A stretch of 21,490 nucleotides of DNA from the IMG/VR virus record IMGVR_UViG_3300042691_000179, positions 1-21,490 of that record. One strand, written 5' to 3'. Origin of the DNA: a virus. Below the pieces are notes generated by a model that saw only the letters and a program-made list of their open reading frames with translations, did no database searches and was not told the DNA's origin. A program made the position numbers and the translations under genes. Numbering within the stretch: the stretch's first letter is position 1; each line of letters opens with the position of its first letter. This document shows, piece after piece, positions 1-21,490 of this stretch.

Positions 1-2
1 CC

Positions 3-626
3 GACGCCGCAATGACCCCTGTTGGTGTGTTCCTTGGCTGCTCTTATACCGATCCTACGTTCGGTAAGGTGTTCCGTCAGTACTACCCTGCTAACACTGT
101 TGCAAACGACATCGTGGCTTTTGTCCAAGATGATCCGGATGCACTGTTCAAAGCAGCGGTTGTTTCTGGCACCACCGTGATTGCTGCTGTGGGCCGCACT
201 TTCGTTGGTAACAACATTGAGATGGTTGACAACACTGGCAGCACCACCACTGGTGATTCTGCTGCTGGCGTGACTGCTCCGGCTACTACCAACACCCTGC
301 CGCTCCGCATCGTTGATGTGGTTCCCGATACTGCAATTGTGACGACTGCGACTGGTACTACTACCAACGCAAGCACCGCAGTGACCCTGTCTGCTACTAA
401 CGCTGACGTTCTGAAATACATGGCAATCTCTGGTACTGGCATCGCTGCTGGCACCACGGTTTCCGCTATTTCGGGCACTTCCTTGACTCTGTCTGCTGCC
501 GCTACCGCTTCTGGTACTGTGACGCTGACTTTTGTCGGGTACCCCGAAGTGATTTGTAAGTGGAATGCGCCAAGCGCTACTGGTCAGGCTGGTGGTCATC
601 AGTATCTCAATGCCACTGGCGTATAA
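3..626 (+). CDS. Capsid-associated structural protein, 5'-truncated by window edge
   Basis: The frame is open from the first bases of the window, so the ATG at 12 is probably internal and the true start lies upstream. What is visible is about 207 residues, rich in Thr, Ala, Gly and Val, with no charged clusters or membrane segment. The first ~100 residues read as a globular beta domain (GVFLGCSYTDPTFGKVFRQY). A low-complexity beta-rich module follows at roughly residues 107-176 counted from the ATG at 12 (GTGIAAGTTVSAIS). The protein then returns to globular sequence (YPEVICKWN) before its end. It sits 10 bases ahead of the major capsid gene, separated by a strong TAAGGAGTG ribosome binding site, so a head decoration, scaffold or capsid-stabilising role is likely by position only. 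I cannot assign a named family. Confidence 0.75.
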   Translation, partial: DAAMTPVGVFLGCSYTDPTFGKVFRQYYPANTVANDIVAFVQDDPDALFKAAVVSGTTVIAAVGRTFVGNNIEMVDNTGSTTTGDSAAGVTAPATTNTLPLRIVDVVPDTAIVTTATGTTTNASTAVTLSATNADVLKYMAISGTGIAAGTTVSAISGTSLTLSAAATASGTVTLTFVGYPEVICKWNAPSATGQAGGHQYLNATGV

Positions 627-636
627 GGAGTGACAA

Positions 637-1545
637 ATGGCTATTTCCCGCGCACAACTACTTAAAGAACTCCTCCCCGGCTTGAACGCTCTGTTTGGCA
701 TGGAATATGCCCGATATGGCGAAGAGCACAAGGAGATTTACGAAACCGAAACCTCCGAACGTTCGTTTGAAGAGGAAACCAAACTGTCTGGCTTCTCCGC
801 CGCTCCGGTGAAGAACGAAGGCAGTGCGATTGCCTACGATAACGCGCAAGAGGTCTTCACGGCTCGCTACACCCACGAAACTATTGCTCTTGGCTTCAGC
901 CTGACTGAAGAGGCGATTGAGGACAACCTCTACGACTCTCTGTCTAGCCGCTACACCAAGGCTCTGGCTCGTGCGATGGCGTACACCAAGCAGACTAAGG
1001 CTGCTGCCAACCTGAACAACGGCTTCAACTCTGCCTATCCGGGCGGTGATGGTCAGCCTCTGTTCTCGACGGCTCACCCGCTGGTCTCTGGTGGTGTCAA
1101 CAGCAACACGCCCGCTACTCCTGCCGACCTGAACGAGACTTCTTTGGAAGCCGCCGTTATTCAGATCGCTGCATGGACTGACGAACGTGGTCTGCTGATT
1201 GCCGCCAAGCCGCGCAAACTGATTGTTCCTCCGTCGCTGCAATTCGTTGCTACTCGTATTCTGGAAACTGAACTCCAGACCAATACGGCTGACAACAACA
1301 TCAACGCGCTGAAGAACAACGGTTCTATCGCAGAGGGTTACACCGTTAACCACTTCTTGACCGACAACGACGCTTGGTTCCTGACCACCGACGTGCCCAA
1401 CGGTATGAAACACTTCGTTCGTACCCCGCTGGCTAACTCGATGGACGGTGACTTCGATACTGGTAACGTTCGTTACAAGGCTCGTGAGCGTTATTCGTTC
1501 GGCTGGTCTGATCCGCTCGGTATGTTCGGCTCGCCCGGCGCTTAA
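637..1545 (+). CDS. Major capsid protein (Mu gpT-like)
   Basis: A 302-residue protein with the look of a Mu gpT-like major head subunit. It has a helical N-terminus (LLKELLPGLNALFGMEYARY), then the E-rich ETSERSFEEETKLSGF stretch and the loop-like segment ALGFSLTEEAIEDNLYD. The PLFSTAHPLVSG motif near residue 145 and the IVPPSLQFVATRIL segment near residue 200 are features I associate with this capsid family. The C-terminus WSDPLGMFGSPGA is also typical. The ATG at 637 follows AAGGAGTGACAA with good spacing. Length fits a HK97-fold shell protein of about 300 residues. It would assemble the icosahedral head. It is directly followed by a hairpin terminator, which would let it be expressed more strongly than the genes after it. 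No protease domain is fused to it. Confidence 0.9.
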   Translation: MAISRAQLLKELLPGLNALFGMEYARYGEEHKEIYETETSERSFEEETKLSGFSAAPVKNEGSAIAYDNAQEVFTARYTHETIALGFSLTEEAIEDNLYDSLSSRYTKALARAMAYTKQTKAAANLNNGFNSAYPGGDGQPLFSTAHPLVSGGVNSNTPATPADLNETSLEAAVIQIAAWTDERGLLIAAKPRKLIVPPSLQFVATRILETELQTNTADNNINALKNNGSIAEGYTVNHFLTDNDAWFLTTDVPNGMKHFVRTPLANSMDGDFDTGNVRYKARERYSFGWSDPLGMFGSPGA

Positions 1546-1561
1546 TCAGCCTCTGGCTGTC

Positions 1562-1588
1562 AAAGGGGACTTCGGTCCCCTTTGTTTT
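1562..1588 (+). terminator. Rho-independent terminator after the capsid gene
   Basis: A perfect 9-bp stem (AAAGGGGAC paired with GTCCCCTTT) closes a TTCG tetraloop with a C-G closing pair, the unusually stable UUCG loop type, and is followed by GTTTT. It starts 17 bases after the capsid stop codon and ends about 40 bases before the endonuclease start. It is the only strong intrinsic terminator I see in the window. Readthrough must be partial or an antiterminator must act, because all downstream structural genes lie on the same strand with no obvious promoter after the hairpin. Confidence 0.9.
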
Positions 1589-1628
1589 AGCCTTGAGATG
1601 GTTGAGACTACACAAAAAGGAGTTGTGT

Positions 1629-2219
1629 TTGCCATACAAAATTGACTCTTGCGGCATCTACAAGATCGTGAACAAGGCCACGGGGCAGTGTTATGTCGGT
1701 CAGTCGCAGCACGTCAAGAAGCGGTTGAAGGAACATTTCCGTCTGTTGCGGTGGAACAAGCACACCAACCCGCATCTCCAGCATGCTTTCAACAAATACG
1801 GTGCGGAGAACTTCTATGGCGCGGTTGAGATCGAATGCGAAACGCCTGAACAACTGGACTATTTAGAAGAACAATTCCTGCGTGGTGATGCGTGGTTCGA
1901 CGAACCCAACGTGTACAACATCGCAGACTTTGCTAAAGCCCCGATGCGAGGGAAGGTGCACAGTGAAGAGGCCCGCGAACGGATCAGACTAGGTCGAAGG
2001 GCATCGACGTTTGACTACCAGAGTGAGGACTATCGTGCGACATTGTCCAAAGCCCAAATGGCACGCTTTCACTCGGACCCGAAATTTCTTGCGAAGTTGA
2101 AGTTCATTCTGGACAATCCAGAATTATCCTATGCTGAATGTGCTAGGAGATTGGGTGCAGACACTAGCGCAGTTAGGCGTCTTGCATTAAAGTATCAACA
2201 CCTTAAAGGAGTTTTATAA
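1629..2219 (+). CDS. GIY-YIG homing endonuclease with C-terminal helix-turn-helix
   Basis: A free-standing homing endonuclease that should cut DNA at a target near its own location and spread by repair. I choose TTG 1629 as start because AAAAAGGAG ends six bases before it; TTG 1593 would place that ribosome site inside the gene. From TTG 1629 the protein has 196 residues. The nuclease domain shows GIYKIVN (9-15), YVG (22-24), an Arg at 32 in the VKKRLKEHF helix, and an acidic YLEEQF helix near 79-83 that should hold the metal-binding Glu. A NUMOD3-like segment, MRGKVHSEEARERI, lies near 106-119. A helix-turn-helix (LSYAECARRLGADTSAVRRL, about 166-185) ends the protein and likely reads the target. 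The stop TAA shares its last A with the ATG of the next gene, whose ribosome site AAAGGAG lies inside the endonuclease 3' end. Confidence 0.9.
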   Translation: MPYKIDSCGIYKIVNKATGQCYVGQSQHVKKRLKEHFRLLRWNKHTNPHLQHAFNKYGAENFYGAVEIECETPEQLDYLEEQFLRGDAWFDEPNVYNIADFAKAPMRGKVHSEEARERIRLGRRASTFDYQSEDYRATLSKAQMARFHSDPKFLAKLKFILDNPELSYAECARRLGADTSAVRRLALKYQHLKGVL

Positions 2220-2434
2220 TGGCTCAAACTCGTTTCTCTGGCCCCGTTGCTTCCGATAACGGCTTCGCCTGCCCCGCCTACACTCTGGCAACCCTCCCGG
2301 TTAACGCTGATTCTCCGAACGGCACGATTATTTATGTGTCGGACGCAACTAACGTGGGTGCGGGCACTGGCACCATTTGCTTCAACGACGGCACCAACTG
2401 GATTGACATCAGTACCGGCCTGACCGTCGCGTAA
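2219..2434 (+). CDS. Small virion protein, beta-rich (71 aa)
   Basis: A 71-residue protein with almost no charge, rich in Gly, Thr, Asn and Asp. The segment GTIIYVSDATNVGAGTGTIC followed by FNDGTNWIDIST resembles a short beta-hairpin module that recurs in phage fibre and decoration proteins (compare GMIRYNSDLGSFEGY in the fibre gene at 9868). Its ATG overlaps the endonuclease stop, and its ribosome site AAAGGAG sits in the endonuclease coding end. By position, between the capsid gene and the connector genes, it is probably a minor head or neck component. No named family is recognised. Confidence 0.75.
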   Translation: MAQTRFSGPVASDNGFACPAYTLATLPVNADSPNGTIIYVSDATNVGAGTGTICFNDGTNWIDISTGLTVA

Positions 2435-2446
2435 TAGGAGGCTGAC

Positions 2447-2755
2447 ATGGCTTCCATGCAATATGATGTCCTTTCGACACAGCCCCTAACCACCACTGGT
2501 AACTTTCTTGACCAGAACGGGAACGCCATTGGGCGTGCTCGTATCAAGACTATTTACGCCGTCAACGGCGGTAGTGCTGGGTCAGTGGTTATCCGCAACG
2601 GTTCTACTGGCAAAATCTTGATGACCGTTAATACGGCTGCAAGTGGCACTGCTGGGTACACCATCATCCCCCTGCCCGGTGAAGGCATCCTTGCAGACGA
2701 TGCTCTGCACGGTACTGTGACCGACACCACCTCGATTACTCTGATCTACGGGTGA
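2447..2755 (+). CDS. Small structural protein (102 aa)
   Basis: A 102-residue protein beginning MASMQYDVLSTQPLTTTG, followed by predicted beta strands (IKTIYAVNGGSAGSVVIRN; TAGYTIIPLPGEGILADD). It has no Cys, no membrane segment and few charges, which suits a small capsid or neck accessory subunit. The start ATG 2447 follows AATAGGAGGCTGAC, a strong ribosome site. It lies in a series of short genes between the capsid and connector genes. I recognise the style of phage small structural proteins but no specific named family; a decoration role is a guess from position and composition. Confidence 0.75.
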   Translation: MASMQYDVLSTQPLTTTGNFLDQNGNAIGRARIKTIYAVNGGSAGSVVIRNGSTGKILMTVNTAASGTAGYTIIPLPGEGILADDALHGTVTDTTSITLIYG

Positions 2756-2760
2756 TCGGA

Positions 2761-3057
2761 ATGGCTACCAAACCAGTCTCTAAGAAAGCGATGCCGTGCA
2801 ATAAGCCACGGTCTACGCCTACTCACCCCAAGAAATCGCACGTCGTCAAAGCATGCGAGGGCGGGAAAGAGAAAGTCATTCGGTTTGGTCAGCAAGGTAA
2901 AAAAGTAGGAACTTTGTCGGGTACGGCAGGAGCGCCCAAGTCAGGCGAATCTGACCGTATGAAGGCAAAGCGTAAGTCATTCAAAGCGCGTCACGCAAAA
3001 AACATTGCCAAGGGCAAGATGAGCGCGGCGTACTGGGCTGATAAGGTGAAGTGGTAA
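2761..3057 (+). CDS. Small basic phage protein ending in ARHAKNIAKGKMSAAYW motif
   Basis: From ATG 2761 the protein has 98 residues; the in-frame GTG 2752 would add three and would overlap the previous stop. The protein is strongly basic, with many Lys, Arg and His. The C-terminal half has KAKRKSFKARHAKNIAKGKM followed by SAAYWADKVKW, a pattern I have seen in small proteins of cyanophages and other marine phages next to structural genes. The middle segment VIRFGQQGKKVGTLSG also recalls those proteins. Function is unknown. The charge suggests contact with DNA or RNA, possibly packaged with the genome. It is the first of the run of basic small proteins that extends to 4887. Confidence 0.75.
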   Translation: MATKPVSKKAMPCNKPRSTPTHPKKSHVVKACEGGKEKVIRFGQQGKKVGTLSGTAGAPKSGESDRMKAKRKSFKARHAKNIAKGKMSAAYWADKVKW

Positions 3058-3308
3058 TGGAGATGATGATATGGAACATCATACTTACCTCGATTGTGGG
3101 CATCATGGCCTTCCTACTCAAGGGTAAGTTTGACGAATTAGATCGACTCGGTATCTTGCTCAACAAGACCCGGGAAGAAGTTGCGCGTGACCACATCACT
3201 CGTGCTGAGGTGCACCGCGACATGGAAAAGATTATGGAACGCTTCGACGCGGGTATCTCTCGACTTGAAGCAAAGATCGACGACCTGCGTAAAGAAAAAA
3301 GGAGTTAG
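3057..3308 (+). CDS. Membrane-anchored coiled-coil protein
   Basis: An 83-residue protein whose ATG 3057 overlaps the previous TAA by one base. It has one N-terminal membrane segment, about residues 4-21 (MIWNIILTSIVGIMAFLL), then a long charged helix with heptad-like spacing (EVHRDMEKIMERFDAGISRL, about 51-70) and a KEKRS tail. The layout matches small phage proteins with a membrane anchor and a coiled-coil tail, as seen in i-spanin-like and holin-associated proteins. It lies far from the lysis cassette at 14156-15406, where a second protein of similar layout occurs. A virion role, such as a membrane contact during ejection, is an alternative. Confidence 0.75.
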   Translation: MEMMIWNIILTSIVGIMAFLLKGKFDELDRLGILLNKTREEVARDHITRAEVHRDMEKIMERFDAGISRLEAKIDDLRKEKRS

Positions 3309-3310
3309 AC

Positions 3311-3637
3311 ATGTCTGACGAGAACCGCATGCAATACCGCAAGCCTACGGACAAAGAAAAAGCAAAACTGAACAAGTCCCGCGAGATGATGCAGCGTGGC
3401 ATCGAAGGCGAGAAAGACTTCCTGTCCAAGATTTCCACCACGATGGCGAAATCGGCTCGTGACGAACAGCGCGAAGCCAAACGCCTACGTGAATCTGTGC
3501 CCGAGCCTGCACGTAACTACGAGGCGCTTGAGGGTATGAAGAAGGGTGGCAAGGTGAAGATGGCTGCTGGCGGTTCCGCTTCCAAGCGTGCTGACGGCTG
3601 TGCCGTTCGTGGCAAAACTCGTGGAAGGATGGTGTAA
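3311..3637 (+). CDS. Small basic protein with C-terminal GG/KTRG tag, copy 1
   Basis: A 108-residue, strongly basic protein with AAGGAGTTAGAC ahead of ATG 3311. Residues 1-73 are a charged helical region (TDKEKAKLNKSREMMQRG; EQREAKRLRESVPE) with no membrane segment. Residues 75-108 form a distinct tail with GMKKGGKVK, MAAGGSASKRADGCA and RGKTRG. Nearly the same tail ends the next gene, while the N-terminal parts of the two proteins are unrelated by eye. A looser version occurs in the third gene. The tail therefore behaves as a mobile module. Function is unknown; packaging tag, DNA-binding tail and processing site are all open. Confidence 0.8.
   Translation: MSDENRMQYRKPTDKEKAKLNKSREMMQRGIEGEKDFLSKISTTMAKSARDEQREAKRLRESVPEPARNYEALEGMKKGGKVKMAAGGSASKRADGCAVRGKTRGRMV
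3533..3634 (+). repeat. C-terminal GG/KTRG tag, copy 1 (34 codons)
   Basis: This stretch codes for the tail GMKKGGKVK-MAAGGSASKRADGCA-RGKTRG. Aligned to the copy at 3847-3951, 29 residues match, with one single-residue gap. Synonymous third-position differences are scattered through the DNA (for example AAGGTG against AAAGTG), so the copies are not a fresh duplication and appear kept by selection on the protein. Confidence 0.85.
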
Positions 3638-3639
3638 CT

Positions 3640-3954
3640 ATGGGCGATAAAGCACTTATGGGTGGGCTGCTTGGTGCGGCTCCTGCGCTGATGGGCAAGA
3701 TTGCTGGCAAAGAAAACGCTGGCTTTGGTCTCGGCATCCTTCCCGGCCTGATGTACAAAGATCAGTACCGCGACAAGCAGAAGGAAAAAGAGGCTGCTCA
3801 GGCTGCAATGAAGGCTGCTCCCGGTGCTGCTAAGGCTGTGCAACCCGGAATGAAGAAGGGTGGCAAAGTGAAGCAGATGGCCTCGGGCGGTTCGGCTTCC
3901 AAGCGTGCTGATGGCTGTGCGCAGCGAGGCAAGACTCGCGGGAAGATCATCTGA
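3640..3954 (+). CDS. Small basic protein with C-terminal GG/KTRG tag, copy 2
   Basis: A 104-residue protein. The N-terminal ~35 residues are hydrophobic and glycine-rich (MGGLLGAAPALMGKIAGK; FGLGILPGLM), possibly membrane-active or buried. An alanine/lysine helix follows (KQKEKEAAQAAMKAAPGAA), then the tag at residues 70-104 (GMKKGGKVKQMASGG, SASKRADGCA, RGKTRGKII). The glycine-rich start resembles in style the hydrophobic stretch of the large protein at 18681. The stop overlaps the next ATG (ATGA). The order of hydrophobic head, helix and basic tail would suit an internal virion or ejection protein, but that is inference. Confidence 0.8.
   Translation: MGDKALMGGLLGAAPALMGKIAGKENAGFGLGILPGLMYKDQYRDKQKEKEAAQAAMKAAPGAAKAVQPGMKKGGKVKQMASGGSASKRADGCAQRGKTRGKII
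3847..3951 (+). repeat. C-terminal GG/KTRG tag, copy 2 (35 codons)
   Basis: Second copy of the tail module, with one extra residue (Gln before MASGG) relative to copy 1. It ends exactly at the end of the coding region, as copy 1 does, so both are true C-terminal modules. A third, more divergent copy is coded at about 4176-4289, with MAAGG, KAADGIA and KKGKTRG, and there it is followed by 15 more residues that include another AKGG unit. Confidence 0.85.
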
Positions 3955-4337
3955 TGCCCGCCGTCAGCGCCAAACAGGAAAAGTTCATGCGGGCTGTGGC
4001 TGAAAACCCCAAGTTCGCAAAGAAGGTGGGTGTTCCACAATCCGTGGGTCGTGAGTTTTCTAAATCTGGAGGTGGTGAAATGAAAGAATCTAAGACGATG
4101 ATGAAGAAGGAAGTGGCTTTCATGAAAAAGAAAGGCGCTCCTAAGTCGATGGTCAAACACGAGATGAAAGAAGCCGGAATGAAGTACGGCGGCATGGCTA
4201 AGAAGCCCGCCAAGAAAATGGCTGCTGGTGGCCTGTCTGCTGGTCACAAGGCTGCTGATGGCATCGCCAAGAAGGGTAAGACCCGTGGCATGGAAGTGAA
4301 GATGGCTAAGGGCGGCATGTCTCGTAAGGGCTGCTAA
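3954..4337 (+). CDS. Small basic protein with DUF3008-like start and divergent GG/KTRG tag
   Basis: A 127-residue, very Lys-rich protein whose ATG overlaps the previous stop by four bases. The first ~37 residues (SAKQEKFMRAVAENPKFAKK, then VGVPQSVGREFSKS) recall the short DUF3008 motif, where a KxQxxFM start is followed by a helix and then VAxEFxxS. Residues 42-73 are a lysine/methionine-rich helix (KESKTMMKKEVAFMKKKG). The tail has YGGMAKK, KKMAAGG, KAADGIAKKGKTRG and a final MAKGGMSRKGC. It thus carries the same tail grammar as the two preceding proteins with a third unrelated N-terminal part. Function unknown; nucleic-acid contact is plausible from charge. Confidence 0.8.
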   Translation: MPAVSAKQEKFMRAVAENPKFAKKVGVPQSVGREFSKSGGGEMKESKTMMKKEVAFMKKKGAPKSMVKHEMKEAGMKYGGMAKKPAKKMAAGGLSAGHKAADGIAKKGKTRGMEVKMAKGGMSRKGC

Positions 4338-4339
4338 CC

Positions 4340-4624
4340 ATGATGCCGAGCCGGGGCATGGGGGCTATTCAGCCCTCTAAGATGCCAAAAGCCAAGAAGA
4401 TCACCCGCAAGGATGATCCGAACGAGGTGACCATGTACGCCGATGGCGGACAGGTGAAGTCTCGCGTCAACGAGGCTGGCAACTACACCAAACCCGGTAT
4501 GCGCAAGCGGCTCTTTGAGCAGATCAAATCTGGCGGCAAAGGGGGTGCTCCGGGGCAGTGGAGTGCGAGAAAAGCACAGATGCTGGCCTCGCAGTACAAA
4601 AAGGCTGGTGGGGGGTACAAGTGA
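4340..4624 (+). CDS. Small basic phage protein (DUF5872-like)
   Basis: A 94-residue basic protein. Two adjacent ATGs (4340, 4343) are possible starts; no strong ribosome site precedes either, so coupling to the previous gene (stop at 4337) is likely. The second half, GNYTKPGMRKRLFEQIKSGG followed by KGGAPGQWSARKAQMLASQY, is a motif I recognise from many small phage and giant-virus proteins and tentatively equate with DUF5872. A YADGGQVKSR segment in the middle echoes the GG units of the preceding tagged proteins. The conserved block is basic with a W and may bind nucleic acid; its real role is unknown. Confidence 0.8.
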   Translation: MMPSRGMGAIQPSKMPKAKKITRKDDPNEVTMYADGGQVKSRVNEAGNYTKPGMRKRLFEQIKSGGKGGAPGQWSARKAQMLASQYKKAGGGYK

Positions 4625-4887
4625 GTGGACTCGCCAAAAGTCAAAAAAGTCTCAAAGCGTGGACCAAGCAAGAGTGGCAAACCAAAAGCGGTAAGCCCTC
4701 GACGCAAGGCCCAAACGCTACAGGAGAACGTTACCTCCCCAAACGAGCAATCAAGTCCCTCAGCCCCGCCGAATACGCCGCTACAACCCGAGCCAAGCGT
4801 GCAGGAAAAGCCCAAGGCAAACAATTTGTGGCTCAACCTAAAAGCGTGGCTAAAAAGGTTGCTCCGCATAGGAAAATAGGCAAATGA
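4621..4887 (+). CDS. Small basic conserved phage protein (GTG start)
   Basis: An 88-residue basic protein read from GTG 4621, which overlaps the previous TGA as GTGA; a GGTGGGGGG ribosome-like run ends about six bases upstream. An in-frame ATG at 4558 would push it 67 bases into the previous gene and add residues that do not look conserved. Recognisable blocks are WTKQEWQTKSGKPSTQG, ATGERYLPKRAI, LSPAEYAATTRAKRAGK and FVAQPKSVAKK, typical of a small protein widespread in environmental phages. Its function is not known to me. A competing reading frame at 4625-4879 is discarded. It closes the run of basic small proteins, and its stop overlaps the connector gene's ATG. Confidence 0.8.
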   Translation: MSGLAKSQKSLKAWTKQEWQTKSGKPSTQGPNATGERYLPKRAIKSLSPAEYAATTRAKRAGKAQGKQFVAQPKSVAKKVAPHRKIGK

Positions 4888-5627
4888 CAACGTCCGGTAC
4901 CAACTCATTCAATCTTGACCTCAACACGCTTGTGGAAGAGGCGTTCGAGCGTTGCGGGTTGGAACTGCGTTCGGGCTACGACATGCGCACGGCGCGTCGT
5001 TCGTTGAACCTGCTGACGATTGAGTGGGCAAACCGAGGCATCAATCTGTGGACGATTGAGCAGGGCCAGATTGCCATGACGCAGGGGACGATTACGTACC
5101 CTCTGCCCGTGGATACCATCGACCTGCTAGACCACGTTATCCGTACGCAAACAGGCGTAAATCAGACGGACATCAACATCAGCCGTATCAGCGTGGATAC
5201 CTACGCCACGATCCCGAACAAGAATGCTCAGGGTCGTCCAATTCAGGTTTGGATCAACCGTCAGTCCGGTGCACAGTACCCGATCAACGGCAACCAGCCC
5301 AACACGACGAACACTACGACGGGCATCAACCCACCCAACATCAACGTCTGGCCTTGCCCTGACCAGAACAACTACTACACCTTCGTGTATTGGCGGCTGC
5401 GCCGCCTCCAAGACGCTGGTAACGGCGTGAACACGCAGGACATCCCTTTCCGTATGCTGCCTTGCCTCGTGGCTGGGCTGGCGTACTACCTTGCAATGAA
5501 ACTTCCTGATGCTCTACCTCGGCTTGAAATGCTCAAGGCTGCGTATGAGGAACAGTGGGCGTTGGCGGCAAGCGAAGACCGAGAGAAAGCGTCTTTGCGC
5601 ATTGCACCACGACAAATGTTTTATTGA
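4884..5627 (+). CDS. Head-tail connector/adaptor-like protein 1
   Basis: A 247-residue protein. The helical N-terminus, LNTLVEEAFERCGLELRSGY and then RTARRSLNLLTIEWANRGIN, is the helix pair typical of podovirus adaptor proteins of the P22 gp4 or SU10 adaptor kind. A beta-rich middle with aromatic-rich segments follows (INVWPCPDQNNYYTFVYW), then C-terminal helices (LPCLVAGLAYYLAMKLPDAL; EMLKAAYEEQWALAASEDRE). Such proteins dock below the portal and form a ring of the tail. ATG 4884 overlaps the previous TGA. The gene encoding the second adaptor-like protein at 6389 shares this helix-beta-helix plan, so the two may form successive rings. Family membership is judged from pattern, not a search. 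Confidence 0.75.
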   Translation: MTTSGTNSFNLDLNTLVEEAFERCGLELRSGYDMRTARRSLNLLTIEWANRGINLWTIEQGQIAMTQGTITYPLPVDTIDLLDHVIRTQTGVNQTDINISRISVDTYATIPNKNAQGRPIQVWINRQSGAQYPINGNQPNTTNTTTGINPPNINVWPCPDQNNYYTFVYWRLRRLQDAGNGVNTQDIPFRMLPCLVAGLAYYLAMKLPDALPRLEMLKAAYEEQWALAASEDREKASLRIAPRQMFY

Positions 5628-5635
5628 GGTGAAGC

Positions 5636-6058
5636 ATGCCGACCAAGTTTGCTTCGGGTAAAAAGGCGATTGCGGAATGTGACCGCTGTGGCTTTCGGTA
5701 CAAACTGAAAGAACTGCGGGAGTTGGTCATCAAGACCAAGAACGTCAATCTGCTCGTTTGCCCGACCTGCTGGGAGCCTGACCAACCTCAGTTGCAACTT
5801 GGTATGTACCCGGTTGATGACCCGCAGGCGTTGCGTAATCCGCGCCGCGACAACTCGTACATCCAAGCAGGTTTGACTGGATTGCAGATTGGTTCAGGCA
5901 GTGGGCCGCTCGGTTCTGGCGACCCGTCTGGTGGTAGTCGAATCATTCAGTGGGGCTGGGCACCTGTTGGTGGTGGTCGAGCGAATGACGTTGGATTAAC
6001 GCCCAATAATTTGGCGTTAAGCATTACACTGGGTACTGTAACAGTAGCAACAACTTAG
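5636..6058 (+). CDS. Zinc-ribbon structural protein
   Basis: A 140-residue protein. Residues 15-45 form a zinc ribbon with two Cys pairs (CDRC at 15-18, CPTC at 42-45) separated by a charged linker (YKLKELRELVIKTKN). The segment after it (MYPVDDPQALRNPRRDNSYI) looks conserved, and the C-terminal half is Gly/Ser-rich with no charge, suggesting a flexible or fibrous tail (GSGSGPLGSGDPSGGSR). The start ATG 5636 follows GAGGTGAAGC. It sits between the two adaptor-like genes, so it is probably a neck or connector component stabilised by zinc rather than a regulator. I cannot name a family. Confidence 0.78.
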   Translation: MPTKFASGKKAIAECDRCGFRYKLKELRELVIKTKNVNLLVCPTCWEPDQPQLQLGMYPVDDPQALRNPRRDNSYIQAGLTGLQIGSGSGPLGSGDPSGGSRIIQWGWAPVGGGRANDVGLTPNNLALSITLGTVTVATT

Positions 6059-6067
6059 GAGTGGATC

Positions 6068-6247
6068 ATGAAAGATGATATGAAGAAAGTGGCAAAGGCC
6101 GAAGTGAAAGCGCACGAGAAGCGCATGCACGGCAAAGGCTATGCCAAAGGTGGCAAAACTAACATGCAGATGAAGACGCTGGGACGTGGCTTGGCTAAAG
6201 TCGCCAACCAGAAAAAGACTTCGTTCACCTACAAGCGCGGAGGCTGA
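6068..6247 (+). CDS. Tiny basic phage protein (59 aa)
   Basis: A 59-residue basic protein running from ATG 6068 to TGA 6245-6247. TAGGAGTGGATC gives a good ribosome site. The sequence starts MKDDMKKVAKAEVKAHEKRM and includes MHGKGYAKGGKTNMQMKT, then LGRGLAKVANQKK and a final KRGG. The AKGGKTNM unit again fits the GG-Lys grammar of the tagged proteins at 3311-4337. I recognise similar HGxxYAKGGKTNM proteins from other environmental phages next to structural genes; no function is known to me. The next gene's ATG follows one base after its stop, with the GGAGG ribosome site inside its last codons. Confidence 0.8.
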   Translation: MKDDMKKVAKAEVKAHEKRMHGKGYAKGGKTNMQMKTLGRGLAKVANQKKTSFTYKRGG

Positions 6248-6248
6248 T

Positions 6249-6392
6249 ATGCAAAGCAAACCTGTCAAGCAGATTCCGATTGTTCCGAACAACAACGGTT
6301 ACCCCAACAATGTGCCCAACACGCAGACTGTGAAGACTCGTGGCACTGGCGCTGCGATTAAGGGTACCAACTCCAGCAAGAAACTTGCATGA
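6249..6392 (+). CDS. Tiny basic phage protein (47 aa) with TRGTGAA tail
   Basis: A 47-residue protein from ATG 6249, preceded by CGCGGAGGCTGAT; a longer in-frame reading from 6186 is rejected because it overlaps the gene before it. The N-terminal half is Pro/Asn-rich and probably disordered (IPIVPNNNGYPNNVPNTQ). The C-terminal half is a compact basic motif, VKTRGTGAAIKG followed by TNSSKKLA, which recurs in small proteins of other phages as TRGxGAA-KG-SKK. It is a possible relative of the KTRG tails upstream. Its stop overlaps the next ATG. Function unknown. Confidence 0.78.
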   Translation: MQSKPVKQIPIVPNNNGYPNNVPNTQTVKTRGTGAAIKGTNSSKKLA

Positions 6393-7096
6393 ACTACGCT
6401 GAACTGACCGCCGCCATCAAGGCGTACTGCGAAAACGACTTCCCCCAAGCGGTGGGGGCAGGTGGGCTTACGTCCGCCGAGCAGATTGCTCGTTTTGTGC
6501 AGCAGGCGGAACAGCGTATTTTCAACACGGTTCAGTTCCCTTCGATCCGCAAAAACGTCACGGGTAACACCACACTGGGCAACAAGTATCTGTCTGCTCC
6601 GGGTGACTTTCTGGCGGTGTATTCGATGGCGGTGATTGACCCTGTCACCTCTGAGTACTTGTACCTACTCAACAAGGACGTGAACTTCATTCGTGAGGCG
6701 TATCCGTCTCCGAACGATCAGGGCAAACCCTACTATTACGCATTGTTCGGGCCGACCACTACGAACAACGTGCCGCCTGTCATCACGAACGAACTGACGT
6801 TCCTGCTTGGCCCGACTCCTGATGCTGCATACAGCGTTGAGTTGCACTACTACTATTACCCCGAGTCGATCACGACTGCTTCTTCTGGGCAGACGTGGCT
6901 CGGTGACAACTTTGATTCTGTCTTGCTTTATGGCGCAATGCTCGAAGCCGCGACGTTCATGAAGTCCGACAAGGACGTGATGGACAACTACATGGCGCGT
7001 TATAACGAAGCGTTGGGCTTGGCGAAACGACTTGGTGATGGCATGGAGCGTCAAGACGCTTACAGGTCTGGTCAAGTACGAGTTCCTGTGAGGTAA
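6389..7096 (+). CDS. Head-tail connector/adaptor-like protein 2
   Basis: A 235-residue protein. It starts with a helical YAELTAAIKAYCENDF segment and a second helix IARFVQQAEQRIFNTVQFPS. A beta-rich core follows (YLSAPGDFLAVYSMAV; SVELHYYYYPESI). C-terminal helices end it (LLYGAMLEAATFMKSDKDVM; MARYNEALGLAKRLGDGMER). This matches the adaptor/tail-tube-A-like protein often annotated in short-tailed phages (SU10-type adaptor, distantly T7 gp11-like) that sits between portal and nozzle. Its ATG overlaps the previous TGA (ATGA). With the related protein at 4884 it gives this phage two such candidates. Assignment rests on pattern and context. Confidence 0.78.
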   Translation: MNYAELTAAIKAYCENDFPQAVGAGGLTSAEQIARFVQQAEQRIFNTVQFPSIRKNVTGNTTLGNKYLSAPGDFLAVYSMAVIDPVTSEYLYLLNKDVNFIREAYPSPNDQGKPYYYALFGPTTTNNVPPVITNELTFLLGPTPDAAYSVELHYYYYPESITTASSGQTWLGDNFDSVLLYGAMLEAATFMKSDKDVMDNYMARYNEALGLAKRLGDGMERQDAYRSGQVRVPVR

Positions 7097-7098
7097 TC

Positions 7099-7515
7099 AT
7101 GGCATTCACTGGGAACTTCACTTGCAACGTCTTTAAGACCGGACTCATCAACGGCGACTTTGATTTCGGCGTTGGGACGACTGATGTCTACAAGATTGCC
7201 CTCTACACCAATGCGGCGACGTTGAATCAAGACACAACCGCGTACACGACTGCTGGTGAAGTTGTTGCCTCTGGCTATACGGCTGGGGGTAACGTGTTAA
7301 CTCCGACAGTGGGAGGCCCGGATGGGACGGCGTTTATTTCGTTTGCCAATACGTCTTGGTCTGGTGCCTTCACGGCACGAGGGGCGCTGATCTACAAAAA
7401 CGGTGGGGCAGCGGTTTGTGTTTTGGACTTTGGTGCAGATCGGACTTCGACGCTAACGTTCCAAGTTCAGTTCCCGCCTAGTTCTGCAAGTTCAGCAATT
7501 ATTCGGATTTCTTAA
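7099..7515 (+). CDS. Small structural protein (138 aa)
   Basis: A 138-residue protein with low charge and high Gly/Thr/Ala content. Blocks such as DVYKIALYTNAATLNQDTTA, GEVVASGYTAGG and RGALIYKNGGAAVCVLDFG look like a beta-sandwich virion protein, a type common in phage structural clusters. ATG 7099 follows GAGGTAATC, whose TAA is the previous stop. It shares a general layout with the next protein (both have a TAT-like start of a beta domain and an aromatic strand), so the pair may be related, but I cannot align them convincingly. Role: minor head/tail or fibre-base protein, inferred from position. Confidence 0.72.
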   Translation: MAFTGNFTCNVFKTGLINGDFDFGVGTTDVYKIALYTNAATLNQDTTAYTTAGEVVASGYTAGGNVLTPTVGGPDGTAFISFANTSWSGAFTARGALIYKNGGAAVCVLDFGADRTSTLTFQVQFPPSSASSAIIRIS

Positions 7516-7525
7516 GGAGCATGAA

Positions 7526-8110
7526 ATGATTAACAACAAAGCAAAGTCCACCGACAAGGTCTTCTCTGAAGTCTTGGGTGGTGGCGCATCGGAAGAGCGC
7601 GTTCGCGGTGGCGGCGTGTTTTTCTTTGAGTGCCGTGACAAAGACGGCAACCTCAAGTGGAAAGAAGAGTCTAAGAACCTTGTTGTGAACGTCGGTCTCA
7701 AAGACATGAACGACAAGTATTTCACTGGCACAACCTACACGGCAACGTGGTATCTGGGTTTGATTACCGGTCCGGGTTCTGGCACGACGATTGATGCTGG
7801 CGACACGATGGCGACCCATGCAGGTTGGACTGAAGCAACGGCTTACAGCCAATCGACTCGTCCTGCTTGTACGTTTGGTGCGGCTACCACTGCTGATCCT
7901 TCTGTCATCAGCAACTCGGCTTCTGTGGCTGTGTTCAGCATCAACGGCACCGTGACGATTGCTGGTGCATTCCTGACCAGCAACAACACCAAGGGTGGCA
8001 CTACCGGCATTCTGTTCTCGGCTTCTGACTTCCAATCGCCCGGTGACCGTGCGGTGGTGTCGGGCGACACGCTGAACGTGACCTATCAATTCAGCCTCGA
8101 CGCTGCGTAA
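7526..8110 (+). CDS. Structural protein (194 aa)
   Basis: A 194-residue protein. Residues ~28-57 hold a charged block (GVFFFECRDKDGNLKWKEES and then KNLVVNVGLKDMNDKYF) that I recognise from phage proteins found between connector and fibre genes. Following it is a low-charge beta domain with WYLGLITGPGSGTTIDAGD, an ATHAGWTEATAYSQSTRP block and a C-terminal SGDTLNVTYQFSLDAA. ATG 7526 follows AAGGAGCATGAA; a nearer ATG at 7521 stops after two codons. Probably a minor virion protein connecting tail and appendages; the exact role is not visible. Confidence 0.75.
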   Translation: MINNKAKSTDKVFSEVLGGGASEERVRGGGVFFFECRDKDGNLKWKEESKNLVVNVGLKDMNDKYFTGTTYTATWYLGLITGPGSGTTIDAGDTMATHAGWTEATAYSQSTRPACTFGAATTADPSVISNSASVAVFSINGTVTIAGAFLTSNNTKGGTTGILFSASDFQSPGDRAVVSGDTLNVTYQFSLDAA

Positions 8111-8119
8111 GGAGAAAAC

Positions 8120-8299
8120 ATGGCTACCAAATTTACCAAAGGTCAAAACGTCAAACTCGTTTCTGTTGCTCCGCAAGGCCCGGTTGTTGCCCTGCGCATG
8201 GACGAGAATGGCACGTTCTTCTACCTCGTGGAGTGGACTGACGAGGCTGGCGTGAAGCATCAACGCTGGTTTGAAGAGGCGCAACTCGCCGCTGCGTAA
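8120..8299 (+). CDS. Mini-protein with SH3-like YodC/DUF2158-type pattern (59 aa)
   Basis: A 59-residue protein from ATG 8120 to TAA 8297-8299, preceded by TAAGGAGAAAAC. It reads as one small beta barrel: FTKGQNVKLVSVAPQGPVVA, then FFYLVEWTDEAG, then HQRWFEEAQL. The order (basic start, V-x-L strand, GPV turn, W-aromatic strand, acidic turn, FxEAxL end) resembles small SH3-like proteins of the YodC/DUF2158 type. It could bind protein or nucleic acid. It lies between a structural protein and the repeat protein, so a virion or assembly role is likely. The family link is tentative. Confidence 0.72.
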   Translation: MATKFTKGQNVKLVSVAPQGPVVALRMDENGTFFYLVEWTDEAGVKHQRWFEEAQLAAA

Positions 8300-8302
8300 G
8301 GA

Positions 8303-9385
8303 ATGTACGGACTACTGCCCTACTCGACTGCGCCATACTCATCGCTTTCCGGTGCTGTTTATGCTGCGACAGTCGCTGAATCCGCCAATGCCTCAGACAC
8401 TCTGAGCGCACTGGCAACGTTCGCCTCCTCAATCACTGAGAGTGCGACGGGGGCAGATTCCATTTCCGCACGGGTTGTCTTTACAACCTCCATCACTGAG
8501 TCGGCAACCGCAACCGACACCATCTTCGGCAGCGTCACCTATGTGGTGTCTGTCGTTGAACTGGTTACCGCCACAGACACGACCTCCGCCAAGGTTGACT
8601 TCGGCGGCAGCATCCTTGAGGCTGCGACAGGCTCTGACATTGCTAGTGCCAGCGTAGTCTTTGAAGGGGCTATTGCTGAAACTGTGACGGCATCGGAAAC
8701 GGTGGTCGCTCGGGTGGTCTTTGTCTCGACGGTCAACGAGACCGCAACGGGTTCAGACAGCATTTCTGCTGGCGTATCGGTCAACGCTCAGGCTTCCGAG
8801 CAAGCCACAGCCTCTGATGCAGCCTCTGCTGGTGTCATATTCGGCGCGAACGTCGATGAGTCTGCAACTGGCTCTGAGCAGGTCTCTGCGGCAATTGACT
8901 TTGGCGGTTTGATTACAGAGTCCGCGACGGTTTCCGAACTGGTTTCTGCCATCGCTACGTTCGTCGCTACAGCGGCTGAAAGCGCCACTGCTGCTGATGA
9001 GGTGTCTGCGTCGTTTGCGTTTGCAACCAACATTATTGAGTCTGCGACAGCATCTGATGCGCCATCCGCTGGCGTTGTGTTTATTGTTGCCGTCGATGAG
9101 GCCGCAGCAGCCAACGATCTGATTAGCGGGGCGCTTGATTTCGGCGTTTTGGTGCAGGAAAGCGCGTCTGGCTCTGATACAACTGCTACGTTGCCTATTT
9201 ACGCCGTTAGGATTTCTGAGATCGCAGCAGCGTCTGACAGCATTCTGGGTCGCTTGCTGTGGGAAATCATCAACGACAGCCAGCCGGGGACTTGGAACAC
9301 CATCAGCGCACAGAATGGCGGCACTTGGAACGTGATTAACACGTCGGACCCAACTACTTGGAATGTCATAAAGACATCGAACTAA
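8303..9385 (+). CDS. Tandem 20-residue-repeat appendage protein
   Basis: A 360-residue acidic protein with a simple plan. It has an 18-residue N-terminus (MYGLLPYSTAPYSSLSG), then fifteen units of exactly 20 residues, then 42 residues at the C-terminus with three TWN units spaced 11 residues apart. A repeat unit reads like VFTTSITESATATDTIFGSV; the best-kept positions are the hydrophobic/aromatic pair at 1-2, E8, A10-T11 and D14/E14, then S/A around 16-18. There is no Cys and only a few positive residues. The strict periodicity suggests a beta-solenoid or stacked-strand fibre shaft, with the W-containing C-terminus as a cap or tip. It opens the host-recognition region, directly ahead of five fibre genes. 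The ribosome site is poor (AAGGA adjoins the ATG), so coupling to the previous gene is probable. Confidence 0.85.
   Translation: MYGLLPYSTAPYSSLSGAVYAATVAESANASDTLSALATFASSITESATGADSISARVVFTTSITESATATDTIFGSVTYVVSVVELVTATDTTSAKVDFGGSILEAATGSDIASASVVFEGAIAETVTASETVVARVVFVSTVNETATGSDSISAGVSVNAQASEQATASDAASAGVIFGANVDESATGSEQVSAAIDFGGLITESATVSELVSAIATFVATAAESATAADEVSASFAFATNIIESATASDAPSAGVVFIVAVDEAAAANDLISGALDFGVLVQESASGSDTTATLPIYAVRISEIAAASDSILGRLLWEIINDSQPGTWNTISAQNGGTWNVINTSDPTTWNVIKTSN
8357..9256 (+). repeat. Fifteen 60-base tandem repeats coding 20-residue units
   Basis: Codons 19-318 of the repeat protein divide without gaps into fifteen 20-codon units, with no frame slip or indel across 900 bases. 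Units differ considerably in DNA and moderately in protein (compare VFTTSITESATATDTIFGSV with DFGGSILEAATGSDIASASV). This is old, diverged duplication held in phase by protein structure, not a recent expansion. It is not a CRISPR: there are no unique spacers and the unit is fully coding. Confidence 0.9.
9290..9382 (+). repeat. Three 11-residue TWN repeats at the C-terminus of the repeat protein
   Basis: Residues 330-360 read as TWNTISAQNGG, TWNVINTSDPT and TWNVIKTSN. Each unit places a Trp-Asn pair on an 11-residue period, unlike the 20-residue period before it. The short W-rich strands could form a cap or a sugar-facing tip. Confidence 0.82.
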
Positions 9386-9386
9386 T

Positions 9387-9857
9387 ATGCCACTTGTCGT
9401 CAAAGATCGCGTCCGAGAAACATCCACCACCGCAGGTACTGGGACGTTCACGCTTGCTGGTGCGGTGACGGGGTTCCAGTCGTTTTCTGCGATTGGCAAC
9501 GGGAACACCACGTTCTATACCATTGCTGGGCAGGGTACGAGCGAGTGGGAGGTGGGTGTCGGCACCTACACCTCCTCTGGTACTACGCTGTCCCGAGACT
9601 CCGTGCTGGCTTCCAGTGCCTCTGGGGCTAAAGTTAACTTTTCGGCTGGCACCAAGGATGTGTTTGTTACGTACCCCGCAGGGCGTACACTGACTGGTGG
9701 GGGTGGTGGTATTGGTGCGCTAGTTGTCAATGCGACCACAGTGACGGAAAATTACACTGTTGAAAGTGGCACGAACGCCCAGTCTGTCGGTCCGGTTACT
9801 GTTGCGAGCGGAGTGTCTGTAACGGTTTCTTCTGGACAACGTTGGTTGGTCGTGTAA
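9387..9857 (+). CDS. Tail fibre protein 1 with C-terminal QRWLV module
   Basis: A 156-residue protein. The first ~100 residues (MPLVVKDRVRETSTTAGTG, AVTGFQSFSAIGNGNTTFYT, SSGTTLSRDSVLASS, FSAGTKDVFVTYPAGR) are a phage tail-fibre domain that I recognise from many environmental phages. A Gly-rich hinge (LTGGGGGIG) follows. The last 34 residues form a module ending SGQRWLVV, found again at the end of the next gene. ATG 9387 lies one base after the previous stop with no clear ribosome site, implying translational coupling. It is short for a fibre and may be an adaptor or tip segment. Confidence 0.8.
   Translation: MPLVVKDRVRETSTTAGTGTFTLAGAVTGFQSFSAIGNGNTTFYTIAGQGTSEWEVGVGTYTSSGTTLSRDSVLASSASGAKVNFSAGTKDVFVTYPAGRTLTGGGGGIGALVVNATTVTENYTVESGTNAQSVGPVTVASGVSVTVSSGQRWLVV
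9753..9854 (+). repeat. C-terminal fibre module, copy 1
   Basis: Codes for the last 34 residues of fibre protein 1, with SVGPVTVASGVSVTV and SGQRWLVV as its core. Copy 2 at 10522-10623 ends the next gene; 23 of 34 residues are identical with no gap. Both copies reach the stop codon directly. Confidence 0.85.
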
Positions 9858-9867
9858 AGGATAAATT

Positions 9868-10626
9868 ATGCCAAGTACTTACTCCCCCCTAAAAATCGAA
9901 CTCATCGGAGTCGGTGACCAAAACGGTACGTGGGGAACCACGACCAACACCAACCTTGGCACCGCGCTGGAAGAGGCTATCGTTGGACGGGCTACTGCGG
10001 ACTTTGCATCCGATGCTAACCTGACCCTGACTCTCTCCAACACTAACGCTACTCAGGTAGCCCGTAACTTTGTCCTGAACGTTACTTCTTCGGTCAGCCT
10101 CACGGTCACTCGTGACCTGATTGTTCCTGCGATTGAAAAGCCGTATATCGTCCAGAACAACACGACTGGCGGGCAGAGCATCCGTGTGATTGTTGCAGGC
10201 GGCTCAGTTACGGTGCCCAACGGCAAATCGGTCTTTGTCTACAACGACGGTACCGACATCAAGTACGCCTTCGACTATCTAGGCTCCCCCACTTTCGGGT
10301 CGTTTACCTCAACGGGTGACGGCACGTTCACGGGTACCGGGCAGGTCAAACTGCCTGCTGGTACTAACGCCGAGCGTAGTGGCTCTCCTGTTAACGGGAT
10401 GATCCGCTACAACAGCGATCTTGGTTCTTTTGAGGGGTACGTTAACGGGGCGTGGGGCGGTATCGGCGGTGCGCAAGCGGGCGGTGCCATCATTACCAAC
10501 AAGGACGTTGCGAGTGTGACTTACACAATCGCCTCCGGAGAAAATGGTTTAAGTGTTGGACCGATTACAGTAAACTCAGGAGTAACAATCACAGTCGCCA
10601 GCGGTCAACGTTGGTTAGTGCTGTAA
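9868..10626 (+). CDS. Tail fibre protein 2 with GMIRYN motif and QRWLV module
   Basis: A 252-residue protein preceded by AAAGGATAAATT. The N-terminus (STYSPLKIELIGVGDQNGTW, NTNLGTALEEAI) is a base-attachment domain often seen in short-tailed phage fibres. A beta-rich middle follows (RNFVLNVTSSVSLTVTRDL; SVTVPNGKSVFVYNDGTDIK). Near residues 155-195 lies the common fibre motif (SGSPVNGMIRYNSDLGSFEG, then YVNGAWGGIGG). The final 34 residues repeat the C-terminal module of the gene before. This is likely a trimeric fibre whose tip is the shared module. No S74 chaperone domain is present. Confidence 0.85.
   Translation: MPSTYSPLKIELIGVGDQNGTWGTTTNTNLGTALEEAIVGRATADFASDANLTLTLSNTNATQVARNFVLNVTSSVSLTVTRDLIVPAIEKPYIVQNNTTGGQSIRVIVAGGSVTVPNGKSVFVYNDGTDIKYAFDYLGSPTFGSFTSTGDGTFTGTGQVKLPAGTNAERSGSPVNGMIRYNSDLGSFEGYVNGAWGGIGGAQAGGAIITNKDVASVTYTIASGENGLSVGPITVNSGVTITVASGQRWLVL
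10522..10623 (+). repeat. C-terminal fibre module, copy 2
   Basis: Codes for the last 34 residues of fibre protein 2 (SVGPITVNSGVTITV and SGQRWLVL at its core). It aligns without gaps to 9753-9854. The codons differ at many third positions, so the similarity is not due to a very recent copying event. Confidence 0.85.
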
Positions 10627-10636
10627 GGAGATAAAT

Positions 10637-11266
10637 ATGGCAGTGACAATTAACGGTGATGGCGTAGTTGATGTCGGAGGTAATGCCTCTAGCGCCGCTA
10701 AAGTGCGTCTGTATGAAGATTCAGATAACGGCACAAACTACATTGATCTGATTGCTCCGGCTTCTGTCGCAAGTAATCGGACAATTACTTTGCCTGATGA
10801 AACCGGAACGCTACTGACAACGGGTTCCACATTTGCCGGAACTGGCCCTGCCTTCTATGCGTATCAACTTACTGCTCAAACTGGTGTTACGCAGTTGACG
10901 GCAACCAAAATTACCTTTGATGCAGAGGTATTTGACACAAACAATAACTTTGCGTCGAGCAGGTTTACTCCGACGGTTGCTGGCTACTATCAATTCAGTT
11001 TTGGCGTTTCAATACCATCGGCAAACTCAGGTGCATTTTGTCAGGCAACTATTAGAAAAAATAACTCTACGGATACAAATGGAGCCGCGTCACTTGGTCA
11101 AAGCGGAACCCTGTACCCCCAGTCCGTTGGCTCTGTTCTTTTGTATATGAATGGCTCAACCGATTATGTCGAAGTCAACATTTACGGAACAGCCCCGGGT
11201 AATTATTCTATTTTGAATGGAATTTATTGCACCTTCTTTATGGGCGCACTTGTGAGGGCCGCATGA
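10637..11266 (+). CDS. Tail fibre protein 3 with C1q-like C-terminal domain
   Basis: A 209-residue protein preceded by TAAGGAGATAAAT. Residues 1-70 are a short shaft domain ending in TITLPDETGTLLTTGS, a module also present in the fibre at 11443. Residues ~73-209 look like a C1q/TNF-like jelly roll: FYAYQLTAQTGVTQLTATKI, then FTPTVAGYYQFSFGVSIPS, then ATIRKNN and a hydrophobic end CTFFMGALVRAA. The Y-x-F strand after TPTVAGYY is the signature of C1q-like domains, which trimerise and bind ligands. The C-terminal part is visibly richer in A and T than the genes around it, suggesting recent import of the receptor-binding domain. Its stop overlaps the next gene. Confidence 0.82.
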   Translation: MAVTINGDGVVDVGGNASSAAKVRLYEDSDNGTNYIDLIAPASVASNRTITLPDETGTLLTTGSTFAGTGPAFYAYQLTAQTGVTQLTATKITFDAEVFDTNNNFASSRFTPTVAGYYQFSFGVSIPSANSGAFCQATIRKNNSTDTNGAASLGQSGTLYPQSVGSVLLYMNGSTDYVEVNIYGTAPGNYSILNGIYCTFFMGALVRAA

Positions 11267-11439
11267 TGACACTTTACGAAAAAATCAAAAAAATCTACCC
11301 TGAACTTCAAGATATTGAGTTCAGTCAAACCATTCGTTTGCGAAACGACAGCGATGGTCGCGGCGACTACATCGCTCAGTGGGATCATCCGACGCTGCCG
11401 CGTCCAACCCAAGAACAACTTGATGCGGTAAAGGAGTAA
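11263..11439 (+). CDS. Small fibre-associated protein (XkdW-like)
   Basis: From ATG 11263 (ATGATG overlapping the fibre stop; ATG 11266 is equally possible) the product has 58 residues. The sequence MTLYEKIKKIYPELQDIEF, then TIRLRNDSDGRGDYIAQWDH, then PRPTQEQLDAVKE matches small proteins of XkdW type: a short helix, an RLxNDxDGxGxYIxxW strand and a PTxEQL tail. Such genes sit directly after fibre genes and are thought to help fibre assembly. It is placed between two fibre genes, as expected for a chaperone-like partner of fibre 3. A longer in-frame start at 11227 is rejected because it lies within the fibre gene. Confidence 0.78.
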   Translation: MMTLYEKIKKIYPELQDIEFSQTIRLRNDSDGRGDYIAQWDHPTLPRPTQEQLDAVKE

Positions 11440-11442
11440 CGT

Positions 11443-12024
11443 ATGAGCAAGATAGCCCTATCAGGTGACGCAAGCGGAACAGGTACGTTCACCATTGCGT
11501 CTCCAAACTCAAACAGCAACTACACGCTGACGCTTCCGGCAAATACCGGGACTTTGCTTTCTACTGCGTCCAATCTTGCTGGTTTGACTGGCGCGGGGAA
11601 AATACTTCAGGTCGTTCAGAGCAATCAATTTAGTGGTGTGACAACCACCTCTGGTTCTGCTCAATTTTCCTCTTCTACCCCATCTATTACGCCTTCTGCC
11701 ACATCCAGCAAAATTTTGCAGTTATGGGCAACCTCTGTAATTGTTGATTGTGATAACGATTCGCAAGGTTCAAACAACGGCTTTGTGCGTTTCGAGTATC
11801 AAATTGGCGGCACTGGCGGCGCATGGTCTTCGTTGGGTCAGTTTACTGTGCCCGGGCGCGGCGGTAACGGTACTTTCACAAATGCTGTCTTTTTGAGTTC
11901 TTTGTCTACCACCAGCACCGTTTACTTCCGCATGGGTATTGGTAAAGAAGAGGGTGCTCGCAACATTCTGATTAACGATGCTTGGGGCAGTAACCGTGTA
12001 TTTTTGCTGGAGGTGGGAGCATGA
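11443..12024 (+). CDS. Tail fibre protein 4
   Basis: A 193-residue protein preceded by AAAGGAGTAACGT. The short shaft (SGDASGTGTFTIASPNSNS, then YTLTLPANTGTLLSTAS) is a relative of the shaft of fibre 3. The C-terminal ~130 residues are a beta domain (GKILQVVQSNQFSGVTTTSG; SSKILQLWATSVIVDCDND; FRMGIGKEEGARNILINDAW; RVFLLEVGA) without a family name known to me; the end resembles other phage receptor-binding jelly rolls. It is followed by a chaperone-like gene that overlaps its stop by four bases. Shared shaft with a different tip suggests domain swapping between fibres 3 and 4. Confidence 0.82.
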   Translation: MSKIALSGDASGTGTFTIASPNSNSNYTLTLPANTGTLLSTASNLAGLTGAGKILQVVQSNQFSGVTTTSGSAQFSSSTPSITPSATSSKILQLWATSVIVDCDNDSQGSNNGFVRFEYQIGGTGGAWSSLGQFTVPGRGGNGTFTNAVFLSSLSTTSTVYFRMGIGKEEGARNILINDAWGSNRVFLLEVGA

Positions 12025-12320
12025 CAACAATCGTAAAAGCACTCCTCTCGTTGCGCCCCGGCGCTGAGTGGACGATACACGGCGAAGATCAGTTGGAATG
12101 GCTCGATCAAAAGCAAACGCGCCCCACTGATGCTGAAATTCAAGCCGAGGTTGCTCGCCTTCAGGCCGCAGAGCCTGCGCGTATTGCAGGAGAAAAGCGC
12201 CGAGTGGCTTATACCTACGAAGCCGACCCTCTGTTCTTCAAAGCACAACGAGGCGAAGCCACAATGTCTGAGTGGCAAGCCAAAGTGGCTGAAATCAAAG
12301 CCCGTTACCCGAAGGAGTAA
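12021..12320 (+). CDS. Fibre-associated small protein with XkdW-like middle
   Basis: A 99-residue protein whose ATG overlaps the fibre 4 stop; GGAGGTGGGAG is its ribosome site. It starts MTTIVKALLSLRPGAEWTIH, then LEWLDQKQTRPTDAEIQAEV, a helical segment with a PTDAEI turn typical of small tail-fibre assembly proteins, and ends in AYTYEADPLFFKAQRGEATM followed by SEWQAKVAEIKARYP. I recognise the C-terminal block from phage proteins next to fibres. A chaperone-like role is inferred from position after a fibre gene. AAGGAG near its 3' end serves as the ribosome site for the short reading frame at 12324. Confidence 0.8.
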   Translation: MTTIVKALLSLRPGAEWTIHGEDQLEWLDQKQTRPTDAEIQAEVARLQAAEPARIAGEKRRVAYTYEADPLFFKAQRGEATMSEWQAKVAEIKARYPKE

Positions 12321-12323
12321 ACC

Positions 12324-12359
12324 ATGCCCAGCATAATCAACAGTGTGAGGATTGAATGA
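12324..12359 (+). pseudogene. Detached first codons of a fibre gene (11-residue leader)
   Basis: An ATG at 12324 with a perfect AAGGAG six bases upstream opens a frame of only 11 residues that begins MPSIIN and stops at 12357-12359. The fibre gene beyond the endonuclease begins MPSILN at 12957. The 18 bases 12324-12341 and 12957-12974 match at 15 positions. The stop of the short frame overlaps the endonuclease ATG 12356 (ATGA), so its translation would couple to the endonuclease. The simplest reading is that it is the original start of the fibre gene, cut off by the insertion. A deliberate leader peptide cannot be excluded. Confidence 0.65.
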
Positions 12360-12964
12360 CAGCCAGACTGCCAACGGAAGTTTGTCATCTGTACCGCATT
12401 ACTGATACGGTACGGGGCAAGTTTTACATTGGCAAACATCGTGGCTCAGAAAAATCTTCATATTGGGGAAGCGGAAGACGAATTCGATCTCATGTAAAAA
12501 AGTACGGCTCTCAAGACCTTATTTACGAAATACTGGTGATTGGAACCGAGGAGTACATTTATGAAATCGAGAAAAAATATGTCACGGATGAATTTATTGC
12601 ATCCAATTCAAACTGTTTAAACCTTTGTGCTGGCGGTATTGGCGGCAACATGGGTCACGGTGCTTGGAACAAAGGGAAAAAATGGGATGACGCCGCCAAA
12701 GAAAAAATGAGGCTGGCAAAACTTGGAAAGGTTAGTCCACGCAAAGGGGCGGTTAATAGCCCAGAGCATCGTTTAAAAATTAGTCTTGCTCGTGTGGGTA
12801 AAGTTTGCATTACCGAAGAAGCGAGAAAAAAGTTAAGCGCGATTAACAAAGGAAAAGTTTGGGAAAGGGTGGATTGCCCTCATTGCGGCAAGTCTGTTCC
12901 TTGGCATATGCGTAACCAAAAGCATTTCGATAAATGCGAAAGAAAGGATTTTAACTATGCCTAG
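12356..12964 (+). CDS. GIY-YIG homing endonuclease with NUMOD3 motifs and Cys/His C-terminus
   Basis: A 202-residue protein. The N-terminal domain has CHLYRIT (10-16) and FYIGKH (23-28) in place of a standard GIY/YIG pair. YWGSGRRI follows near 36-43, and a Glu-rich helix YIYEIEKKYV (67-76) should hold the metal ligand. Several NUMOD3-like GKxxxxxxxxK units lie near 107-167 (NKGKKWDDAAKEKMRLAKLG; SPEHRLKISLARVGK; TEEARKKLSAINKGK). The C-terminus has CPHC (174-177) with later His and Cys (HMRNQKHFDKC), a zinc-finger-like end common in phage endonucleases. The gene is plainly more A/T-rich than its neighbours. The last codons overlap the fibre start ATG 12957, and GAAAGGATTTTAACT provides that start's ribosome site. 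It differs in subtype from the endonuclease at 1629. Confidence 0.9.
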   Translation: MTARLPTEVCHLYRITDTVRGKFYIGKHRGSEKSSYWGSGRRIRSHVKKYGSQDLIYEILVIGTEEYIYEIEKKYVTDEFIASNSNCLNLCAGGIGGNMGHGAWNKGKKWDDAAKEKMRLAKLGKVSPRKGAVNSPEHRLKISLARVGKVCITEEARKKLSAINKGKVWERVDCPHCGKSVPWHMRNQKHFDKCERKDFNYA

Positions 12965-13646
12965 CATATTGAACTCAGATGACGGAGTAGTCTCCGGTAC
13001 GTCTGGTCTAAAGACCACGGGCGGGAATGATGGTGTTACCGTTTTCCAGCAAAACGGTACTGAGGCTGCGCGTATCAGCGCAGCAAGTAATGTCGGTATT
13101 GGCACCACAAATGCTGGCGCATTTAGACTTGCGGTGGTCGGTTCTCGCATTCAATTATCTGGAGGCTCGACATCGCAAGAGGGTATAGCAATTCAACGTA
13201 TTGCTGGCGCTGCAACCATTACTGGAATCAATAATGACAACAATGCGTACAACGATGTTGCTTTATATGCTGGCGCGTCGGAGGGTGCGAGGCTTACCAC
13301 TGGCGGTCTTTTCCAATTCAACTCCGGTTACGGCTCAGTAGCCACAGCATACGGATGTCGCTCTTGGGTAAACTTTAACGGCACAGGTACGGTGGCAATC
13401 CGTGCTTCGGGTAATGTGTCCAGCATTACGGATAACGGAACAGGCAATTACACAGTTAACTTCACGACTGCATTTGTTGACACCAGTTATTCTGGGGTTT
13501 TTGGGTGCAATGACAACGGGAATACGAGCACTATGTGTTACCGAACAGGTGGCACAAAATCAACCACCGCCTTCCAAGTTAGCACGGCTTCAGGGGTGGC
13601 TGTTCTTGCTGACAATGATATGTGTATGGTTGCTGTTTTCCGTTAA
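12957..13646 (+). CDS. Tail fibre protein 5 (receptor-binding type)
   Basis: A 229-residue protein. It begins MPSILNSDDGVVSGTSGLK, followed by a fibre shaft with SNVGIGTTNAGAFRLAVVG, the VGIGTTxxxxxLxV element common in trimeric fibre proteins. The last ~100 residues (YGCRSWVNFNGTGTVAIRAS, then GNVSSITDNGTGNYTVNF, then CMVAVFR) form a tip domain that I recognise from many phage fibres. No S74 peptidase domain is seen. Its ATG lies inside the end of the endonuclease gene, and its first 18 bases are repeated upstream of that gene. It is followed by accessory genes at 13663 and 13917. Confidence 0.87.
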   Translation: MPSILNSDDGVVSGTSGLKTTGGNDGVTVFQQNGTEAARISAASNVGIGTTNAGAFRLAVVGSRIQLSGGSTSQEGIAIQRIAGAATITGINNDNNAYNDVALYAGASEGARLTTGGLFQFNSGYGSVATAYGCRSWVNFNGTGTVAIRASGNVSSITDNGTGNYTVNFTTAFVDTSYSGVFGCNDNGNTSTMCYRTGGTKSTTAFQVSTASGVAVLADNDMCMVAVFR

Positions 13647-13662
13647 TTAAAGGAGTTAAAAC

Positions 13663-13920
13663 ATGACAAAACGAATCATTTTTCAAAACGACGAAGGCGG
13701 CGTTGCCGTCCTTATTCCAACCCCTGAGTGCTTGCAAGAGCACACGATTGAAGAGATTGCTGCCAAGGATGTTCCTTCTGGCAAGCCCTACAAGATCGTG
13801 GACGTGGCAGACATTCCGTCTGACCGCACTTTCCGCAACGCTTGGGAGGTTGATGTCAATACATTGACCGATGGTGTTGGCGCTGAGTCCAACGAGTTCC
13901 CTGTGAAGGAGGAAGCATGA
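13663..13920 (+). CDS. Small fibre-associated protein (85 aa)
   Basis: An 85-residue protein with AAAGGAGTTAAAAC before ATG 13663. It reads MTKRIIFQNDEGGVAVLIPT, then HTIEEIAAKDVPSGKPYKIV, then VADIPSDRTFRNAWEVD. These blocks recur in small proteins encoded beside phage fibre genes; the SDRTFRNAWE motif is the best-kept part. A fibre assembly or attachment role is inferred from position only. The stop overlaps the next ATG, and the AAGGAGGAAGC ribosome site for that gene lies within its last codons. Confidence 0.8.
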   Translation: MTKRIIFQNDEGGVAVLIPTPECLQEHTIEEIAAKDVPSGKPYKIVDVADIPSDRTFRNAWEVDVNTLTDGVGAESNEFPVKEEA

Positions 13921-14153
13921 TTTCCATCAACATGACCAAGGCGAAAGAGATCGCCCACACCGCTCGCCGCGCTGCTCGTACTGCCGAGTTTGAGCCGCAT
14001 GACGCCATCATCATGAAGCAGATTCCCGGTGTTGATGCCGCTGCCGCTGAAGCCGCTCGTCAGGCAATCCGCGACAAGTACGCTGCTCTGCAAACGCAGA
14101 TGGATGCTGCTCAGACCCCTGATCAACTGAAGTCTCTGATGCCGCAGGTGTAA
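13917..14153 (+). CDS. Small helical fibre-associated protein (78 aa)
   Basis: A 78-residue, mostly helical protein (MISINMTKAKEIAHTARRAA; HDAIIMKQIPGVDAAAAEAA; RQAIRDKYAALQTQMDAAQT). The order MTKAKxIAHxxRRAAR then a PxDxxIMKQIPG turn then a long Ala-rich helix is seen in small phage proteins paired with the preceding gene type. It likely works with that protein in fibre assembly; the evidence is context. The ATG overlaps the previous TGA by four bases. Confidence 0.78.
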   Translation: MISINMTKAKEIAHTARRAARTAEFEPHDAIIMKQIPGVDAAAAEAARQAIRDKYAALQTQMDAAQTPDQLKSLMPQV

Positions 14154-14155
14154 TC

Positions 14156-14425
14156 ATGGCATGGTCTGACGTTCTCAAAGCAGTCATTCCCATCGTGGTT
14201 GCGGCTCTGGCTTGGCTGCTGGGGCAGGTTGCGTCTTTCTCGGAACGCCTGACCAAGATTGAAGGGGCCATGCCTGCGCTCATTACCAAAGAGGGTGTTC
14301 CGACTGACAGCCCAATCAGCGCAGAGCGCAGGGCGCAACAACGCGAGCACTTGATGACACACATTCATGAGTTGCAGGTCAAAGTCAGGCTCCTTGAGGA
14401 GCGTGAGAAACTGAACAAGAAATAA
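14156..14425 (+). CDS. Membrane-anchored coiled-coil lysis protein (spanin-like)
   Basis: An 89-residue protein with a membrane segment near residues 6-26 (VLKAVIPIVVAALAWLLG), a short linker with TDSPISAERR, and a C-terminal charged helix near 60-89 (LQVKVRLLEEREKLNKK). A single N-terminal anchor followed by a coiled coil is the layout of i-spanin proteins that help disrupt the outer membrane of Gram-negative hosts, but I find no lipobox o-spanin nearby. It precedes the holin by 15 bases, supporting a lysis role. It could instead be a holin regulator. Confidence 0.65.
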   Translation: MAWSDVLKAVIPIVVAALAWLLGQVASFSERLTKIEGAMPALITKEGVPTDSPISAERRAQQREHLMTHIHELQVKVRLLEEREKLNKK

Positions 14426-14440
14426 CCAACAGGAGGACGC

Positions 14441-14941
14441 ATGGACTGGCTCAAACAGATTGCCCCAACAGTTGCTACAGCCCTCGGTGGCCCACTGGCA
14501 GGAATGGCGGTGTCTGCCATCTCCAAAGCCATCGGCGTTGATCCTGACAAAGTTGAAGACCTGATCTCCAGCAACAAACTGACTTCGGATCAGATTGCCC
14601 AGATCAAGATTGCCGAGATCGAACTCCAAAAGCAAGCCCAAGAACTGGGCCTGAACTTTGAGAAACTGGCAGTCGATGACCGCAAGAGCGCCCGCGAGAT
14701 GCAGGCGGTGACCCGTTCGTGGGTTCCTCCTCTGCTGGCTGCTTCGGTGACTGTCGGATTCTTCGCTATCCTTGGCGGCATGATGTTCGGTCAGATGTCC
14801 GTGGCTGACAACACGGCGCTCACCATGATGCTTGGCTCTCTGGGCACGGCTTGGACCGGGATCATCGCCTACTACTTCGGCTCGTCTGCTGGCTCTCAGG
14901 CCAAGACCGACCTGCTTTCTAAAGCACCGCCCGTCAAATGA
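14441..14941 (+). CDS. Holin (3TM, GTA-holin type)
   Basis: A 166-residue protein with AACAGGAGGACGC before ATG 14441. A hydrophobic N-terminal segment (IAPTVATALGGPLAGMAVSA) is followed by a long amphipathic helix (QIKIAEIELQKQAQELGL), the block VDDRKSAREMQAVTRSW, and two membrane segments near 97-117 and 126-147 (LLGSLGTAWTGIIAYYFGSS contains the second). The DRKSAREM block and the YYFGSSAGS end are hallmarks of the three-membrane-segment holin family related to gene-transfer-agent release (PF11351-like). It would make holes in the inner membrane so the downstream endopeptidase can act. It lies directly upstream of that enzyme. Confidence 0.88.
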   Translation: MDWLKQIAPTVATALGGPLAGMAVSAISKAIGVDPDKVEDLISSNKLTSDQIAQIKIAEIELQKQAQELGLNFEKLAVDDRKSAREMQAVTRSWVPPLLAASVTVGFFAILGGMMFGQMSVADNTALTMMLGSLGTAWTGIIAYYFGSSAGSQAKTDLLSKAPPVK

Positions 14942-14950
14942 GGAGTCGCC

Positions 14951-15406
14951 ATGCCATTCCAACTTTCTCAGCGCAGTCTCGATAAACTAGTGGGCGTTCG
15001 CCCGGAACTGGTCGAGGTGGTTAAACGCGCTATTGAGATCACCACTGTTGACTTCGGTGTCACCGAGGGACTGCGTACCAAGGAGCGTCAGATCGAACTC
15101 TTTGAGAAAGGAGCATCCCAGATCAAAGACGGCGGCACTCACGTCGATGGCAGAGCGGTGGACCTGATGGCCTACATCGGAGATCGTGGCAGTTGGGAAC
15201 TCAACCTGTACGACAACATTGCTGATGCGGTGAAACAAGCCGCAATCGAGAAGAACGTAGCGATCCGTTGGGGTGCTGCGTGGAACGTGCCCGACATTCG
15301 CCTCTGGCGCGGCACGATGGAGGAGGCCATGAACTTCTACATCGACGAGCGTCGTAAGCAAAACAAGCGTCCGTTCATTGACGGACCCCACTTCGAGATG
15401 GTCTAA
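14951..15406 (+). CDS. Endolysin, M15-family peptidase
   Basis: A 151-residue protein with GAGGAGTCGCC before ATG 14951. It shows the M15 (VanY/Ply-type) signature: TEGLRT near 38-43, GGTHVDGRAVDL near 61-72 with zinc ligands His64 and Asp71, and DGPHFEM near 144-150 with the third ligand His147. RWGAAWN near 106-112 is also expected. Such enzymes cut peptide cross-links of peptidoglycan, usually as L-Ala-D-Glu or D-Ala peptidases; the exact bond cannot be told. There is no signal peptide and no cell-wall-binding domain, so it depends on the holin at 14441 for release. Confidence 0.9.
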   Translation: MPFQLSQRSLDKLVGVRPELVEVVKRAIEITTVDFGVTEGLRTKERQIELFEKGASQIKDGGTHVDGRAVDLMAYIGDRGSWELNLYDNIADAVKQAAIEKNVAIRWGAAWNVPDIRLWRGTMEEAMNFYIDERRKQNKRPFIDGPHFEMV

Positions 15407-15408
15407 CT

Positions 15409-17259
15409 ATGGCTCTGCAACGCCTCCAGTTCAAACCCGGTGTAAACCGCGACCAGACTAACTATGCTGGCGAGGGGGGCTACTACGAGTGCGATAAGGT
15501 TCGCTTCCGCTCGGGTTATCCCCAGAAGTTGGGTGGATGGCTTCGCTACGGTGTATTCACGTTGGCAGGTGTGTGCCGTCAGATGTACAACTACATCACC
15601 ACCGAGTCCGACAACATCATGTGTCTGGGTACCAGCGAGAAGGCATACCTTGAGGTGGGTGGTAACCTAATTGACGTTACGCCGCTACGTACAACTTTTA
15701 CGTCTCCGGCTACAAACAACTGCTTTGATACCACCAATGGCTCGGCTACTGTTCGTGTCAACATCATCAACCACGGTGCCATCGACGGCGACTGGGTGAC
15801 TTTTTCTGGTGTTGTCGGTCCGGTCAATGGCATCCCTGCGTCGGAGTTGAATGCTGAGTTCCAGATTGTTTACATCGACCAAGACAACTTCGACATCACG
15901 GTAACCACTCCGGCAACAAGCACCGGCTCTGGTGGTGGCACGGCTATCGTCGCTGCCTTCCAGATCAACATTGGTTCGCCTACGGGCACGGTGGGTTACG
16001 GTTGGAGTGCGGGTACTTGGAGCCGTGGTACTTGGGGTTCAGGCACGATCACCCCTATTTACACCCCGCAGCGCGACTGGTTCTTCGACAACTTCGACAA
16101 CGACGCGGTGATGAACATCCGTCAAGGCCCGATCTACTGGTGGGTGTACGACCCAACCTTTACGACTCGTGCTGTGCTGCTGTCGTCGCTGACCGGGGCT
16201 AGTGCTGTTCCCGTTGCGGCTATGCAAGTGCTGGTCTCGCAGAACGACAAGCACCTGCTGGCATTTGGCTGTGTGCCGTTTGGTTCGTCCTCCGTTTCCG
16301 ACTTTGATCCTCTTCTTATCCGTTGGGCAAACCAGAACGATCCGGTCAACTGGACTCCGACTGCAACAAACACCTCGGGCTTCCTGCGTGTGTCTCGTGG
16401 TTCGCGCATCATTCGCGCTATCCCTACCCGTCAAGAAATCTTGGTCTTCACGGACTCGCACCTCTACTCCTTGCAGTTCTTGGGTACAACGGATGTGTTT
16501 GGCTTGCAGGAGATGGGTGACAACATCTCCATCATGGGGCCACGGTCTTGCGCCACTGCCAACAACGTGACGTACTGGATGGGTACGGACAAGTTTTACT
16601 ACTACTCAGGTCGTGTGGAGACTCTCCCCTGCACCCTGCGTAACCACGTTTTTCAGAACTTCAACTACGACCAAGCCCAGCAGGTCGTGTGTGGCACCAA
16701 CGAGGGTTGGCACGAGATTTGGTGGTTCTACCCAACTGCCAACTCGCCTACCAACGATGCCTACGTTGTGTACAACTACTTGGAAAAGGTGTGGTTCTAC
16801 GGCTCGCTTCCGCGCACGGCTTGGCTTGACTCGGCTTTGCGCCAGTACCCGCAAGCGGTTGGCAACTACCAGATGTTTGACCATGAGCGTGGGGTCAACG
16901 ACGATGTGTTGCCGATGACTTCGTTCATCACGACCAACGACTTTGATGTGGGTGACGGCGAGAACTTGCTGCTTATCAAGCGCATACTGCCTGACATCAA
17001 CTTTGAAGGTTCCACCGCAGCCAACCCGCAGATTCTGCTGACTATGCGTCCGCGTAACTTCCCGGGTAGCAACTACAGCAGCACCAACCAGCCTACGGTT
17101 ACTCAGAGTACGACGGTACCTGTAGAACAGTACACCGAGCAGGTATTCATCCGCGCCCGTGCACGGCAGATGGGGTTCAAGATTCAGTCAACTGACTTGG
17201 GCGTGCAGTGGCAACTCGGCGCACCTCGTTTGGATGGTCGTCCAGATGGCAAGAGATAA
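15409..17259 (+). CDS. Tail nozzle / DNA stabilisation-type protein
   Basis: A 616-residue protein. The start (LQRLQFKPGVNRDQTNYAGE, then GGYYECDKVRFRSGYPQKLG) and the end (GVQWQLGAPRLDGRPDG) are features of the large nozzle or stabilisation protein of short-tailed phages, similar in role to P22 gp10 or T7 gp12. The middle has blade-like repeats of the kind expected of a beta-propeller (IPTRQEILVFTDSHLYSLQF; GTNEGWHEIWWFYP; AYVVYNYLEKVWFYGSLP). Residues ~95-215 hold a Thr/Gly-rich insert (FDTTNGSATVRVNIINHGAI; GYGWSAGTWSRGTWGSGT) that may be an inserted surface domain. It would form the distal tail tube through which DNA exits. It follows the endolysin by two bases. Confidence 0.82.
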   Translation: MALQRLQFKPGVNRDQTNYAGEGGYYECDKVRFRSGYPQKLGGWLRYGVFTLAGVCRQMYNYITTESDNIMCLGTSEKAYLEVGGNLIDVTPLRTTFTSPATNNCFDTTNGSATVRVNIINHGAIDGDWVTFSGVVGPVNGIPASELNAEFQIVYIDQDNFDITVTTPATSTGSGGGTAIVAAFQINIGSPTGTVGYGWSAGTWSRGTWGSGTITPIYTPQRDWFFDNFDNDAVMNIRQGPIYWWVYDPTFTTRAVLLSSLTGASAVPVAAMQVLVSQNDKHLLAFGCVPFGSSSVSDFDPLLIRWANQNDPVNWTPTATNTSGFLRVSRGSRIIRAIPTRQEILVFTDSHLYSLQFLGTTDVFGLQEMGDNISIMGPRSCATANNVTYWMGTDKFYYYSGRVETLPCTLRNHVFQNFNYDQAQQVVCGTNEGWHEIWWFYPTANSPTNDAYVVYNYLEKVWFYGSLPRTAWLDSALRQYPQAVGNYQMFDHERGVNDDVLPMTSFITTNDFDVGDGENLLLIKRILPDINFEGSTAANPQILLTMRPRNFPGSNYSSTNQPTVTQSTTVPVEQYTEQVFIRARARQMGFKIQSTDLGVQWQLGAPRLDGRPDGKR

Positions 17260-17261
17260 CC

Positions 17262-18638
17262 ATGACACTCATCAAGCGATTCGTTGCTCCGGCTCTGCCC
17301 ATACCGAACGTAGAGTACGACCAGCGGGAGCAGACCGACCTCATCCGAGCGTTGCGACTCTACTTCAACTTGCTGGACGATTATCTCAACCAGATCACAA
17401 ACGAGGTTAATGACGGTATGGACCCATTCTCACCCACATCGCTCGATGCGTTCGGTAGGCTGCGGTCTAGTGAGCCTTACACCCTGTTTGATAGCCAGAA
17501 CCGCTACGCTGCTGATAACCAGTTTGATGCCGCCACGACGGGCACTGGCACGACAACTTTCCTCTCCAACGAGGCTGCAATCAAGATGGAGGTCACTGGG
17601 GCTGGTGTTGGCTCGGTGACCCGCCAGTCTTATCGCTCGTTCCCGTACCAGCCGGGTAAGGGACTGCTGGTGCTTGCGACTTTTGTGATGGACTCCAGCA
17701 CGAGTGCCAACTTGACGCAAAGCGTGGGTTACTTTAACGACAGCAATGGTGTATTTTTCAAGAATACGGGTGGCGTGTATTCGTTTGTCCTACGCTCCAG
17801 TTCTACTCCTACCCCCGGCACGCCGAGCGACATCCGCACGGTCAATCAAGCCGATTGGAATGGCGACAAACTTGATGGCACTGGGGCTTCCGGCCTGACG
17901 CTTGATCCAAGCAAAGCGCAGATTCTTTGGATGGACTTTGAATGGCTGGGTGTTGGTTCGGTGCGCTGCGGTTTCATCATTGATGGAGCGTACGTTGTTT
18001 GCCATACCTTTGAAAACGCTAATGACATCACGTCGGTCTACATGACCACTGCCATCTTGCCAGTGCGGTATTCAATTACCAGCACAACCGCTGCCGTGGC
18101 TGCGTCGATGAAAGCCATCTGCTGCACAGTCATTTCCGAGGGCGGCTTTCAACAAACGTCAATTGACCATGTGGCAAGACGCACAACGGTACTCACTAAC
18201 ATTGATACCGCATCGACGTTTTACCCTGTTGTCTCTATTCGCATGGCGTCTGGGCGTACGGGGTCAGTTGTACTACCCAATCGGACGCAGTTTTTGCCAT
18301 TGACTAGCCAGAACTATGAAGTGGTTCTTTTGAAGAATCCGACGTTGACTGGAGCAACATGGGCTGCAACTGTGCCAAGTGACAGCAACGTTGAGTTTGA
18401 TGTTGCGGCAACGGCAATTTCCAGTGTCGGTACGATTGCTCAGACGGACTACGTCACTGCTACAGGTAGCGGCGGGGTAGGCGCTACAGCCACCCCGACT
18501 GGGTATAACTGGGATTTGCAGTTAGGCGTGTCACTTGCCGGGGTGAGCGACATATACACACTAGCCGTTCGTACTGTGGATGGTGCGACTAAAGGTAGCG
18601 GAGTGGGTTCCCTATCTTTTTACGACCTAACACAATGA
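17262..18638 (+). CDS. Large tail appendage protein
   Basis: ATG 17262, two bases after the nozzle stop, is the sensible start; the in-frame extension to 17208 lies inside the nozzle gene. The product has 458 residues. A short helical N-terminus (RALRLYFNLLDDYLNQITNE) precedes FGRLRSSEPYTLFDSQNRYA, a motif I recognise from a large family of phage appendage proteins with a PYTLFDSQNRY core. Beta-sheet blocks follow (SYRSFPYQPGKGLLVLATFV; ILWMDFEWLGVGSVRCGFI; MASGRTGSVVLPNRTQFLPL). The beta-rich plan and place after the nozzle suggest an attachment or fibre protein at the tail end. There is no S74 or peptidase motif. Confidence 0.82.
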   Translation: MTLIKRFVAPALPIPNVEYDQREQTDLIRALRLYFNLLDDYLNQITNEVNDGMDPFSPTSLDAFGRLRSSEPYTLFDSQNRYAADNQFDAATTGTGTTTFLSNEAAIKMEVTGAGVGSVTRQSYRSFPYQPGKGLLVLATFVMDSSTSANLTQSVGYFNDSNGVFFKNTGGVYSFVLRSSSTPTPGTPSDIRTVNQADWNGDKLDGTGASGLTLDPSKAQILWMDFEWLGVGSVRCGFIIDGAYVVCHTFENANDITSVYMTTAILPVRYSITSTTAAVAASMKAICCTVISEGGFQQTSIDHVARRTTVLTNIDTASTFYPVVSIRMASGRTGSVVLPNRTQFLPLTSQNYEVVLLKNPTLTGATWAATVPSDSNVEFDVAATAISSVGTIAQTDYVTATGSGGVGATATPTGYNWDLQLGVSLAGVSDIYTLAVRTVDGATKGSGVGSLSFYDLTQ

Positions 18639-18680
18639 GAATGACTAGCCTTGACTTGACATTTTGAGGATAATTTGACT

Positions 18681-20468
18681 ATGCAATATCCCACAATTGC
18701 CCAACCACAATTCGCATTCGCCCCCACTTTTGCTGGAGGCGGGCTGGCTAACGCCGCGCAGGCAGTTCAGTCTCGGGGTCGCGGCAACGACACCATGCTG
18801 GTTCACATGACCCCCGGCGAGGTAAAGGGGTTGCAGGCACTGGCGTTGGCGCATGGCGGTTCCCTAACAATCAACCCTGCTACGGGTTTACCCGAAGCCG
18901 GATTCCTCGACGCTATCCTGCCTATCGTGGCGGGTTTTGCACTTGGCCCTGCTGGTTTTGCTCTGATGTCTGCCCCGATGGCGGCGCTGACTGTGGGTGG
19001 CGTAACGGCTTTGAGCACGGGCGACCTCGGCAAAGGCCTGATGGCGGGTCTGGGCGCATTCGGCGGTGCTAACCTTGGTGCCGCTCTGTCGTCTACGGGT
19101 ACTGAAGCAGCCAAAACAGCAATGTTGCCTAGTGGCGGTATGTCTGTCGCAGAAAGCATCCCCGCCAGTATGGGCGGTACGGGTGCTACGACAGGTTCTA
19201 CGCTTGCGGACATCACTGGAAAAGCGGCTTCTGCGTCTGGTCCGATGTCGATGGCTCCGTGGGCACAACCCAGCGTAGCCTCTCAACTGGGCGTTTCTTC
19301 CGCTCCGGTGGCAATGACGCCGTCTCAAGTGGCGGCTTTGCAATCGACGGCTCCGACTGGGTTCAGTAGTGTTGGCTCAGGCATTGCTGACTTGGCTTCC
19401 CCCGGTGGTTTTTCCCGTTTTGGTAACGCATTCATGAATGCTTCCGGCGGCGGTATGGGTACGGCTATGGGTGCGTACGGTATGGCGGCTCCTGTTTTGG
19501 ACGCAGTTCAGCCTTCCTACGAGTTTCCTAACGTTGCCGAAGCCACCAGTTCTAACTATGCAGGGCCATACGTACCGACCCCCCGTGAGGTACGGTTCAA
19601 GCCTGAAGATGACACCAGCACTTCGGAGTTCACCTACTTCACCCCGTCTAACCCTGTTCCGGGGTATCAGCCAATGAATGCTGCGGCTGGTGGTTACATG
19701 CAACGCTACCAAGAAGGTGGTGAGGTCATGCCGCGAGTGAGCGACATGGTGCGTCCTGCTCCTGAAGTCATTCAGACGCTGCCCGCTGTACCTGAGTCAG
19801 CCAATCAGGGGATGACTGCCTCGTTGTTCAATAAAAACTTTCTTGGTGCCGAGCCTGCCAATTTGACCGAGCATAGTGGTATGGAGAGCATGGTGCGCTA
19901 CCAAGAGGGTGGCAACGTTGAAGATCGCGCCCTGCGTATGCCTGCTGACCTCAGCCGTGTCGGGACTGCACCTGAGTTCAATCACAATTTCCGCCCCATC
20001 GAGGTGATGGCTCCTGCCCAAAGTGCTGCCCCTGAACCTGCTGGTTTCGGTGGCCTCATCTCGCGTGCGATGCGAGACATCTTTGACCGTGAGGGGAAGT
20101 CCAATTACACCGACTTGTCCAAGTTCAAGTACGACCCCAACACCCAACGCATGGTGCCGATGGCACAAGGTGGACTGGCTGCGCTCAATGCCTACAACAA
20201 AGGCGGCACCCCTGTGGGTGGTCGTTTCCTGCAAGGAGCAGGCGACGGCACTAGCGACTCTATCCCCGCCACGATAGGCGGAAGTCAACCAGCACGTCTG
20301 GCTGATGGCGAGTTTGTGGTGGATGCTCGCACTGTGTCCGAGATTGGTAACGGCTCTTCTAAGGCTGGTGCCAAGAAGTTGTACGCCATGATGGAGCGTG
20401 TGCACAGCGCACGCAAGAAAGCCAAGCGTGGTCAGGACACTAAAGCAGACAGGTACTTGCCAGCATGA
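18681..20468 (+). CDS. Glycine-rich probable internal/ejection protein
   Basis: From ATG 18681 the product has 595 residues; an upstream in-frame TTG 18675 lies nearer to GAGGA (18666-18670), so the start is uncertain by two codons. The first part has RGRGNDTMLVHMTPGEVKGL and ALAHGGSLTINPATGLPEAG, blocks I have seen in similar phage proteins. A hydrophobic glycine/alanine segment follows (FLDAILPIVAGFALGPAGFA, about 74-93), possibly membrane-inserting. The middle is low complexity with YQEGGEV, YQEGGNV and MAQGGLA units. The end, GGRFLQGAGDGTSDSIPATI followed by ARLADGEFVVDARTVSEIGN, is a widely seen phage C-terminus. Size, hydrophobic segment and place after the tail genes suggest an ejected virion protein; this is inference. 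Confidence 0.75.
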   Translation: MQYPTIAQPQFAFAPTFAGGGLANAAQAVQSRGRGNDTMLVHMTPGEVKGLQALALAHGGSLTINPATGLPEAGFLDAILPIVAGFALGPAGFALMSAPMAALTVGGVTALSTGDLGKGLMAGLGAFGGANLGAALSSTGTEAAKTAMLPSGGMSVAESIPASMGGTGATTGSTLADITGKAASASGPMSMAPWAQPSVASQLGVSSAPVAMTPSQVAALQSTAPTGFSSVGSGIADLASPGGFSRFGNAFMNASGGGMGTAMGAYGMAAPVLDAVQPSYEFPNVAEATSSNYAGPYVPTPREVRFKPEDDTSTSEFTYFTPSNPVPGYQPMNAAAGGYMQRYQEGGEVMPRVSDMVRPAPEVIQTLPAVPESANQGMTASLFNKNFLGAEPANLTEHSGMESMVRYQEGGNVEDRALRMPADLSRVGTAPEFNHNFRPIEVMAPAQSAAPEPAGFGGLISRAMRDIFDREGKSNYTDLSKFKYDPNTQRMVPMAQGGLAALNAYNKGGTPVGGRFLQGAGDGTSDSIPATIGGSQPARLADGEFVVDARTVSEIGNGSSKAGAKKLYAMMERVHSARKKAKRGQDTKADRYLPA

Positions 20469-21370
20469 TGGAACTACAGATAAGCACTCTATGGATTGAG
20501 CGGCTTTTGAAGAAGCCCTTCCATAAGCATTGTCTGTTGGGGGACAAGAAGTTCTTCGATCCCTATTCCTTCCCGGTAGCAAAAGAGTTGGAAGACAATT
20601 TTCCAGCCATTCAAGCCGAACTTAAAGACATCCTTAAGCGTTACGACGACTTCGCTCCGTTTCAAAGCATCTCGCCTGACCAGACTTACATCTCCAACGA
20701 CGACAAGTGGCGAATGTTTTTCTTTAAGGCGGCTGGGGTGAACTTCGGACGCAACCAACAATTTGCACCAAAGACCTTCGAGATTCTGAACAAACACAAG
20801 TATGTAATTTCAGCCTACATATCTGTGCTTGGTCCCCATAAAATGCTCATGCCGCATGAAGGTCCGTGGTCTGGCATTCTGCGTATGCACTTGGGGGTGG
20901 TTATCCCCGGCAACAAAGAGTGCACGTTGGTCAACGGTGGCGAGAAGTACCACTGGGAGGAAGGCAAGGTAGTCCTGTTTGACGATACGTACGAGCACAT
21001 TGCTGTGAACGAAACCGATCAGATTCGGGCTATCCTATTCTTGGATGTGATGCGTCCCTTGCCGCAACCGTGGAAGTTCATCAACTGGGCGATCCTGCGC
21101 CTGTCGGTTCTGTTTCCGTATATTTGGATTCCGTACTTCCGGCACAAGCGATGGGAGAAGCGGTTCTACGGAGAAAAAGAATGCAATGCACAATGGTCCC
21201 TAGCGAGCACGTTAAAGAAATTTGGAGCCAAGTTGAAGGCTACCTCGAAGGGGCTGCTGAGTACACTCATGGTCGGTATGACGTGGATGACATCTACGAC
21301 TCGATCATGGGCTACGACCATACGCTCTGGATTGCTTTCACGGACGAAGGCATCAAAGGGGCAGTCGTGA
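20465..21370 (+). CDS. Aspartyl/asparaginyl beta-hydroxylase-like dioxygenase with doubtful 3' end
   Basis: From ATG 20465 the frame codes 301 residues; 1-238 form the believable protein. Its core resembles aspartyl/asparaginyl beta-hydroxylases (Fe(II)/2-oxoglutarate enzymes). Visible parts are MPHEGPWSGILRMHLGV (129-145) with iron ligand His131 and Gly133 where other families have Asp, ECTLVNGGEKYHWEEGKVV (152-170), and FDDTYEHIAVN (172-182) with the second ligand His178. Arg188, ten residues later, matches the spacing of the 2-oxoglutarate-binding Arg in human AspH. A hydrophobic WKFINWAILRLSVLFPYIW segment follows. After GEKE (~residue 239) the frame reads across the next gene in another phase and looks like noise. 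The ATG overlaps the previous stop. Substrate unknown. Confidence 0.82.
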   Translation: MMELQISTLWIERLLKKPFHKHCLLGDKKFFDPYSFPVAKELEDNFPAIQAELKDILKRYDDFAPFQSISPDQTYISNDDKWRMFFFKAAGVNFGRNQQFAPKTFEILNKHKYVISAYISVLGPHKMLMPHEGPWSGILRMHLGVVIPGNKECTLVNGGEKYHWEEGKVVLFDDTYEHIAVNETDQIRAILFLDVMRPLPQPWKFINWAILRLSVLFPYIWIPYFRHKRWEKRFYGEKECNAQWSLASTLKKFGAKLKATSKGLLSTLMVGMTWMTSTTRSWATTIRSGLLSRTKASKGQS

Positions 21371-21490
21371 CAAATTTCATGTTTTACCCACGTAAGAAGT
21401 ATCTTGTGATGACCTTCTGCGGCGGGGTGGAACTGGAAACATGGAAAGACCCCATGCTGAAGTTGTTGCAGCACTTTGCGTTCGATACCC
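21181..21490 (+). CDS. GNAT-like conserved phage protein, cut by window end
   Basis: The frame from ATG 21181 stays open to the window edge (103 codons). GGAG at 21170-21173 lies seven bases upstream, an ideal ribosome site. The visible protein reads MVPSEHVKEIWSQVEGYLEG, then YTHGRYDVDDIYDSIMGYDH, then LWIAFTDEGIKGAVVTNFMF, then YPRKKYLVMTFCGGVELETW. The blocks EYLEGAA, GRYxVDDIYD, LWIAFxDEGIKGAVVT and MTFCGGVELxxW recur in a conserved small phage protein that I associate with a GNAT-like acetyltransferase fold; the family name is tentative. It overlaps the hydroxylase frame by 190 bases, which makes the end of that upstream frame suspect. Confidence 0.8.
   Translation, partial: MQCTMVPSEHVKEIWSQVEGYLEGAAEYTHGRYDVDDIYDSIMGYDHTLWIAFTDEGIKGAVVTNFMFYPRKKYLVMTFCGGVELETWKDPMLKLLQHFAFDT

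What the first reader, a model, noticed from the sequence alone, without database searches (positions are those of the whole stretch)
3311..4337. Three different small basic proteins share one C-terminal tag
Three consecutive genes have unrelated N-terminal parts but end in the same kind of tail: MKKGGKVK, MAxGG-SASKRADGCA and RGKTRG. The first two tails match at 29 positions over 34-35 residues, and the third is a looser version. Fainter echoes (YADGGQVKSR at 4340, AKGGKTNM at 6068, TRGTGAA at 6249, YQEGG and MAQGG in the protein at 18681) occur through the same structural region. A tail kept while the front part changes points to a shared targeting, binding or processing function. Options are a capsid-packaging tag for cargo proteins, a DNA-condensing tail, or a cleavage site after GG. 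I recall similar tails in environmental phage predictions, but no described function.
Basis: partly seen in the sequence, partly recalled or inferred. Interest (0 to 1): 0.85.

Follow-up and report, generated by a model that had tools for sequence, protein, structure and literature searches.

The report
Shared C-terminal tag on phage proteins
A common group of aquatic, mostly uncultured phages puts the same roughly 30-residue tail on the ends of many otherwise unrelated small proteins made beside the capsid gene, most likely as an address label that docks interchangeable passenger proteins onto the assembling virus particle.

Summary
Genes A (3311-3637), B (3640-3954) and C (3954-4337) have unrelated bodies but share a tail (A/B 29 of 34 positions). 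In 234 related IMG/VR loci a tail profile finds 680 ORFs; their bodies fall into 178 sequence clusters, and the tail sits at or within about 10 residues of the C-terminus in most. In whole ~60 kb contigs the 2-6 tagged genes form one 1-4 kb cassette, between the major capsid gene and the head-tail adaptor. Bodies turn over fast even between phages with near-identical capsids, while the tail (ADG[CIV]Ax[RK]GKT[KR]G[KR][MI][VI]) is kept by protein-level selection, with nearly randomised codons. One single-copy gene, DUF6321, occurs with the tag in 39 loci and without it in 225, on bodies up to 99% identical, so the tag is a separable module. Best explanation, inferred: a docking peptide that loads interchangeable small proteins into or onto the virion head, working like the T4 capsid targeting sequence or an encapsulin cargo peptide but unrelated to both. 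Virion incorporation and the binding partner were not shown. The 'echoes' elsewhere in the window are mostly generic GG motifs.

The parts
3311..3637 (+). Protein A (108 aa): helical N-part of the YRKPT..GIEGEKDFLSKISTT family, then the tag
   Evidence: cluster 1; helices 14-77, tail pLDDT 46-52
3536..3634 (+). Tag of A: MKKGGKVKMAAGGSASKRADGCAVRGKTRGRMV
   Evidence: tail profile; shuffle test
3640..3954 (+). Protein B (104 aa): glycine-rich hydrophobic N-part then the tag
   Evidence: cluster 2
3850..3951 (+). Tag of B: MKKGGKVKQMASGGSASKRADGCAQRGKTRGKII
3954..4337 (+). Protein C (127 aa): N-terminal ~36-residue helical SAKQEKFM module (like small phiKZ-type jumbo-phage proteins), helical middle, tag with Cys-ended extension
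   Evidence: (cluster 0)
4179..4334 (+). Tag of C (MKYGG..KMAAGGLSAGHKAADGIAKKGKTRGMEV) plus extension KMAKGGMSRKGC
637..1545 (+). Major capsid protein (Mu gpT / Phage_capsid_4 type), 80-97% identical across tagged loci; upstream border of the cassette
4884..5627 (+). Head-tail adaptor (SU10_adaptor type); downstream border of the cassette
6068..6247 (+). Small protein whose homologues in at least 17 loci carry the tag core at their N-terminus; the window copy lacks the core

Best explanation
The tail is a portable docking peptide, an address tag that brings interchangeable small proteins to one shared phage partner during head assembly, so that they are loaded into (or onto) the virion and probably delivered to the next host cell. 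SHOWN from sequence: one tail on many unrelated bodies, coded in a small cassette between capsid and adaptor genes; body turnover with tag constancy; selection on the peptide rather than the DNA; gain or loss of the tag on one near-constant body. INFERRED: that the partner is a head component (capsid inner surface, scaffold or portal), that tagged proteins enter the virion, and that some act in the host (for instance as counter-defence or take-over factors). It works like the T4 capsid targeting sequence or an encapsulin cargo-loading peptide, at the C-terminus and with an unrelated sequence.
For: Tag on 680 ORFs; bodies in 178 strict clusters, 52 with two or more members. Tag ends within 0-2 residues of the stop in about 450 and within 8-10 in 134. 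Tag confined to one 1-4 kb cassette in 19 of 20 large contigs, apart from a few weak or N-terminal-core matches; fixed place between capsid and adaptor genes. A search with the tail alone returned 72 new loci, all with this capsid (50 loci, 80-91% identity) or its adaptor neighbourhood. Tag more conserved than body in 28 of 30 clusters, 0.80 against 0.59. Within-genome tags on different bodies: codon identity at identical residues 0.448, 0.366 expected from codon usage; no pair reaches 95% DNA identity, so they are old and kept as peptides. At capsid identity of 97% or more the Jaccard index of tagged families is only 0.56, falling to 0.12. DUF6321: 39 loci tagged, 225 untagged, none both, same gene interval, bodies up to 99% identical, no tail behind the stop. 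Tail predicted disordered in A and C. T4 parallel: small basic injected proteins with variable bodies and a short shared terminal signal (PMC9026906, PMC12373910).
Against: No virion proteomics was available; nothing shows the proteins are in particles. In a sister clade the A protein switches tail type (tail identity 0.41, body 0.84) while the capsid protein stays 88-89% identical, which argues against capsid protein alone as partner. Some homologues carry the core at the N-terminus. The tag is strongly basic (median +8), so DNA binding is not excluded. No body matched a known effector; of 66 scanned only DUF6321 and DUF6496 were convincing Pfam matches.
Confidence: 0.5

Rival explanations
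1. The tail is a non-specific nucleic-acid-binding tail: tagged proteins coat or condense packaged DNA, the positive charge being what matters.
For: Median tail charge +8; Lys/Arg/Gly rich; predicted disordered.
Against: Near-invariant Asp (94%), two Gly (100%) and Thr (99%), and a C/I/V position, are not expected of a charge-only tail. Many bodies are themselves basic, so a charge tail would be redundant (body median about +4).
Confidence: 0.17
2. Tagged proteins are assembly factors that dock on scaffold, portal or capsid during head building and are not carried into the next cell.
For: Genes lie in the structural operon, between capsid and adaptor genes. Acidic portal (median net -13) and putative scaffold (-13) lie in the same operon.
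Against: Assembly factors should not be so interchangeable: phages with 97% identical capsids differ in nearly half of their tagged families.
Confidence: 0.17
3. The tail is a sequence module spread by recombination, or a DNA/RNA element, with no function as peptide.
For: Same tail on many bodies; tag gained or lost at a natural C-terminus.
Against: Codons nearly randomised while residues are kept; no near-identical DNA copies in 298 within-genome pairs.
Confidence: 0.04
4. The tag binds a host factor, acts as a localisation or stability signal in the infected cell, or displays proteins on the outside of the capsid.
For: Not excluded by any result; a clade-specific tail could track host as well as virion.
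Against: The tag stays with one capsid clade and with the head operon; a host-factor tag should also occur on early genes, but matches stay in the head cassette.
Confidence: 0.12

Closest known systems
T4 internal proteins and capsid targeting sequence (CTS)
   Same: Several small basic proteins per phage, bodies variable between relatives, a short shared terminal sequence (PMC9026906, PMC12373910).
   Different: CTS is N-terminal, about 10 residues, cut off by the prohead protease gp21; here the tag is mostly C-terminal, about 20-34 residues, unrelated in sequence, and no processing is known.
Encapsulin cargo-loading peptides
   Same: C-terminal peptide behind a flexible linker shared by unrelated cargos and bound inside an HK97-type shell (PMC8229669).
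   Different: About 10 residues, unrelated sequence; shell is cellular; binding pocket known, here unknown.
P22-type ejection proteins
   Same: Injected with the DNA (PMC8402733, abstract listed); coded in the structural operon (general knowledge).
   Different: A fixed set of proteins without a shared tag.
Tails of A-family orthologues in the DSL-LC04 clade and of Planktothrix phage Pag-Yong1 UMO75986.1
   Same: Same layout, [YFM]xxGGxV followed by a Gly/basic end at the C-terminus.
   Different: Different core (SKGQGKVIRSKKTRIC, VRGQGAARKTKGCKIT, GRDGCAKRGRTKGRFI); only one or two genes per genome found with it.

Membership tests
T4 CTS / internal proteins | Short shared terminal signal on proteins with unrelated bodies | tested here: met
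   178 body clusters, one tail
T4 CTS / internal proteins | Signal at the N-terminus | tested here: not met
   Tail at or near the C-terminus in most of 680 ORFs; an N-terminal core only in the 6068 family
T4 CTS / internal proteins | Removed by a gp21-type prohead protease | not testable with these tools
   No processing data; the tail consensus has no Glu for a T4-type xxE site (T4 site from general knowledge)
T4 CTS / internal proteins | Proteins inside the virion and injected | not testable with these tools
   No virion proteomics for this clade found
Encapsulin cargo-loading peptide | C-terminal peptide shared by unrelated cargos | tested here: met
Encapsulin cargo-loading peptide | Encapsulin shell gene beside the cargo | tested here: not met
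   Neighbour is a phage major capsid gene of Mu gpT / Phage_capsid_4 type
Encapsulin cargo-loading peptide | Peptide binds the inner shell surface | not testable with these tools
   No complex prediction available; capsid has no sequence match in PDB
Known Pfam / PHROG domain containing the tail | Tail covered by a library profile | tested here: not met
   (DUF6321-type matches end at residue 84-85, before the tag)
Walker A P-loop (GxxxxGKT) | Motif within a folded NTPase, Lys invariant | tested here: not met
   The core G-[CIV]-A-x-[RK]-G-K-T fits the pattern, but the tail is predicted disordered and Lys is replaced by Arg in Pag-Yong1

The most novel reading that the evidence does not exclude
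A phage group common in aquatic metagenomes uses a dedicated C-terminal virion-import tag, of a sequence class not described before, to run an open, fast-changing set of 2-6 passenger proteins per phage, probably delivered into the host; a protein gains or loses passage by gaining or losing the tag.
Probability: 0.35. Interest if true: 0.87.

Novelty: new variant of a known kind. Interest (0 to 1): 0.72.

Why it matters
The tag gives a sequence handle on well over a hundred families of phage 'dark matter' proteins that the libraries hardly recognise. If it marks virion passengers, scanning for it would list candidate injected proteins in uncultured phages, as the T4 signal did for internal proteins. 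It also offers a compact C-terminal tag to test for loading proteins into phage heads, and a natural comparison (tagged and untagged DUF6321) to test what the tag does.

Tried and rejected
Full-length homology of A, B and C: no similarity of N-parts above shuffles. Recent tandem duplication or gene conversion of the tail: no within-genome DNA identity of 95% or more; modest codon excess only. Stop-codon readthrough making tagged DUF6321: no tail behind the stop in any of 221 untagged copies. Walker A motif: coincidence, see membership test. GG echoes as copies of the tag: near shuffle expectation in non-tagged genes. tblastn of the tail alone in cultured phage records: no match, possibly because of the low-complexity filter; a profile did find a diverged tail in Pag-Yong1. 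Search with B in prokaryote genomes: one MAG contig only. Attempt to name the partner by co-divergence: capsid is the only virion gene as conserved as the tag within the clade (0.86), but in the sister clade the tail switches while capsid stays at 0.88-0.89, so not resolved. Structure searches gave only low-confidence or uncharacterised matches. No paper describing this tail was found.

Full report
OBSERVATION. Three consecutive ORFs at 3311-3637 (A), 3640-3954 (B) and 3954-4337 (C) are present as stated. Tails of A and B agree at 29 of 34 positions; the C tail is looser and carries a Cys-ended extension. Shuffle tests put the tail similarity far above chance for A-B and at or beyond the edge of 2000 shuffles for A-C and B-C, and show no similarity between the N-parts. 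The window is a 21,490-base virus record of IMG/VR.

GENERALITY. Searches of viral contigs with A, B and C gave 234 sequences including the window. An iterated tail profile of 34 positions (consensus MKKGGKVKKMAKGGSASKRADGIAQKGKTKGKMV) found 680 ORFs. After removal of the tail, 500 distinct bodies fell into 178 clusters (E < 1e-3, at least 50% mutual coverage); A, B and C are in three different clusters. The set is biased by the queries, which share the tail, and cluster numbers depend on thresholds, but a search with the tail alone gave the same picture. The core is A-D-G-[CIV]-A-x-[RK]-G-K-T-[KR]-G-[KR]-[MI]-[VI], with two Gly and the Thr near 100% and Asp 94%.

PLACE. In 19 of 20 contigs of 55-67 kb the tails cluster in one stretch of about 1-4 kb (2-6 genes), with a few weak or N-terminal-core matches nearby or elsewhere. 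Gene order is constant: p12, capsid, small genes, tagged genes, p4340, p4558, adaptor, p5636, p6068, p6389. Of 72 loci reached by the tail alone, 50 hold the capsid gene at 80-91% identity and the others hold the adaptor neighbourhood without a capsid match. The tail thus belongs to one capsid clade. The nearest cultured phages by capsid are Planktothrix phage Pag-Yong1 (73%), pelagiphages HTVC023P/027P, Roseobacter CRP-901/902 and others; among those checked only Pag-Yong1 has a recognisable, diverged tail, on UMO75986.1, the third gene after the capsid gene.

CONSTRAINT. The tail is more conserved than the body in 28 of 30 clusters (mean 0.80 against 0.59). Tags on different bodies in one genome share codons at identical residues in 45% of cases, against 37% expected from codon usage, and none of 298 pairs reaches 95% DNA identity. 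So the peptide is what is kept, and the copies are not recent. The charge of the tail is about +8; bodies vary (median about +4, 19% of clusters neutral or acidic). Models of A and C show helical bodies and a disordered tail, at modest confidence.

TURNOVER. Between phages with capsids at least 97% identical the Jaccard index of tagged families is 0.56 (9 pairs, 22% share none); at 85-89% it is 0.14. The cassette is hypervariable while the tag is constant.

NATURAL TAGGING EXPERIMENT. DUF6321 (PF19846; cluster 3) normally ends in RAW[NK]C or similar, as in HTVC115P gp68 and Pag-Yong1, and more than 500 phage records hold the domain. In the present loci it is single-copy in the capsid-adaptor interval: 39 loci carry the tag directly behind RAWNC, 225 do not, none has both. 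Bodies with and without the tag are up to 99% identical, and the state changes at least 11-14 times on adaptor, capsid or DUF6321 trees; recombination and weak tree resolution can inflate that number. No tail lies behind the stop in untagged copies.

TAIL SWITCH IN A SISTER CLADE. A-family orthologues in the DSL-LC04 clade lie between portal and a GroES-like gene and carry other tails. Two subclades differ in the tail (identity 0.41) with bodies at 0.84 and capsid at 0.88-0.89, while portal, putative scaffold and terminase differ strongly (0.50-0.64). This shows that the tail can change as a block, and speaks against capsid protein as sole partner; it does not identify the partner. The names scaffold and GroES for these genes are positional or taken from annotation.

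MECHANISM. Shown: modularity, locus, turnover, peptide-level selection, separability. Inferred: docking to a head component and loading into or onto virions; delivery to the host. The T4 internal proteins are the best model of such a system (PMC9026906, PMC12373910), encapsulin cargo peptides of the C-terminal layout (PMC8229669). Membership in either is not claimed: position and sequence differ. Rivals are a charge-driven DNA-binding tail, an assembly-factor dock, and a host-factor or display tag.

LIMITS. No proteomics, no complex prediction, host unknown, ORFs called from the first start codon, redundant metagenome contigs. One literature library without most subscription journals was searched, so 'not described' means not found there.

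Noticed in passing
window 6068-6247; e.g. L203:3517-3705: Homologues of this small protein in at least 17 loci carry the tag core (ADGIAKKGKTEG) at their N-terminus, so the motif is not strictly C-terminal; the window copy lacks it.
   Followed up: partly
L127, L135, L138 (tagged) against L357, L149 (untagged): DUF6321 protein exists with and without the tag on bodies up to 99% identical, single-copy in each locus.
   Followed up: yes
L264-L298: A-family orthologues with two other tail types (..RSKKTRIC and ..KTKGCKIT), switching between subclades while body and capsid stay similar.
   Followed up: partly
window 3954-4065: First ~36 residues of C resemble small proteins of phiKZ-like jumbo phages (65-78% identity) and the start of PHROG 'virion structural' families.
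   Followed up: partly
tagged ORFs in L-loci: 32 of 178 tagged families also begin with a basic [KR]x[FYM]xxGG motif within the first 22 residues; meaning unknown.
   Followed up: no
window 1593-2219 and 12356-12964: GIY-YIG nuclease domain just after the capsid gene, and a NUMOD3-bearing ORF: likely homing endonucleases.
   Followed up: no
window 20465-21370: Aspartyl/asparaginyl beta-hydroxylase domain (PF05118, E 1e-40), a likely auxiliary metabolic or modification gene.
   Followed up: no
window 4884-5627 and 6389-7096: Both proteins match the SU10_adaptor profile, so two adaptor-like proteins flank the small genes in between.
   Followed up: no
L386 near 8001-8153: A MAG contig labelled Patulibacter has a truncated membrane-protein-like frame running into a perfect tag; probably a chimeric assembly or a virus fragment.
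   Followed up: no

Follow-up and report, generated by a model that had tools for sequence, protein, structure and literature searches.

A putative fibre shaft of adjustable length, built from 20-residue repeats, in a group of uncultured tailed phages

Introduction

The window analysed here, an IMG/VR viral contig of 21,490 nucleotides, contains an open reading frame of 360 amino acids (positions 8303-9385, + strand) whose translation consists largely of a single 20-residue motif repeated without interruption. The locus raises the question of what such a protein builds and whether its length can change only by whole repeat units. Relatives were sought by scans of IMG/VR, which yielded 67 loci, and a further set was recovered through the motif IINDSQ...W; together they amount to about 90 contigs, many of which are closely redundant.

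Results

Architecture of the repeat protein

The N-terminal residues 1 to 18 (MYGLLPYSTAPYSSLSGA; 8303..8356, +), here termed the anchor, are rich in aromatic residues and proline and are conserved as the first segment of almost every relative. Repeat analysis resolved residues 19 to 318 (8357..9256, +), the shaft, as an uninterrupted series of fifteen 20-residue units, as the original prediction had it. The C-terminal tip (residues 319 to 360; 9257..9382, +) consists of four 11-residue Trp units (LWEIINDSQPG, TWNTISAQNGG, TWNVINTSDPT, and TWNVIKTSN) with the tryptophans at W320, W331, W342, and W353. The 11-residue period proposed for this end is real, but it starts at W320 and comprises four units instead of the 31 residues claimed.

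Within the shaft, E8 and D/E14 are present in 15/15 units each, A10 in 13/15, and T11 in 11/15, in agreement with the unit core named beforehand; F/Y2 (14/15) and I/V6 (13/15) are conserved as well. The self-identity of the protein is 0.39, 0.39, and 0.39 at lags of 20, 40, and 60 residues, and the top self-identity at any lag in 2000 shuffles of the sequence was 0.22; the repeat far exceeds chance. The mean identity between units is 37% at the protein level and 49% at the DNA level. Since the units are diverged, adjacent units (39% identity) are about as unlike as remote ones (37%), and identity is lowest at codon position 3 (33%; the first and second positions reach 57% and 56%), the array stems from an old duplication maintained by selection at the protein level. 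The expectation that the units are not recent copies was thus upheld. Compared with close relatives, the gene has a dN/dS of 0.11-0.17: purifying selection maintains the repeat protein.

The protein is strongly acidic, with a net charge of -34, and of low-complexity composition. Searches against Pfam-A and PHROG profiles returned 0 families at E <= 1, a profile search of PDB chains gave nothing but a chance match (E 0.62), and a search of the accessible literature found no description of this repeat.

Variation in unit number among relatives

Nearly all relatives follow one plan, in which a start of the form M[FYL]G..PF..APF..L.G is followed by 20-residue units and then by LWEIINDSQ with 11-residue Trp units. 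In the anchor, A10, P11, and G17 are nearly or fully invariant in the A2 relatives; in the tip, W320, I323-Q327, and W331 are invariant in 27 relatives, and most relatives carry 3, 4, or 6 Trp units. The number of whole units between these ends is 0, 5, 6, 7, 10, 11, 15, 16, 17, 20, 25, or 48, as derived from the anchor-to-tip distance, the counts for the most diverged relatives (L059, L117, L172, L175, L177, and L179) being estimates within about one unit. A comparison of unit number across relatives had been proposed beforehand, and it gave unit numbers from 0 to 48 that differ by whole units, with both ends kept. In the zero-unit relative (L089:2679-2867), the anchor is joined directly to the Trp tip; on this single 4-kb contig, the gene occupies the same slot, between the p644 gene described below and a fibre gene.

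The exact 20-residue phase is found in the clade of the window and in many other clades. Several 11-unit clades and L067 contain additions of one or two residues, so that spacings of 21 or 42 residues occur at corresponding sites, and the units concerned often carry a VxVAxSxFNA-like motif around F2. As read from the alignments, these exceptions are defined variant units common to clades and not random slips; the phase is broken rarely and by clade-specific additions, not freely. Three relatives (L172, L175, and L177) have another flavour of unit (SITENVTLADSSTQ..., E-N-x-x-x-x-D), and their repeat gene is located after the first fibre gene.

Unit-by-unit alignment revealed how the proteins differ in length. 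L126 is without four of the fifteen units present in L013, and L014 has five units more than the window protein. L017 (16 units) and L024 (25 units) have identical adaptors; DNA identity is 96% between unit 15 of L017 and unit 24 of L024 and 100% between units 16 and 25, while a nine-unit block, absent from L017, and a unit exchange set the two apart. Inside the 48-unit relative L039, there are unit copies at distances of nine units (92% DNA identity) and five units (85%). On the adaptor-protein tree (61 rows), a minimum of 17 unit-number changes was counted. According to the alignments, whole units and blocks of units have been gained and lost repeatedly, by which the shaft itself would be lengthened or shortened; in this way, these viruses appear to adjust how long one of their appendages is. 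A search of the accessible literature on length variation of phage fibres gave no relevant result. The counts 5, 10, 11, 15, 16, 20, and 25 had suggested a five-unit super-repeat; this idea was discarded, as unit similarity has no five-unit period and neither the counts 6, 7, 17, and 48 nor differences of 4, 9, and 23 units are compatible with it.

Outside IMG/VR, tblastn searches of isolate phages with the window protein, a 48-unit relative, a 20-unit relative, and a Trp tail gave a weak match to phage DSL-LC04 alone, where the low-complexity filter of BLAST may mask some matches. In bacterial and archaeal genomes, no relative was found with the peptide WEIINDSQ as the sole seed.

Gene neighbourhood

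The tail-fibre module of this tailed phage includes the repeat gene. Upstream are a head-tail adaptor gene (6389..7096, +; Pfam SU10_adaptor PF24175, E 1.3e-24) and two genes of unknown-function families, PHROG 644 (p644; 7099..7515, +) and PHROG 8123 (p8123; 7526..8110, +). The product of the gene immediately downstream (9387..9857, +) resembles tail fibres at its C-terminus (PHROG 5342, tail fiber protein, E 3.3e-6), and genes with matches to tail-fibre PHROGs lie downstream of the repeat gene. Among testable loci, which are mutually non-independent, the adaptor gene is near the repeat gene in 70/75, p644 lies within 1.5 kb in 78/86, p8123 is nearby in 77/86, and the fibre-like gene comes next in 67/79. 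This order is usual among the relatives and agrees with the original prediction, which put the gene first in the fibre array. An additional ORF of 59 amino acids (MATKFTKGQNVKLVSVAPQ...WFEEAQLAAA; 8120..8299, +), whose ATG is preceded by AAGGAG, is conserved in the clade to which the window belongs and ends 3 bases ahead of the start of the repeat gene, with which it is probably co-translated; in clades where p8123 abuts the repeat gene, there is no room for it. The same tail module contains two genes of the adaptor family PF24175, the first being at 4884-5627 (+; E 9e-7).

In L023, L138, L151, L172, and L175, the repeat gene is relocated and is still found among fibre genes. In place of the anchor, L030 has a Gly-rich, fibre-like protein with a weak tail-fibre PHROG match, to whose C-terminus the shaft is fused. 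The two types of anchor (PF-type and WG-type) were mapped onto the trees of the adaptor, p644, and p8123, where they change 2, 4, and 3 times, respectively, with few WG lineages and with rows that differ per tree; none of the three was singled out as docking partner.

In Escherichia phage SU10, the long tail fibre is formed by gp12-gp13, whose genes are numbered just after that of adaptor gp11, and its N-terminal segments are located on this adaptor (PMC9509320). The repeat gene resembles this long tail fibre, which stands directly after the adaptor, in its position, and the window's adaptor matches the Pfam family named after SU10, whereas 20-residue units with a Trp-unit end distinguish the repeat protein; SU10 was not among the matches when isolate phages were searched with the repeat protein and its relatives. 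Among named phages, the module is most closely related to that of DSL-LC04, metagenome-assembled from Dishui Lake (PMC10611076), with 62.8% identity for the 17250-18635 protein. Its protein WJZ48131.1 likewise occupies the slot after the p644 gene, has a W-rich anchor, and ends in 11-residue 'DDSQ...W' units, but its anchor is of the WG type and its shaft consists of approximately 22-residue VTGV units in place of the 20-residue E/D units. A weak match (E 0.01) suggests that the ends of the two proteins are homologous.

Conservation within the unit and predicted structure

Statistics for each unit position were obtained from 330 units in 55 aligned windows, taken from the window protein and its relatives. 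Even positions carry on average approximately 2.3 bits of information versus 1.3 at odd ones. Specifically, the informative even positions are F2, S/V/A4, V/I6, E8, A10, A/G12, D14, V/I16, A18, and V/A20, whereas the odd positions are largely polar and variable. Consistently, substitutions among close relatives affect 88/750 even and 174/750 odd positions. This alternation resembles that of buried and exposed residues in β-strands. E8 and D14 share the conserved even parity with the hydrophobic residues, apart from the variable polar odd positions, and because both lie on that parity, they may have a structural role, as turn caps or as a metal ladder, rather than forming a variable binding surface. 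Coupling between neighbouring units at the same position was indicated in a first pass and disappeared against a same-protein null (mean Z of 0.43 on the diagonal and 0.30 off it); covariation between neighbouring units did not indicate any single strand arrangement.

AlphaFold2 was run on the monomer with a full-length alignment and, separately, with an alignment of 55 register-true six-unit windows plus the tip. Mean pLDDT values were 52 and 50, and pTM values were 0.45 and 0.41, respectively. At this low confidence, the two models agree in featuring regular β-strands with a 20-residue period, a turn near positions 9 to 13, and no helix, and disagree in strand length (up to approximately 17 residues versus 5 to 10). 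The models are regular β-structure instead of disorder throughout, at a pLDDT of about 50. Monomer prediction would be expected to fail for an intertwined homotrimer, but also for other things.

A Foldseek search of the PDB gave weak solenoid-like matches alone, with a probability of 0.11 or less and a query TM of 0.28 or less; among them was the curli subunit CsgA (E 0.047, probability 0.11). Among predicted viral proteins, an uncharacterised one from an uncultured phage matched best (E 9e-5), but the model is too poor to be interpreted. Of the β-solenoid or fibre shaft envisaged originally, the shaft with whole-unit length change has stood, while a solenoid is only a candidate fold at this pLDDT and with matches this weak.

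Known repeat folds were compared with the unit. The triple β-spiral of the adenovirus type is defined by a repeat of approximately 15 residues with a conserved Gly/Pro turn; it was rejected, as the unit has 20 residues, no conserved Pro at any position, and conserved Gly only at position 12, in 38% of the 330 units. The repeats of CsgA are defined by a conserved Gln/Asn/Gly ladder in each repeat. CsgA and right-handed β-helices share with the repeat protein approximately 20 residues per repeat, an all-β structure (predicted at low confidence for the repeat protein), and the weak structural matches, but their sequence hallmarks are absent and no score was convincing: a Gln/Asn ladder was found at no unit position in the 330 units, the conserved letters being F2, V/I6, E8, A10, A/G12, and D14, and a curli-type repeat was rejected. 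Because the repeat family has no Pfam or PHROG entry and no PDB sequence relative, its fold may be new.

Discussion

We consider it reasonably probable that the repeat gene encodes a tail-appendage (fibre) protein with a spacer shaft, carried by an uncultured tailed phage that is probably short-tailed. This reading is favoured because whole-unit counts from 0 to 48 occur between the same ends and the models have a regular 20-residue β period, because the gene follows an SU10-type adaptor and precedes fibre genes, among which moved copies remain, and because the shaft is joined to a fibre-like protein in L030. Against it count the low confidence of the models, the lack of any match to a family of known function, and covariation that favours no single strand arrangement; gene position alone is no proof of a role in the virion. 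In the proposed arrangement, the aromatic and proline-rich N-terminus would dock on the tail, presumably on the adaptor or on a protein next to it, and the 20-residue β units would build a rod-like shaft. Viral fibres are usually trimeric, and from this usual make-up the shaft is probably a homotrimer. The 11-residue Trp units would cap the rod or join it to the next fibre segment. As a spacer, the part between the ends could shrink, grow to 48 units, vanish, or be of another repeat type, as in DSL-LC04.

The number of shaft repeats also varies among the serotypes of adenovirus, whose fibre shares with the repeat protein a short N-terminal anchoring peptide (residues 7-19 were traced on the penton base; PMC3386624), a repeat-built shaft, and a distinct distal end. 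The likeness is one of working principle without homology, and the repeat protein differs in its 20-residue unit, the absence of a conserved Pro/Gly turn, and its 11-residue Trp tip.

Several other readings were weighed. The protein might be a needle or a channel plug at the centre of the tail instead of a peripheral fibre, its anchor inserted in the tail channel and its shaft protruding along the axis; trimeric needles occur in short-tailed phages, the repeat gene is a single copy in the tail module, and the SU10 needle is 260 Å long with a β-prism end (PMC9509320). This is unlikely, as the needle body of SU10 and P22 is a coiled coil (PMC9509320), both AlphaFold2 models being without helix, and SU10 needle gp18 is numbered after nozzle gp17, whereas the repeat gene follows the adaptor. 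Placement on the capsid, as a head fibre or decoration, seems more doubtful still: repeat-built rods do serve as head fibres elsewhere, such as Orsay virus delta (PMC7565637), and a capsid gene lies within the same window, but the repeat gene stands between adaptor and fibre genes, away from that capsid gene.

The remaining two readings concern the shaft itself. The low-complexity composition, the net charge, the low AlphaFold2 confidence, and the weak match to CsgA would suit a protein with no unique rod fold, either a flexible linker rich in acidic residues and Ser/Thr or an adhesive string of the amyloid-like (curli) type. Against it stand the strict 20-residue phase (a linker would tolerate partial units), the invariant E8 and D/E14, the alternating conservation, the low dN/dS, and the lack of the curli-type ladder, and we judge it to be about as improbable as a needle. 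That every unit offers a weak receptor- or sugar-binding site, with binding growing stronger as units are added, is very improbable: an acidic, Ser/Thr-rich motif does recur in every unit, but E8 and D14 share the conserved parity beside hydrophobic residues, and L089 exists without any unit.

Within the fibre-shaft reading, a more specific version is put forward tentatively, as one that may well prove wrong: a modular appendage with an undescribed shaft fold, a fixed anchor and Trp tip, and an exchangeable repeat cassette (0 to 48 units, of either the 20-residue E/D or the 22-residue VTGV type) in which the addition, deletion, or replacement of whole units outpaces the divergence of the neighbouring tail genes. 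The plan of anchor, shaft, and tip is of a known viral fibre kind; what is new is the unit, the range from 0 to 48 in one slot, and the other type of unit in DSL-LC04. The relatives provide a natural series, from no shaft to 48 units, in one gene slot of otherwise closely related tails. With this series, the relation of appendage length to phage adsorption becomes testable, as does the way in which repeat-built fibres change length without breakage.

Other genes of the window

Three consecutive small lysine-rich ORFs (3311-4337, +) have a common ADGxAxxGKTRG-like motif near their C-termini and gave no match in a Pfam search. Two putative homing endonucleases are encoded, one after the capsid gene (1593-2219, +; GIY-YIG domain PF01541, E 1.3e-6) and one inside the fibre cluster (12356-12964, +; NUMOD3, PF07460, E 1.1e-5). 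A fibre-region protein (10637-11266, +) contains a C1q-like domain (PF00386, E 1.7e-4, which falls narrowly short of the curated cut-off). The gene at 20465-21370 (+) encodes an aspartyl/asparaginyl β-hydroxylase domain (PF05118, E 9.7e-41), and the fibre region of DSL-LC04 likewise has a 2OG-Fe(II) oxygenase gene.

Follow-up and report, generated by a model that had tools for sequence, protein, structure and literature searches.

A probable GIY-YIG homing endonuclease gene lodged after codon 7 of a phage tail-fibre gene, with a recoded replacement of the severed start

Mobile ORFs of fungal mitochondria (Allomyces atp6; Glomus atp6, atp9, cox2 and nad3) carry diverged replacement C-termini for the genes that they enter; the native end is left behind, and it is closer to the sequence of insert-free relatives than the replacement is (PMC3630166). 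In phages, T4 mobA (gene 39/60), Aeh1 mobE (nrdA) and seg43 of Aeromonas phage 25 (gene 43) are associated with genes that have been split into two working pieces (PMC2988022, PMC3014915). A third arrangement, the Cas9-based home-and-rescue drive HomeR, was engineered in flies (PMC7968924).

How does the locus described here compare with these systems? As in the fungal mitochondrial elements, an endonuclease ORF lies within a protein gene together with a diverged copy of the severed end, and the native remnant is retained. The fungal elements, however, replace a C-terminal end, for which no new start or ribosome site is needed, whereas the phage element replaces the N-terminal seven codons and has a bacterial ribosome site and a stop/start overlap. 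With mobA, mobE and seg43 it shares a free-standing phage homing endonuclease and a split essential gene that stays functional, and stop/start overlaps with neighbors are common in that class. The targets of those three enzymes yield two proteins; in contrast, the duplicated, recoded start would here allow the whole target to be made as a single protein. Domain order, size, GIY-YIG residues and a zinc-binding C-terminus are those of Seg-type GIY-YIG endonucleases with NUMOD3 repeats (phrog_314; SegD/SegE), but typical members of that group are placed between genes, and this one carries a replacement gene start. The likeness to HomeR is that a nuclease would home into an essential gene while carrying a rescue copy of its target; unlike that synthetic drive, the element is natural, and the cleavage resistance of its rescue copy is presumed. 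In the open-access papers searched, we found no precedent for a phage homing endonuclease with a recoded start for its target gene.

Layout of the locus and its endonuclease

The window, that is, the whole stretch of 21,490 nucleotides that was analyzed, is positions 1 to 21,490 of an uncultured virus contig (IMG/VR record IMGVR_UViG_3300042691_000179). A small gene of the PHROG 9114 type (12021-12320) is followed by the endonuclease gene (12356-12964) and the tail-fibre gene (12957-13646). The features of the locus are as follows.

12312..12317, plus strand: AAGGAG, the fibre gene's native ribosome-binding site, today preceding the leader; equal position in the empty sites L170, L172 and L184
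12324..12344, plus strand: the fibre's original codons 1-7 (MPSIINS), remaining as the beginning of the leader; 21/21 bases as in the uninterrupted start of L170, L172 and L184
12324..12359, plus strand: 11-codon leader (MPSIINSVRIE, then stop), with an ATGA overlap with the endonuclease start; read from the sequence, arrangement kept in L084
12345..12977, plus strand: inserted element, 633 bp, at the native boundary of codons 7 and 8; from the empty-site comparison, and 622/633 identical in L083
12347..12350, plus strand: GAGG, a possible weak ribosome site for the endonuclease; read from the sequence, anti-SD duplex -6.0, spacer 3
12356..12964, plus strand: GIY-YIG/NUMOD3/zinc-finger homing endonuclease, 202 aa; from PHROG 314, NUMOD3 and family residues
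12943..12948, plus strand: AAAGGA, replacement ribosome site within the endonuclease's final codons; read from the sequence, anti-SD duplex -5.4, spacer 7
12957..12977, plus strand: replacement ("rescue") fibre codons 1-7, recoded (MPSILNS); 15/21 bases as in the old start
12978..13646, plus strand: native fibre gene, codon 8 to stop; 56 bp of right flank as in L170/L184, mosaic fibre body beyond

The leader's stop codon (TGA, 12357-12359) overlaps the endonuclease's ATG, and the endonuclease's own TAG stop sits in fibre codons 2-3 (CC TAG C in one frame, CCT AGC in the other). A distance of 633 bp separates the leader ATG (12324) from the fibre ATG (12957), and both open the same reading frame; in a window-wide scan with a degenerate start, allowing at most one mismatch, these two starts were the only matches. 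From ATG 12957 the fibre (229 aa) reads MPSILNSDDGV..., and its C-terminal half matches the PHROG 11355 tail fibre (4.5e-14). Among the three starts, the native ribosome site forms the strongest anti-SD duplex (-8.3 kcal/mol). Counterparts of the replacement ribosome site exist in L084 and L086.

These positions agree with a preliminary description of the locus, which had AAGGAG and ATG 12324 open an 11-residue MPSIIN frame and ATG 12957 open the full fibre with MPSILN inside the last codons of the endonuclease, whose 3' end was said to supply both a replacement ribosome site and the new start. The 15 matches that it counted between the two 18-base starts were reproduced; taken over codons 1-7, the 21-mers also match at 15 of 21 positions. 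Its statement that the endonuclease is plainly more A/T-rich than its neighbors stands for one side of the gene: the endonuclease has about 42-46% GC vs. 52-54% just upstream, but the fibre itself has 47-51%.

The endonuclease matched the homing endonuclease profile PHROG 314 (3e-27, residues 9-185) and NUMOD3 (1.1e-5, above cut-off); its match to SegE_GIY-YIG was weak and under the curated cut-off (E = 0.004). In the family alignment, GIY-YIG or SegE_GIY-YIG was matched by 18-19 of the 29 members; Y13, Y24, G26 and N89 are invariant across the 29 sequences, E72 is nearly so, and the zinc-finger residues C174, C177, H190 and C194 are kept in the near clade. The predicted model has an N-terminal domain of high pLDDT with the expected strand-strand-helix-strand-helix order. 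A Foldseek comparison of the predicted fold with the PDB returned no significant match.

At the 3' ends of the endonuclease genes in the window, L084, L086, L320 and L398, a Shine-Dalgarno sequence for the next gene (AAAGGA to AGGAG) lies after the last zinc-finger cysteine codon; this looks like a common feature of the endonuclease group. The window holds a second GIY-YIG endonuclease gene at 1593-2219 (SCGIYKIVNKATG...YVG; it starts near 1593-1641 and ends at 2219), with a capsid-like gene on one side. The gene after it has an ATG that overlaps the endonuclease stop (TAATG) behind AAAGGAG; we looked for a doubling of that gene's MAQTRF start and saw none. An aspartyl/asparaginyl beta-hydroxylase domain (Pfam 9.7e-41) is encoded at 20465-21370, in the phage structural region.

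An insert that splits a gene and leaves leader and fibre in the same frame invites the idea that the endonuclease resides in an intron or intein, whose splicing would restore the fibre by joining it to the leader. Nearly all of the insert, however, is endonuclease coding sequence plus replacement codons, and splicing gives no reason for the fibre to have a further in-frame start and a ribosome site to go with it. A group I intron- or intein-encoded endonuclease was rejected on three observations: the window has no Rfam match, hence no intron family, there is no room outside the endonuclease ORF, and the fibre restarts itself. We regard splicing as very improbable.

Empty sites and the insertion point

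Empty sites were located by scanning relatives for MPS-type fibre starts. In three endonuclease-free relatives (L170, L172 and L184), ATGCCCAGCATAATCAACAGT runs directly into GATGACGGAGTAGTC... without interruption. The context in all three reads ...CCCAAAGGAGTAAACC ATGCCCAGCATAATCAACAGT GATGACGGAGTAGTCTCCGG..., and the upstream gene and the ribosome site, the latter as AAAGGAGTAAACC ATG, are those of the window. The left flank of L172 is 94.6% identical to that of the window over 700 bp. From codon 8 onward, 56 of 56 bases are identical between the window and L170/L184, and the fibre bodies diverge beyond that; both relatives then rejoin the gene that comes next in the window (93.9% over 311 bp), which leaves one MPSI fibre at this place. 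The boundary of the insert is exact: codon 7 (AGT) and codon 8 (GAT) are separated by 633 bp.

Because the empty sites are uninterrupted and identity resumes at codon 8, the leader represents the original fibre start, and the ATG at the far end of the insert is its replacement. The likeness between leader and fibre start is not a matter of chance, since the leader's 21 bases are those of the relatives' uninterrupted start. Insertion point, empty site, leader and replacement start are thereby established at the level of sequence comparison. The preliminary description had proposed that the insertion left the old start and ribosome site ahead of the endonuclease, and had pointed to endonuclease-free relatives as the place to look. 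There, the fibre begins at the position of 12324 with an uninterrupted MPSIINSDDGV and no second copy; neither a short MPSIIN frame kept in such relatives nor a lack of MPSI fibres among them, both of which were looked for, was seen. The alignments thus support that reader's interpretation of a split fibre start.

Could the locus instead derive from two neighboring fibre paralogues, the endonuclease having replaced the body of the first, so that the downstream fibre is the second with its natural start? These phages often have fibre paralogues in tandem (two adjacent copies in L009), and mosaic fibre cassettes do leave remnants of gene starts, as in L036. Yet only one MPSI fibre lies between these neighbor genes in L170 and L184, and the junction falls at codons 7/8 with 56/56 identity beyond. 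A codon-7 break is also found in a different fibre gene, and a tail chaperone gene, of which the relatives have one copy, is broken similarly after codon 6. We consider the paralogue explanation improbable; insertion into one fibre gene accounts for these observations.

In L036 (2980-3040), the gene that comes after an MPSIIN fibre has two starts: a truncated one (MNQRIIYPNDDGGVSA, then a stop) ahead of the fibre, and MNSRIIYPNDDGGVSV downstream of it, where the gene begins anew. Judged by their upstream sequence, L163, L178, L182 and L183 are arranged in the same way. We take the doubled start in L036 to be one left by insertion of a fibre cassette, with no endonuclease involved.

The first ~56 bp past codon 7 (12978-13033) are identical across phages with unrelated fibre bodies, and form a conserved 5' module. 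This module may be both a recombination handle and the endonuclease's target.

Mobility of the element is apparent from its surroundings. L082, identical to the window, is a second assembly of that virus and was left out of counts. L083 has the same insert (622/633) with a left flank that matches over only ~50 bp and another fibre body; in L085, the insert's 3' part (426/434 identical) stands ahead of yet another fibre body. The flanks of near-identical inserts thus differ beyond ~50 bp on the left and 56-128 bp on the right. A mobile element predicts just this, a near-identical insert in different surroundings. Presence and absence are seen at one site: it is occupied in the window/L082, L083 and L084 and empty in L170, L172 and L184. 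Close-clade relatives of the endonuclease were sought in genome contigs, and none were found; a DNA search of the phages collection gave one weak match only.

Recurrence of start doubling and recoding of the new start

Is the doubled start peculiar to the window element (A)? Element B, in L084, encodes an endonuclease that is 73% identical. It has an 11-codon leader (MPSILNS-KVKT, then stop), an ATGA overlap and the replacement MPSVINS; leader length and overlap are thus conserved with respect to the window, though codons 8-11 (KVKT) differ. The leader of element B, ATGCCTAGCATATTGAACTCC, shares 20 of its 21 bases with the rescue copy in the window. It is as if element B had entered an allele that element A had respelled earlier and added another recoding, a reading suggested by this one observation.

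Element C (L086, L087 and L088; endonuclease 47% identical) is located in a different fibre gene. Here the N-terminus of the endonuclease (MTTTINA-AHLYK) consists of the old start, ATGACCACGACGATCAACGCG, joined to it in frame. Downstream comes AAAGGAGCCTAAA GTGGTCACTACAGTAAACGCG|GACACCGTTACAGG (VVTTVNA-DTVTGG), a recoded restart that begins with GTG. Its empty sites (L316-L319) have an uninterrupted start, the right flank is 98% identical over 51 bp, and the break is again after codon 7.

A further case (E) is in the cultured Pseudomonas phage vB_PF_Y1-MI (OR500437.1, locus L398, 1474-2415), in which the endonuclease begins MAIGQK-FWFLYK and the tail assembly chaperone MAISQK-TVTIK. In the endonuclease-free phages Bitten, UAVern, ventosus, Amme-3 and XD2, the chaperone gene comes directly after the upstream structural gene and begins MAI[GNQ]QK. 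In clade D (L320/L386/L390), the fibre restarts as MPNLLVA ahead of GNSTNGG, and most empty relatives have MANIITA there; its left side is eroded and L389 is recoded with no endonuclease. The start doubling of clade D is only suggestive, and it was not counted as a clean case.

Among distinct endonuclease loci that have an ORF adjacent on the downstream side, 5 of 59 reached a start-doubling score of at least 10 (A twice, B, C and E), vs. 43 of 11,613 pairings in a re-paired control; control pairings with scores of 13-14 most likely combine A with B, both members of the doubled family. Recurrence in other genes is thus established as well. That three target genes are affected means either at least three separate events or one target-changing element that takes up new starts.

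These figures bear on an alternative in which the likeness of the MPSIIN frame to the fibre start is coincidental and the endonuclease merely lies between genes. Most relatives in the family do sit between genes without a doubling. Nevertheless, the leader matches, at 21/21 positions, an uninterrupted start in relatives with the same upstream DNA, and start doubling is far above the re-paired background. Chance similarity was rejected on the empty sites and this background together, and we hold it to be exceedingly improbable.

Most endonuclease relatives with adjacent genes show no start doubling, and a clear doubling was sought in Ep020, Acj61, KARL-1, RB16, STP4-a, 50AhydR13PP and Aeromonas 25 with none found. 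In RB16, STP4-a, Acj61 and KARL-1 (L395, L396, L411 and L412), Seg-like genes lie between gp4 and gp2 and overlap or abut both. In Acj61, the endonuclease begins MNIF and gp2 begins MSIF, perhaps an older, eroded version of start doubling.

The 3' end of the window's insert carries ATGCCTAGCATATTGAACTCA (MPSILNS), that is, recoded codons 1-7. In codons 2-7, 6 of 18 bases differ between old start and replacement, vs. 0 of 56 beyond (Fisher p = 1e-4). The peptide is nearly retained (MPSILNS in place of MPSIINS). At serine 7, TCA stands where the old start has AGT, three base changes that leave the residue the same. In every leader/rescue pair the two copies differ (14-15 of 21 bases match), whereas codon 8 onward does not. 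Codon 5 is ATY in 9 of 10 distinct endonuclease-free MPS alleles and in no rescue copy of elements A, B and C.

Cleavage by I-TevI requires a CNNNG motif (PMC4065259). Each of the three native junctions that were compared has CNNNG across the break, and the motif is lost in 2 of 4 rescue copies; it is kept at the rescue junctions of the window (CTCAG) and L086. CNNNG as a cleavage motif here is only a hint. With the motif kept at the window's rescue junction, resistance would require other altered bases.

An alternative that concerns the purpose of the recoding, and leaves the insertion as it is, holds that the new start is a naturally divergent fibre allele joined by illegitimate recombination, its spelling functionless and unselected. 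Fibre starts do vary naturally: ten distinct endonuclease-free MPS alleles were found. One of them, L192 (7094, minus strand), has the native ribosome site and a recoded start spelled like the L083 rescue copy, and L389 (504) is its counterpart in the third clade (D), likewise with the native ribosome site, a recoded start and no endonuclease; the retention of CNNNG at the two rescue junctions fits this reading too. It does not predict, however, that every leader/rescue pair should differ while codon 8 onward stays unchanged, nor that ATY at codon 5, so prevalent in endonuclease-free alleles, should be absent from the rescue copies of A, B and C. Moreover, L192 and L389 may represent a donor allele of the replacement but are equally explicable as scars of endonuclease loss or escape alleles. 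We judge an unselected spelling to be quite possible, if somewhat doubtful; escape from self-cleavage may be what the recoding serves.

Proposed mechanism and significance

Taken as a whole, the locus is very probably the product of a free-standing GIY-YIG/NUMOD3 homing endonuclease that inserted in a tail-fibre gene between codons 7 and 8, carrying a ribosome site and a recoded replacement start. The enzyme would cut the intact 5' end of a fibre gene, an activity that is putative, and repair from the carrier copy would spread the element through flanking fibre and upstream homology. In the carrier, the old ribosome site and start would drive the 11-codon leader, and the ATGA overlap would couple translation of the endonuclease to the strong native site; this coupling is suggested by the overlap itself, which is conserved in L084. 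The native site, with a calculated duplex of -8.3 kcal/mol, would drive leader and endonuclease; the fibre would be made whole from the new start (-5.4), which lies within the final codons of the endonuclease. Recoding would prevent self-cutting, recombination out between two identical starts, or both. The respelling would be useful on either count, because an unaltered copy would re-create the target next to the endonuclease and, as a direct repeat of the old start, would offer a route to excision.

By bringing a ribosome site and a respelled start, a selfish nuclease with neither intron nor intein can lodge near the beginning of a structural gene that stays expressible. Annotation will often overlook the leader or mistake the N-terminus of the endonuclease, where the old start is fused to it, as the endonuclease's own. 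The locus further connects homing endonucleases with the beginnings of tail-fibre genes, which are host-range genes. A short conserved 5' module is common there to otherwise unrelated fibre bodies, and homing at such a module could help fibre shuffling.

More tentatively, these elements may be natural home-and-rescue drives in phages: a GIY-YIG clade that would cut the first codons of essential tail genes, with the recoded, cleavage-resistant start as antidote and successive elements tracking escape alleles. This broader reading is plausible, but we would not yet lean on it. For tests of the mechanism, vB_PF_Y1-MI is a practical cultured system. If the respelling does protect from self-cleavage, these phage elements would be a natural counterpart of engineered rescue drives, and the gain and loss of resistance alleles in nature would become testable.
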